This document shows positions 1-64,000 of a stretch of DNA of 64,000 nt, piece by piece. Location of the stretch: assembly GCA_023333565.1 (NCBI GenBank), contig JAJKFH010001865.1, positions 6,448,001 through 6,512,000 on the forward strand, read 5' to 3'. Position 1 is the first letter of the stretch; each line of letters begins with the position of its first letter. This DNA comes from Puffinus mauretanicus (taxonomy: Eukaryota > Chordata > Aves > Procellariiformes > Procellariidae). The notes under the pieces were generated by a model, which did no database searches, was not told where the DNA came from, and worked only from the letters and a program-made list of their open reading frames with translations. The position numbers and the translations under genes were made by a program.

Positions 1-632
1 AGCCGGCCTCCGACCACCACATCTCCCACCAGTCCTTCTCTGTTTGTGAACAGCAGGTCAAGCGAGGCACCTCCCCTAGCGGGCTCGCTTACCAGCTGCA
101 TCAGGAAGTTATCCTCCACACACTCCAGGAACCTCCTCGACTGTTTCCTCTCTGCCGTGTGGTATTTCCAGCAGACGTCCGGAAAGTTGAAGTCCCCCAC
201 GAGAACAAGGGCTAGCGACTGGGAGACTTCTGCCAGCCTCTGGTAGAATATTTCGTCTGCCTCCTCGTCCTGGTTAGGTGGTCTATAACAGACTCCCAGC
301 AGGATATCTGCCTTGTTGGCCTTCCCCCTCATCCTTACCCACAAGCACTCGACCTCGTCATCACTATCATTGAGCTCTAGACAGTCAAAGCACTCCCTAA
401 CATACAGGGCTACCCCACTGCCTCTCCTTCCTCGCCTGTCCCTTCTGAAGAGCTTATAGCCATGCATTGCAGCACTCCAATCGTGAGACTCATCCCACCA
501 TGTTTCTGCGATGGCAACTAAGTCATAGCTACACCGCTGCACAATGGCTTCCAGCTCCTCCTGTTTGCCGCCCATGCTGCGTGCATTGGTGTAGATGCAC
601 TTGAGCTGGGCTGCCGATTTCTCCCCCGACAT
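1..632 (-). CDS. CR1 ORF2 N-terminus: APE-type endonuclease domain (partial, runs off the window)
   Basis: Reading the minus strand from the ATG at 632-630 to base 1 gives about 210 codons without a stop, so the frame continues outside the window. It encodes the apurinic-endonuclease-like domain that nicks target DNA for CR1 insertion. Visible signatures in order are an N-terminal YTNARSMGGKQEEL segment, the catalytic-glutamate motif ETWWDES, a basic RRDRRG stretch, GVCYRPPNQDEE, the VGDFNFPDV motif with the catalytic Asp/Asn, and a DLLFTNREG segment. The start matches the beginning of CR1 ORF2, about 60 bases downstream of the ORF1 stop. The lack of stops suggests a fairly young copy, although the other parts of this insertion are damaged. 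Confidence 0.82.
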   Translation of the reverse strand, partial: MSGEKSAAQLKCIYTNARSMGGKQEELEAIVQRCSYDLVAIAETWWDESHDWSAAMHGYKLFRRDRRGRRGSGVALYVRECFDCLELNDSDDEVECLWVRMRGKANKADILLGVCYRPPNQDEEADEIFYQRLAEVSQSLALVLVGDFNFPDVCWKYHTAERKQSRRFLECVEDNFLMQLVSEPARGGASLDLLFTNREGLVGDVVVGGR

Positions 633-694
633 TGGCGTGCCACCCCTAGGCTCTTCTCTAGTGAGCCTGGTTTTATCCCCTTCCCCCTTCAAAC

Positions 695-1305
695 CTAGTT
701 TAAAGCCCTCTCGATGAGCCCCACCAACTCATACGCAAGAATCCTTTTCCCCCTGTGAGACAGCTGAACTCCGTCCGTCGCCAGCAGGCCCGGTGCCGTG
801 TAAACCTCCCCGTGGTCAAAGAAGCCAAAATTCTGCCGATGGCACCAGCCCCTAAGCCACGTGCTGATCCAATGAGTTTTCCTGTTCCCTTCAGTGTTCT
901 GCCCTGCCACTGAAGGGATCGAGGAAAACACTACCTGTGCTCCCGATCCTTCAGTCGCCCCAGTGCCCTGAAGTCCCTTTTGATCGCTTTGGGATTTCTC
1001 TCTGCAACCTCCTCGCTGCCAGCCTGTATAACCAGCAGCGCGTAGTGATCGGAGGCCTGCACGAGACCGGGGAGCTTCCTAGTAATGTCCTTAACCCGGG
1101 CCCCAGGGAGGCAGCAGACTTCCCTGTGGGACAGGTCTGGCCGGCAAATTGGGTCCTCCATCCCCCTCAGAAGGGAATCACCTATGACAATTACCCTCCT
1201 TTTTTTTCCTAGCAGAGGCAGTCGTAATGCGTGGGGCTGACTGACTCGCCTCGGGCAACCCCCTCGATGGGCCTTCATCTGCATCATCATTTGTCTGTCT
1301 CCCAT
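695..1305 (-). pseudogene. CR1 ORF1 C-terminal part, SGNH-esterase-like, frameshifted
   Basis: Two adjoining minus-strand frames, 1305-931 and 931-695, together cover the esterase-like domain of CR1 ORF1, whose function is not settled. The first contains GDSLLRG, the SGNH block I with the nucleophilic serine, then the CCLPGARVKDITRKL segment. The second contains FSSIPSVAG, NFGFFDH and the block V region DGVQLSHRGKRIL, ending in ERALN and a stop. The first frame ends near 931 and the second starts in a different phase, so there is a frameshift there. The block V histidine seen in related CR1 copies is glutamine here (DGVQL), which would remove a catalytic residue. The frame is 5' truncated at the inversion junction. 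Confidence 0.8.
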
Positions 1306-1919
1306 GCAACGCTACAGGCTTGGGGAAGAGTGGCTGGAAAGCTGCCCAGAGGAAAAGGACCTGGGGGTGCTGGTTGACAGCCGGCTGAACATGAGCCGGC
1401 AGTGTGCCCAGGTGGCCAAGAAGGCCAATGGCATCCTGGCCTGTATCAGAACTAGTGTGGCCAGCAGGAGCAGGGAGGTGATCGTGCCCCTGTACTCGGC
1501 ACTGTGTTCAGTTCTCGTGATACTGTGTTCAGTTTTGGGCCCCTCACTACAAGAAGGACATGGAGGTGCTGGAGCGTGTCCAGAGAAGGGCAACAAAGCT
1601 GGTGAAGGGCCTGGAGCACAAGTCTTATGAGAAGTGGCTGAGGGAACTGGGACTCTTTAGCCTGGAGAAGAGGAGGCTCAGGGGAGACCTCATCGCGCTC
1701 TACAACTACCTGAAAGGAGGTTGTAGCGAGGTGGGTGTTGGTCTCTTCTGCCAAGTAACAAGTGATAGGACAAGAGGAAATGGCCTCAAGTTGCGCCAGG
1801 AAGGTTTAGATTGGACATTAGAAGAAATTTCTTTACTGAAAGAGTTGTCAGGCCTTGGAACAGGCTGCCCAGGGAAGTGGTTGAGTCACCATCCCTGGAA
1901 GTATTTAAAAGACGTGTAG
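1304..1919 (+). pseudogene. CR1 ORF2 C-terminal reverse transcriptase region, frameshifted
   Basis: Plus-strand frames 1304-1630 and 1560-1919 together encode the C-terminal part of the CR1 ORF2 protein. [26 protein letters not shown] and [12 protein letters not shown] are in the first frame. [35 protein letters not shown] and [13 protein letters not shown] are in the second. The phase changes near 1500-1560, where a 13-base block (ACTGTGTTCAGTT) occurs twice, 21 bases apart. The second frame degenerates after about 1800. The reverse transcriptase catalytic core lies upstream of the preserved part, so this fragment is not functional. Confidence 0.85.
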
Positions 1920-2026
1920 ATGAGGCGCTTAGGGACATGGTTTAGTAGGCATGTGGTGTTGAGTTGACGGTTGAATTCGATGATCCTAGAGGTCTTTTCC
2001 AACCTTAATGATTCTATGATTCTAAG
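1920..2026 (+). repeat. CR1 3' UTR and terminal octamer repeat
   Basis: This is the short untranslated tail of the plus-strand CR1 half. It contains the GATGATCCTAGAGGTCTTTT segment (1980-1999) typical of avian CR1 and ends in about two copies of the ATTCTATG octamer followed by ATTCTAAG. This is the site where the CR1 reverse transcriptase starts copying. The sequence beyond 2026 is unrelated unique DNA. Confidence 0.85.
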
Positions 2027-2766
2027 ATGGATCTTTAGTCACCAGCTGTAGGTAACACTGAACAAGGACATACTTCTCTATTTTTGCTGAAGTTCTGTTG
2101 CAGTACAAAAGCATTTATTCGGTAAGGAAGAAAGAGTAAACTTGAGGATGAATCCATAGCCTGGAACACTTGCCTGGAAAAGGGGAACCCAGATCTCAGC
2201 CAAAAGACTGTTGGCTCAATTTTGGTTTTTAGGGTCTTCCAAGTAAAATAGCCTTGTGCTTAAAACAGTCTTTGTGCAAGTAAGTGTGGCTGGTTTGAAT
2301 CAACTCTAATAGCAAATTTTAAAAGTCTGACATCTGATTGATTCTTTTAAAAAAATGTTGTAGCCCTCTGTCCCCAGACAACCATACTCAGCTTTGGAGC
2401 CACATACTGTATGAGTGGACACAGGCGCATCTCTGCTCTGTAAACAAAGGGGCCGCATTTAAAAGACACAGATTGCTCCCAGCAGCATTTCCTATTGCCT
2501 GTCCTCATGGTGATGGTGTAGGATGCATTTGGCCCTGTGCTTAGCATACTAGTTGTCTTGGATCCTGTTCTGAAAGCTCCCAGTGTTGCTCCTTGGCACC
2601 TAATCTAGTCCTGGATTTCACTAGCAGTTTTCATGTTGGTTTCATTTAAAATGTGTTATACTGCATGTAAGTTTTTAGAGCTATTGTTGAAAGCATTTTC
2701 AAGACAGTCATTTCCTTAATCTGATAGAGGGAGACAATAAAGTGAACCAGCTTAATGATAGGTGAG
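2027..2766. other. Unique AT-rich sequence, no gene seen
   Basis: About 740 bases between the CR1 tail and the first LTR. Short reading frames on both strands have no recognisable motif or splice context and look like chance. Confidence 0.6.
2762..2766. repeat. Target-site duplication, left (GTGAG)
   Basis: Five bases immediately outside the TG end of LTR copy 1, identical to 3352-3356 beyond its CA end. Confidence 0.85.
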
Positions 2767-3351
2767 TGTCGTGGTTTAACCCCAGCTAGCAAATAAACCC
2801 CACGCAGCCACTCGCTCACCACCACCACCACCCCCCGCCCCACCTCGGGTGGGATGGGGGAGAGAATCGGGAGGGCACAAGTAGGAAAAACTCCCGGGTT
2901 GAGATAAGAACAGTTTAATAATTGAAATAAAACAAAGTAGAACAGTAATAATAACAATGAGAACAACAACAATAACAGAATATACAAAGCAGGCGATGCA
3001 TAATGCAACTGCTCGCCGACCGCGTGTCACGAACGGGGGGCAAGCCCCACCACACCACACACATACTGAGCACGGGGGGCAAGCCCCACCACACACATAC
3101 TGAGCATGATGTCACATGGTATAGAATACCCCATTGGCCAGCTGGGTCAGCCACCCCGCCCCAGCTTGCCCTGCACGTGGCAGGGCATGGGAGGCTGAAA
3201 AGAGAAAACAAAAATCTCGGTGCAAGCACCACCCAGCAACAACCAAAGCATCAATGGGCCATCAACGCTTCTCTGGTACCAAACCCAAAACACAGCACAT
3301 CCCCCAGCTACTGGGAAGAAAGTTAACTCTGTCCCAGCCGGAACCAGGACA
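2767..3351 (-). mobile_element. Solo LTR, copy 1 (avian ERV), 5-bp TSD GTGAG
   Basis: A 585-bp long terminal repeat with TG...CA ends, flanked by perfect 5-bp direct repeats GTGAG at 2762-2766 and 3352-3356. Sense is inferred as minus: reading that way there is a TGTCCTGGTT-type start, a CCAAT box, a CRE-like site (TGATGTCA, 3107-3114), then a polyadenylation-type ATTAAA (complement of 2914-2919), and it ends in GGTTTAACC...ACGACA. No internal retroviral sequence lies on either side, so it is a solo LTR from recombination between two LTRs. The core promoter region (about 3033-3105) is duplicated and lacks the TATA element present in copy 2. Short frames inside it are not genes. A 5-bp duplication is usual for ERVL-type integrases. 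See the copy at 31361-31874 for the primer binding site. Confidence 0.9.
3033..3105 (-). repeat. Tandem duplication in the LTR copy 1 core promoter
   Basis: Two near-identical blocks of 39 and 34 bases, each running from ACGGGGGGCAAGCCCC to CATACTGAGC, lie end to end (3033-3071 and 3072-3105). They differ by a 5-base CACAC step. In LTR sense orientation they cover the place where the TATA box and transcription start are expected. Confidence 0.75.
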
Positions 3352-3356
3352 GTGAG
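3352..3356. repeat. Target-site duplication, right (GTGAG)
   Basis: Partner of 2762-2766. It fixes the LTR boundaries and shows that the pre-integration site was filled only by this LTR. Confidence 0.85.
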
Positions 3357-6300
3357 ATAAATCATCTACATATCAATCATGTTATAAGAGATTGTAGCAT
3401 CTTTCAAAAGGGGAAGAAGAAAAAAATTTTCCACTTAGGCATTTACCAAATCTTATTGATATTTCATTCTCATCATGACCCATAACCTAATCCTTGAATG
3501 TACTACTGTTTGGAGAGGAAGGTCTATTTGTCAGACTTGTGTCTTAAGAGTTGAATTCATGCTTCTCAAGGAAAACCACTCCAACAATCTGTTGTTGCTA
3601 CAGTGTTTGCAGTTGCTTATGCTTTTCTCCGCACTTCAAGCCTCAAATTGCATGCTTAAATGCAGCTTCCCTACTGTAGTGCTCAAATACTCACTCTTTG
3701 TGCTACATAAGATGATATTGAAGAAAAATTAAGATTTTGCTTGAGCAAAATCTAAAGAAGGCTGTATTGATCTTAAGATAGGAGGAAGAAGAAAAAATTG
3801 GACTGAATTAAGGGAAAGATTGGATGTTAGATTTTAAGAACAAAGACTCTTCTGTTGATGTACATCAATTCTTCTGTTGATATTAATTGACTTTGGCCAC
3901 TCTTAGTCTGGTAAATGAGAGTTGTGTCTCAGACAGAAAGAACTGCATCAGCAGTAGCTGGTAGCAAGATGTTGAGCAGTTTGACATTATCCAAGATGGA
4001 CCAATCCAAGATGGATTGGTCTAGAAATTACAGGAATTTGGACTCTAGAAGTTCTGCAATGAAGCCAATAGAAGGAATTTCAGCAAGACTTAACATGCCT
4101 TTATTTTTCATTTTATCAGGAGATAAATCTAAGGAGCAGAGGTCACTTTTGTTTCACCAAACTCAGTATAAAATCCAACCTGGATATTTTTTTCTTTCTT
4201 CATTTTGGTATTCCAAATATTCCTGTGCACTGTCTCACAATGAATATCTTTTTGAAAGACTGCTGCAGCAAGATCTCTTGTCTCCAAGGAGCAAATAACC
4301 CTCTGGATTGGTGGGACAAGTACTCTAATTCACTTTGCCTCAACTGATTGCCTTGATCCTCTTGATTGTTTTTGCCTGGGTTAACTTCTTTTGATACTTT
4401 ATGCTGTTCATCACTATGGGATTTTAATTAAATTGATATATTAACTGTTTGGTAATTACAGTTGAAGTATCTGTTGTAAATGTCATGCTGCTGTGCTCTC
4501 ACCCCAGGTCAGCAATGAAAATGAGATGTTGTGCTTCAATATATTTACACAAGGAAATTAAAACATAAAATAATTTATGAATTATCATTATCATTAGAGG
4601 CATTTATTAAAATTATTTATTACCATTCATCATGCAATGTTTCATAAATGCATAATGTTTTGTGTCTAAGTAGAGAATAAAATAAAAATTGAATGGGGAG
4701 ATTCAACTTTAGTATCGGTGGTAGCCTTTCTGTGTGGCCACCTACTTAATCTTGCCTTGCCTGCTGGAAGTTAGGCCAAAGAAGAGAAGACGTAACACTA
4801 AAAAACAAGTAGGAAGTTTTAACTTTAGGTCATGCCTTAGACTCTCAATATCCTAAAGTGGAATTGTTAACATGTGTTTGCTTCATAGAGCTACTACAAT
4901 AAGCAAAGACAAGCTTTTGGATAATTTAACAGTAGCATCATAGAAAAGAGTGTGAGGATGCTCGTTCTGTATTCAGCAGAGGACGAAAGTGAGTCTGCTG
5001 CAGAAGGTGTACATTGACTAGTGAAGAGAAAATTTATAGCCAGTTAAGCAAGTACTTTCAGCTAAATGATGGAAGAATTCTCTAGAAAATACATAAGTAA
5101 ATAAGTTATTAAAGAAAATATTCTAGTGCAAAAGGTGCAGACAGTCCTAATCCCGGTACTTCCTATCTGTTGAAAGCTTTACTTTGCAGGATTAACATTT
5201 CAGTGTATAATATATGCATATATTTGACTACATGTTTCCCTTAGGAATTATTTCCAAATAGTATTTCTAGCTCTATTTCAGAGATTAAATAGACATGTCA
5301 CTAGTGCGTCTAATATGGTGGTGCAAGATGTGCTAGTTAGCATCATTTTTGAGCAAGTTCCCAGCGGATACTGAAACCACATTATGCAAGACATTGCTCA
5401 TACATTTAATTCTGGAGAGTTTAAAATGTAAAAAATTAAAATTATGAAGGGTGAAGAAGCTGAGTACTATTATTGTCCTTTTATAGCTAAGGAATTTAGA
5501 GGATCTTAAATACAGAGTTAAATTACTTATTCTGGAAGGCATGTAGGAAGTTATGAACTAACTGAACCCAGCTGTTGAACCAACTGCTTGACTGTGTCTG
5601 TGTCTGCCCTATGGGACAGGAAAGGTCCTCATTCCTGGTGAACAGCTTGTCTGTGTCCTGATTTCACACCACAATCGGGGCTGTCAGTGCAGCATCGCCC
5701 CTGTGCCCTGCTTTCCTAGAGAAAGCCCTCAGCACACTCCAGGAGATGCCTCTGTCTAGACGATTAAAGGATAAAGGCTGCAAGACACACCATAAAGCAC
5801 ACCTGTCACAAAATGGATATATAGCTAGTAGGAACCTCCCTCTTATCTTGTTCTGTTAACACTTATTCGGGGTTCAAAGTCTGCTGTTCTAAGACAGTTA
5901 GTCCCATTGCTTTCTATTGACACAGCTATTTTGATGTTACGTTCACTGAGGTTAATGATCTTGTACATGTCAAATAATCAATATAAATAAAAGAGGGAAG
6001 CTCTGAAAGCAAAACCAGCACTACATCAAAATAATTCACTACATAAATTCCTAAATGTAGAGAGTTGTTCTACAGAACATCGTAGTTTTTTGACATTGCT
6101 CTACTGCCAGTATAAATACTTCTTATGTTGTGGTGTACTACAGATAGAGCAGTGTGTTCAAGTTACTTAAATTTATTAAGTGGGGCACCTTTTTCAAAAT
6201 GTCAATTTCTGGCCAAAACACTGACATTTTATGAAAGCTGCCTTACTTAGTAAGTGTGTGTATAACCTGAATGGACTGTTCTGCCTGGAGTGCGCTATAA

Positions 6301-6574
6301 CTGGAGAGAGGACTTGTCATGTAGGATTCAAAACAATTGAAGGACATATGTAGATTGTTATGTTTGAAATGAACATTTTAAATTTCCTTTTTATGTAATT
6401 TTATGATCTTATGTATTCAAAGGCTTCAGAAATATTTGAGAAGTGTGAGGAAAATGCAGATTAAAACCTCAGCCCAGCAAATGCTGAACAGTTGAAAGTG
6501 TTAGTGTGATCCTGGCCTCATTTCCACCGACTGCCATGGCACAAGGATTTCTTGCTTTGCCCATGAACTGACCT
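3357..6574. other. Unique AT-rich sequence, no gene seen
   Basis: No supported gene. A 127-codon plus-strand frame at 3915-4298 has no recognisable domain. It contains local short repeats (the CCAAGATGGA block twice near 3991 and 4008) and is probably chance. A GC-richer stretch at about 5570-5760 has no identifiable repeat or promoter signature. Confidence 0.55.
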
Positions 6575-6700
6575 TTAACTTTGATTCCTTGTGTGCCCTT
6601 GGACAAGTCGCTTAGTTTCCCTGTATCTTGATTTCTTCTGTAAAATTAGAAGATTAATACTTAGTTAATTTTCATGGGCATAATGATGCTTAATTAATAT
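6575..6700 (+). repeat. MIR/CORE-SINE relic
   Basis: The segment GTGTGCCCTTGGACAAGTCG, followed by CTTAGTTTCCCTGTATC and TTTCTTCTGTAAAATTAGAA, follows the conserved core and tail of MIR-type tRNA-derived SINEs (a cytosolic-tRNA-headed family predating amniotes), here diverged. The tRNA-like head upstream is not recognisable. Confidence 0.65.
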
Positions 6701-7792
6701 TTATATAAATTTATAAGAGCCTCAGAAAACAGATTCTTAAGGAAGTTATTAATAATCAAAATAAATTGTTTCATTAATTGATGGAGTGATGCACATGACA
6801 CAACATTGCTAAGCAAAGGAGAGACACAGCATCCTGGTTAACAGGATTTTAGACTAATCAAACAATTCTCGTAAGAAATTTAACTTGGCTTAGCTATTGT
6901 TTCTCCCAGTCAAATTATATCAAATCTGCAAGGAAAACTCATCTTCTCTTTCAGCATTGATACATAATGAAAGCCAATGAAAATACTAGACAACTAGAAA
7001 ATTCAGACTTAAGTTTACTGCGGAAATATTGTCTTGAAAGTCTTGCTTAAATAGTAGTCACAACCTGAAAATACATTTGACAGAGTTTTGAAACCACAAC
7101 ACTATTAAAGTGATTAAAGCTGCACAGTGCTATCATTTGGATGTTACATTTCGGGAAATTGACTTTGAATTTTGAAGAATACTTTCATATTATCCCCAAA
7201 CTTAATGTGTTACTTTAACATTAGGCTTTTGGGGATGTAAAATAGAGTGAAATCAGGACTGGTGAAATCTTTGTTCACTACACAGCACCTTTTATGAGTC
7301 CAAAACACGTAGAACAAAAACAGCTAAGTGTGAACATCCACCAAATTAATAGCTGTAAGTAGCACAAGAAACCATTTTCTTCCAATAGTTCTGTATTTTT
7401 CTCAACACGGAATTTAGCAACAGCTAGTCATTAGATTGCATTGGGCACCCTATATAGACACTGTAGAGGAAAGAGCAGCAAAGTCCTGGAAACAAGCCAC
7501 CTCCTCTAGATTTAACACTAACAGTTATTTGAAACAGTTTAAATCCTTTGTGATTTTCTCCTTATAGGTACTTGTATCATAACTGTGAGACATTCTTTAG
7601 AAGCAGGTCCCTGCCCTCCACCCCTCCATCACTCATCTGGAATAAGGAGTCTGTTTTTTTAGTTCAGCCTTCTGAAACGCAGCAAAGTTGGATCTTTTCA
7701 TACTAGCGGACTGTTCTATCCACAATCCCATGATTGAACACCTTGAATTTTAGCGGCTGCTAACGGCTTCTTGTGCTGCTCCCCATCAGCAG
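6701..7792. other. Unique AT-rich sequence, no gene seen
   Basis: No reading frame, repeat or regulatory pattern that can be supported. Confidence 0.55.
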
Positions 7793-7829
7793 CTAAAGTT
7801 GTTCACTCTTTCTTGAAGCTTGTTCTCTT

Positions 7830-8084
7830 TCACTGGACGGATATGTCAGAGGTCTGTAGCGCATAGTACTTTGGCGCCTTCCATGAAGAGAGATCTTCAT
7901 AGTTGTCTCTACAGCAGAATTGGGCAAGACTGGAACCATAAGTATGTTTAAATGGATAATATTCTTGCTCACGTTTAGGCGTACGAACATCGTTATTGAA
8001 CAGAAGAATTCGATGTGTACTAAAATGATTTTCTTGTTCCGAGTGAATCTGAGTTTTGTTGCTCTGAGCGTAGTGCTGCTGCAC
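7830..8084 (-). other. CpG-retaining open frame, possible coding exon or retrocopy of an unidentified gene
   Basis: The minus strand is open for about 84 codons to a TGA at 7830-7832, and stays open upstream of the GTG at 8084 for at least several more codons. The predicted peptide has varied, non-repetitive composition (for example YYPFKHTYGSSLAQFCC and DLSSWKAPKYYALQTSDI), unlike the Leu/Phe/Ser-rich chance frames around it. The interval holds ten CpG sites in 255 bases in DNA otherwise depleted of CpG, which suits selective constraint or recent arrival. No convincing splice acceptor lies just upstream and no clear poly(A) signal follows the stop. I do not recognise the protein. It could be a terminal exon, a processed retrocopy or a conserved non-coding element. 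Confidence 0.3.
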
Positions 8085-10685
8085 TTTTTTCTGGTTTTGA
8101 GTGAGTTTTCTTTTTCAATATACATTTTCATTGTTTAAATCAAATGGTACTGCTTATTTCTCTCACAATACAATTGCACATTTATGAGCAGTTTAACGAG
8201 ACTGCTCTCACAATGTTTTCAATGAAGGATAGAAATCAAGAGGTTAAAGCTTTAAGATGTTAAACAATAAAGTAGGAAAATAGTGCAAATAACGTTCTTT
8301 CCCTTAGTGACATAGTATCCTTTATTAACACTCAGAGGTGCTATTCATCTGAGAGTTACTCCTTATTTCTGTGGCCCCCCCTGGCATTCCAGAGGCAAGG
8401 GAAGAGTTTCTTCATAGACTTTACATACGCTTCAGAGCTTTTGCAGAAAGCTTCTTGTAAAAGTAATAAAGAATGTAAACTTGGTGAAGCTGAAGCTGAA
8501 GAATATAAACAAACCTGATTTAACCCAACTCTTAAAGAGATCTTTTAGATTAGTCTTGCCATTCGATCACTATCACATCAGTTATTCACAAGCTGGTCTA
8601 CTGGAAATATTCAGGTGGAGAAAACGCTGTTGGACTCAAAGTAAGCACTATTTGTCCTGTCCAGAAAGAAAGAAGGAAAGAGCAACCTGACTGAACCTAT
8701 TCCTCCATGAAACTGTGGGAAAATACAGTAATATGAAGTGGATTAGTCTAATGAAAGAATATAAATTTAGAAATTAGTATTCAATGAGTTATAAAGAAAG
8801 ATCAAAGATTCTCAGAAAGATGTAAAATTGAATAAAAAACTGATGTGGCTTGGAGTCTTCACAGAGAAATGAAAGAAAACCAAGAATGAAATACAAGTTT
8901 TAATTGACATGGAAAAGTACCTGCAGAACTGTATAACATTTCTAGTGTCTTTTAAGTACTTCCTTGAGTAAAATCTAAATATGATCCCAGTGCAACTATT
9001 CAAAACAGGCACCAAGCCACCACAGGAAAATAGGCTCCCTACTCGTTTCAGTAATTCTGTCATTGGGTCCATTATTTTTCATTCACTGCACAATTGAGAA
9101 AGGAAATTCAGACAGATATCATGATAGTAATTTCTAAAACTTTTCTCCTATGTGGAAATGATAGTAATAAATTTATAATCTCTGTGTTGCTTATTTTGAG
9201 TAGAAATGTATCTGAGCAACTGACTTGATCTAAATGCAGGTCTTTGAGTTGATGCAACTGCAGGTCTCTCAGTTGTTTCTCTTCCGGAGGCAAAGACTGT
9301 GGATCACTTGACTTTGAAGGAAGTGTGTTGATTTCCGTCGGATGGAGTCTGAAAGGCTGTAATAAACGTTTATTTTCTCTGAATATTCTCCTGAACCAAA
9401 AGTAGAAGATTTTGGGTTCTCACAGAAACTGAAAAAGTCTGTAGAAGAAAGCAGAAATTTTCCAAAATTACCTGGAAATACTTGTGCTCATAAGATACCT
9501 ACTTACTCTGCAGACACTTAAGTTTTAACTGTTGTGAATAGATGGTACACGATTGTCGGTAGTTTTGATGCACTCATATATAATGCAAACCTCATTTTAT
9601 GAAAACTTTTCATGCTTCAGATAGAGTTAATCAATTTTGCAGAACTAAGAATGAAATAAATTATGTATCATCACCTAGAAGAGAAAAATGGTCTTCACAC
9701 ATGAAAGACTGATTCACCAGTCACTAACACAGTTAACTTCCTGTAAGGTGTTGCCTTAGGCATGAAGGTGTGATCAGCACAAAGCAGGGCTGTGGAAAGA
9801 AAACATTCTTCTCTTGAAAAGCAAATTGATCATTTCCATCTTGAAGAGCAAGTAGTTCATCACTGGTTATTTCAGCCAATGTTTTATCTTGAAATCTCTC
9901 AGTTTAGGCTGTATGGTTATGCCGTAAATATCACTGTGGGTATCCAAAACCACTTGGCACATGGTTGTTGCTGTCGCTGAGTCTAAGGAACATCACTTTC
10001 TCATCTCGTTCCTCCGACATAATGAAGTTTTGTGTAGGCTCATTACAGTGTGTAATGTGAGCTGTGCCACTCTCTCATTTCTCCTTCTGTCAAATGGTCT
10101 TTTATTTTGGATGATGGTATATTATTCACTATACATTCTGCTTTCATTTGGGATTCTGTCCTTGGTTTCCTTGCAAGTATCACCATAGCTTTGCTGCTCA
10201 AAAGACAGAAACTAAATACAGTATAATGCTGGCAGAATTCAACTGAATAATTTACAATGCCAGTTAGTCAGAGGAACACACTTTAACAATGATGTGTTAC
10301 ATGATATCTGGAAAATAATTTTCCACTTTGTAAGGCTGTATGACTACAGAAAATCAGAACTAAATTTGCTTCCTCTACAAACCTCAGTAGTACTAGTATG
10401 TTTTGTAAATGACCTCATTTTTTTTTCTTTTTTATTTTGAGGAATAAAGTGCTGAAGGACTAAAGGACTTGAAAACAGCTGTTAGAATTTTCTTTATGGT
10501 TAACTATAATTGCTGTAAACACACATGCTAGGGCACACATGTGCCTGAAGTCCTAAATTGTAAAGAAATGGTTAGAAATAGTCAGAAGCATATGCTCAGC
10601 TGAGAAAGGTTGTACTACTGCTTACACAGTTCTGGCTGTTGGACTTCACCTACTGCTTTCTGCAGCAGCATAAGCCCATTTACAG

Positions 10686-10813
10686 CTGTGAAAGGGCTCA
10701 ACCTGACGGAGAAAAGCAAAGCTGGGATTCTGCTGGACGCAGCCAACCTGCAGGCTGACATCTGTGAATTATGCAAACAGAGGAGCAGAACGCAAGCTTG
10801 TCCTTATAAGCAG
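10686..10813 (+). other. Weak candidate exon, unidentified
   Basis: A 128-base segment between an AG (CCCATTTACAG, 10675-10685) and a CAG|GTTGTA donor. One frame is open and ends in codon phase at CAG. It reads KGLNLTEKSKAGILLDAANL, then QADICELCKQRSRT, mixed and hydrophilic rather than low-complexity. It contains several CpGs. The donor is weak and the acceptor tract is mixed. I do not recognise the peptide, and chance is a serious alternative. Confidence 0.15.
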
Positions 10814-13067
10814 GTTGTATTTTCAGTGTAAGAGGGAATGGAGAAACATTCTTGCCTAATAATTATTGAAGTTGGGAGGGAACTTATTTTCGTGGTGCTT
10901 CTCAGGGAGGAATAGTTTGTTTTGGCTTGTGTCTTCAAGTGGAAACATAACTGTGAATTAAAAAATGGCATGCTGAGTTTTAGGAGCTGCTTTTTTGCTG
11001 CTTGCCAGAGAAAAGCGGTGGGTAGAGGGCAAGTTGTCATTGATTTTTGAAGCTTGAGTGCGCTTTTCATACTCTGATGCTGAATAGTAAGCAGTGTAAT
11101 GCTGCTCATGATAGAAAGTTTATGAATAATGCTAATAAATGGAGTGTTCACACTGCTGTTCTTCCCTGACATAACATAGCCACCTGCTCCCTGCTTTTGG
11201 AAGAAAGTGGTAGAAGATAAATTCCACCTTATTTAGGAATATGAGAAGCTAATTTATTCACCATAAGAATGTAATTCCACAAGCATTAGGCTTCTTTTCT
11301 TTGTTCAAGTTTCTTTCTAGTTCTGTTTGATAATTTATAATGAATATATTAAGTTATTTATTAATTTTAATTATTTCAGTAGTATTCTTCTGTATGGTAT
11401 GTTCTACAGTAGTAATAATGAAAATGCTCTCACTATTACTTTAGCACCAGTGTGAATGTAGATCTGGATGGTGCTATGTGGAGTCAAACAACAGGTTATT
11501 ATAGCTTTTTTAGTATTGATTTCTTGAAGAAGAAAAAAAATACTATTACCATCATAAAATGTAAACTGAATTTTGTAGACCTTAACCTAAAATTTCATAA
11601 ATTTCCAGACCAGATACAAATGATGACAATTTTATTAACATGCAAAACGTTTGAGAAGCTGTAAAGAGTGTAAATAGCAATACATATGTAACATTAAACT
11701 ATTACAGAATTTGAATAACTTTTATGTGGTGCTGCCTAACAGAAAGCAGGGCTCACTCCATCAAACCTGATTTCATAAGGACCACCGAAATTCAATCACA
11801 TGCACAATATACACATACACAAGTAGTGCTTTTGGGCAGGATTGTTGTCATTCTGGAGCCAATATAAACTCATGGTCTAACTGGTCAAACATCATATACA
11901 TAGCTCATTTCTACTCTCGATTTTTTCTTATCAATAAGATCTTATTACAAAGAAAGAGAATGAAAAAGCAAACAAGAACTAGAGTTCATGCATGTTCTCA
12001 CAACAATGTCTCCTTCTTTATTTCATGGAAAACTTTGCTTATGCACTTAGATATTTCAGCCATAGCTGGATGGTAGGTTTCACTACCATCACTAAGAAGA
12101 GACATAATTTATTGCCTATGTTACTATAACGTAATTTTGCAACAAACCATGAAGGATCCATTGTCATATCACAGAAAAAGAGTTTGCTTTGTATTCTTCC
12201 TTTTGAAAGAAATATGACATTAGGCTTTCTCTGCTAACAATTGGGAGTTACTCTGTAGTTGAATTACATTTTCTAGAACAATGCCTGAGTCAGCATAATA
12301 AATAGAAGTTATACATTCCCATTTGTGCATGGAAGAGAGAGTTTAAACAGGGAACGTTTAAGCAGTACAACTCTTTTTACCTTTTTTCTCTGTGAATGAA
12401 ATTCAACATTGTGCAGAGTGTATGCAAGCCCTAAATATCACACATGTTCTATTTTGAGAGCTAATGGGGACTTATGTAGTTCATAGGTTTTGTTTGGACA
12501 TGGAATTTTACCTGTGCGCTGCAAGACACCTTCAGAAGTCCATAAATGGATTCAATAAACATTGCTTAGATTAGGCTGTCTTGGAATGATTTTCTCACTT
12601 TCATTATTTTACTCTCCTTTTTGAATGCTGCTTAATAGCTTCTGCCAGGTGTCACTTACTGCTTTTGGACTCACAAACATCATATTGAACAGGAAATTCT
12701 TTTCTGTAAACAGATTTCATTAAATGGCAGTTTTTGTCAAAGGCAAATGATACTCCCATAGGAAGACATCCTCAGAGTCCCATAAAAGTCTTCATCTCTC
12801 TCTCATCTTTCATGTCGTAAATAACATGCTACTTTTTATATTCTATAAGCTTTGCTTCCCATCTTTGCCTGTTTTCAGGAGGGGAAACAGGAATACAACA
12901 AATGTTCTATTAATAGATACTATTGCTTAATGCCATTGCTTAGGAAGGCAAGTGCCTGTGTGTTGCAAATTGCAGCCCACACAAAAAATATGGACACTAG
13001 GACAAGTATCATTCCTTTAGCTACCATTAATGATGTGATGTAGCTGAAAAGTTTCTTTCTCTTCCAG

Positions 13068-13129
13068 ACTTATAACTGCCAATACCCACAGAGCCCAGAA
13101 AAAAAATTATATAAAAATGATAGCGTACA
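13068..13129 (+). other. Weak candidate 62-base exon with strong splice-like edges
   Basis: Preceded by TTTCTTTCTCTTCCAG, a near-ideal acceptor, and followed by GTAAGTG, a near-ideal donor. Two of three frames are open across the 62 bases. The frame that would continue from the candidate at 10686-10813 reads TYNCQYPQSPEKKLYKNDSV. The length is not a multiple of three. I do not recognise the peptide. It may be a decoy (pseudo-exon). Confidence 0.2.
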
Positions 13130-14840
13130 GTAAGTGAACTGTCTTTGATATATTTTATGAGGTACAGATGCTCTTGTGAGAAAAGGCAGAAAGATGATAA
13201 TATTTCTTACACATAAAACAACACAGTGCATGTGAGGATGAACGAACCTCAAAGGCTAAGAATTAAGAAGCTGTTTGGAAAAAGGGTACACAAGTTCACA
13301 TAAGCATCCAACTTTACCGATGCAGCAAAATATAACTGAAAACCATGGTAAGAAGGTTTCCTGTGGAAGTATTTATCATAATTCTTTTTCCAGCCTGGAG
13401 GTCCTTCAGTAAGGGCTGTAGTATTAGCTGGTGTTACAATTAAGGTGAAAACTACATTTCAGAAGAGTCATGTTCCATGTGGTTCGGAGATGGTGCATTG
13501 CTATGGTTTCTCTATTTGTGTATCTGGTTGTCTTGAAATTTCAGTGGAGAAGATTTTGGGAACAAATATGCTTTTTAAGGTTATGTTAAAAAAATCATAA
13601 TTAAACTTTGCTTTAAGCAACATAATTTGGGCTTTCATCCGAAAACCTAATTCCTTGAAAGAAGTTAGAGGCTGTTTATTTCTTTTCTTCAGTGAAGCAC
13701 ATGCACAGGTGAGGTCAGTTTTCTGCACCATTGCCAATTAATTTACAGGTAGAATGGGTATTCCTGACAATTGTCTGGAAGGCCTTCAATTCTTCCATGC
13801 CCAGTCACCTGTGACTGGCTGTCTCCCAACAGCTCACCACAGTATTTGCTTTGGTCGAAGCCTCTTATGTTATCGCCTTGAAGGGTGGCACTTTTCTCAT
13901 ATATGAAGCCTGAAGGAAAGTATGCTTGAGGTGAGTGAAGATATGCATGAATAAAGCTACCTAGGTCTAGAACGATACATGAAAAGCCTCTTTCTCTAGA
14001 GAGTCTACTGCCAGGCCTCCTAGATCACCCATGATATTCCCTCTCACTGCTTTTCAAAGTGATACTGTAGATGAGTAGGATTTCATTGGAAATACAGTAC
14101 TCTGGTAAATACTGTCACTCATAAGCATAAATATTGTATACAGTTATCAGATATACTGACAAGGACCTCAAAAATGTGTGTTGTAAGACAGTTTCATTGC
14201 ACGCTAACCATAAAACCCGTTTTTCGCGTATGCCCCCAAATGTTACAGTGCTTAAAAAAAGAGGGAGAATGCCATTCATCAAGGGAGATGCTGTTGTTTT
14301 GCTACCACTACTGGTATTATAGCTTCAGTGGAAGTTATTCTGGGCTCTGCTGGAACTGGCAGTCTGCAAGTCTCTAATGGAAGAAAATGATAGACTTCCT
14401 AAAGCAACAATATCATTTCACTAATGTGCAACTAAAGTATTTAAGTGAAATCTAATAGCTTCTACTTTCCAGAAACATTGTTAAAATAATTGCTCCCTCT
14501 TTTTGCAAAGTAATGTGTCATGTAGCAGATATTGTCTGAAAGGAAGGTAACCTAAACTATGACAGGAGAATGTAAATGGCCCAGATAGTACTTTAATAAT
14601 TCCTGAGTGGTGTAACCAGGTTTCAACATACCAAGACACTGTGAGCTAAACAGAAACTGCCTGGGGATAATTGATCTCTTTCGCATTGTCCAGAAGGTCA
14701 TGGGACTCAGCCCATCTTGCTTATTTTACTGAATTATTCGGTCTGTGTATTTACGTATCTATCATTAAGGCAGCAGTGTGACAGCTTAGTTGTACTCTGA
14801 TGTTGTCTAATTTTATTTCCATTTTCACACTCTCAAATTT

Positions 14841-14917
14841 GTGTGTGTGTGTATTTATACACATGAATACTTGGGTAGTGTGGCTATGAATATATATATA
14901 TATGTAAACATATATAT
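14841..14917. repeat. TG/TA microsatellite
   Basis: (GT)6 at 14841-14852, then a run of about fourteen alternating A/T bases near 14890-14903 and another TATATATA-type run near 14910-14917. A simple alternating purine-pyrimidine tract, likely length-polymorphic. Confidence 0.85.
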
Positions 14918-15429
14918 GAATCAGCGAAGAGAGAGAATACATGAATAAAATATTAGTGATGTACAATTAAAATATGATTAAAAGCAAAAGTAACATTTGG
15001 AAAACACTATATATCTGAGCACATTGCCTTTCTTGGCATAAGCTGTATTTCACAGTATTGTTTACCATATTTTAATTTTTTTTCATTTAACAAGCAAAGA
15101 GGAGTAAGAAATATATATGAAACAACACCATAACATGAGCGTTTGGTGTTGTACACTTCTGTGTACACTTCTGATCAAATGGGTAACAGGTGGTTTTGTG
15201 TTTTATTTTTCTGAGTCTTCCTGACTCAAACCTGCTTTGGTTTCTATTATCAAAAGAAGAGTAAAACCACATTTCATTACCTCTATGAATTAAGCACAAT
15301 CTCATGCTGTGTTTTTGATACCTCATTGCCCTCCAGCGTGGTAACCGGCACACTTGGTCTCTGGCACTTTTCTTTGCTGCTGCCTCAGAAAAGTGATATA
15401 ATCAGCAACTCAGAGTTTTCCTGCTAGAC

Positions 15430-15860
15430 CTGAGTCTATTCAATTCCCACTCCCAGCTGAAACAGGTAGCTGGGGAGTTTTAGGGACAAACGAAGGAGGT
15501 GCGGGATGTGGGAGGGCTGTGCTCTGCTCACCCCGTTGTGCCGTAGGGCAGCAGTGCTTTCAGAAACTGCTGCCAACTCCCTGCAGTTCGGTGCACCACG
15601 CTCTCTTGTCATGCCTCTGCGCTGTGCCGTGGGCAGCAGCTGCCAGCCTGAATATGTAGCACGGTCTGGTTGAACTTCCAAAAGAAGGAGACTGCTGCAG
15701 CTGAGCCGCTGTATTTCCTCCAGAGGCAACAAGTTTCCTTTGCAGGCTGAACTCTCTGTTGGTTTCCATGTTCTTCAGATTGTCTCCTGCTAGCGACCAT
15801 TGCATGGAGAAGAGCAATGCGTGAGGGCATCTCAGCACATCAAAGTGAGGGCCAGGAAGG
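15430..15860. other. GC-richer, CpG-bearing island
   Basis: About 430 bases with clearly higher GC than the flanks and at least ten CpG sites (for example around 15500-15660). Three overlapping minus-strand frames (15436-15732, 15560-15838, 15609-15830) reflect the low stop density of GC-richer DNA. No protein motif is recognisable. It could be a small unmethylated regulatory island, an untranslated exon or an unrecognised repeat. Confidence 0.4.
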
Positions 15861-16059
15861 GGGGAATAACTTTAAGCCTCTGTAAAGCGAGGGGATCTCC
15901 CATTCCTTTCTGATCATACGGCTCCGGGCCTTACAATCGCTGTGTGATTACAGCCTTGCATTAAGCTGACAGTGCAGCTTACTGCCTGAACCTTGAAGTT
16001 TAACACTCTGCAAGTATTTAACCTCCCTGAAATGCTGACAGCAACATTTGGTTTTAAGG

Positions 16060-16068
16060 TATATAAGG
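16060..16068 (+). promoter_or_regulatory. TATA-box-like sequence
   Basis: TATATAAGG preceded by mixed sequence and followed by GCCAAATTC. It lies about 200 bases 3' of the GC-richer island at 15430-15860. A match this short is expected by chance in AT-rich DNA, and no downstream transcript is evident. Confidence 0.15.
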
Positions 16069-17290
16069 CCAAATTCTTCCTTCCCATAATTTCATTTGCT
16101 ATAGTGAAATTATACCACAGAGAAATTCGTCACGGAAAATCCTAAAATAGCCGACCTTTATGTGCTTAAATCACTAATAACCTCTAGTGCTGCATGAAAT
16201 AAATACATCCCCTTTTCAACCTTCAAAGTATGTGTCTAATAAGAAAAGTGAGAACCTATAATGTGGCACCATTGTACCCAACTGATCTCCTTCCTTTCAG
16301 GAGCCAGAATCGCGTTAGCTGGCTTCAGTGCCTGCGTAGGATCCTTCCCGCCTAGCAGTATTAGTAGCCCTGCAAAGCCAGCGACCTCAGAAAAGAAGAG
16401 TTACATTTTATTCTAATTAATTTTGCTCTGAAATGGTGTCTTAAATATATATTAGTATAATATGTGTGTGTATGTATTGTTTTAATTCTGTAATTCACTA
16501 TCATGAAATTTTATAATTGTATTGCTATATAATGAGACCTCTATAATCTCTATCTGTCTAAATCTCAACTACCCCTATACAATCTCCTTGAGAGCGCTGG
16601 ACAACGCAGAAGATTCTGAGCATATAATTAGAAGACTGTGGTGCTTATTGTCTGGTCTGTCCAGCAGAGCAATTGCTGGGGAATGTGCACCAGAAATAAT
16701 CCCATTTAAAGCAAGAATCATTACTCCCCTGTGACACTGTGGTAGAGAAGGCTTAAGCTACTCTGAAGACAGTTTGAGTTTAAAGTTACCACAGAGTAAA
16801 CATCCAGCCCAAGGATACCCATTTTCCCCAGGTCACATTTGAGAGTAGGAATGTTCTATAGAACTAATTGACCCCCATGTGGACATGCTAGAATGTCCAT
16901 GTATTAAAATAAGTGTTTCTCGGGACTCGGCAAGGCATAAACATGCACTTCATTGGAGCATGAGCCTAGTGTCAGCTGGGCTTGGGAAACAGGAGCAGAT
17001 CCAGATTTAAGTGATGGGCAAACCTAGGTACTGAAAAATAAGAACACTCACTTCTTCTGTACTGACCACACAGAAAAGAAATTTTTCCAATATTTTTAAT
17101 TCTACTAGCAAACTGGGCTTTTACTCTCTTTCCTTTTTTGAGATCATATGTCTACGTGTCAACCAGAAATAATTTAATGATAAATCTTAAGCAGCAGAGT
17201 TCATCTGTCTTTCAATTCTGTGTGGGCAGAACAAGTGGAGTCAATTGTCCACCCTTTTTTCTTTTCCTTGGGTTTTTGCTTTTGTTGTTT

Positions 17291-17317
17291 GCCCCCCCCC
17301 CCCAAGCCTGGGGGGCA
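17291..17317. repeat. Poly-C run with facing G run (hairpin-capable)
   Basis: GCCCCCC followed by further Cs (12 Cs in total, 17292-17303), then AAGCCTGGGGGGC. The C run can pair with the G run 7 bases away, giving a GC hairpin. The run is likely length-variable and hard to sequence. Confidence 0.8.
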
Positions 17318-17712
17318 GAATGCTTTTATGTTGTTTTGTGTCCATTGGTGAGCGTGGCCTAGAGGCTGGAACATGGGGTCTGCAATGTACAGAGTTTGAG
17401 TCCCCTGCAACAATATCAATACTGAATTATTTCTTTCGAAAAAGAATTATCTTTCTGTTCACATTTGTATAAATTTCTTGCCTTCTTTTCTGTGACTTCT
17501 TTTGCATTAGGTACGGCATGGATGTGTGTTTTTGAGAAGAAAGAGAGAGGTTTGAATCTTTAGAAATAAAACCTTGTTACTGGATCATTCCCCACATATT
17601 CAACAGAATTGGGACTTTTGTTTTCACCTCACAGCTGTAATCGTGCCTGAATTTATCTTTTCCATTGAGTTTCAGACTGTTTTCATTTGTCTCTTTTTCT
17701 CATTTTTCTGCC

Positions 17713-17740
17713 TGTGTGTGTGCACGCATGCACACACACA
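17713..17740. repeat. TG/CA near-perfect palindrome
   Basis: Five TG units and CA, a short CGCA centre, then TG and CA units reading back, 28 bases in all. The arms are reverse complements of each other and purines alternate with pyrimidines throughout, so the tract can form a hairpin or left-handed DNA. Confidence 0.8.
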
Positions 17741-19568
17741 TACTTTGTCTTGTCCTCATATGCATATGTACACACACCCACACACTACTATAGGTAAGGT
17801 ACAATTTAATTTCCCAGTGCACTCAGCGTGGCCTAAATCATATATATGCAGTGAATCCCCAGTGTGTTAAACTGCTGGGGAGATGTGACTGAGCTCTGCA
17901 GGCAGAGTGACGTTGACATTATCTTCTGCACTGAATTGGACCTGTGGTTTTGTTCCCCATAGTGTAAACCCCACAGAAGCCTGAAGCAATATTGTCTTTA
18001 TGTTAAACAGTGCATTGCAATGCGTTCAAATGATTTTGTGTACAGGCAGTAACAGGACTCTGGATAAAGAGAAGAGAAGAGGCATTATCTTGATGCATGA
18101 TTTTCCTTATTATTCTCCCAGTAGTTCCCCTTTACATTTTAGAAGCAGCAGCAGGTGTTTGTTTTATTTAACACCTCACTGGATGGGTCCACAGCGCGAA
18201 TTGAGCAAACCGTGTTCCTGCAGTACACCAAAGGTGCTCAGCAGTGGCCTTTTACATGTGCGTGTGTGCATGATGTTGAAGGGCACAGCTTGTTAGAGAT
18301 GATATCCCATTTAAAACTGCCTGGCCAGGGCAGCGTAGTGGGTTTCAACTCTAGTTTGGGATGCTGGCACAAGGCGCTGTCGCGCTACATTGTTTGCTGC
18401 CCTGTTTGATAGTGCTGCTGTCACTGCTGTCCTTCCCTCATTCCTGCAGGTATTGGGGATCTCCGGGGAGCACTATCTTTGTGCGAATGAGGAATATGAC
18501 ACTGCAGGATGCAACTAGAGTGTTAATGGGTCAGTGAGTGACAGCTGAGCCTTCTCTCTGAGGTATTGAGCTGGCTATCACTGCCAGGAGCACAAGGTCT
18601 ATACAGTGAAGTGTGCCAATTTAATTTTGTCACATGTGGCCTGGGTTGTACAGATAGGGCTGTTTCTAGAACTCTTTGACAATGCTAAAACTGATTCAGG
18701 CCACAATGCAACATTTAAGGATGCTAATTAGAAAATAATTGTGCTGGGTTATACAGACTTTACCATCGTAATATATCTTAAAGGCCCCTATAGAATGAGC
18801 AAGAAGGTATTTTAATGCACTTTACATGCAAAATGAGGCACTAGATTTTGTGATTTGTAACAAAGTGTAGTACAACTGCCATCACCCAGTAAATCAGAAA
18901 GCAAAAATAGTTCTTAAGCAGTTAGTATCCTGCTTTATTTGCTAATTAAAATGGGGTTTGGAACTGCTCTTCAAAAATGATTGCTCTAATTAATTCGTTG
19001 TTCTTTTGCAGTTCTACCTTCTATACCATTTGAATACAAGGCAATCCCTTGTGCTTCTCAAAAGCATGACAGCCAACAGGGCATCCTTCCCTTCCTCAGA
19101 ACAACAGGCTTTATTGCTTGTCATTGTTTAATAAAATGTCTATTCTACATCAGGGCTAAAAAGTCATTCATATACACACTACCACAAATCTATTTGCAAT
19201 AAAATAAAAGTATAAACCCTCGTTTTTAATTAACATCAAATTTTTTTTAATTTATGCAGAATTAAAAGAAAAACAGATGATCACTTTTATAAGGTCAGTG
19301 ACAGATTTTAGCTTTAATTATTTTTTAAAGCTTAATAAAAGATAGTGATTATTGTAATTGCTATTCCTGTCATTGTGATATAATCTTTCATTTTGTGGTT
19401 GATGGATGATATTTAAGGTAGTTCCTACAGTTGCCTTTAAAACATTGCCTGCGTTACTGGCATGACTATGCACAGTACAAGACATCACGTATTAAAAGGG
19501 AATAAAGGGGGTGAAATATGGAAAAAGATGCACTCATTTTGCACCAGAGTGCTCAAAAGTTTGAATAT

Positions 19569-19573
19569 GATTC
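19569..19573. repeat. Target-site duplication, left (GATTC)
   Basis: Five bases directly outside the TG end of LTR copy 2, identical to 20138-20142. Confidence 0.85.
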
Positions 19574-20137
19574 TGTCGTGATTTAACCCCAGCCAGCAAC
19601 TAAACACCACGCAGCCACTCGCTCACTCCCTGCCTCTGGTGGGAGGGGGGAGAGAATCGGGAGGGCACAAGTAGGAAAGCTCACGGGTTGAGATAAAACC
19701 AGTTTAATAATTGAAATAAAACAAAGTAGAACAGTAATAATAACAATGATAACAACAACAATAACAGAATATACAAAGCAGGCAATGCACAATGCAACTG
19801 CTCAGCACCCACCAATAAACACCTCACACGTCCCGAGCACGAAAGCCCCCCCTTCCCGGACCACGCCTCCTAATTATATACTGAACATGACGTTACTTGG
19901 TATGGAATACCCCACTGGCCAGCTGGGTCAGCCACCCCAGCTATGCTTCCCCCCGCAGCTCCCCATGCACCTGGCAGAGCATGGGAAGCTGAGAAGTCCC
20001 CGGTGCAAGCAGACCCACTTGGCAAGGACCAAAGCATCAATGGGCCATCAATGTTTTTCTCATACCAAACCCAAAACACAGCACCCCCCCCAGCTACTGG
20101 GAAGAAAGTTAACTCTGTCCCAGCCAGAACCAGGACA
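19574..20137 (-). mobile_element. Solo LTR, copy 2 (avian ERV), 5-bp TSD GATTC
   Basis: A 564-bp LTR of the same family as 2767-3351, starting TGTCGTGATTTAACCCC and ending CCAGAACCAGGACA. It is flanked by perfect 5-bp repeats GATTC at 19569-19573 and 20138-20142. In its minus-strand sense it keeps a CRE-like site (TGACGTTA, complement of 19888-19895), a TATA element (complement of about 19872-19880) about 10-15 bases downstream, and ATTAAA (complement of 19703-19708). The CCAAT box is changed to CCAGT. No internal sequence is present, so it is a solo LTR. Frames at 19583-19792, 19746-20180 and 19870-20146 lie inside it and are not genes. Confidence 0.9.
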
Positions 20138-20142
20138 GATTC
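20138..20142. repeat. Target-site duplication, right (GATTC)
   Basis: Partner of 19569-19573. Confidence 0.85.
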
Positions 20143-20200
20143 ATAACAGTAAGGACAGAGATTTAAGGAGATGCAATTGAAATATTGGTTGTGAATAGTC

Positions 20201-20229
20201 TATTCTATTCTATTCTATTCTATTCTATT
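20201..20229. repeat. (TATTC)n microsatellite
   Basis: Five exact TATTC units followed by TATTA, about 60 bases beyond LTR copy 2. The pentamer array is likely polymorphic. Confidence 0.9.
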
Positions 20230-22739
20230 ATCTGAGAGAGGTAGCCTTGCACTTTCTCAAACTGATCCTATCTGTGCATATATGTATATTATTCACAGGT
20301 TTCAGTGGAGAATTTAATACCGCAAAGTGCTTGCAAACTGTTGTTTTTAGTGACTTGTTCAACACAGATGATGTGTGTTCTATTGCTGGTTCTATTTATT
20401 AGAAATTTTGAATGAAAGGAAAAAATGAAGAATGGGTCTGGAACTGAAGTCCACTGAAGTCAGTAGAAAAAGAGATTATAGATGACTTCAAAATCAGTTT
20501 GATCAAATCTGTAATACTTACAAGTAGTAGCATGATCCCACAAGTATCACTGGAGTGACCCTTCAGCTTTATTCAGAAAAGAGGTGTGAATCTGTCACGT
20601 CCTGTGTTATTTGACCAGTTCCACTTACAGTAGCTGACAAGAAAGTTTTAAACACTTCAGATTTTCATTGCCAGCACATTTGGAACTAACCTCTGTTTTC
20701 TTCAGCAGTGTATAGATGGCCATGATTACAGCCTGTCATATTTTAAAGAATTTAGGATATTAAAGATGAATGGTCCTAAATTTAGTTTTGTGGGGCTTTT
20801 TATACCTTCAAGCTAGAGCTAGGTCAGCATAGTGGCTTATGGATTCTACTTTGTGCAGTATCTGGATAAAAGGTGTTATGAGCACTATATTAAATATTGG
20901 GTAACTGTAACGAAAATCCATTTTTCAGGAAAACATCTCTGTCAACCCAAACCTCTGAGCTATTTGGAGTTGACCTCTCCATATCTATTTAGTTGGTCTT
21001 TTTAAAAAAGGTAAATATGGAAATGACCTCACAGTATCTAACTACTCTCTGGTTAAGAAATTTCCAGCACAACAGTATTTGTTAGCAAATTATAAATCAT
21101 GGGAAGGAACTGGCACCTATTTACCTTTCTTTTCTTGCCCATCTGTCTTTTCAACAGCAGTCCAAGATCAAACAGATGTTTTTAAAGTTTTCTTCCTTAA
21201 AAATGAGCAAGCAGGCTAAGTGGTCGCTACGGGTCCTATAAGACAAAATCTTCTCTGGGGACAGAGGCAATGTACAGCCTGTCTCCTCTGTGCAGGGTGC
21301 CTCTGGCCTCCTTGCAGAGGGCCTCCTCTCTGCCGGGCACACACTGATTCTTCCTGGGACAAAGTCCTTCCGACCCTTAGGAACTATGCTCCATCCATTT
21401 CTGTGTATCTCCCACCCTCATCTTGCTCCACAAGATCTTCTTTTCAACCCAGCACTAAACTGTTTATGTTTCCTCTTCCATTTTTTGCCCCTAATGATTT
21501 CTTAAATTAATGACCCACATTTTCATAGCAACTAACCTTGCTGAGTATTTGCATTTCTCAAATGGCTGCAAGTACTTAGCCTTCAGCCTCGTGCTTCACA
21601 ACATCGTGACTTATTGCTGTAATAGTTATTTTTCATACATCTGGAATATGACCTTGCATACTCAAGTCTTCATGCTCCTATACATTTACATGTGCAATTC
21701 CTTTGCATTTCCACTCCCACCACCCAGCAGTTTTGTAGCTAGGCATTTGCAAAATACTACAATGACAACAACATCATCTTTTTCAGTTAAGTCTATGTTT
21801 TGAAATAGCAAAAGAAAGACTTCTCGTGGTAGCAGTAAAACAAAAATTTCCACATGTGATTTGCTCCCTATTTTCACTATATTGTTGTCATCCCTAAGTA
21901 CCTGTCATCTACTCCTGCCTGTCAAAATCTGCTGATTTTCTCTGTTGTCCTTCAACACCTTAGTTTAATGGAGAAAGGTTTTCAGAGGTGCTTCCTGATA
22001 CAAAAAAGAGCTAACACAAGTTTGTTCTTCTGCATAAGCAACATCTGCTGATGCTTCTACCTGTTAGAATAAATATGTCTGTAGAAAAAGGCAAGGGTGC
22101 CTAGAAGGTAAAACACAGTGTCTTACCAGTCTGAGCACTGATGAGATATCTGCTGGGAAATGTGTGAGATGGAGAGGGGTGGAATGGGAGAGACTGGTGG
22201 TATGGAGAGATAGCTGAAACAAGCAGATGGCTTAAAGGAAGCTGAGAAAGGCTGTTAGCACTTAAAGCAGCAGACACTTGATGATGAATTGCCATTTTGA
22301 ATTGCTAGCTTTTTCTTCCTTATTTAGCTAACTACTGTTCCAATAATGACTTGCATAATAGCTTCTCTGTGAAGACTTTAAGTCTGCTTTAGATTGAAGG
22401 TACCTTTTTTATAGAATGAAAGCACAGACTTAAAAAATCATTAAGGACTAATGCAAGGAGAGGAAAAAACTGGGATGAGAGAAAGGTAACCATGCAATTT
22501 GCTTCCTTTTCCCTTAATCAGATGAAAGTCATTCGTTGCCCTATCAATGGGAAATAAGACCTAGGAGTCTACAGAACGCAGTCCAAAATGGCCAGGCTGC
22601 TCTCGGTGTATCATCTACACACACATCTGAGATAGCTCATCCCAGTCCAGCTTTTATGTCCTGGACACAGGCTCTGTATGACCCCTAAACTCTTCCTATC
22701 TTGCTGCTTAAGATGTATCATTCCAGCAGTAGACTTATT
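20230..22739. other. Unique sequence, no gene seen
   Basis: Around 20440-20520, CACTGAAGTCAG and TGACTTC blocks resemble the old palindromic repeat described at 55100-55175, but much decayed. Frames at 21220-21510 and 21510-21803 have no domain. Confidence 0.5.
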
Positions 22740-22835
22740 CGTTACTTCTTGTCTGACTTTGGACAGGTCCCTTAGTTTACTCTTAGCCTTAATTTCCCTA
22801 CCTGCAAAATCTGGCTTACAACATTGGCTGATCTC
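22740..22835 (+). repeat. MIR/CORE-SINE relic
   Basis: TGTCTGACTTTGGACAGGTC, then CCTTAGTTTACTC and AATTTCCCTACCTGCAAAAT, follow the conserved core of MIR-type SINEs. The relic is embedded in a 154-codon plus-strand frame (22678-23142), which is therefore probably not a gene. Confidence 0.6.
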
Positions 22836-25800
22836 AGGGCGGCATGTCTGGGAGATGGGAGCTCATTGCAATACATCAGGTAATATAGTAATTATCAAGA
22901 ACACTCAAGGAGGAAACATCTGTTCAAAGCAGGACACAAACATTGCATTTTGCCATGCCAGTAGAGTGCCAGGCAGACCCCTCTATCAGGATAGTTCTGC
23001 ACAATCAGCTGATCGCAGGAGAGAGGGTCTTTTCAGTACTTGTCTTCATCAGACAGTATGGGTAATATATGGCAGGTATATGTGTGACAGTCACTGCTTA
23101 TTTGGACAAGGGTGTACTAAGGCATATTTCAGAAAGCTATGAAACGTACGCATCCATGTGACCAGGCCTGTGCTGAGTCTTCAGGCGGGGCTTTGTCTCT
23201 TGGGTTGTGACAAGTGTCCTCCATCATTGATACCTAACAATGTCATTCTCCTAGTTTTTAAGAGAACAGTAATGTACTGATGTGTTTCAAGGCAAAAGTG
23301 CATGCAGCCCTTGGGATACAGACAGTACATGCATTGGTTTCATTTTGCTAAATACATTGCTTTAATGTTATTCTATAACACCTATTCATTACTGGTAATG
23401 AGCGTAGAAATGATGATGAAGATATATCTCCAATTTCCTACTGTACCTGTAAAATATTAGTAATTTAAATGAGGCCATGCAAACTACAAAATTACAGCAT
23501 CACGCACTCTCATTGCAATGTGATTGGATTGCCTCTCTAAATGGTTCATCATCAATCCCAATAAAGACAAAGTGTGGGTGTAACTGTTGTCTTGGATCCA
23601 ATAGCTTAGTTTTATTGCCTCAGTAGCAGCTGTTTAAGTGCCCCTTCCTCTGCTACTCAGTGATGCGATACGCCTTTTCCATAAAGCAAGTCCATCAAAC
23701 TTGCCAGGATTCTGCTCCAGCCCACCACAAGGGATCCTCTCAGGATTAGAACTGCACAAGTATATTTAGAGGGGCATAAATGAGTAATGAAGGCATGAGT
23801 TCCTCTTGTTGTCCGTTAACTGAATTAAAATTCAGAAGAAAAAAAAAAGAATATTCATCAACAGTTCTCAAAATCTCTGGCCATCTCTAGGCCGTTACTT
23901 CCATGAAGGAAAGACACGACAGGATAAGAAACATCCTGAAATACAAGAACCCTTTGGAAGTCTCCTAAAAATATTTAAGTACTAATGAGTGCTGGGTGAA
24001 GAATTTCCTGCTCTAGCTGGTCATTAACTGCCAGGAAATTCCTGGACTGGACATCATTACTCATAAATCGTGAAAATATTTAAGAAATAAACCAATTAGA
24101 CAATTAACTTACTAAAATTTTAAACTGAAAGACAAAAATATAAATGTAAATATGTGTTACCAGGGCCTGGAGTTCTATTTAGTTATTAATGTTTTCTTAA
24201 CAGGTGAAGTTTAATAGTAGGCAGGACCTGATTCTCTCCAATACCCTGGGCGTATAAGTGTCATAACTTCTAATGATTGTAATTCTTTTTCCAATTTCAG
24301 TACATTATTTGAAGTAAGAAACAGTGACAATGTCTTAAGTGGGGAAAAAAAAACACATATGCAAATGGAAGCTGATCAAAATGAGGGTAAAAAGTGCAAA
24401 TTATTTTGCCATTTCCTGATTCAGTTTTTGAAATAATGCCCATACTCAGGCAAAATTGTTTTTTACTCACTTTAATATTTTTTTTTTTTGAGTGGAAAAT
24501 TCACATTTACTTTGATTTAAAATCCACTTCACTATGGTGGCTGGGGATTTGTAAGCATGCATACTATGGAAACGTTTCTTTGTAATTTCTGGGCCTCTCT
24601 CATCCCTGAGTTGATGCAGAATGAAAAATTGCTTCCTCTCTTTTTCATATCAGTTGCAATGGAAAAGGTACTGCTCAGTATGAACACATGGTAGGCACTC
24701 TAGAAAGAAGGACAGTGCAAGGAAGTTGTCATGTATTGCATTGAATGCCTAGGCCTTCTCTGGCCATCTATCTGGGAATATAGTTCTGTCCCTATAGTTC
24801 AGAATTTCAAGTTTTAAATATCCTGCTGTCCTATTTAAGATGAATTTTAGATATATCTTGGTGCATGTCAGGAATATTTTAAACAAGGAAAACATTGTTT
24901 AAATGGAAAAGGATAGCATTTTTGTATCCTCCTTGACAGTGTAGCTTCAAGTGTGCATCTTTTGATTGTGTGCAATAATTAAAGATCTTTATAGCCTTAC
25001 TCTTATGTATTATTTCCCAGCTAACCTAATTTATGAGCAGGTTGCTAATTTACTGTTCGAATGCATATGAAATACAAGTAATACACTGCCCGGGTGATTC
25101 CCACAAAATATATTTCTGCTTTGTTTTTAAAATTAAGATTATTAATATTCTGCGCAAATAAAATGTAATGCGATTATTTTGTTTTCAGGAGATTTTCACA
25201 ATCATTTTATGCCACAAGGAGAATAAATATACATGTCTCCACTACAGCTACTGTACATATTTTATTATAATCTTCTATTGGTTTGCATTTTTCAGCCTAG
25301 AGTTTTGCAACCTGGATGACAATGGTTATGCTGATGAAGTTGTTAAGCTAATTAATATATAATAAAGTAATAGCTAGGTTTATCTCTGCACTTCCACACT
25401 ACTGCCCTGTAACAAGGGCTGTTTATAAATAAGCATTCATGCTGAAAAAAATAATTCTGTGAACACAAGTCATTTCAGGCAGAAAAGAAACTAATGCAGC
25501 AAGACTGATGGAAAATGAACCCACCACAGATTTTGGTGTGAATTTAAACTTTCGTCTTGACAGGTTTTATCATCGTCCTGTAGACAAGTGTAAAACAGCA
25601 CCTGATGAAAATCCACAAAAACAACAGTTTATAGAAACTTCTATAAACACTTCTGCTCTGCTTCAGAAAATGGCTTCATTCAGGGACCAATGAATTTATA
25701 TGTGCAATTGAGACAAATTCTCATAAATTGAATTTTGAGGTCTCCAGTGGTTACCACAGTATTCCACACATCCATCCTATTCAGTGGACTGCTTAAGTGT

Positions 25801-26473
25801 ATGCTTTAAGACAATACTTAGGAAATATCAACATTGCTGGCATGAAAACAATCGATACTTACAATAATTTGCTAAATAAGTATATTGCTGAATTGGGACA
25901 TTTACCATATGCTAATATAAATATTTTGAGCCTTTTCTAGGCAAATGTCTAAGCAGAAGACTTTCACCCTGAAATTTAGTGAGTAATTTGAAGAAAATGT
26001 CTTACTCTATTTATTAGTCATTTTAATGGGGGAGGTGTTAGTTATCTTTTCATAATCATGACATGATTTCGTGAAGTGTGTCTTTCCCAGTTCTATTCAT
26101 CAAATAAGCTCTCCAAATAATTTTGAAAATTTATTCAGAATACCTCACTGCAAATATCAAAAGATATTTCACTATACCTGTCAGTATTACCACGTTCATG
26201 TTTTCTTATTTTCTGGCCTGATTGGAGTCTTTGGTGACATATTACATTTTTTTCTGTTCCCTTGTTCATTGACTTACAAAAATGGGATTTCTAAGTCTAA
26301 GCACTTGGGTTTCAGAATTCCTTTCTTCCAAATATTTTTGGAAATTCTAAAAGAAAATATCATTTCTGTGAATATACTTTCCAGGAAGTTAACATTCTGG
26401 AAAAGAAAACTGTCAAAAGTAAGGAGTGAAGTTTGGGTTTGTTTTATCAAATCAGTAAGATATTAATTACTTT
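22836..26473. other. Unique AT-rich sequence, no firm gene
   Basis: A 61-codon plus-strand frame at 25508-25693 has a mixed, protein-like composition but no splice or initiation context. A 131-codon frame at 26071-26466 is Phe/Ile/Ser-rich, as expected by chance in AT-rich DNA. Poly-T at 24478-24489. Confidence 0.45.
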
Positions 26474-26659
26474 TTAAAAAAATATTTGCCTATATTCTAG
26501 TGGAATTGTAGCATCCTCACTAAATGGAACTAAAACACTTTCAGGCTTGATTGTAAATGGGGTTCCATTGTGTTCACTTGCATCGTGTCTGATTTTTATT
26601 GTACAGTCCACAAAATCTGTAATCCTGTTTCCATTATTGTACAACACAGGGACAGCCAT
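26474..26659 (-). other. Weak candidate coding segment A, unidentified
   Basis: A minus-strand frame of 61 codons from an ATG, open a few codons further upstream. The peptide is mixed and hydrophilic with Asp, His and Glu (for example NNGNRITDFVDCTIKIRHDA), not typical of chance translation here. It has no clear donor before its TAA. I do not recognise it. With segment B (26927-27121) it could belong to a decayed minus-strand gene. Confidence 0.2.
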
Positions 26660-26926
26660 GTCTTTATTTCTACAAACCTACTAATTATTAAGATCCTCAT
26701 CTTGTTTCAAAGATGGATTTAAGATTAAACTATTTCATGAAAGGCTACATGGGCAAATCTATATCATAGGTATAAATCTGTGCTTTAAAAAGTGGATTTC
26801 AAATGCACTGTTGCTATGATTCTTTCTTAACATCTACTAAATAAGTTATTTTCCCAACAGTTATGCCTTCTGCCTAGGGCTATTTTATTTATGCATTATT
26901 TGGGAATTTTTATTCATAGACGTGTC

Positions 26927-27121
26927 CTAGATCACAGCAAGAGTAAATCCGGGAGGGACTGTAGGAAAATCATTGAAAACATCTCCGTATTGATTTTGCA
27001 TGTTTTTGACCACTTGATAAAGGAAGTACATAAAAGCTTTAGGAAGCAAAGAGGTGCCTACATGTAGTACAGTGATCAGAATTGTTGAAATCTCAAGAAC
27101 TAAAGCAATTCCCTGAGTCAA
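26927..27121 (-). other. Weak candidate coding segment B (possible terminal exon), unidentified
   Basis: The minus strand is open for 64 codons to a TAG at 26927-26929. The first 30 or so residues are hydrophobic (IALVLEISTILITVLHVGTS), followed by a polar, Pro-containing tail (FNDFPTVPPGF). The bases just upstream (ATACCCTTGACTCAG) form a plausible 3' splice site, and AATAAA follows the stop by about 10-15 bases, so a terminal exon is possible. I do not recognise it. Confidence 0.2.
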
Positions 27122-29397
27122 GGGTATATTTTATGAGAATAACACAATAAATTCTAGCAGTTGTCTTTAATGAGTTTCTAAATAAGCTTTAATATCCTCT
27201 TTAATACAATATAGGTTGATTTGATAGCCAAATTCATGGCATCATTTGGATTAGCAACTATCCATTTCCCCTAAATTAGGAACAGTTAGGAAATGAGTTA
27301 TTAATAGACTGTGTGGACTAGAAAAAGTATTTTTGTGAACTAATAGTAAATTGTCCCATCAAGCAGTTGTGTCCCTCCCATTGTGATTGTCCTTTCTAAA
27401 CAAAATTTGTAAATGTGCAAGTGAGCGCTGTCCTAGTTTTGTATGAGGAGCAGATGTAAACTGTGTTTGAGATAGTTTAAAATACTTCTATTTTTTCTAA
27501 ATGAAAATATTTCCTATTTCTAGCAGATTAACCTCTTGTACCATTCCTGTTAGTGGAGTCCAATGTCTGTACAAAAAAAACCTCCAGAGAAACTACTTAC
27601 TAGCCATTGAAATGCAAATGAGTGAAAGAAAAAGTGGGCTGTAAAACCTTCAAAGCAGCCAAGTGAGTTTGGTCCAGTTTTTAAAGCATATTTACGTGAC
27701 TTTAATCCACAAGTGTCAGTTTTCGGTGTGGAAAATTAAATCTAGGCTCTTTAACCAGTCATTTTAAAAAATATTCTTCCCATAGCCTTCTACTACTAAA
27801 AATATGTTGGATTTTATTGCCCGTCATGTTCCAAGTTTGAGAACAGCTCAGATTCTGAGAGCCAGGGAGGCGTCCTAGTCAGGATGGACATGCTTACCTG
27901 GTCTTTGACGATCCTTATCCCAGGCATTTTAGATAAATGTTTTCCTCTGGGATCTTCCCTGGCTGAACTGAGACTGGCTGGTTCTGAGAAGTGTCTTCAG
28001 AAAAGGAAATACATTCTAAACAATAGTGAAACAACCTCCTCCACCAAAACATTTTTGTCTTTTTCTGAAGGCAGAATTCAGTATGTCCATAAGATTTTTC
28101 AGTTTTATTTGACTGGAAGTGCTTATCATAAAGGTTATGCTGAAAGTTCCACCCCCAAATGCCATTTCACTTTTTTTTCACCTCCCTTCAGTATTCTTTC
28201 GCACCCATAATTTTGTGCTTTCCCACTGGGCCGTGTCTGGTGTCTGTTATTGATGCATTTGTTCAGAGCCCTTGAAACTGGGACAGTACAGCTGCTGTCT
28301 TCCATTGGGATTTTTTAGGTTTGTTCCCATTAACGTTTCATTGTAGTACAATGTTATCAGAAGAAAAGCAAGGATGATCTTGTTAATTAAAATGGCATTT
28401 GGGTTAACCTTAAGGTGATGACAAATGGATAAAAGCCAAGACATGTAGTGTAAAGGCTGACATGCTTTACTAGGCTTGTCATGTTGGGTTCAAGCTAGAA
28501 TATGCAAGCTAACTATGGTACTGTCTCAGTTTTTAGTTCAGAATGTCTCATTCTTATCAGAAAATCTGTGTCCTATAAATAAAAATAAGATTTTGTAGCC
28601 ACAGGGTTTCCCTGGAAAAGCTATACTTCTTTTCTGCATATTGTACATTGAAATATAAGAGCTCCCTCATCTCTGCTTTGAGGCAGCAAGTGTTTAATCT
28701 CTTAATTCTAGAGCAGAAGAAAGCAGAGTGAGCTCCTCCTCATCATCAGGATTTCCTTTTTGCTCTTCATTTTTCATTGTTTGTCATGTGTCTTAAATGT
28801 GTCATCCAGACTGAAACTAAGTGCTTAGCCCTTCATTTCATTACGATTATGCCATGCTCTCTGAGGCTTAAACTAGCTCATGCACCATTTGTAAATTTTG
28901 CAACCGATACCAAATGCCAGGCTGTGATGATACCTCAATGGCAGAACTTAAATGGTTTCTTCATAATAAGTGGGAATCCTTGGATGAGCAGCAGTCAGAA
29001 CTTTAGCTGTAGTGTAGACATAGGCTACCCTCTTTTACTTTCTTTTTATTTTTACAGATTTTAAAATAATTTTTCTGTATTGTTATAATTACGTCCTAAA
29101 GAACCATTCTAAACAAGCAATTTTCTTTTCATATGTTGTAATAAATCCTTTGAGTTACTGCTTGGTTGAAAGTAATGGAGCCCTTTAAAAAGCATGTTAA
29201 TATATATCACGATACCTTTGCTCAGTGCACAAGGGAGCTACAGAAACCTAGTGAGCTACTGCAGTGAGTAACAGTTCTAGGAAAGGGTCTGTATACTTTA
29301 TGTCTAAGACAAAATGTCTGGCTCTGCGTGAAGTTCAAAAGCATGATGGGCAAGTTAATTTCTGATAGGATACAGCTAATGCCACCAGGTCATAGTC
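27122..29397. other. Unique AT-rich sequence, no gene seen
   Basis: No pol-like, env-like or LTR-like sequence is visible next to the partial retrovirus that begins at 29398. Frames at 27884-28210, 28247-28444 and 28777-29064 have no motif. Confidence 0.5.
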
Positions 29398-30210
29398 TTA
29401 ATTCAGTGCTGCTGGATCCCTAATGTAGTTTTGCCTCCTATGATGGAACTGCTCTTGTTTTGGTTTAGGACACCAAAACAACCTTTGGTTTAGGTTTTGG
29501 TCAGGAGCTGGTCCACTGATTACAGAGCCACTAATTGGCCAATGATGCCTTTCTGGTGACGATAGAGTGTCCTGGTTGATAGGTGGAGAATAGGACATAC
29601 CCTCTTTGAGTTGCTGGACCTCCCGGGACAGCTTCTCCACAGCCAAGACAAGGGAGGAGGAGATAGTTTCTTCAAAATCCCGAAGTCTGCTAACTAAGGC
29701 ATCCATCGTTGGTGCTTCTTCCTCTGCCCAGGACAGTACTGCCAATGAACTGGCATACGATGCTGGTGCGCTCCGTACCAACTTCCACCACGTGGGTCGC
29801 GTGCACTGGACTTCATCTGGATCTTTGGGTGTTCGGACATCGTCCAGGTCACTATAAACCACCTCCAGCATGCCTAATTCTCTCAGGTACTGGATACCTC
29901 TCTCCATAGTGGTCCACTTGCCTAGGCGATATATAACATCTTCCTTGAAGGGATACCTTTCCTTCACGCCTGACAGCAGTCGCCTCCAGAGGCTGAGGAC
30001 CTGTGTCCCTTTTCCAATTGCTTTGTCAATACCTGCTTCCCTAGCAAGGGATCCCAGCTGTTTGGCTTCCTTCCCCTCTAATTCCAGGCTACTGGCCCCA
30101 TTATCCCAGCATCGGAGCAGCCAGGTAACAATATGCTCGCCTGGACGACGGCTGAAATCTTTCCGCATATCTCGCAACTCATTCAGGGATAAGGATCGGG
30201 TGGTTTCCAT
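29398..30210 (-). pseudogene. ERV gag-like precursor, capsid-like part
   Basis: 270 codons from an ATG, in the same phase as the 333-codon segment upstream. Twelve non-stop codons rich in Glu (GGEEEEE) lie between that segment's TGA and this ATG. The sequence is Trp-rich and helix-prone (VTWLLRCWDNGASSLELEG, LSLWRRLLSGVKERYPFKED, WTTMERGIQYLRELGML) with a probable coiled coil near residues 180-205. It resembles Gag-like products repeatedly seen in bird genomes and, by position, would be matrix/capsid. The C-terminus (LFWCPKPKQ) has no complete CCHC zinc knuckle. The frame ends soon after at a TAA that may belong to flanking DNA. No protease or pol follows. Confidence 0.7.
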
Positions 30211-30246
30211 CTCATTTATGAGTTCTTCCTCTTCCTCCTCCCCTCC

Positions 30247-30249
30247 TCA
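30247..30249 (-). other. Single in-frame TGA interrupting the gag-like frame
   Basis: The only stop between 31248 and 29398 in this phase. The context TCA TGA GGA fits CpG decay of an arginine CGA. A read-through stop is possible in principle, but nothing here indicates it. Confidence 0.75.
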
Positions 30250-30354
30250 TGATGGCCCTGGTTTTCCATCATCCTTTTCTAAATGACCTGACTTCCGCTT
30301 CAAAGATTTCTTCTTCTGTACAGGGGCGACGGATACCAGCGACGGTTGGTCCTC

Positions 30355-30714
30355 TGGTTCAGCTGTAGTACCCGTCGTGAGGGTTTGGGTAGCTGCAGTG
30401 CCTGTCGCGGGGGTTGGAGTAATTGTAGTGACTGTTGCCGGGGTTTGAGTGGCTGCAGTGCTTGTCGCACTGGTTGGAGTAACTGCAGTGACTGTTGGCG
30501 GAGTTTGAGTAGCTGCAGTGCCTGTTGCGGGGGTTGGAGTAACTGTAGTGACTGTTGCCGGGGTCTGAGTAGCCATAGTGGTTGTTGTGGGGGTTGAAGT
30601 AGCCACGGTGCCTGTCGCAGGGGTTTGAGTAGCCACAGTGGTTGTCGTGCGGGTTGAAGTAGCTACAGTGCCTGTCGTGGGGGTTTGAGTAGTCACCGTG
30701 TCTGTTGCTGGGGT
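30355..30714 (-). repeat. In-frame 30-bp minisatellite, 12 units (decapeptide array)
   Basis: Twelve consecutive 30-bp units coding for TPATGTAATQ-like decapeptides without a frameshift. Alternate units pair as a 60-bp higher-order repeat, notably TPATVTTVTP with TPATGTAATQ in the 3' half. Thr and Pro dominate, so the stretch would be mucin-like and O-glycosylatable if exposed. The other strand shows an open Cys/Ser-rich frame (30346-30597), which is only a shadow of the repeat. Confidence 0.9.
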
Positions 30715-31334
30715 TGATCTCTGGACAGTATTCCTGAATAGTTGTTTAACTCTAAACAAGGCCTGAACCACATTCAGGAGACATAGCAATATGATCATGC
30801 TTGTTTGAACATCCCAAGGATATTCAAAATTCTCAGGGAATATTGTGGACGTCTTCATGAAGAGGATAGAAGAAAAAGGAGTTTCTGAAGATATGGAAGG
30901 GAAGGTGAACAAGTGGGAGAAAGTGTCCCATCCTGTCTCCCCCCTAAATTCATCCTCTGAGGTGAAGACGTAAGAAGTGTAATTATTAATAGTTTCCAAA
31001 AGATAGCTCCCGAAGAACAGGAATGATGGCAGTGCTGAGTACAGGCTCGTGACCAATAATTTTATCATAACATAAAGCCAGGTCACACAGTATAGCAAAG
31101 CAATGACCTTAATCCATTTCCCAGAAATGACCAACCCCATATAAAAACTGATAATCAGCAGTATAGACAGCCAGTAAGGTGCTATATACCACAACTCCAA
31201 GAACAGATCCAAAAACTCTGAGAGCAAATAAATCAACATTGTGAACATCGAGTACTAAACTGATATAATGAATGCTTATAACAAATTTGTTTTAACCCGT
31301 TCGGGTCAGATGTGTCGTTATCTCAACCCTTCGA

Positions 31335-31352
31335 GCCCCACGTTGGGCGCCA
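31335..31352 (-). other. Retroviral primer binding site, tRNA-Lys(1,2) type
   Basis: On the minus strand TGGCGCCCAACGTGGGGC, starting 8 bases inside the LTR end. It matches the complement of the 3' end of tRNA-Lys(1,2), the primer of some betaretroviruses and lentiviruses. This shows that the LTR at 31361-31874 is the 5' LTR and that the element reads on the minus strand. Confidence 0.85.
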
Positions 31353-31360
31353 AAATGGAC

Positions 31361-31874
31361 TGTCGTGGTTTAACCTGGCAGGCAGCCAAATACCACGCAG
31401 CCGCTCACTCACTCCTCCCACCCCCAGCAGGACGGGGAGAGAATTGGAAGGGTAAGAGTGAGAAAAACTCATGGGTTGAGATAAAGACAGTTTAATAGAA
31501 CAGGAAAAAAAGGGAAAATAATAATGATAATGATAAAATATACAAAATGAGTGATGCACAACGCAATTGCTCACCACCTGACCGATAACCAAGTAGCGAT
31601 TGGTACTTCCTGGATCACGCCTACCATTCATATACGGAGCATGACGTCACATGGTATGGAATACCCCATTAGCCAGCTGGGCTGGCTGTCCTGACTATGT
31701 TCCCTTCCATCTTGTGTACCTAGCTCAGTCAGTAGGCATGGGAGCTGTCCTTGGACTAGGAGGGCACTTAGCAACAACTGAAAACATCAGTGTGTTATCA
31801 ACATTCTCCTCATACTAAATCCAAAACACAGCACTAGGAAGAAATTTAACCCTATCCCAGCCGAAACCAGGACA
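31361..31874 (-). mobile_element. 5' LTR, copy 3 (avian ERV)
   Basis: A 514-bp LTR starting TGTCGTGGTTTAACCTGG and ending CCGAAACCAGGACA. In its minus-strand sense it has a perfect palindromic CRE (TGACGTCA, 31642-31649), then TATATGAA about 8 bases downstream, and ATTAAA (complement of 31491-31496). The CCAAT box is changed to CTAAT. It is shorter than the two solo copies and diverged from them, so it is probably another subfamily. The primer binding site directly inside it fixes it as the 5' LTR. Short frames within it are not genes. Confidence 0.88.
31642..31649. promoter_or_regulatory. CRE (TGACGTCA) in the LTR promoter
   Basis: A perfect palindromic CREB/ATF site just upstream of the TATA element in LTR copy 3. 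The same place holds TGATGTCA in copy 1 (3107-3114) and TGACGTTA in copy 2 (19888-19895), each one base away, so the site was probably in the family's ancestor. Confidence 0.55.
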
Positions 31875-34800
31875 TAGAGCCCTTCATAAACTCCCAGCCC
31901 TGCACATCTGGGGTCCCTGTGCCAGGGACTGCAACGAGAGGGGGAAAGGTAGAGGACGTAAATATTTGTATTCTTTATCTGTGTTTTCAATTGCTTTTGA
32001 ATTTAAAAGCTTAAATAAAAAAAATAAAAATCTTATTTCAAGATAAAAATCTTAGCTTTTGATACAATCAAGTTTAGTCTGTAGAAAGAAGAGCAATGCC
32101 AGCCTGTGAAATTCTTGCTTCTGTGCTTCCTCTTTCTTCAGAATTTCCTTTCTTAGGAGGAGTTAGGAACCTTCAGTGCCTGTCAGCTGAGGCCTCTAAA
32201 CAGTCTCAATTCGATCCAGAAGATAGCCTGATTTTCACCAACCCCTGAGAAATAACCAGGCGGCCTCTTAGTGAAGCCAAGAAAGGGATAGTGTATACTT
32301 CCTTTGCTGGGCAGTTCTCATGGTGGAGACCACTAGAGGTCTTTCTACAGAGCATGTTGGAGTTAAAACACCCTGGTCATGATGGTTTTCCAGGGCAATT
32401 GTGAGGTTAGAGGAAGCCCTTACAAATGAGTATTGGGAATCTGTGTATTCGGTGTGAGGTTTCTGGGGGTTTTCAGCTTTTTATCACCTCTTAAAATGAG
32501 AGAAAAAAGAAAAGACGGATTTCCTTCTTTATGTTTTCAAGAGAGATTGTATTTTACCCTCGTTCTCTGAATGATTATGGATGAATGGGTGTAGCAGTAC
32601 TTACAGCTCATTGACTTTATGTTCAGGTGAATACCTGAATATATTGTTCCAAGAGGTAAATATTGACTTATGCCAGCAGTAGTCAATAGCACCATTTTGC
32701 ATGCTCAATGTTGCTCTTCAACAAAAAGAAGTGGTAACAAGGACTGCACAACTGCATACATTCCTTATGTGGGTCTTCATTCAGCTGCTCATAACCACCT
32801 GGAGACTTAAATCATTCTTGCAAACTTTGAGACATTAACAGGGTGAGGGAATATGTTTTATCCTCCTTTCCCACTTTTTATTTGTCTTGAGTGGATTTGT
32901 TTGCTGTTTTCTGATCCTTCTTTGGCATTTAAATCCTGGAAGAATAATACTCTATATTCTCCAGTTACATTTTAAAAGTTAGATAAGAATTGGGGATTTT
33001 TATTCATATTTGGAAGTTGAATCCATATGTATAGTTGTTTTCAGCTCTAGACATGCGATATTCAAGAATTCAACAAGATTATTGTTTTTAAAAGGAGAGT
33101 GCTTTTTTAAAACTCCATCAATAATTAGTTCTTGGACTGATACTTCATATATCCATCACATTTCATTATCATGCAACAACTTTTCATGCCCTGGCAATAG
33201 AACAGCTTTCATTACAGTGACACTATTATACAGTGTTAGTATTCCAAGAAATGAAATATTAGAAAAATGTACATTCGCAGACTGTATTACAAAAAATCTG
33301 TTAACACCCATGAAAATGAGGAAATTCAAAGTTAAGACCAAACATGGGGATTTCTGAAATGAGCGCAACTACAGGGAAACCAGTGCACTGTTTTGGTACT
33401 TCCAGCTCTTCCAAGTCTTTCTTATGATATACTCTATTTCTAATCTCGACTGTTTAACTGTGCCCATTCCCCTTTTTAGAAATAATAGTCTATCCAAAAT
33501 AACGCCTGAAAACAAATTTTAACTTTGATCAACTACTATATGAGGCCAAATTCACATTTCCACTCTCCTTGCCTAAAGTCTTCCAGGGAAAGTACTGGAA
33601 AATTATTTCTTTATAAGGCAGGCTGCTCTTTCACTTGATCCATGTGCACATGTTTAAACTAGGCCTTTTAATACAAAGCAGGTGAAACAATGCCATGAAA
33701 ATGACCAACCTACAAAGCCCTCTAAGAGTCTTATCATAAAAATAATCTTAAAATACCATTATTTATTTCTGTTCAATAACTGGGCACCTCTATAGGTTTG
33801 TATAACACGGGTATTTTCAGTTACATTGTGGATCTGTCCCTGATTCCACTCTGTATTTGAAGCTTCCTTTGGAGTAAATTGCATATACAAAACACAGAGC
33901 ACATAAAAATTCGAGTCCACAAAAATTTGTGGCATTACATAATAATAGTCAGAAACCTGCTTCACTACATTTGATATTTTATCTTCCATACCTGATCGCC
34001 TTGTTAATCACTGGTCAGTTACCAATTCCTCCTTGTATCTCACTAGAAATACTTGTTATTTTCTGAAAGATTGTACTAAAGATATACTTTGCAAAAGAAC
34101 TGCTCTTAAAGAAATGTTGTGTGTCTATTAACCCAAATTTGTGACATTGACTTTGAAAAACAACTGACGTGAATGAAAGGAAGTGTTTTCTTATCATGAC
34201 TGTCACTATTATCCTGTTATGGTACCTCAGCCCTATGAATTTAAATCAGTGAGAAAACAAAACAACAGTAAAACCTAGCTTGGTCTTCCCTCCAACTTTA
34301 ATTTTGCTTTATGCATTGGCTATGTGCTGGCTAAATCACCTTGCATTTGTTTAAATGCTTTACAGGTTTTCTCAGTCCTAGATTTTTTTTTTTTTTTGCC
34401 AGGCGCTACAAGAAGAGTCACATCTCTAACGTTTCACCTCTGTTACCTGCAATAATATATACCACAGGCCAATAAAGTGAGCTCATCAAAACTGTCTGTA
34501 TGACTAAAATTCCCTCATTAGATTGTACAAGGAAGGTTATTCCTTGTTCTTTAACTTTTTAGCACTAATTTTCTGTTTGCCTGACTATTTCTCAACAACT
34601 AAGGAAAGTTTGCGGTTATAGAAATTGGAGCAAAGGAGAAACCTCTTGCTTCTTTATTGATAGAGACCATTTATATATCTCACCATGCAAAACTTACATT
34701 TATTTTTCATAACATCTGAAAGTAAATACATTTTAAGGGGCAGAAGCACAGCAGAGCCTTAAGCAGTCAGCAAAGTAAACATCAGGTGAAAGACAAAAGC

Positions 34801-35720
34801 CTGGAAGAATTGATTATGCCACTTGGCTGCTCTCCTGGGGAAGATAAAAGAGGCCAGGACATGCTCTGCTACTCCCTGCATGTAGAAGTCAGGCTTGGAA
34901 ACAATACTCTGACATCTTTGCCATGCAGATAACTCCAGCAGGCAAGTCTGCTGATTTAACTATTCACATTTTATATTTTTTGTGCCAACTGATTGACAGC
35001 TACAGAACACATTCTACCAGCTTGATCTTTGTGTATTGGCTTTAATGAAAAAGAATGAATTAGGATAGGAAAGGGATGAAACTGAAAAGATAAAGTGATT
35101 AAATAAAAGATTAGGATTCCTGAAGACTGGGTATTCTGCCAAGATAATGCAAGGAGAACTTGAGGCAAGGTGTCAGGCTGTATGCACACAGCCAAAGACA
35201 CTGGATACTGTTCGAACTTCTCCTGTTCAAAGCCTGCTGGGAAATACAACTGCAAAAGAATAACACTTCAGAGATCCTCAGCCTTTGAAAGGCTGGGTCG
35301 CAAACATGGTGTTACCTATTGTGCTGTAATACCTCCAAGCCAACATATCAAAGGACAGCATGCTGCTTACATTCAGTTCCCATTAAATACAATGTCAGTT
35401 AAAACTCACAACATTTCGTGGTACTGTGCTGGATCAAACTGGAGGTACCATGTTACGTTTTGCTGATACAAAGATCTAAATAATAGTCATTATCTGGGAA
35501 AGGAAGAACCTGAACTCTATGAGTTATGAAGTCCGCCCTCCAACAAGCGGGAAAGGAAGGAGCTGCTTTGCACCAGGAGGTGCTGGTCCATTATGATCCC
35601 AGTAAGAAAGACACTAAGACCCTGTAAGTTATCATTGAAAATGCTGGTTATTAGAGCTAACGCTATAAGAAGAGAATAGCATAGATAATCTGCTGAGAAC
35701 CCCAAGTGATGTTGGCATCA
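31875..35720. other. Unique AT-rich sequence, no firm gene
   Basis: Open frames at 33010-33357 (plus, 115 codons, several Cys) and 33759-33989 (minus, 76 codons, Tyr/Asn-rich) have somewhat protein-like composition, but no identifiable family and no convincing splice sites. A run of 15 Ts lies at about 34384-34398. The rest shows nothing. Confidence 0.45.
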
Positions 35721-35723
35721 AAA

Positions 35724-35736
35724 TGACCTCTGACCC
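35724..35736. promoter_or_regulatory. DR1-type nuclear receptor motif
   Basis: TGACCT C TGACCC: two half-sites in the same orientation with one-base spacing, the complement of the AGGTCA-type DR1 bound by HNF4, RXR/PPAR and COUP-TF factors. It sits at the left edge of a GC-richer, CpG-bearing stretch (35736-36140). Function is untested, and one such motif may occur by chance. Confidence 0.3.
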
Positions 35737-36140
35737 ACGCGCGGGCAGACCCTGTCCACAAAAGAGGTTCTCCCATTACGGTCATCTGAGCTATTAAAGG
35801 ATTTTCTTACAAGAAAACAACTCTATTCATCATTTCTACTGTCAAACAGAAAGGATGTTTACAGGAGAACTTCTTGCTGCAGTTGTGGGTAAAGGCAAGG
35901 CCGGGCGCGTGGCGTGATCAGTGGCACCAAGTAGGCGCTGCCGGCAGGCTCCTCGCTCACAATGAGCTGGCTGAGTTTATCCTGCCACAATGAGCTGGCT
36001 GAGTTTATCCTGCCACCAAAAGATTCATACGGCACAACACAACCTGAAGGCCACGCTGGGCATGCAGCACAGCACAGGCCGGCGCCCACTCAGGCTAGTA
36101 GCTAGATGTACACTGACTGCCAGTTGTACAGTGGTCGCCT
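35737..36140. other. GC-richer CpG-bearing stretch
   Basis: Contains GCGCGGG, GGGCGCGTGGCG and GCCGGCGCCC clusters in otherwise AT-rich DNA, and the 28-base duplication at 35958-36013. Short frames on both strands have no motif. It may be a small regulatory island or an unrecognised repeat. Confidence 0.4.
35958..36013. repeat. Perfect 28-bp tandem duplication
   Basis: Two identical units beginning CACAATGAGCTGGCTGAG and ending TTTATCCTGC, at 35958-35985 and 35986-36013. Exact identity suggests a recent slippage or duplication event. Confidence 0.9.
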
Positions 36141-37939
36141 GGTCAGGACCACTGCAGCAGCTGGTTTGGTTTTGATTTAGTCTGAACTTTGACACTTTTA
36201 TAATTCAGAAAGTAGTGATTCCTGAAATGAATATGAAACATCAAGTTGCATTGAGCAAAAAGAAGTTGGAACAGCTGCTTATTCTGGAGAGACAAAATGA
36301 AATAAAAGGGCATAGACATTATGGATAAGAAGTCTGCACAAAATTATGTCCCTATAGCTTCTCCCCACCTTCTCCGGGAGCCAGGCTGTCCAATGGCAGA
36401 ATTAGGATCTGTGTATGAAGAATCTGGCTGTGACAGCTTCAAAAATAAAAGCCAGTAACAAAATGCAAGAGCTTCGAGATCAAGCTCCCGGCCTTGATAC
36501 CTCATGTTCTCAGGGTATGATGATCTGTCTGTTGCTCTTAGCCTAGCCTTTCCCCTTTCCAAATACATGAAATACAAGTGTCAAGGCTTCCTACAGGTCA
36601 CAGCATGATCATTTGTAGGCACTGAAAGGCGGGTCTGTGGAGTACCCTTTACAGCGATCATTCTGCCTACGTCCCATGGCAGCACTGCTCCTCATGACTT
36701 CTGTCACCGTGGTCTTCTTTATCCTAGGTGGGCTCTCCAGATCCTCCTGGCTGGAGCAGGAGTCTGTGCACCATTCAGTTTTCATACGTAAAGGAACCTC
36801 AGTTAATTCTCAGGGAATGAGTTCAAGATTAAGCTACGCCAAAGGCATCCAGTTCTCTACTCTGCCACCTGAGAAGAGGAAAATAACAATATCATATTAT
36901 TTCAATATATTTCATGTCACCACTTTTCTTAAGAAAAGGAGGAATTTTCCAGTTCTGGCATTCTCTCTTCTGAATACACTTGAGAGGTACACCCTACTTC
37001 TGTAAAAATAGCATGTTACATCTGCAAGATATTCAGGCACATGCAGCAAAACATAAATGTGCACAAATTCAATTTCTTGCATTCAGAATGGAGTTTCAAT
37101 TATGTTAAGGTAAATCCAGTGCTATAAGAAGAAACAGAAAAGCTTATAAAATGGAAGTTATGATCTGTGCACTGGTAAGGAAATTACAAAATACAGTGAG
37201 TTCAAAATAAACTCATATGAGAAATTGCACTGACGGGGAAAGATAATATCAGCTAAGCTACCAATTAAAGAAGTTAGTAGATGTAGAAGATGAAAAGTAT
37301 GAAATGGCCATTATATAGAATAATTGCTGGGAGCCAAATGATAGGAAAGAAATAGGAAATGAAGAGAAGACTCAAAAATAATAGAGAAAGAGAAAAAAAT
37401 CTAAGATGGCTGCAATTGTGGGATTAGGAGAGAGAAGTATATTAGTAATAAAAATAGTGTATTTTAGTCCAGAGGTAATTTACAAGAAGTGAATTTGAAT
37501 ATGTGGTTCTGAACTCAACATGACATCAATGAAGTTGCCTCTCTGCTGCCTTGTAGACACTTGTAATGTGAAATCTGACAGCCAAAAGACATAAAAAACA
37601 GCACACTGCCTGGCTGGGAACTGTGGCCATGGGCACTGGAGCATACTCCTCTGCTTAAGAGAAGTATCACTGGTCTCTGTGTTCCTACAGGGAAAGACTT
37701 TGATGTTAAACTTTTCCTCCAAAGACTCACTCCGTGTTGGGAACATATTAAAGATAAAGGGTGCTGTAGGAAGGTGATTGGTGACCTTGCACTGAATTTA
37801 ATCTATTAGAGCAGAATTATTTTAGCTGGCATTCATCTTACTGAGAGAATTATTTCTTGGCACTCACTACTGTAGCAACCGAACACATAATGAACATTAA
37901 TAGATTGTTTTCATCATCATAAGCCTTATGTGAGCTGAG
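36141..37939. other. Unique AT-rich sequence, no gene seen
   Basis: The 122-codon plus-strand frame 36637-37005 begins with a hydrophobic stretch but has no domain, splice or promoter support. The overlapping minus-strand frames at 37480-37746 likewise. Confidence 0.5.
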
Positions 37940-38245
37940 TAAGAATTAGCCCCATTTTGCAGGTGGTGAACTAAGCCCAATCCTTCAACATGATGAACGT
38001 ATCCTACATACTGTTGTATGCCCTCAACTCCCATTGGAATTGCAGAGCAGTGAATACCTCGGAGAAAGCTTTCAGACATCCAAGCGTTTTGTTTAAGTGA
38101 TTTGCTAAAAGTTCTACATGTGTGGTGTTCCTTATTTTCAATTACACTAAAACCATATTACATTAACTGGGCAGGAAGCCAGCGAACACAATCTGAACCC
38201 TACAATACGAACCCAGTGTCTTAACCATAGGATCATTCTTTCCCC
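37940..38245 (-). repeat. MIR/tRNA-SINE relic, near full length
   Basis: CCCCATTTTGCAGGTGGTGA at 37950-37969 is the reverse complement of the MIR core end. At about 38193-38227 the minus strand reads a tRNA-like head, TGGTTAAGACACTGGGTTCG (A-box-like) with GGTTCAGATTG (B-box-like). Both parts in one orientation about 250 bases apart fit one old, diverged SINE. Confidence 0.55.
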
Positions 38246-40446
38246 TTAAAACAGGCACCAAAAAAATCCAGGATTTTCGGCAAAAACAGGTGTTGGGATA
38301 ATGGAATCAGTGCACTTCCCTGGCACAAATGACAATCTGTCGATGAGAGCAAAAGGATAGAAGCAGGAAAGGGGCGGGGGGTGTTGTAAGGAAGCGGTAG
38401 AAGAAAGGCGTATCAAGATTGAGAGGGTGTGGAGGAGGTCAGTAACAGCAGAAAGTGAGGAGAGACAATATGTTTAGTAGCATTAGTAGTGCATACGAAG
38501 GAGGCCATTATGGGAGTGAGAACAAGCACAGCAAATGGTAAGACATGAGTAAATGTATTGCACATGTTTTAAATGAACAAATCTTCAGTACTTGGTATGT
38601 TATTTGTATCCAGACACAGGTAAATCTCTGGAAGAAGTCATATGTACCTTAGAACACCACAATAGCTATAAATATAATGCAATTTCTACCAAATGGTGAT
38701 TTGGATTATATGTTTATTGTTAATTGTCCTTTATGACTCGTGTATTATTTTCTTGTTACAGTGTTACATGTTACAGTGTTTATATTGATTAAGCAATTAT
38801 TAAATGTTGTGATATACTTCTTTATATTGATCCACCACTACAGTAACAATTGTGCTTTGGGGTTTGCTTTTTATTTTATTTATTGTTATCATTCACAGAA
38901 TTTCCTTTCATGTTCTCCTAAGTCCTACACAACAGCTTCTAGACAACTTCTTGAGGGAATACGTGTTAAAAGGATTTCAATGGCTTAAGAATTAACACCC
39001 TAAAATCAAAGGGCATTAGACAGAGGCTTTGATCTTGCAGCTTTGTGTTCTACCACCTTCTCCCACTCCTTTTGATCCCCTCCACCTTTGCTGAAGCTAA
39101 CTACTGCCCAACAAGCAAACCACAAGTTGTCTAAGAGGGAACACATGCTGTCCTCCGTTAAACCAGTTTATTCTGCAGTGTCACTTACATATTCATTTAT
39201 ATTAGATGGTGTTTTGGAGAATTCCTTCTAGCTGCCAGGTCCCACCCCTTCAATGTTATATTCCTCTGTAGGAAGGGAAGATGAACTACATAGACAAAGG
39301 CACAGCCACATGCCTATTGATGAAAGAAAGGCAAATTTTCTTGAGAAAGATAATATGTTCTACCAGAACAACTCATACTGCTGCGCTCAGGCCCAGAAGC
39401 CCTTCATTAAGTGTGTGAAGTTCTTCTAAATAATTTTTGAAAAATTACTACAATACTGCTAAAATTATAAAGCATGGTGGAAGAAGGCACGGGAATGGGC
39501 TGACCCAATTACTCCTGTAAAATTTCCCAAGTTAAAATTATCTATTGTGTCCCTGGTTAAAGATACCACTGGTGCCTAATACTTTCACCTGGTGTGTTGT
39601 ACACAGTGATCAGAGACTTTCACGGTACAGCATCCTCTGTTCAAAGGTAGAGTTGATCCTCACAGATTTGCTGTATCAGATTTTCTGGCAAAAGGACCTT
39701 CAGTGGGATTTGTGGTCTGTTCAAGCAAATGTCAAGAGTCGATATTCACCTTGTGCTCACATTCCCCTCTCTAAAGGGAGAATCGACTACCTAAACTTCT
39801 CTTGGTCAACCACAGGAGAAGTGATAAAGAGCCAACAGTCTAACAGTGGGGGAGAAAAAAAAGGTGAGCTGATAGACATAGATCACACACTGGGCTGAAC
39901 AGCAGCCAAGCTGTCATCCAGTCTATTAACGCTGCAGTCACTCGTCATAACTTTTACCCTACATTGGTCATTGGCTATTTATTTTCAATGAGAGAAATAC
40001 AGTTTGTCAAAATACCAGCTTTTCCTGTTAAAAAAACCTGTCGGATATTTTGCATGTCACCTCTGGAGGGACTGGTCACTTTCTGAGAGCGTGTTGCAAA
40101 TGCCTCTCCAAAGTGATATATCTTGTGTAATAGCCACAACCTCTTTGTTATTTTCGTACATTAGAAAAATAGAAAAACATCTTTTAAATAATCCCACTTA
40201 AGGTTTAAGCTCAGTGCTGCAGAAAGCTGTCATGGTGATTTTGATTTCAGAGTCTGAGCAAAAGGGAAAATGATGAAAATTGCACTGACCTTTAATTCCC
40301 GGTGTAATGGGAGTGGATCATTTCTGTGGTTACTGTATAGACAGCTTTGATGTTTTAGGATGAAACCGTAGGATATTATTCACTGTTCACTTTTGAGAAA
40401 CCATACACATAGCATAAATGTAACTTGAGTTTAACGAAAAATATAT

Positions 40447-40495
40447 GCACACACACACACACACACACACACGCACGCATGCATGCACGCACACA
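40447..40495. repeat. (CA)n microsatellite
   Basis: About 12 CA units followed by CGCACGCATGCATGCACGCA and more CA. A typical dinucleotide repeat with decayed end, likely polymorphic. Confidence 0.92.
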
Positions 40496-43400
40496 GACCA
40501 GCTCAGGTACTACAGAGAATACCAATGTGCAGTAAATTGGAAGAATTTGATCTCTTACCTGTACATCCTCCCCTGTGTGTTCATTTTTATTCCCCATGTC
40601 CTTTGAGTTGTCTGTTATTTTAACATAGTGCCAGGTATCAGAATACTACAAAAATATTGCAGTGCCTCACACAAAGGAGAGCACAAGGGCACACAAGTGA
40701 TGGATATAAATCTGGGCACACTCCAGACTAAGTGTTGCAGGAACAGTAAGGCTTCTGGCAAGCTAGTTTGACTCTCACAAAATAATTTTTACTGGAAAAT
40801 ATGACTAGGATGCTTTTTAGGGACTGTATTAGCCAAGACTGCAATGCAATGGCAAGAAGACAAAGCTGCGAAGGAGGCTGTATGTGACCCGCTATAGGAA
40901 TCAGAAGTGAGATTGGCAAGATAGTCATATCATGCATATGAAAATCTATGAGCACATTACTGAGTACCAGAAAGCAAGAAGCAGAAAGGCAGAGCAGTGA
41001 TTCAGTTTCTCTAAGAAATTATATCCATTACTTTTAAAACCTACACAATAGGTCAGGGGCAAAAACAAGGAATGAAACGGTATGATTAAGGCCACCTACA
41101 GCCTACGGACCTGCTTACATCCATATGGTAAATTTTCAGCTATGACACTTACTTGTTATTAAGAGTGTACTGTACTGCCGATGTCATCAGATTATTGAGC
41201 ACTTCCCAGCTAAAACTGGTTGAACATGAAGAAATCCTTAGAAAACTGAATGAAATGCATAGTTCTTCCCCATACAACATTATTTCAATTTGATTTGTTT
41301 ATTAGCTGGTGTTAATTGGCATAAGGTCAAATATTCAACCCACTTTTGTTATCATTTTAATCTTTAAGGGCCTGAGGATATTACTAGTCATTACTTAATT
41401 GGAATTTCCCTTCAAGTACATTTAATGAAATACCAGGTATGAGAAACTAACAACTTGCAAGAAATTTGTGGTATGCCATGCATCCTTTTTGTATTTGGCT
41501 GTGTATGTTTTTTTAATAATAATTTTTTTTGTTGTCGCTGTGTCACTCTTCCAAGGACCAGAATTTTAATGTTAAAACATTCTGTAGTCTTCTTCCATTC
41601 ATTTTAAGAACATGAGTCATGAGAAAACTCCGAAATTCTTAAAACATAAAACAAGAATAGGCAAAAATTACTACATATCTTCCATACATAATATTCCCAG
41701 CAGCTCACATGTAAAATAGGTTGATTCTCTTGTCTCATCCCATGCTATCAAGAATGACTGGATTGTCTAATTACCGTATGAAACAAGAAACAAGTAGGAT
41801 GTTACAAATCAAAAGGCAAAAGGATATACATAGGCAAAAAAGACAGGAATGAAGATAAAGTGTATTTCTCATCTTTCACATGTCACAATCTCTGACATGT
41901 TTCTTAATGGCATTATGAATTGATCTTGAAATTTATTATTTCCAATATTTTTTTACCCGATGATCAGAGGGAAGTAGCTTTTTCCACTAAAAACAGATGA
42001 TTCCTTCAGTGGCTGAATTAACATTTCTGAATACAAACCACTGCATATTACTTGAGCCAGTGAAGTATATTTGACTTAATATTATTCAACAGACTAATTA
42101 TGGAGAAGATATCCAACCAAATAAACTAAATTAATGGCAAATCTTAAAACTAGGGAGAAATGTTTTCCTTGCATATTTAATCCCATACTGGGTTTGACTT
42201 TGGACAGTAACAGAAGCAAATCCTCTAGCTGATCAGCTTCACAGGAAAACAACCCAACCTGAGAACAGGGATCCAAAACCAAAGGACTCGCAAGCTCTGC
42301 TATTGTTACTGATGGGCTTCATAAGTTCAGTTAGTTAAACAGATAAATGAAGGAAGTCACAGCATCTGCTGAGAAGGTTTGAAGAGTTTAAATAAACACC
42401 TTGTGAAAAGTTGCTCTACCTTACACTACTTTTCCTAACCATTATGTAAGGAAAATATCTCCAAGCCTAGCTTTATTATCAAGCCCTGAGATGAAAACAG
42501 CCCTGGAAAGTCAAATGTTTCTTTCTCTAGCAAGGATAATACCTCCACAGCTGCGGAAGCCAGGCTCTGTACTTGTACAAACTCACATTTTTTACTTCTT
42601 GATAAATGTACTACAATGTATTTTAAAAATGTGGTGGTTGGCACAAGCATCATGTCTGGATCCATCTTTTTGCCTCTCTTCAGTGGTACTCTTTGTACTA
42701 ATACAAAGGAGGAGTGTAAATCATGTTTAGTTGGGAATCCTGGCTACAGATATAATTACTGGAATCCAGGGCTTCGTGGTTCACAACTATTTTTTGCAGA
42801 GATTGATCACTAGAATGTTTCATTTTGTTTTGTACACCAGATCACCTGAGGACAGGTCTTATGCTATTGTCTAAGGAGTATCAGGACTTAAAAAAATATT
42901 TTTTAAATAAGAAAAGCCAAATTGTTGACACCGCAGGCCTGTTTGGTAGTACGTCTTGGCTATACTATTAGTGCTCCCAGCCTGACTTGGCTTCTTGCAC
43001 TTGTTCTTCCCTTTCCCCTTTCATGAAGGGCTCCAGTCCCTTCACTTACACTAGCAGAACAACTACACTGTCACAACTTTTCCTTTTTTACTATTTTTTT
43101 ATGGTTTTTTTCATGTATCTGGTTAATGGTGTGGACACACAAATGGTCAAATAAGTAGGACTGGGGGAATGGCAATGTGTGACAGCAAGAGCAAGAATAA
43201 GGAGCACAGAGCATAGCAGGGGCAGGGATCTCTTAAACGGATTCCCAGCTGACCTCCTCTGGTTCCCAGTTCTCATCTTCTCTCTGGAGAAGCAAGCATA
43301 GTCTACAGCAAAATACGTCTGTTCCTCACCCAGACTCAGTCATAAGAAGGAACGAACAAGAGAGTGATGGCTTGGGGATTCAGGCTCCTGAGGTTACAAG

Positions 43401-43663
43401 TCTCTGCACCCTAGTTAAAGGCTGGTCTTAAACAATCATCACTCATCCCTTAGACCTGCATCTAAGTTAAAGAATACTCTTAAATATTTAGTTATTAGTT
43501 CATGCATTTAACACACATCAGAACTGCAGAATCGCTATGGGCGATAGCAAGGAAGGGAGGGGTACAGCTGAACTGCCAATAACTGCACCTCTCCCTACCT
43601 GATGGCTGCTACACACTAGGAATGAAGAGATTTTACTGTTCTACTTTGTGCTTGCAAATAATT

Positions 43664-43722
43664 TTGTCTAATAATAATAATGAAATTATTATGAAATGAA
43701 ATAATGAAATTATTGAGTACAA
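43664..43722. repeat. AATAATGAAATTATT local repeat
   Basis: The block AATGAAATTATT occurs twice within a run of AAT/ATT triplets, and each copy is nearly self-complementary. A small AT hairpin-capable cluster. Confidence 0.6.
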
Positions 43723-44149
43723 TGTGTCCTGAAAGGCCATGTCCAGCTTGGCTGAAATCTGCCTGAGTAATGCTGTGGAAAAAATGAGAAGAAGATGGGA
43801 GAGAAAAGCTCTTTGTTCACCCTCTTGGTTCTGCATTTGTATGAGGATGAAGTAGACTGCACTGCAGAACAGTAGTTTTGTCACAGAAGATATCTTAGCT
43901 GATAAAAAGAAATAACCTTGTCACCTTCTGTATCCTTTGCTGAAGTTAACATTATGTCATTATGCTTCTGGTATTTTACAGTGAGACACTGAGTCAAAAT
44001 AACATTTCTTTTGTCTTTTTACTTTTTGTCCTCATCCTCAGAGCCTTGAACTCTAGGCATAATGTGGGCCTTGAATTAAACATCTGCTCCCTCTGGATTT
44101 TAGACATTTGCACCTTTACTAGGGACTTCAGCATGGGAGTGTAATCCTG

Positions 44150-44235
44150 TTCTTGCTACCACTGGTGTAAAGTAGGGATCATTACAATGCAGTCAGTGGA
44201 ATTACTCTGGTAGAAAATGGGGGTAAATGGGGCTC
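44150..44235 (+). repeat. Ancient L3/CR1-type 3' end relic (tentative)
   Basis: CCACTGGTGTAAAGTAGGGA followed by GTCAGTGGAATTACTCTGG resembles the 'CTGGTGTAAATCAG...GTCAATGGAGTTACTC' type of repeat widespread in reptiles and birds. It is diverged, so the family is only tentative. Confidence 0.4.
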
Positions 44236-44649
44236 TGGATTGTCCACAGACTTTCAGACAATTGGAAAAGATGTTGCAGTATGTCCTCCAATTACTATTA
44301 ACAAAAGTGCTCTTCCCCACATAGCCATTTTTCTCAAAGTGCCAATTTCTTTTGAGCTCTGCTTCCCATTAAGACTTTTCCTGAATGAGGGCAAATGAGA
44401 GTGATGCTCACTTTCATCAGCTGAGCGGTATTGGAGGACTGGCCTTGCTATTACTATGCACTCACAAGCAGCTCAAAAGCAATTGCAACACACTTGGTTG
44501 TCTAATTTGAAACTTTGAAAAAAGAAAGAAAAGGGTTTTTAAGGCTCAGATCAGTAAGAGAATAGCTTGTGTAGCAGCATTTAAAACTTTCAAGTGCTTT
44601 TTAGAACAAATCCCTTGAGAAGAATTTTTTCCTCTCTTCTCTTTTCCAG

Positions 44650-44709
44650 CGTCCAGGATCTGGTGTGTTTCTCCTGCGAGAATTCGTGACAGCAACAGAT
44701 ATCTTAGAG
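44650..44709 (+). other. Weak candidate 60-base exon
   Basis: Preceded by a long pyrimidine tract ending CTCTTTTCCAG and followed by GTAAGGTAAG, both close to splice consensus. The 60-base segment is open in two frames, and the length is a multiple of three. One frame reads RPGSGVFLLREFVTATDILE. I recognise neither reading. It may be a cassette exon of a gene whose other exons are outside view, or a pseudo-exon. Confidence 0.22.
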
Positions 44710-46947
44710 GTAAGGTAAGAATTCCAAGAAAATGGTTTGCCTTGATTGTTATTAACATGCCCAGATTTACAGCAAAAAGCAGACCTGGCCTTGGTAGGTG
44801 GGTGAAGGAGAATGTTCAGATATATAAAAATTAAACTGCTGTGAACAGCAATCCCAGTTTGGCTGACAAATTAAATAATAAAGTTCTGCACTGAGGCCTC
44901 TCGGTGAAGTAAGGAGCGAAATCCACAGGTTCCTGTCCTTCCTGAGTCTGGGAGAAGTCCTGCTCACGGCCCGTGAGCCCGGCTCTGACACGGGCACTCC
45001 GAGCTAACCCAGTGGTCAGGGTCCCGGCAGCCTGTTGAAACTAAAACAATTTTCATCTCTGTGATATCGAATTTATATCCGTTTAGACTCCCTTATATAT
45101 GCTTAGATTGAGAGTGACAGAATCTAATTTAGGCAGTTTTATTAATCACTTCCGAATTAAACTCTGTATCTGTTTTCTAAGGGAAATTAAATAAAGAAGA
45201 TGTCCTGTCCATATTTATGAGGGTTTTCCCTCTACCTCAGAAACATATCCTCTGGCTTACTCTTCCTAAACAGCTTCTCAGAAGAATGCGGGCCAAGAAG
45301 CTGTTTACACTGGGATGCACACAGCTCTCTTTACTTACATTTATTTCTTGTGTCAGCACACAAGCAGCTGCCAGGTGAGGAGTACCCAGCACCGGCCCTC
45401 TTGGGCTGGAGTGAAGTGTTTGCATGCTCTGTACCTCACCCAGCAAAGCCATGTCCAGTGGGGAGAGAATATGCAAGTAATGGAAAACCTTACAGTTTAT
45501 TGGAAAGTCTGTGCTTTATCAAATTTAACGCATTTATTGGTACAGTTATTCCAGTATTTTTTCTGCTTATAGGCCACTTATTCCCCATCCAGTCTTATCA
45601 GAATTCAGGAACAGTAGCAGTTGGAAAAAATGATGATGGACAAATTCTAACACAGTTTTAGTGCTAATATGAATATGCGCTACTAAAACAAAACAGTTAC
45701 TATAAATTTATAGGAAATTTTCAATAGAGAAGAGTTGAGTCAAAAGGACTGAGACTGAAGCAGTCTGATTTCTAAGTGACTTTTGTTTACTTTAGCAATC
45801 GTGCTGAATTTGCTGTTAAGGCTTAGGTAAATAAAAATTGTTTTGTGAGAAAATATTTATATTTTGCATCCTTGTGGCTTAAATCCTCTTTGGTAAAAAT
45901 CTGATGGAAATCTGGAGTAACTTTCAGTGTCTACAGAGGTTAAAGCTTTTTCATCAGGAAATCTCAAAATCCTACACAAAACCCACAAGTGACAGTTTTG
46001 GTTTTAAGGGAAAAACTGATAGTTTGCTCAGGCCATATAGTTACAGATGGGTAGAAGTGAAATCTTCATCTGAAGCTCTATCCACTTGGTATTTTTTCCT
46101 CTTACTCTCTTAAATAAATTCAGTATAGGTATTGTACATCTATATGGCATACCTTGTATACTTTTGGGGTTCCTGTCAAGTTTAATCAGTATGAGTAGAT
46201 TATGTCTCTGTATGATTACAAAGATGATGACCTGGCTTTCATGCAAAAAAATCCCACCAAAACCCACCAAAAATCCTTCCAGGCCTGTTTGGAAAACCAC
46301 TGCCTTCACTGGTGCCATTTGATCTTGATCAGTTTTTTCCCCTTCCCCTCATGTTTTCTTAATAACTTAAATTTGAAGGAAATTCCAGTATTTTTATCAC
46401 AGCTACTGTAGGAATTCGGTTAAAGGAATTCCAGTTACAGCAAGCTACAGGAAAGTGCTTTACACAATCTTACCCTAAAGTTGTGTATGTCAGAGCCTCA
46501 GCACTTCACCAGAGGTTCTATACATTCTCAGTCAATGTTGCAGTTTGTCTGCATCAGTGATGGGAGCTAGTGTTGGTAGGGGCAGAAGGGGGGTGTGTGC
46601 ACTCTCAGGGTGCCGCATGGAGCTCCCTTGCCCTTGAGAGGTGGCACATGGATGTAGGATTCTTTTCAAATTAATAGGATCCAAATGACTGGGCAAAAGA
46701 TGATGAAATCAAAAGTTTCAAAGCTGCTTTCACATGAATTCTCTTTTAAAATAGATGTGATGGGAGGAGACTATTTCAGGTATTGATTTTTTAACTCCAA
46801 ATTTAGCATAAATACTCAATTATATTCCTTGGTATTTCTGTCTGATGGGCAGAGTGGCACCTATATGCCTACTTGACATCTTCAAATTATCACGTTGCTT
46901 AGTAATTTTTTTTAAAGCATTTCTAAATATTATTTTTTGTTGTAATT
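44710..46947. other. Unique sequence, no gene seen
   Basis: Overlapping frames at 45237-45661 and 45904-46411 have no domain. Nothing else is supportable. Confidence 0.5.
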
Positions 46948-47000
46948 GTGTCTAGTGGTTAAGATGTAGGCTTGCAACAGAACCTTCCATCAGGGAAATT
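46948..47000 (+). repeat. tRNA-like SINE head, degenerate (tentative)
   Basis: GTCTAGTGGTTAAGATGTAG resembles the A-box region of tRNA-derived SINEs such as MIR, and CCATCAGGGAAA follows. No intact B box or cloverleaf, so not a tRNA gene. The short match makes this tentative. Confidence 0.3.
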
Positions 47001-50000
47001 AGCATTTTAGTCTTAAATGTTAAATATTTTTCATGTTACCATTTTAAAGAGATGGGTTTATCAAACCTGTTTTCAGAAAGCAATGTTCACTATCCGAAGG
47101 AATCTAATCTGGTTCTGTTTACTACTGTGCAAAGTGTAGAAATGCAGAGATACCCTGGAATAAGATAGACACAGATAACATTGCTGGAGTGGTGTTGCAG
47201 CATTCCTTAAGTGGATTTGCCTCATCTCGGAGGCCTTCTTAACCTTGCTTGGTGGCTCCTTAATGAGACTACTGGTAAAAATTTCAGCGTGAGCCTTTCA
47301 AGTATGACAAGACTGACGGCAAACAGCCTCCATAGAGCTGCAGAGCACATCTTTGATTCTCTAGTTTGTCTACTTGACTCTATTCATTGTGTCTCCTCAC
47401 AACACCCTGCCTAACTAACCTTGAGAAACGTAATTATACACTCACTATTGATTAGTAAGGATCCATATTTAATTATGTGTAACATGTTCCACTCTTAAAC
47501 TTCCAGTTCTTTGTTCATCAACTCGTCACGTCAGATTGCGGTTTATTTTCAGCCATTGCAGTAATGATCCTCATAGGAAAATGAAGTTTCCCCCTTCCTT
47601 AAACTGCTTAAGGAAGAGGCTTATTTCCCGCTCCTCTAGCTGTCATGCAAGGACATGCAAGCTATCATCCTTCCCTTGGTACAGAAGCGTGACCAGTCAT
47701 TCCTCATTGGAGAATTTTATTTTTTGCAATGAAAACAGTTTTGCTGAGGCAGTGCTTTGAGATCTTTGCATTGAATCTGTACTGCAGTCTCTGGGGATCA
47801 TGTCAGTTAAATTTGGACGTATTGCCATAGCAGTTTCTGTATTTTTAGTTCACAAAAACTTACACCAGTGGTATAAGATCACGTACTTGAACAAACCTAA
47901 AGTCTTCCCTAACCAGTTCCTATTTACTGCAAAAATAAACTTTTCCAGTAGAACAGGAACATATAATTAGAAACTCCTGAAGTCTAGCTTTAGCATATTA
48001 CAAACTATCTGACCTTGCAGACAGTCTCCTTAGAAGTAATATGTGGTGATTTGCTTCCTGTTGAAAAAGGAATCATGCACGAAATAAACCTTACTTTACA
48101 ATATTTTTCTCAAACAGGAGCCTAATCGAATCTTCCTTCCAGGGCAAATCTAATCTATGATCCTTAGAGATGCAGATTGCAATTCTTGCTTCTGAATCTG
48201 CGTCCCCCCGTGGTTTTGTTTTTGTTAGTTCAGTGAAGAAGAATTAAAACCAGAAGACCTTAGTCTCTAGATCTGGTTCACATATGCTCTGAATTGGAAG
48301 AAAGGCCGTGACAGCAACTCACATCATTGTAGAACTCCCAAAAGCCAGACCTTCCACCAGACTGCACTTCAGCACTGGAGTTCTTTCCTAGACCTTCTTC
48401 AGTCCCAAACATGGGCTGATTGCTACTGATAATTCAGGGTCAAATTCAGAAGCATCAAACTGGGTGCTAAGGGAGTTAACTCAGGATGAAAGAAAATTAA
48501 AAAGTCTCTCCTCAGAGATCACTTCTGTCTTCTTGCTGAAATAGCTTCTACAGACTTTATACAGCGTAATGATATTTGTAGGAGCATCCTTGCTTGCTTC
48601 CATGGACCTGGTCTGTCTTTATAAGATAATCTGATAGGAATCAGGGTTCTGCATTGTGCAGAACCTGTGCAGCCATGTCATTTTCCTCATTAACTCTTGA
48701 GAGTTTTGGTTGCTACCAAGGCAGAGCATGGGAGAGTAAAAGGAGAATGAATGTGTCCTCACCATTACTAAAATACTTCCCTATGCAGAAACTGTGACAT
48801 GAAAATGTACTGATGAGTTCATTGCTTAGTGGGGCTTTTTCTGGGATGTTTACACTCACCTCTTGCTCAGAGCTGTGCCTAGTGTAAGCAACTAGTTTTA
48901 AAGGTTTGCTTAAGATAGTAGTGCAGTGTTAAGCAGCGGAAGCATTTTCCTTCGAATATGTCTATAGTACAAAAGAAAGTAGTTCCGAGTAGCTCATTTG
49001 TGCCATAAAGCCAGTTGGTAATACGCTTTGGGAGCTGTTTGGATCCAAGATGTTGTAAGTGGAGGAACATTATCACTGGAAAGTGCTTTCAATGGCAAAT
49101 GGTCTGTATGAAGTAACAAAAAGAAAGAGATTTACAATCTCTTGTAAAGAGAGATTGTGTAAAGATCAGATTCAAAAGCATATCAAAGTAACTCATAGGG
49201 CTATAGCAAAGATTTACATACAGTAGTGTCATGGGGTTCTGTTTGTGTCGTGCGCTGGTAAGCTGTAGGACTACAAAGCATGATGCTGCCATGACTGAAC
49301 TGAGAATGAGATATACATCTTGTAGTTGATAAAGGAGGTATAATAATATCTCATGATAAAAATAATAATTTATAAAATACAGGATGACTTACTTTTTTTC
49401 CTTCATGCTGAACAAGAACAGAATGAGAAAAACAGTAGTAATCCTAAGGCTTGTTCATTCTCTGAGCAAGAACTCGGTCTCCCAATCTTCCAGGCTGTCT
49501 AGATCAACAGAAAAAAACAGACTGTGAAAACCTGTTTTAAAAATCACTTCTAAATACAGTAAATAGCCAGTGGATTTTTAATAGGTCTGCAAACAAAAGG
49601 CAAAAGAAATGTGTGACATTCATATATCAGATTATGGGTTGCATTAATTAAATTAAATCTTTTGTATGCTAGGAATCAGAGATTAGAAAGATGATGTTTT
49701 ATAGTCAGGATATGTGTTGCTGGTACTGTAAAAGTATATTCTCCTGCTAGTAAAAACATCTGATTGAAATCTTCCATTTTCTAGTACTATTGATTAGCTC
49801 TGGCACATCCTGCAGACTGTTTCTGCCCTTATTTTACATCTGATAACACCACCCTGAAGAATTGTGTTGTGTAGTTCTAAAAATAATAAGAACCCTCAAA
49901 CAAACATGATCATTTGTGGAACTAGAGAAAGGTGTGCAAGATGGTGATGGCAAGACTGACAGGAGAAGAATTTTGTTCTGAGAAGTTCACTGTGAGGATT

Positions 50001-53000
50001 TACAAAATAGTTTGTGTGAGTTGAGACAGAAAATATGATGAGATGAGATTTTCTCTGAAAATGACATCCAAGCTACTTTTTTATAATTATTTTTTAGTGA
50101 AAGCCTATTGGCATATCCTTTTAACTTTTTACATTTGGGAAGGAGGAGAAAATGGACAGGAGATTACCTAACTAAAGCAGTCCTACACAACTTACATTCC
50201 TGCTAAATGATTCACAGATCACCCAGTAACCAAAGTCTACATCAGGTAGAGAACTCTGGTACTTGATTTAAAAATTGCTTATGGAAAGTACTGTTTCCAG
50301 TCTATTACTTGGAGCCATGGCAGATTAAAAATTACCTAGATCCTCTCTTTAGGAGCAATATGAACAGGATTTACACTTGACTTCTTGACCTCAAACTACA
50401 AATCACACCGCACAGACAATATGACATCCATCCCTGCCTTCTCTTAGCTTTTGCAGAGCCAGTGTTATAGGGCAGGCAGTCAAATAGTCAGTCCTTTACG
50501 AGTAGGTAAGCACAGTGCTTCACATTTTGGTCTGTTGGATGCAAACTGAATCCTGACATGTAAGTAAGAAGTCAGTGTATAAAAATGATGGCACAGTGCA
50601 TTCCACATCTTTTGAGGACAGTGTCACTAGTTTCATGAGCTATTTGGAGTAAAGCTTGTTTACTGTCAACACATGTGTCTTTGTAAGCTAAGCTGAATAG
50701 ATCTGTACTGCAAACACCAGGCTGAACATCAGTATTTTCCACTTCATAATGAGCAGGGAAGAGAAGAGTCATATACTTAAATTTCTTTTGTTATGTATAT
50801 TATTTATATGTTTGAAATTACTGTGTGTCCAAGTTTTTGAAAAATCTAATAAACATAGATGCTGCGTGGAGCTATTTTAATATCCTAAATGTCAAACACC
50901 CTCCCCCACAAAAAAAAGCCCTGACATTTAAGACCTAATTTTTTTCTTCAAGCTATATGCATGCATATACATATAAGTAGTGGGTGGAATTAATATTCCA
51001 TCTGACTCTAGTATCATATGGATATAGCTGCATCTTAAATTGCCAGTTTCCAGGCCATTGTAGCTATTTCGCAGGTGATTCTCAGCAACTGCTTGTATGC
51101 AAATCTTGCATATAAAACTACTGTAGAAATCTTGCATACCCATTTACTGTGTTGCTTGTATTTTCAATTCAAAAGTAGTAACCCCTGCCTAAATGGCAAT
51201 GTCAGCCATTCAGACAATGCTTAGGTAACTAAAGAACTACGCAGTGTTACTGTTCTGGTGGTGTACATTTTAACAGAAGTAGATACACTGTAAAGTTCTA
51301 CTTTGTGAAGTATGCATTTAGTAAGAATACAGACAAAACTCCACCCTTATTTTTTTTTTAATTAAATGTTCTTGAATCAAATAATGTGACAAATCAAACA
51401 AATGCCTGAAATAAGAAATTTTGAAAGACAGAGAGAGGGGTTAAAAAAAAATAGGCGTCAGTGTATCTGGATTTGGACTTATCTATCATATCTGGGTTGA
51501 CAATTACAAATGTGAGACTATGTCTTTGCTTTAAGAAAACTTGTCCTCCTTGGCCAGTCTATCAAAGCTCTGAGATTCGTGATTGTTCTGAAACAGGGAA
51601 AATAACTTCTGGCAGCAACATCTGGGAAAGCAAAGGTTTCAGATTTCATGGGATTTTAAAACATTCATCTGACTTTTAGTAGATGCACAAAAACATTAAG
51701 TACTACGGGAAATCACAGTGAGTCTCCTCAGTGATATTTGTCTTCAGCTGCTCTGCTCCAGCCGCCTGTTAGGTTAATGCATACAAAAGCACTGCCAACA
51801 AGGCCCAGCTAAGAGCCCCATTTTTTCATGTTAATACAAGAATGAGGAGTGTCAGAATGTGACAGTCATCTGCTGTAAACTTGCTTGACAAATACGTGTC
51901 CTAGATGGGGAAACTGCAGTCAAATTGTGTTCTTTTCTAACTAGCTCTGCCAGTTAACAAAGGCACAGTTATGTCCTCCAGCAACAATTAATGGTATGTA
52001 CTATATCCTGGCATTTGCATGGCCTCAGAAAGTCTTTAGACAAGTCATGACTGATACGGTAGAGAATCTGAAAAGATGGGGTGGAGGAATCAGCTCTCCT
52101 GCGCTCAGTCCATGATGGGGAACCTCAGAGATGAAGAAACCATCTCAAATGGATGCCTGATTACAAGATGATTACAAGAAGTAGCAGCTACTCCACAGAG
52201 ATCATCACTTGGTCCCGCTTTTCAGCAGCACTGATGCCTGGGAACCCTGGTGGTCCTTGATGTGGGAAAGAACTTTTATGTTGTTGAAATAGCATTGCCT
52301 CATAAAAATGTTATGAGGAAATAGGGCAGGGATATGGGGAAATAGGGTAGGGAAAACCTCAAATGGTGCAAGAAAGAAAGTTCTCTTCAGAAGGATGTTT
52401 ACTCTTGGATAGCGTTGAGAAGAAAAAGAGAATAAAAGAATAGGAGAAGGATGTGTAGAGGAAGCACTTGTTATCCAAGGCACTAGAAGAAAAAAGTGAA
52501 GGAATTCTGGTTCCTTTAACAATTCAGAGAAGAAGGTAAAAGTCCCGGTCTGCATTCCTGAACCATATCTCATTACACTTAAATGAAGGATGCTGTTTAC
52601 TTTGATAAGAAATACTCATCTCAAAAATTACTTTGGACTTCGACTGTGGAAAGAAAATAATGTGCATAGCCTAGTCAACACCTTATGTGAGTGGACCAGA
52701 AGCCCTCAGATAAACATTGAAGGCATAAAGAAGACAAACGAGGTTCTCTGAATAAAAAGTTGCAAGGACTGATGTGATATTTAATTTTTTAAAGCTGAAA
52801 TAACGGAACGATATAAATCTGAAAATTTTGTGTCACAATTGAGTAGAAAAGCATGAGTTTTGTCAAGTATAATATGCCTGGGAGCTTTCACATTATTCAT
52901 ATAATGTCAAATGCAGAGCAAACAGCATAAATGCTGAGCTGTGAGAAACTCTGTGTGAATAAATATGTGCCTATCACACTTTACACATAAAATATTCATA

Positions 53001-55099
53001 TATTTCAATGCTAATTCTTCCCTAACTGGACCACTTCCTGAAAAAAAAAAAAGTATGTTTTTACAGAAAAGTCACATCTACAAGTTATACTTAATATTAT
53101 TGGTACAAACAGTGGCTAGAAACACTAACCAGCCCTTTTTTAAACTCCATTCTCTTTTAATTGTGAACCTTCACATTACAGGGTGATAATTACAGAAGCA
53201 AACTGAGCATGGGGGCAAACAGCATTTTTCCTGCATCATGGAGCTGGTTTGGATTCAAGTCCAGACCCTGAATTCGCTGGTGTCTCAGAAGCAGCGAACA
53301 GATTAGCATTCAATAAAGAATAGGCCAGCTATGACCAGCTTTAATTGAAAAGGGACAGCCAGAGATAATTTCAAATGTAACACCATGGTATCTTGCCCTT
53401 TTTAAAGAAAGAAGAGCTCTCACTTCCTTAAGTGCCTTTAGTGTGATGGGAAAAGCCCAGCATTTTCAATCCCTCTGGTCAGGCCCGGGGACAATATTAA
53501 ACCAAAAATTATGTATATATACTATTTTTATTGGATATTTTGGTCATTCGCAGCATTGTGGACTGAGAGAGACAGCTCACCTGCTTGTATGGCAAGTCTG
53601 AAGAGAAGAAGCAATTTTAATCAATGCACAAGCATTGCTCAGCTCCTCCATCATGCTCCAAGTAAGCCCATATATAATGCAACGATCTGATTCATGCCTC
53701 CGTTCCTAGATCTGTACCTTTGGAATGATAATCTCTAGGGATAAATAATGGTCTTTAAATTTGTGGGGTACTGCGATAATGGAGTGATACTACAAAGATA
53801 TCTGTAGAGAGATAGGTGCTCCAAAGCAATCTCTTCCCAGGGAAAACAGCATGCACCCTACTGACATTGCAATTACCTAGCACTGCCCAAGCCCGCCTTT
53901 GCTTGCTTTTATGCCTGCTGGATTCCTCTGCCATGTTATTGGTATACACTTACCTCAGCTAGTTCAGTTCTCTCTTCCGTGGCAGGTTCCCAAGCAGGTT
54001 CCTGGGGCTTTACCCACCTTCTCAAAAAGACAGCATTGCCTCTCTTGTGAGCTCCCTATTTATTTCTCACTTGGACTTCGTATTCCTTGAGCTCTACACA
54101 AACCTTGCCCCAGTATATTTCATTGGGTGTTTTCTTTCTCAGTCATCCTTCTTATTTTTCATACTCATCTTACAGTTGAATTTTCATTGTGTCTCTGTAC
54201 AACTCACCGCTTGTGGTTCCTGACGCATTTTTTACTGCAGTTCCTGACATCTGAAAATGATTCCCTATAGTTCTTTGCCTCATAAACTCTCCATCTTCTT
54301 CCAAATCTCGGCTGAAGATGTACCTTTTAGCACCTGCCTATACCTCTTAATTTTCTCTTTGCAGTTTTTTTATTATATAACCCATCAATTTTGTTGCTAA
54401 ACTGCATAAAGTCTTTAGGAATACATGGTATATTAAAAAAAAGTTATATAAAATATGGCTGAATTGTGTTGGCCAGATTCTTCTTATTCACATTCGTTGG
54501 AAAAGAACTCCATCATTTTCCACAGAATTACACAGATAGATACACTCTGGAGTCAGTGAAAGAGACTAGGCCACAGTATATTTCATGAGAAGAGTTGACA
54601 GCAATCCTAGGTGCTATGCAATGCACCAGAGGCGGCTCACCTGCGTGGTGGGCTGCTCTGGATTGAGCAAGAGTTGGTCCAGGATCGGGAAATTGGCATG
54701 GCAGCATAAATTCAGCATTTTGCATACTGTCTTCAGTGAAAAATCTTCTTTTAGCCCTTGATACTTTATTTTCTGCAGCTTCCTTATTGAAACAAAGCGT
54801 TAAGGTACGAATCTCATATACACAGAAGGAGCAGTAATCTGTGCTCATCTTGCATCCTTGATCACCTTAGGCCCATATACAACCTCCAAAGCCACAGGGC
54901 CAGCAGAGCTGTAGTGAGGCTTTAAAATCACTTTAAGGTACTTATATCAAATGAGTTTTCCATGCCCCTGCTCTGAGGCTAAGTCAGAGAACAGAGAGTA
55001 CATATGCTGCCTCCAGAGGTTGTGTCACTGGCAAAGAAGTCAGGCATTGCTAATTACTGAAGTGCCTTACTGTGTCCTTTGGCTTAAGTAACTAAGGGA
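47001..55099. other. Unique AT-rich sequence, no gene seen
   Basis: About 8 kb without a supportable gene or repeat beyond short homopolymers (for example the T run near 51350 and the A run near 53040). Frames at 47211-47760, 48879-49292, 50572-51143, 51461-51679, 52205-52573, 53755-54090 and 54528-54848 have no recognised family and no consistent splice context. Confidence 0.5.
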
Positions 55100-55175
55100 C
55101 TGATCCAAAGAGACCACAGGAATCAGTGGGAATTTTCTTCCATTTACTTCAGCAGGCTTGGGGTCAAGCCTTTGT
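55100..55175. repeat. Ancient palindromic amniote repeat fragment
   Basis: ACTGATCCAAAG, then CAGTGGGA, then CATTTACTTCAGCAGGCTTG and GGGTCAAGCC. The two halves are approximate reverse complements. This matches, in decayed form, the widespread amniote repeat with CTGATCCAAAG / CCATTGACTTCA / CTTTGGATCAGGCC blocks. The exact family was not determined. Confidence 0.45.
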
Positions 55176-58100
55176 TACAGTGCTCCAAAACCTGCTTAAA
55201 TACACCTCGAGTTTCTGCTGGCCTCGTAAACTCTATCAATTGTTCCCAGATGCACTGAGCAGAAAATAATTTTCCTTTTCTGTGAGATTTCAAATACAAA
55301 CAGCAAGCAACATGAGAAGTCTGTGGGCAGCTGGTTTGACTTTTGTCCTAGAAACTCCAGTCTGGCCACGCATAACCTTTCTTGAATAGAAAAAATAACA
55401 ATAATTCAAATTGATTTGGATGTGAGTGCAGTCAAAAAGATTGAAACTGGCTGAAAAGACCCTGGCTTGGGAGCAACTTCAAACACCACTGAGGAGAGAA
55501 ATAAGAAGAACAGAGAATGGAACTGTGAGCAGGAAATTATAAAATGAAATTCTAACCAGAAAAGAAAAGTTAAGAGACCTTCACCCAAATTGCACCTTAT
55601 GTATTTCCTGTGTTCCTGATCTCCTCCTCTCTTGCACGTTTTAAATAGGCCTGATACGGCCATGGGCTTCAGTAAAGGCGTTGCTGTTTTGCCTCAGTGC
55701 CATTGCGAAGTGTATCAGCCTCAAAGACTTCAAGATGACTGCATGTGGTGTGGAAGAACATGCCCGAGTTTCTCACAGTCTTCAGGAAAAACAAATATGA
55801 ATGATATTTACATGTCTGTTCCTATATTATCCTTTTTCTCAGGATATGCCGGGAAGGGGACAATTAACATTATACAGCCAAACGGGGATCTGGCATTCCT
55901 AGCTCAGTGAGGGATGTGTCTTAATGAACTTCCAATGATCCTGAACACCGAAGAGACAGACTAGGCAGATTTGTTAGTGTGACACTGGATGGAAAATAAT
56001 CTAAATTTAATATTAAGAGAATTTAAACTGAATATCACTTCCTATCAGAAGGGAAGTGTTTCCCTTGAAATGTGCTAAAAGACCTATTTCCTGAGATGCC
56101 TGAGAAGCAGTGGAAGATAAGTACACTGTAAGAGGCAGTCTTGCCTTGACAGGAGGAAGAACCAGGTAACCTTAAGGTATGTGTGTCTAAAATGGATCCT
56201 GCAATGATTTTAACGGAATGGGTCTAATATAACATTAGCAGCTGAATTCGTCACTTCACTGGAGTATCAGTACTTATTTGAAAGTGTTCACACAGTGATA
56301 TATATTTAGAAACCCACAACAGCCTAGTTTCAGCTGCTGGTCACACATGTAGGATGAGTGCTAGATAAAAGTGACATGGATTAAAAAAAAAAAAATAGAA
56401 GAGAAGAATTTAAGTATGAGCCACAGAGGCACTGTGTTCCGCACTTCCAAGGAAAGGTCCAGGAGCCAGAAGAATTAGTTGAGATCTTGTCAAAGTCGTT
56501 TACTTCAGGGGTTTAATGAAGCCTGGCTACCAAACTTATGTCAGGGGAAAAAAAAAAAAAAAAAGCTAAGGAGTTAGCCTTCAATTTGCAGTTATAAATT
56601 TGAGATGCTATATCTAGGACATGTGGTTAAACAATTAGTAATATAAAATGTATCTGCTTCTATATCTAGTTCATTTTAGATAAAACAATCTATAGCTAAA
56701 ATAGATTTATGGAACTAAATGAAACAATTATGATCAGGCCACAAAAGATCTATATGCATGAAAATCCAGTGCATAGAAAAGTAATTAGAAAAGCCACCGA
56801 TCCAATACACTGTTAGACATACTGTACAAATGAGCAACCTAATTGTTCTGTTGTGCTGGTGTTAAGCAGATGTAAAATGGGTTACATTCAGATCCAATGG
56901 CTTGCTGTGTGTTTTTTATTCAGACAGGGTTTGCTCTGACTTCGTTTGAGTACAGTGGTATATACCTAGTGTCACGGGGAGCAGCAACAATTTACTAATA
57001 TTTGTTTGCTAATTTAAACATTTGTTGGTTTGTTAGGATGGACATAAAGATAGAAAGAAAGAGGAAGGAAGGACTGAGGGGCTGTTTATTTGGGGAAGAA
57101 AATGCAGACATACAAACTAAAGGACAAATAGGTAAACACTTAATTCAAGTTGATTTTCACATCCATATACCCAACACAGTTGTGCCTGGTAAAATCAATA
57201 CAACTTACTTTTTCTTTTGCTAGAAATAGCTGCCTGTTTCTTTTTAAGCTACCACTCTGAAACTGCTTTCTCTCCTGTGTGCTTTTTTTTTTTGCCCTGG
57301 TCTGCATTTGGGGTTGATAATCTTAGGGGTTGAGTAGCATGGACTCTGATGCTGTTCTTCTCAGTCTTAAAAAGCTTGTGTATCCCGTTCTTCCCCTGAA
57401 AACAAAAACTCTAGGGTTTTTTTGATGTTTTTAAGGTTAGGAAGATTGAGAGGTAAAGGAAGCAATTACGGTAGCCATTTAAATCCACTGATAGACTCTA
57501 ACTGGCAGGTCTAACATGATTGTAGTGACAATGGAAGAGGCAGGAAGGCTCAGCAGACCAACCCCACAGTGGAGATGTACAGCAAGGAGAGTGTAGGAGA
57601 CAGAGAGGGACAGACAGTGCCTAGATAAAATCAGATACCTTGGTAAAATACAATGGGAAATGCGGGTTTGGTTCAGATATGAATAGCAAGTCTTGTTGCT
57701 TTTGTTATTGCAGATGCTGCTGTTGCTGGGTTTTACATATTCTTCACTCTTTATGCTTTTTTTTTATTTTTATTGTTTATTTTTCCTGAGAAAAACAGAT
57801 ATATATCACATCCACATCTTGAAATGTGCTGCATTCATAAGCCTCTGAATGACAAAATACATGAAGAAATCTAACACAAAAGATGAATTGTAAAAAAATA
57901 GAATGATGCATAAAAACAGAAAACAAAGAGTGTAGATTAAAATCCAAGAGGTGTTTATAGAACTGAGTCAACAAATCAGCTTGAACACATTCATACATTT
58001 ACTTTAGGCCTATCTATAATTCAGTTTCTCGATTGTTTGCCTGAGTATGTAGGGACTGATTGCCCTCTTGCTTGTTTGTTTAAATCAGGAACATCTTTGG

Positions 58101-60624
58101 TGCGTTTGCTAATATAACAGTGATTTAACGGAGAGATGAGTCAGTCACAGAAAAAAGTTATATAATGGTATTTAAAAAAGATGTGCTGTAGTTTACAGTG
58201 AGTAAAAAATCATTTTTATAAGCTCTTAGCAAAGAGGTGAACAAGTCGGACTATATACTGGGAACCAGTTACTCAGTGGCTCAGTCTTGATCTATGCTGA
58301 CGAAAGATCTGCGTGGGGACGTCAGTCACTGAAATAAGCACAAGGCAGCAATTTCTCCCAGTGATGCTATTGACTGGAATTCATGCTGGCCCTGTGCATG
58401 CCAGCCAGCGGTCTTTTACACAGGATGTGAAAGCCGGAGCCATCCCGTTCTTCTCATTCCTGGAGTCACATGCAAGACGTCTTTTTGCAGCTTTCCCATC
58501 CAACACTGCTTTCACTCGGTCAAGAAACAGAAGTGAAGCCGCATGATAGATTTGACCTCCTACAATTATTTGCCAATCTTTTTGGAGCTCAAATACAGAG
58601 AACAGTTCATATTCAGTCCACATGGTTAAACAAAATTAACTGTGGATAATGAATACATTTGAGGAAATCGTGACTTGCATGTGGATAGTCCCACAAACAG
58701 GAAATGAGACTAAATCAATTTGATAAATTACTCCTTGCAAATGAGTCATTCAGACCTACTTTTACAAGCACTGTACTGAGAGCTATCCAGAGCGATTGGT
58801 GAGGGGGGGAATAGAGGGACTGTTTCCTGGCAGAGGTGTAAGCAGAGTGTCCATCCTACCCTGTCCAGGAACCATCTCATGGTAGTTCCCAGGCAGCTCC
58901 CACTATCTCCCACCTACCGTGGTGCTGATGTCTTTGTACTGGAAAAGGTCTCCACAGTGACCAGGGGACAACGCTGTGAGAGCTGTAGTTCACACCGATG
59001 CTCAGGTCACCTGCCAGAGACCTGTCGGAAAACAACGGCCCCGTTTTTTCCTGGTGAGCTGCTCAGCCTGTGAATTTTGAACACTGTCAGTGAGGAGGTC
59101 CTCAGCTCTTTACATACATACTTCACAGGATTGAACCATACATGTCAGTGGGGAATTTCAGCCTCATTACCAACTACGTTACATCAAATTAAACTCCCTG
59201 TGAACTCACTAGATCTAGCTCCACTCCTAACGTTGTATTTATTTTGTTTTAGGTTGTATTTATGTTGTAGGCATAGCTACATTGGGGAAAACAAAGATTC
59301 TGGATAGTTAGCTGGGTATGTGAAAGTAAGCTGGCTATTTTCATGGCTGTAGGATACAGCTGTGAAATAACGTGCAGAGGAATAAACTAGATTCCTTAGT
59401 GTTGATCTTAGACCTATCCGTGTCTCCTTTATCAATGTATAAAAGAGCCTGATATTTTACAGGAGGTGTGAAGAGCACGGCAGCTGATGTAGGCTGCCAT
59501 GCACGCTTAGGCGTGCTCTGCTGGCTTCCCTGTGGGTAAGTGCTATGACCACAGCTACTCTTTTGGGAGGTAGGAATATATTGGCTTAAAGAGAATTTGA
59601 TGCAAAATGATTAAACACCATTTCTTAGCTTTCCACTGAATGTAGATACAAAGGAGGGTAGATAAAATTATTGAGTCATTGGTGCTACTAGATGGAGCAA
59701 TTCTGTCTTTATTTTTCTCTTTCTGGGGACCCAATCCCTCTTTCTGTCAGATAAGACTGAGAAGATGGACTTTGTATTCCCACATATTAAATGGCAGGGA
59801 TATTCTCTCTGGAAAATAACAAATCTCTTACTAATAAAGCAAGAAGGAATAGGAGAAACTTGTGGGGAAGACTTAAACGGGAGTATACTGGTAAGTGTAA
59901 GTGCTTTTTGCTCAGCAGAGGTAGGTATTGTGTGTGCATATTTGTGGGTGAGAGAGAAGTGCTTTCAAAAATACACACATTTTTCAGTGCAGGTAGAATA
60001 ACCGTTTTTACTCCTGAGAATACTCAGGTGACAGACAAAGTAGTGCTTAAAGAAACTTTGAGCTGAAGTGTTATTTCTACAGCCATTATCAGCTGCACTC
60101 CCATGACTAAAATGCGTTCCTCCAGAGAGAGAGGAAAGCTAACAGAGCTTCTAGCCAATTCGCAGGAAATCTGTTTTTTTCTTCTTCAGAAAGGAGCAGA
60201 GGGAGTACTAGGTGAAAAAATTAACTTTGTTGAGACCAGATTTTCAGCACACAAGCAGACACGAAATGGGCAATTATATAAGAATTTAAAGCCCCGGTCA
60301 CACAATGGGGAACCCCAAGGCCTCTTGTTTTTAATGGCGTGGTGACATTTGAGGCCAGATGAGCACTCGCTCTTTCAGACTACAGCACACACAGTGAGGT
60401 AGTAAAAATTTTCAATTGCCAGAACTGTAGTTCTAGTTTTTTAATGTTCCATGCTTGAAATGAGACTACTTTGTGTATTATTAATCAAAGACCAGAACAT
60501 ATGTCTGTTACATGGTCTGTATAAGGAGAGCATATCCATGATAGATGGAGCCACACCACATTTACACCAGTTGATGGTATGACTAACTGAGATAAGTTTC
60601 TGTCATCACTCAGAGAAACAGAGA
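55176..60624. other. Unique AT-rich sequence, no gene seen
   Basis: A run of 17 As near 56550-56566 and smaller A runs. Frames at 55632-55910, 57002-57223, 58313-58623, 58879-59307 and 59765-60345 have no recognisable motif. The minus-strand frame at 58381-58623 has mixed composition but no splice or poly(A) context. Confidence 0.5.
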
Positions 60625-60700
60625 TTATCAAACCCATTTTGCAGGTGGAAAAGCAAAGACTCACATATATTGTGTAGCAGAGTTTGGAAAACTCTGTTAA
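60625..60700 (-). repeat. MIR/CORE-SINE relic
   Basis: GATTATCAAACCCATTTTGC followed by AGGTGGAAAAGCAAAGACTC is the reverse complement of the MIR core end (a CCCATTTTACAGATGAGGAAA-type sequence), diverged. Confidence 0.55.
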
Positions 60701-61788
60701 TTTGCAGGGCCCTTTCTATCTCTGCCGTGTCAGGTCTGTAGGTACTCCTCCTCCTTGCTAAACACTATCACTGGGCACAAGGGCACAAGGTGCAATTGGT
60801 AGTTGAAACAAGCACACAACGAGGTTGCCCACAGCTGAAAATCTCTTCCAAAGACCCCATTGTGCAGTCTTTCTAGTTTCGTTCCTCTCTCCTACAAGTT
60901 GTGTAGATTTAAATATATGTTTCCCAGATATTTCTGTTTCCTTTTCAGTACAGCATTATATCATAATGTATCATGGAATTCTGTCAGCACAGATCTTTTC
61001 CAGCGACATGCCACAGAGAGACATTTTGAAATGTAGGATAAGTAAGGGTTAAAAATTGATCAGTGGAACAAGCTAGTGTCTCCAAATTGCATTTGGTAAT
61101 TTTAGGTTGTCCCAAAATACCCAGTGAGAGACATTTCATGAAATGTTTTTAAAAAATAATGTTTGTCTGGATTAGAGGATTTTTATCTCATTTTTGTTAT
61201 GTGCAGAAAAAGGCTGATGGTCTGAAGAAGTGAGAGGAAAAAGTCTGTTTTTCAAAGTACAATATGTATTAGCCAGTATCCTATGTGTCAGGTAACTAAA
61301 TTCACTGCATTGCTTGTACAGTTGGACATTAGCTATAGCCACTAGCCTGGTGTTCTGGAGTATCAGGGCAGAGGAAGAGAAACACAAACCAGGAACTCCT
61401 CTACACTTCAGAAGGCAGGAAAAAAGTCAGGAGTACATTTTCAGAAATACAGAGGATGTTGGGAAGTATTTCTAGCCATGCCACTGTCCCAAAACAAGCA
61501 TTCCCCCCAAAATCAGACAAATACAGAAGCTCCATTTGAAAAAGTTGTCTAAGCACTATGCATGTCTATGTCTGCACTGAATATATTGTCACTATTAGAT
61601 ATGAAATAGAAAACGCCAGGGGTCATGAGAGAAACAGCCAGCCAAAGGAGATGATGGGAAGCAGTAAGGTTTTGAAACTGACTGTGATTAGTCTTGGTAT
61701 TGATAGAAAGAGTTAATATCCAGAATACTTATGCATAGCATATCTAATGCACTGAGATGAACAAATTATCTAGGGCTGAGCTAAAAAG
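60701..61788. other. Unique AT-rich sequence, no gene seen
   Basis: Contains a small GGGCACAA direct repeat near 60774 and 60782. Nothing else is supportable. Confidence 0.5.
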
Positions 61789-61940
61789 AACCCTGGTTTT
61801 AGACTACAAGAGAAAGACCACTGCTTTGAACTACAAGAAATCAAAAAATCCTGCTTTGAACTACAAAAAGAGGTACCAGTAAGAAGAACCTTGCTTTAGT
61901 TGAGCAGCAAAAGAATTCTGCTTTGAAATACAAGTAGGGG
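61789..61940. repeat. Degenerate tandem repeat, about five units of 27-40 bp
   Basis: A block of the type CCTGCTTTGAACTACAAGA recurs about five times (starts near 61790, 61819, 61849, 61889 and 61917) with different decay and spacing. The units look like an old local amplification, not a known transposon family. Confidence 0.65.
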
Positions 61941-62159
61941 AAAAAAATCCTATCATATTCTGAGATGAAATGAAGAAATGCACTTCCAAAACAAAGACAA
62001 AACCTGGGTTTGGGCATTTGAAAGAGAACAAAGAGAAATAGCTGTAAATACAGCAGCAGAGTTGTGTTATCTAATGGTCAACACCTAAGATTGGAAAGAA
62101 CTTCTGAGTCATGGTTGCTGCTAATTTGGTCTCTCCTTAGCTGCGTTTCTTACCTAACT

Positions 62160-62290
62160 GCTTCACTTGCTCTCTCTGTAAAACATAGCTGACTCACTCT
62201 GCTTACCTACCTCGCAGAAATGGGGATTTTTTTACAGTGCTTTGAAGATGTTAAGCCTTATGTACATGCTAAGTATTGTTATTATACTTT
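62160..62290 (+). repeat. MIR/CORE-SINE relic, 3' part
   Basis: CTCTCTGTAAAACATAG, TTACCTACCTCGCAGAAATG, ACAGTGCTTTGAAGATGTTA and TGCTAAGTATTGTTATTA follow in order the tail of MIR-type SINEs, the clearest SINE match in the window. Confidence 0.65.
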
Positions 62291-62481
62291 GCTGTGGATG
62301 ATTACAATGCAAAGGAGAGAATAAAAGCCTGGTTTGATATAGAAAAGATAAATGAACGTTCTCGCTGTAAACAAGAGTAGGTAGTGTAGAAAAAAATCAA
62401 AAGACTGAATAAAAGAAAAAAAAAATGGGGAGGAAAGAAGTAAGCAAGAACGCTCTTCCAAGTAATTCCGTCATCCATGAA

Positions 62482-62546
62482 ATGGAAATGACTTGGAAAT
62501 GACTTGCAACAGGGTGAATTTCCACATGGAAATGACTTGCAAGAAG
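62482..62546. repeat. Local GGAAATGACTTG repeats
   Basis: The 12-mer GGAAATGACTTG occurs three times within about 60 bases, two adjacent copies with 11-base spacing and one 33 bases further. Confidence 0.8.
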
Positions 62547-64000
62547 GAAAATGCTGTTTGCTTCCCTCCTACCAGACGAAGTAGACCTCTTGCTGTCGCA
62601 TTGCCATCTGGTGGGGAAAAGCGACAGGCTGTCTCAGCGTGTGCTCTCCAAGGAAGGTTATCCAGGTAGAGCTGAGGCAGGAGCCACCAGGTATTGATAC
62701 CAGAAATCAATAGACTGTCGCTTGATTGATCTCTCTGGCTGCTCCACCGTACCAGGGAGACCGACTGTGCTAATCTGAGAGCAAATGCAATATGTAATGG
62801 TGCTTCCGCTAATGGGTAGGCAGAAGAAAGCTAGTCATGCTGAAGAGTATGTGCTGAGTACTTCAAAAAATAATATATAATTAGGGAGACATACGGGTAA
62901 ATGAATTCCAAAGACTGGGTCCCTCATCCACTCATCTGTATGCTATAGCTAGCTCTTCTCTTAATATTTCCGGTGAAAATGGAGAAATAATGAGATAGAG
63001 CATATGTACTTGTACTTCTGTATGCATTAAACAAAGAGTTTGCTTTGGATGGCCTGATAATTATGTCCAGCATAATGAAGATATATGAGGAAAACACAAA
63101 ATTAACTTTGTCTTGCAAAAAAATCAAAACGTGCTGAATTCAGGGTTTTATTTCATTCAAGCACACACAACAGAGGAAAGTAAGAATGAAGCTGGCAGGA
63201 ACAGAAAGGTCCACATTCTGCAGAATGTTTTGCTGTTTCAAAAGTGAATACTAATTGTGGTATAAATTTGTTGCATCTCCAAACAAAGCCAGCTAGTTAA
63301 GTCAAACCTTTTCAAAGGAAATGCTGATGTTTGTGGGCTGAAGCGTATTTCCAATATGTAAAAAGACAAATCAACTGAAACAGGAGTGCCCCAGATAAAA
63401 CTAGATTCCCTGTAGTTACTTTATCTTCATGAATGAAACGATTAAAGTCAGTCTTTTTCAGGGAGGCCAGATTCTGAGTTCATTTTTACCCACGTTTGTC
63501 AGATCACCTCTGCTGACTCCATTCATCAGTCTTGCAGCAGTAAGGTTTCTGTGGCATCATTCAAAGGCATCAAAACAGAAAGTCCTTCAGATATTGATTC
63601 TGCCACTAAGTATTAGGCACACTGTTACATTTGATTTTTATGGATTGTTACCTTCCTCATGGACCTTTCTATTCCAGGTTCCCCTGAGATCGATGAACGT
63701 GCATGCTAAATAGAACCTATCAAACATTATTCTTCACTCATTTTAAACCATGCATTTCAACAAGCAGGATGGAATTCAACATGCCACAAAAAGCTACTAG
63801 GGAACTGTCAGACCGAGAGCCGTAAGGACTTCTATACTGCCAAAGAACATCCTGCACAGGGAACAACTGTGCCCTTCTAAGCTGCATGGCTGAATCACAA
63901 GGCACTGGCATAAACCTTCTCCAGCTTCCTAAACATTTCGCAAAAATGGAGCATGGACCCATTTTCCTCCCACAGCTTGTGATGACCCTTCTCTCAACAC
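62547..64000. other. Unique sequence, no gene seen
   Basis: Short frames at 62924-63127, 63429-63713 and 63738-63962 have no recognisable domain. No repeat family is seen. Confidence 0.5.

What the first reader, a model, noticed from the sequence alone, without database searches (positions are those of the whole stretch)
29398..31248. Gag-like ERV precursor with a membrane-spanning leader and mucin-like decapeptide array
One phase from 31248 to 29398, broken only by a TGA, encodes three hydrophobic membrane segments, twelve TPATGTAATQ-type repeats, a basic patch and then a Trp-rich capsid-like region. Conventional Gag starts with a myristoylated or basic matrix. A multi-span leader followed by an O-glycosylatable stalk suggests a membrane-anchored Gag, loosely like glyco-Gag, or a captured host membrane protein. 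This is the best candidate for an under-described system here.
Basis: partly seen in the sequence, partly recalled or inferred. Interest (0 to 1): 0.75.

Follow-up and report, generated by a model that had tools for sequence, protein, structure and literature searches.

The report
Bird retroelement Gag with membrane anchor
A broken copy of a bird endogenous retrovirus, seemingly without envelope gene, whose core (Gag) protein begins with a conserved, membrane-spanning, probably glycosylated leader, which suggests that its particles form on an internal cell membrane instead of leaving the cell.

Summary
The window carries a 5' fragment (LTR, tRNA-Lys-type primer site, broken gag) of an avian ERV-L-like provirus on the minus strand. 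Leader, Thr-rich decapeptide array, basic patch and capsid-like part are one gag frame: 34 of 60 fetched copies from the same genome read without a stop from leader to gag end, so the TGA is a lesion of this copy. In the family, protease follows the gag TAG in the same frame (4 of 4 copies); in the one full copy examined only about 440 bases separate pol from the 3' LTR, so it has no env. The leader recurs in other birds, mostly keeps an N-glycosylation site (59 of 68 relatives), and its third hydrophobic segment with the basic tail is strongly constrained (pN/pS 0.10). I read it as a signal-anchor tying Gag to the ER, like the ER routing of IAP and MuERV-L. The predicted topology puts array and capsid in the cytosol, so an O-glycosylated stalk is unlikely. 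No capsid fold could be shown (poor models). A published songbird ERVL had its gag annotated with a 'disrupted envelope domain'.

The parts
31361..31874 (-). 5' LTR, 514 bp, TGTC...GACA
   Evidence: Termini read directly; 450 bp or more of it in one piece in 53 of 60 fetched copies, 84-97% identity
31335..31352 (-). primer binding site of tRNA-Lys-1,2 type (the name is recalled)
   Evidence: Sequence; exact 18-mer in 44 of 60 copies
31237..31248 (-). two candidate gag start codons; the second (31239) has A at -3 and its ACA|ATG context recurs in 33 of 34 full copies
31129..31185 (-). hydrophobic segment 1 (leader residues 22-40)
   Evidence: Kyte-Doolittle
31051..31107 (-). hydrophobic segment 2 (residues 48-66)
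   Evidence: Kyte-Doolittle
30976..30984 (-). N-glycosylation sequon N-Y-T (residues 89-91) in the loop between segments 2 and 3
   Evidence: A sequon in this loop in 34 of 34 full own copies (NYT 31, NCT 2, NRT 1) and in 59 of 68 relatives
30715..30837 (-). ENFEYPW block, hydrophobic segment 3 (30754-30810) and basic tail VKQLFRN..QRS
   Evidence: Most constrained part of the leader; pN/pS 0.10 between two leader types
30364..30714 (-). Thr/Ala/Pro-rich array, 11 full + 1 partial decapeptide
30205..30363 (-). linker: basic patch (VAPVQKKKSLKRK) then acidic run, with the TGA lesion at 30247-30249
29581..30204 (-). conserved capsid-like region, cut off at about 29581
   Evidence: 518 relatives; homology end
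   Evidence: No match to the gag, pol and 3' pieces held

Best explanation
This is the 5' fragment of an env-less avian ERV-L-like provirus whose Gag is a membrane protein from its first residues. Shown: leader, array and capsid-like part are one gag frame at the usual gag position (LTR, primer site, gag-TAG-protease, RT and integrase), open in 34 of 60 fetched copies, and the same plan recurs in hawks, eagles, storks and ibises. Inferred: hydrophobic segments 1 and 2 target the nascent chain to the ER; the loop with the conserved sequon lies in the lumen; segment 3 returns the chain to the cytosol and its basic tail fixes that side; in many relatives a Trp-rich domain of about 85 residues (absent here) follows, then the Thr-rich array as a flexible, length-variable linker, then the capsid in the cytosol. 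Capsids would assemble on, or bud into, ER-type membranes, giving an intracellular copy-and-paste cycle without Env. The copy in the window cannot do this: a stop splits its gag and the rest of the element is missing.
For: 34 of 60 fetched copies (60 chosen from 138 scored matches) are open from leader to gag end, 644-685 aa. Two Morphnus gene-model proteins have leader, array and capsid part in one protein (P0009, P0010). A profile of 13 leaders, some carrying the Trp-rich domain, gave 271 hits; of the 119 examined, 84 have the EYPW-type block itself. Sequon in 34 of 34 full copies and 59 of 68 relatives against 30.6 expected from shuffles. Net charge of +2 or more after segment 3 in 62 of 84. 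pN/pS on 28 of the 34 full copies: leader 0.60 (bootstrap 0.45-0.82), capsid part 0.38 (0.24-0.60); segment-3 block 0.10 between leader types. No env in the copy at C2343: 443 nt between pol end and 3' LTR. No Gly2, zinc knuckle, GQR box or PTAP/PSAP, PPxY or YPxL motif in 34 of 34, as expected if the usual plasma-membrane route is not used. Precedents: loss of env plus gain of an ER signal turned the IAP progenitor into a retrotransposon (PMC4643047, passage); MuERV-L particles accumulate in the ER (PMC5930517, passage); Ty1 Gag is taken to the ER co-translationally (PMC3945221, abstract).
Against: No localisation or topology experiment. Residue shuffles of the leader give three hydrophobic windows in 201 of 1000. 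Among 66 relatives with 60 or more residues upstream of the block, 30 have no upstream window above 1.6, and segment 3 misses 1.6 in 26 of 84; own copy L054 shows two windows, not three. The N-terminal part of the leader evolves fast (pN/pS 0.72 between types, 0.80 within type A), and the loop has 0.94 between types. 32 of 34 full copies have a Met between segment 3 and the capsid part that could start a shorter Gag. No capsid fold shown; no MHR pattern in 34 of 34. Absence of env rests on one full copy; the second that I looked at (C64, L071) could not be judged, because the LTR-like stretch behind its integrase is only 69-72% like the LTR. The 60 copies were picked from the best-scoring matches, so the share of open frames is not that of the family.
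Confidence: 0.6

Rival explanations
1. The leader is made as part of Gag but cut off (signal peptidase or viral protease) and works as a separate small membrane glycoprotein, an Env-leader or viroporin-like accessory, while the capsid part is freed.
For: The leader has a lumenal-type loop with sequon, a fast-evolving N-terminal half and a separately constrained segment 3; Gag polyproteins are normally cleaved (recalled).
Against: The array and basic patch join it directly to the capsid part in the 34 open copies. No cleavage site was tested for. Targeting through the leader would still occur before cleavage.
Confidence: 0.15
2. Glyco-Gag-like orientation: the protein goes to the cell surface with array and capsid part outside, and the Thr-rich array is an O-glycosylated stalk.
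For: The array is Thr/Pro/Ala-rich (57 Thr of 117) and weakly resembles a mucin profile (E 0.0096 in P0009, far below the family cut-off).
Against: The charge bias after segment 3 (62 of 84) and the sequon before it give the opposite side. In some other lineages the array is Ala/Pro-rich with fewer Thr (P0038, P0034, P0204). A capsid outside the cell could not package RNA (inference).
Confidence: 0.12
3. The leader is a captured host membrane protein or a remnant of an envelope gene fused to gag. A songbird ERVL was annotated with a disrupted herpesvirus-like envelope domain inside gag.
For: PMC6523648 section 3.4 (read whole) reports a 137-residue match to PHA03269 (E 8e-4) in the gag frame of TguERVL2_I_Ucy and similarity in all TguERVL2 subfamilies.
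Against: No convincing Pfam or PDB relative; Marek_A does not appear at E up to 10 in 10 proteins tested. A match to a Thr-rich glycoprotein region may come from the low-complexity array (inference; their alignment was not seen).
Confidence: 0.08
4. The leader frame is a fortuitous open frame of 5' untranslated sequence, and real Gag starts downstream.
For: The N-terminal part has pN/pS of 0.72-0.80; Met codons exist in the array; 10 of 60 copies have no leader in the capsid frame.
Against: 0 of 5000 shuffles open; the frame recurs in other birds at 31-47% identity for the best fourteen hits and in one alignment of 13 leaders; segment-3 block at pN/pS 0.10; leader as a whole below 1 in bootstrap (0.45-0.82).
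Confidence: 0.03

Closest known systems
Avian ERV-L, TguERVL2 family (PMC6523648, section 3.4 read)
   Same: Avian ERVL; two long frames in the same phase; about 6.4 kb against 6.77 kb here; no intact env; recently active; an odd feature inside the gag frame
   Different: That section does not describe membrane segments or a decapeptide array; its feature is called a disrupted envelope glycoprotein C domain. I hold no TguERVL2 sequence, so identity of the families is not tested.
MuERV-L (PMC5930517, passages)
   Same: Env-deficient ERV-L; particles accumulate in the ER
   Different: Whether its Gag has a multi-segment leader was not tested here; no MuERV-L sequence was compared
IAP Gag (ER targeting gained after env loss; PMC4643047, passage)
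   Same: Env-less element with Gag directed to the ER as the working idea
   Different: A different retrovirus class (recalled); its ER signal is a short N-terminal one (recalled), not a three-segment leader with a glycosylated loop
MLV glyco-Gag (recalled)
   Same: Membrane-inserted N-terminal extension in front of Gag
   Different: There an optional extra start makes a minor form with Gag outside; here the leader begins the only gag frame seen and Gag is predicted inside
Foamy virus Env leader, which binds Gag (recalled)
   Same: Membrane leader linked to capsid budding, in the neighbouring class III lineage
   Different: Encoded by env and separate from Gag; no sequence likeness tested
XtERV-S and OVEX1 Gag (PMC8278194 passages; PMC2717909 passages and section 9)
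   Same: Class III-related Gag without myristoylation signal and without zinc knuckle; stop-separated gag and pol in one phase
   Different: Their N-terminal regions are described as polybasic (OVEX1 also coiled-coil); no membrane segments are mentioned in what I saw

Membership tests
Retroviral gag gene | First gene after LTR and primer site, followed by protease and pol | tested here: met
   LTR and PBS upstream; gag TAG then LVDTGAQ protease in the same frame in 4 of 4 copies examined, 2 of them with a further stop in that stretch; RT, RNase H and integrase in one copy's pol
Retroviral gag gene | Capsid fold | tested here: inconclusive
Retroviral gag gene | Major homology region QX3EX4(phi)X2R (pattern as in PMC8278194) | tested here: not met
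   0 of 34 full copies; that paper lists it for ERV-L and as absent from foamy viruses
ERV-L (class III) | No Gag zinc knuckle and no myristoylation signal | tested here: met
   0 of 34 with a zinc knuckle, 0 of 34 with Gly2
ERV-L (class III) | Major homology region listed for ERV-L Gag in PMC8278194 | tested here: not met
   0 of 34 by strict pattern; hence 'ERV-L-like', not a proven member
ERV-L (class III) | pol grouping with ERV-L or spumaviruses in a tree | not tested
   Only a PDB sequence comparison: best an RT/RNase H p80 chain, then Pr125Pol (recalled as MLV-type and foamy virus). One gag relative is named Fv1-like (P0071). The ERV-L label rests on these and on recall of the LTR type.
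Env-less intracellular retroelement | No env between pol and 3' LTR | tested here: met
   443 nt from pol end to 3' LTR in L070, with no sense frame of 80 aa or more inside it; one copy only; L071 could not be judged
Glyco-Gag | Alternative upstream start beside a normal Gag start | tested here: inconclusive
   First Met codon 104 nt after the PBS start in 25 of 34, PBS pattern not found in 5; no conserved Met at the capsid start (LINEMETTRS in 2 of 34), but a Met between segment 3 and the capsid part in 32 of 34
ER-targeted Gag (IAP type) | Gag inserted into or translocated at the ER | not testable with these tools
   Only hydropathy, sequon and charge pattern

The most novel reading that the evidence does not exclude
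A whole avian ERV-L-like lineage has replaced the matrix-myristate logic by a polytopic, N-glycosylated signal-anchor built into Gag, so that each capsid subunit is a membrane protein from birth. The leader acts as a minimal built-in substitute for Env in intracellular budding, and it is exchanged between subfamilies as a module.
Probability: 0.4. Interest if true: 0.75.

Novelty: new variant of a known kind. Interest (0 to 1): 0.55.

Why it matters
Retroviral Gag normally reaches membranes by a myristate or basic surface (recalled); ER targeting is known in a few intracellular elements. A conserved three-segment, glycosylated Gag leader shared by several bird groups would be an independent and more elaborate solution, would tie the success of env-less bird ERVs to where their particles form, and can be tested with leader-reporter fusions alone. 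It also offers another explanation for the 'disrupted envelope domain' reported inside gag of a songbird ERVL.

Full report
What is there. On the minus strand, positions 31874-31361 are a 514-bp LTR (TGTC...GACA), followed by a primer binding site at 31352-31335 of tRNA-Lys-1,2 type (sequence; the tRNA name is recalled; exact 18-mer in 44 of 60 copies) and, 86 bases later, by the first ATG of the gag frame. The frame runs from 31254 to a TGA at 30249-30247 (335 aa) and on to 29398 (282 aa). No match to the pol or LTR pieces follows within 26001-29580; the other two LTR-like copies of the window (2767-3352 and 19574-20138) are clearly diverged from it (67% for the latter, 70-87% in pieces for the former). 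The thing in the window is a 5' fragment.

Is the leader part of Gag? Yes. The capsid piece found 138 scored matches in the own genome out of 2333 candidates, a lower bound. I fetched 60 of the 138, mostly high-scoring and chosen for variety, so not a random sample. In 34 of 60 one frame is open from leader start to the gag end YYDQ(N/D), 644-685 aa. In 10 more the leader start is in frame with the capsid part but the frame ends elsewhere; in 6 only part of the leader is in frame; in 10 no leader is in the capsid frame. Two gene-model proteins of the eagle Morphnus have leader, Trp-rich domain, array and capsid part in one protein of 563 and 575 aa. The TGA here is therefore damage.

The element. 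In four of four copies examined, protease (LVDTGAQ) follows the gag TAG in the same frame, a readthrough-type arrangement; two of the four carry a further stop in that stretch. One copy's pol piece has reverse transcriptase, RNase H and integrase domains. In the copy at C2343 the distance from 5' LTR start to 3' LTR end is 6769 bp (computed from coordinates), 443 nt lie between pol end and 3' LTR, and the two LTRs are 97.7% identical. That copy has no room for env. A second copy (C64) could not be judged, because the LTR-like stretch behind its integrase is only 69-72% like the LTR.

The leader. Single-sequence search gave 36 hits (several of them match only array and linker). A profile of 13 leaders, some carrying the Trp-rich domain, gave 271 (some match only that domain: 84 of 119 examined have the EYPW-type block). 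The organism-named hits that carry the segment-3 block are Morphnus, Buteo, Accipiter, Mycteria and Theristicus, that is three bird orders (orders recalled); the Grus and Amazona hits checked do not show it. Many further hits come from unnamed metagenome contigs. The common plan is: hydrophobic N-terminal region, loop with an N-x-T site, ENFEYPW-type block, third hydrophobic segment, basic tail, then in many relatives a Trp-rich domain of about 85 residues whose pattern is absent from the capsid frames of all 60 fetched copies, then the array, a basic patch, an acidic run and the capsid part. A loop sequon is present in 34 of 34 full own copies and in 59 of 68 relatives with the region, against 30.6 expected from shuffling the loop (the sequences are related, so this is not a probability). 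Net charge of +2 or more after segment 3 holds in 62 of 84. Results against: upstream hydrophobic windows above 1.6 are missing in 30 of 66 relatives with at least 60 residues upstream, segment 3 misses the threshold in 26 of 84, and residue shuffles of the leader reach three windows in 201 of 1000.

Selection. On 28 of the 34 full copies, pooled pN/pS is 0.60 for the leader (bootstrap 0.45-0.82), 0.74 for the array (0.51-1.06), 0.38 for the capsid part (0.24-0.60) and 0.82 for the C-terminus (0.43-1.64). Between the two leader types (24 and 4 copies) the ENFEYPW-segment 3-basic block has 0.10, the loop 0.94 and the N-terminal part 0.72; within the first type the values are 0.21, 0.41 and 0.80. 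Synonymous divergence between the types is 0.44 in the N-terminal part against 0.08 in the capsid part. This suggests that the N-terminal part was exchanged between subfamilies (inference), while segment 3 and its basic tail are strongly kept.

Mechanism. Because no hydrophobic segment separates array and capsid, both lie on one side. A sequon before segment 3 and a basic run after it predict loop in the lumen and array plus capsid in the cytosol. So the array is more likely a flexible spacer than an O-glycosylated stalk; the array region varies from 76 to 116 residues in the 30 copies measured, and in some other lineages it is Ala/Pro-rich. With no env in the copy examined, and no Gly2 and none of three late motifs in 34 of 34 copies, assembly on ER-type membranes is the simplest reading. 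It agrees with the reported ER accumulation of MuERV-L particles (PMC5930517, passage), the env-loss-plus-ER-signal history of IAP (PMC4643047, passage) and co-translational ER routing of Ty1 Gag (PMC3945221, abstract). Targeting, topology and budding site are all inferred; nothing here shows them.

Novelty. [quoted passage not shown] I suggest that this may be the same kind of gag, with the match caused by the Thr-rich region, but I hold no TguERVL2 sequence and Pfam's Marek_A did not appear for 10 relatives tested. My ten literature searches listed no paper that I could recognise as describing a membrane-spanning leader in an avian ERV-L Gag. I rate it a new variant of a known kind. Membership in ERV-L is not proven: the MHR pattern listed for ERV-L was not met (0 of 34) and no pol tree was made. 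The capsid fold remains unproven, as both structure models were poor.

Noticed in passing
window 2767-3352 and 19574-20138 (minus strand): Two further LTR-like copies, 76% like each other and 67-87% (in pieces) like the LTR at 31361-31874; no gag protein match beside them
   Followed up: partly
window about 39-209 and 1701-1942: Protein matches through gene-model chimeras (P0034, P0119, P0027); the P0034 and P0119 parts look like LINE (CR1-type) products (recalled, not tested), in the GC-rich start of the window
   Followed up: partly
relatives P0008, P0009, P0153, P0188 and others: A conserved Trp-rich domain of about 85 residues (EWQGVW..CWGLAHAYRAL) between leader and array, matrix-like in position, with no Pfam match above cut-off; its pattern is absent from the capsid frames of the 60 own copies fetched
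   Followed up: partly
L036, L054, L060, L061: Second leader type with the N-terminal part very different but nearly the same capsid part, as if exchanged by recombination; L036 also has an insert of about 30 residues before the array
   Followed up: partly
P0188, P0201, P0050, P0228: A third, highly diverged leader type (YFEQPW/YLEHPW-like block) that keeps the same plan; P0188 and P0201 have more than one sequon
   Followed up: no
P0053 and P0150: Bird-type ERV gag proteins recorded under Klebsiella pneumoniae, probably contamination of those records
   Followed up: no
many Mycteria and Grus entries: ERV gag proteins named 'ubiquitin carboxyl-terminal hydrolase 4' or similar in public databases, probably a spreading misannotation
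   Followed up: no
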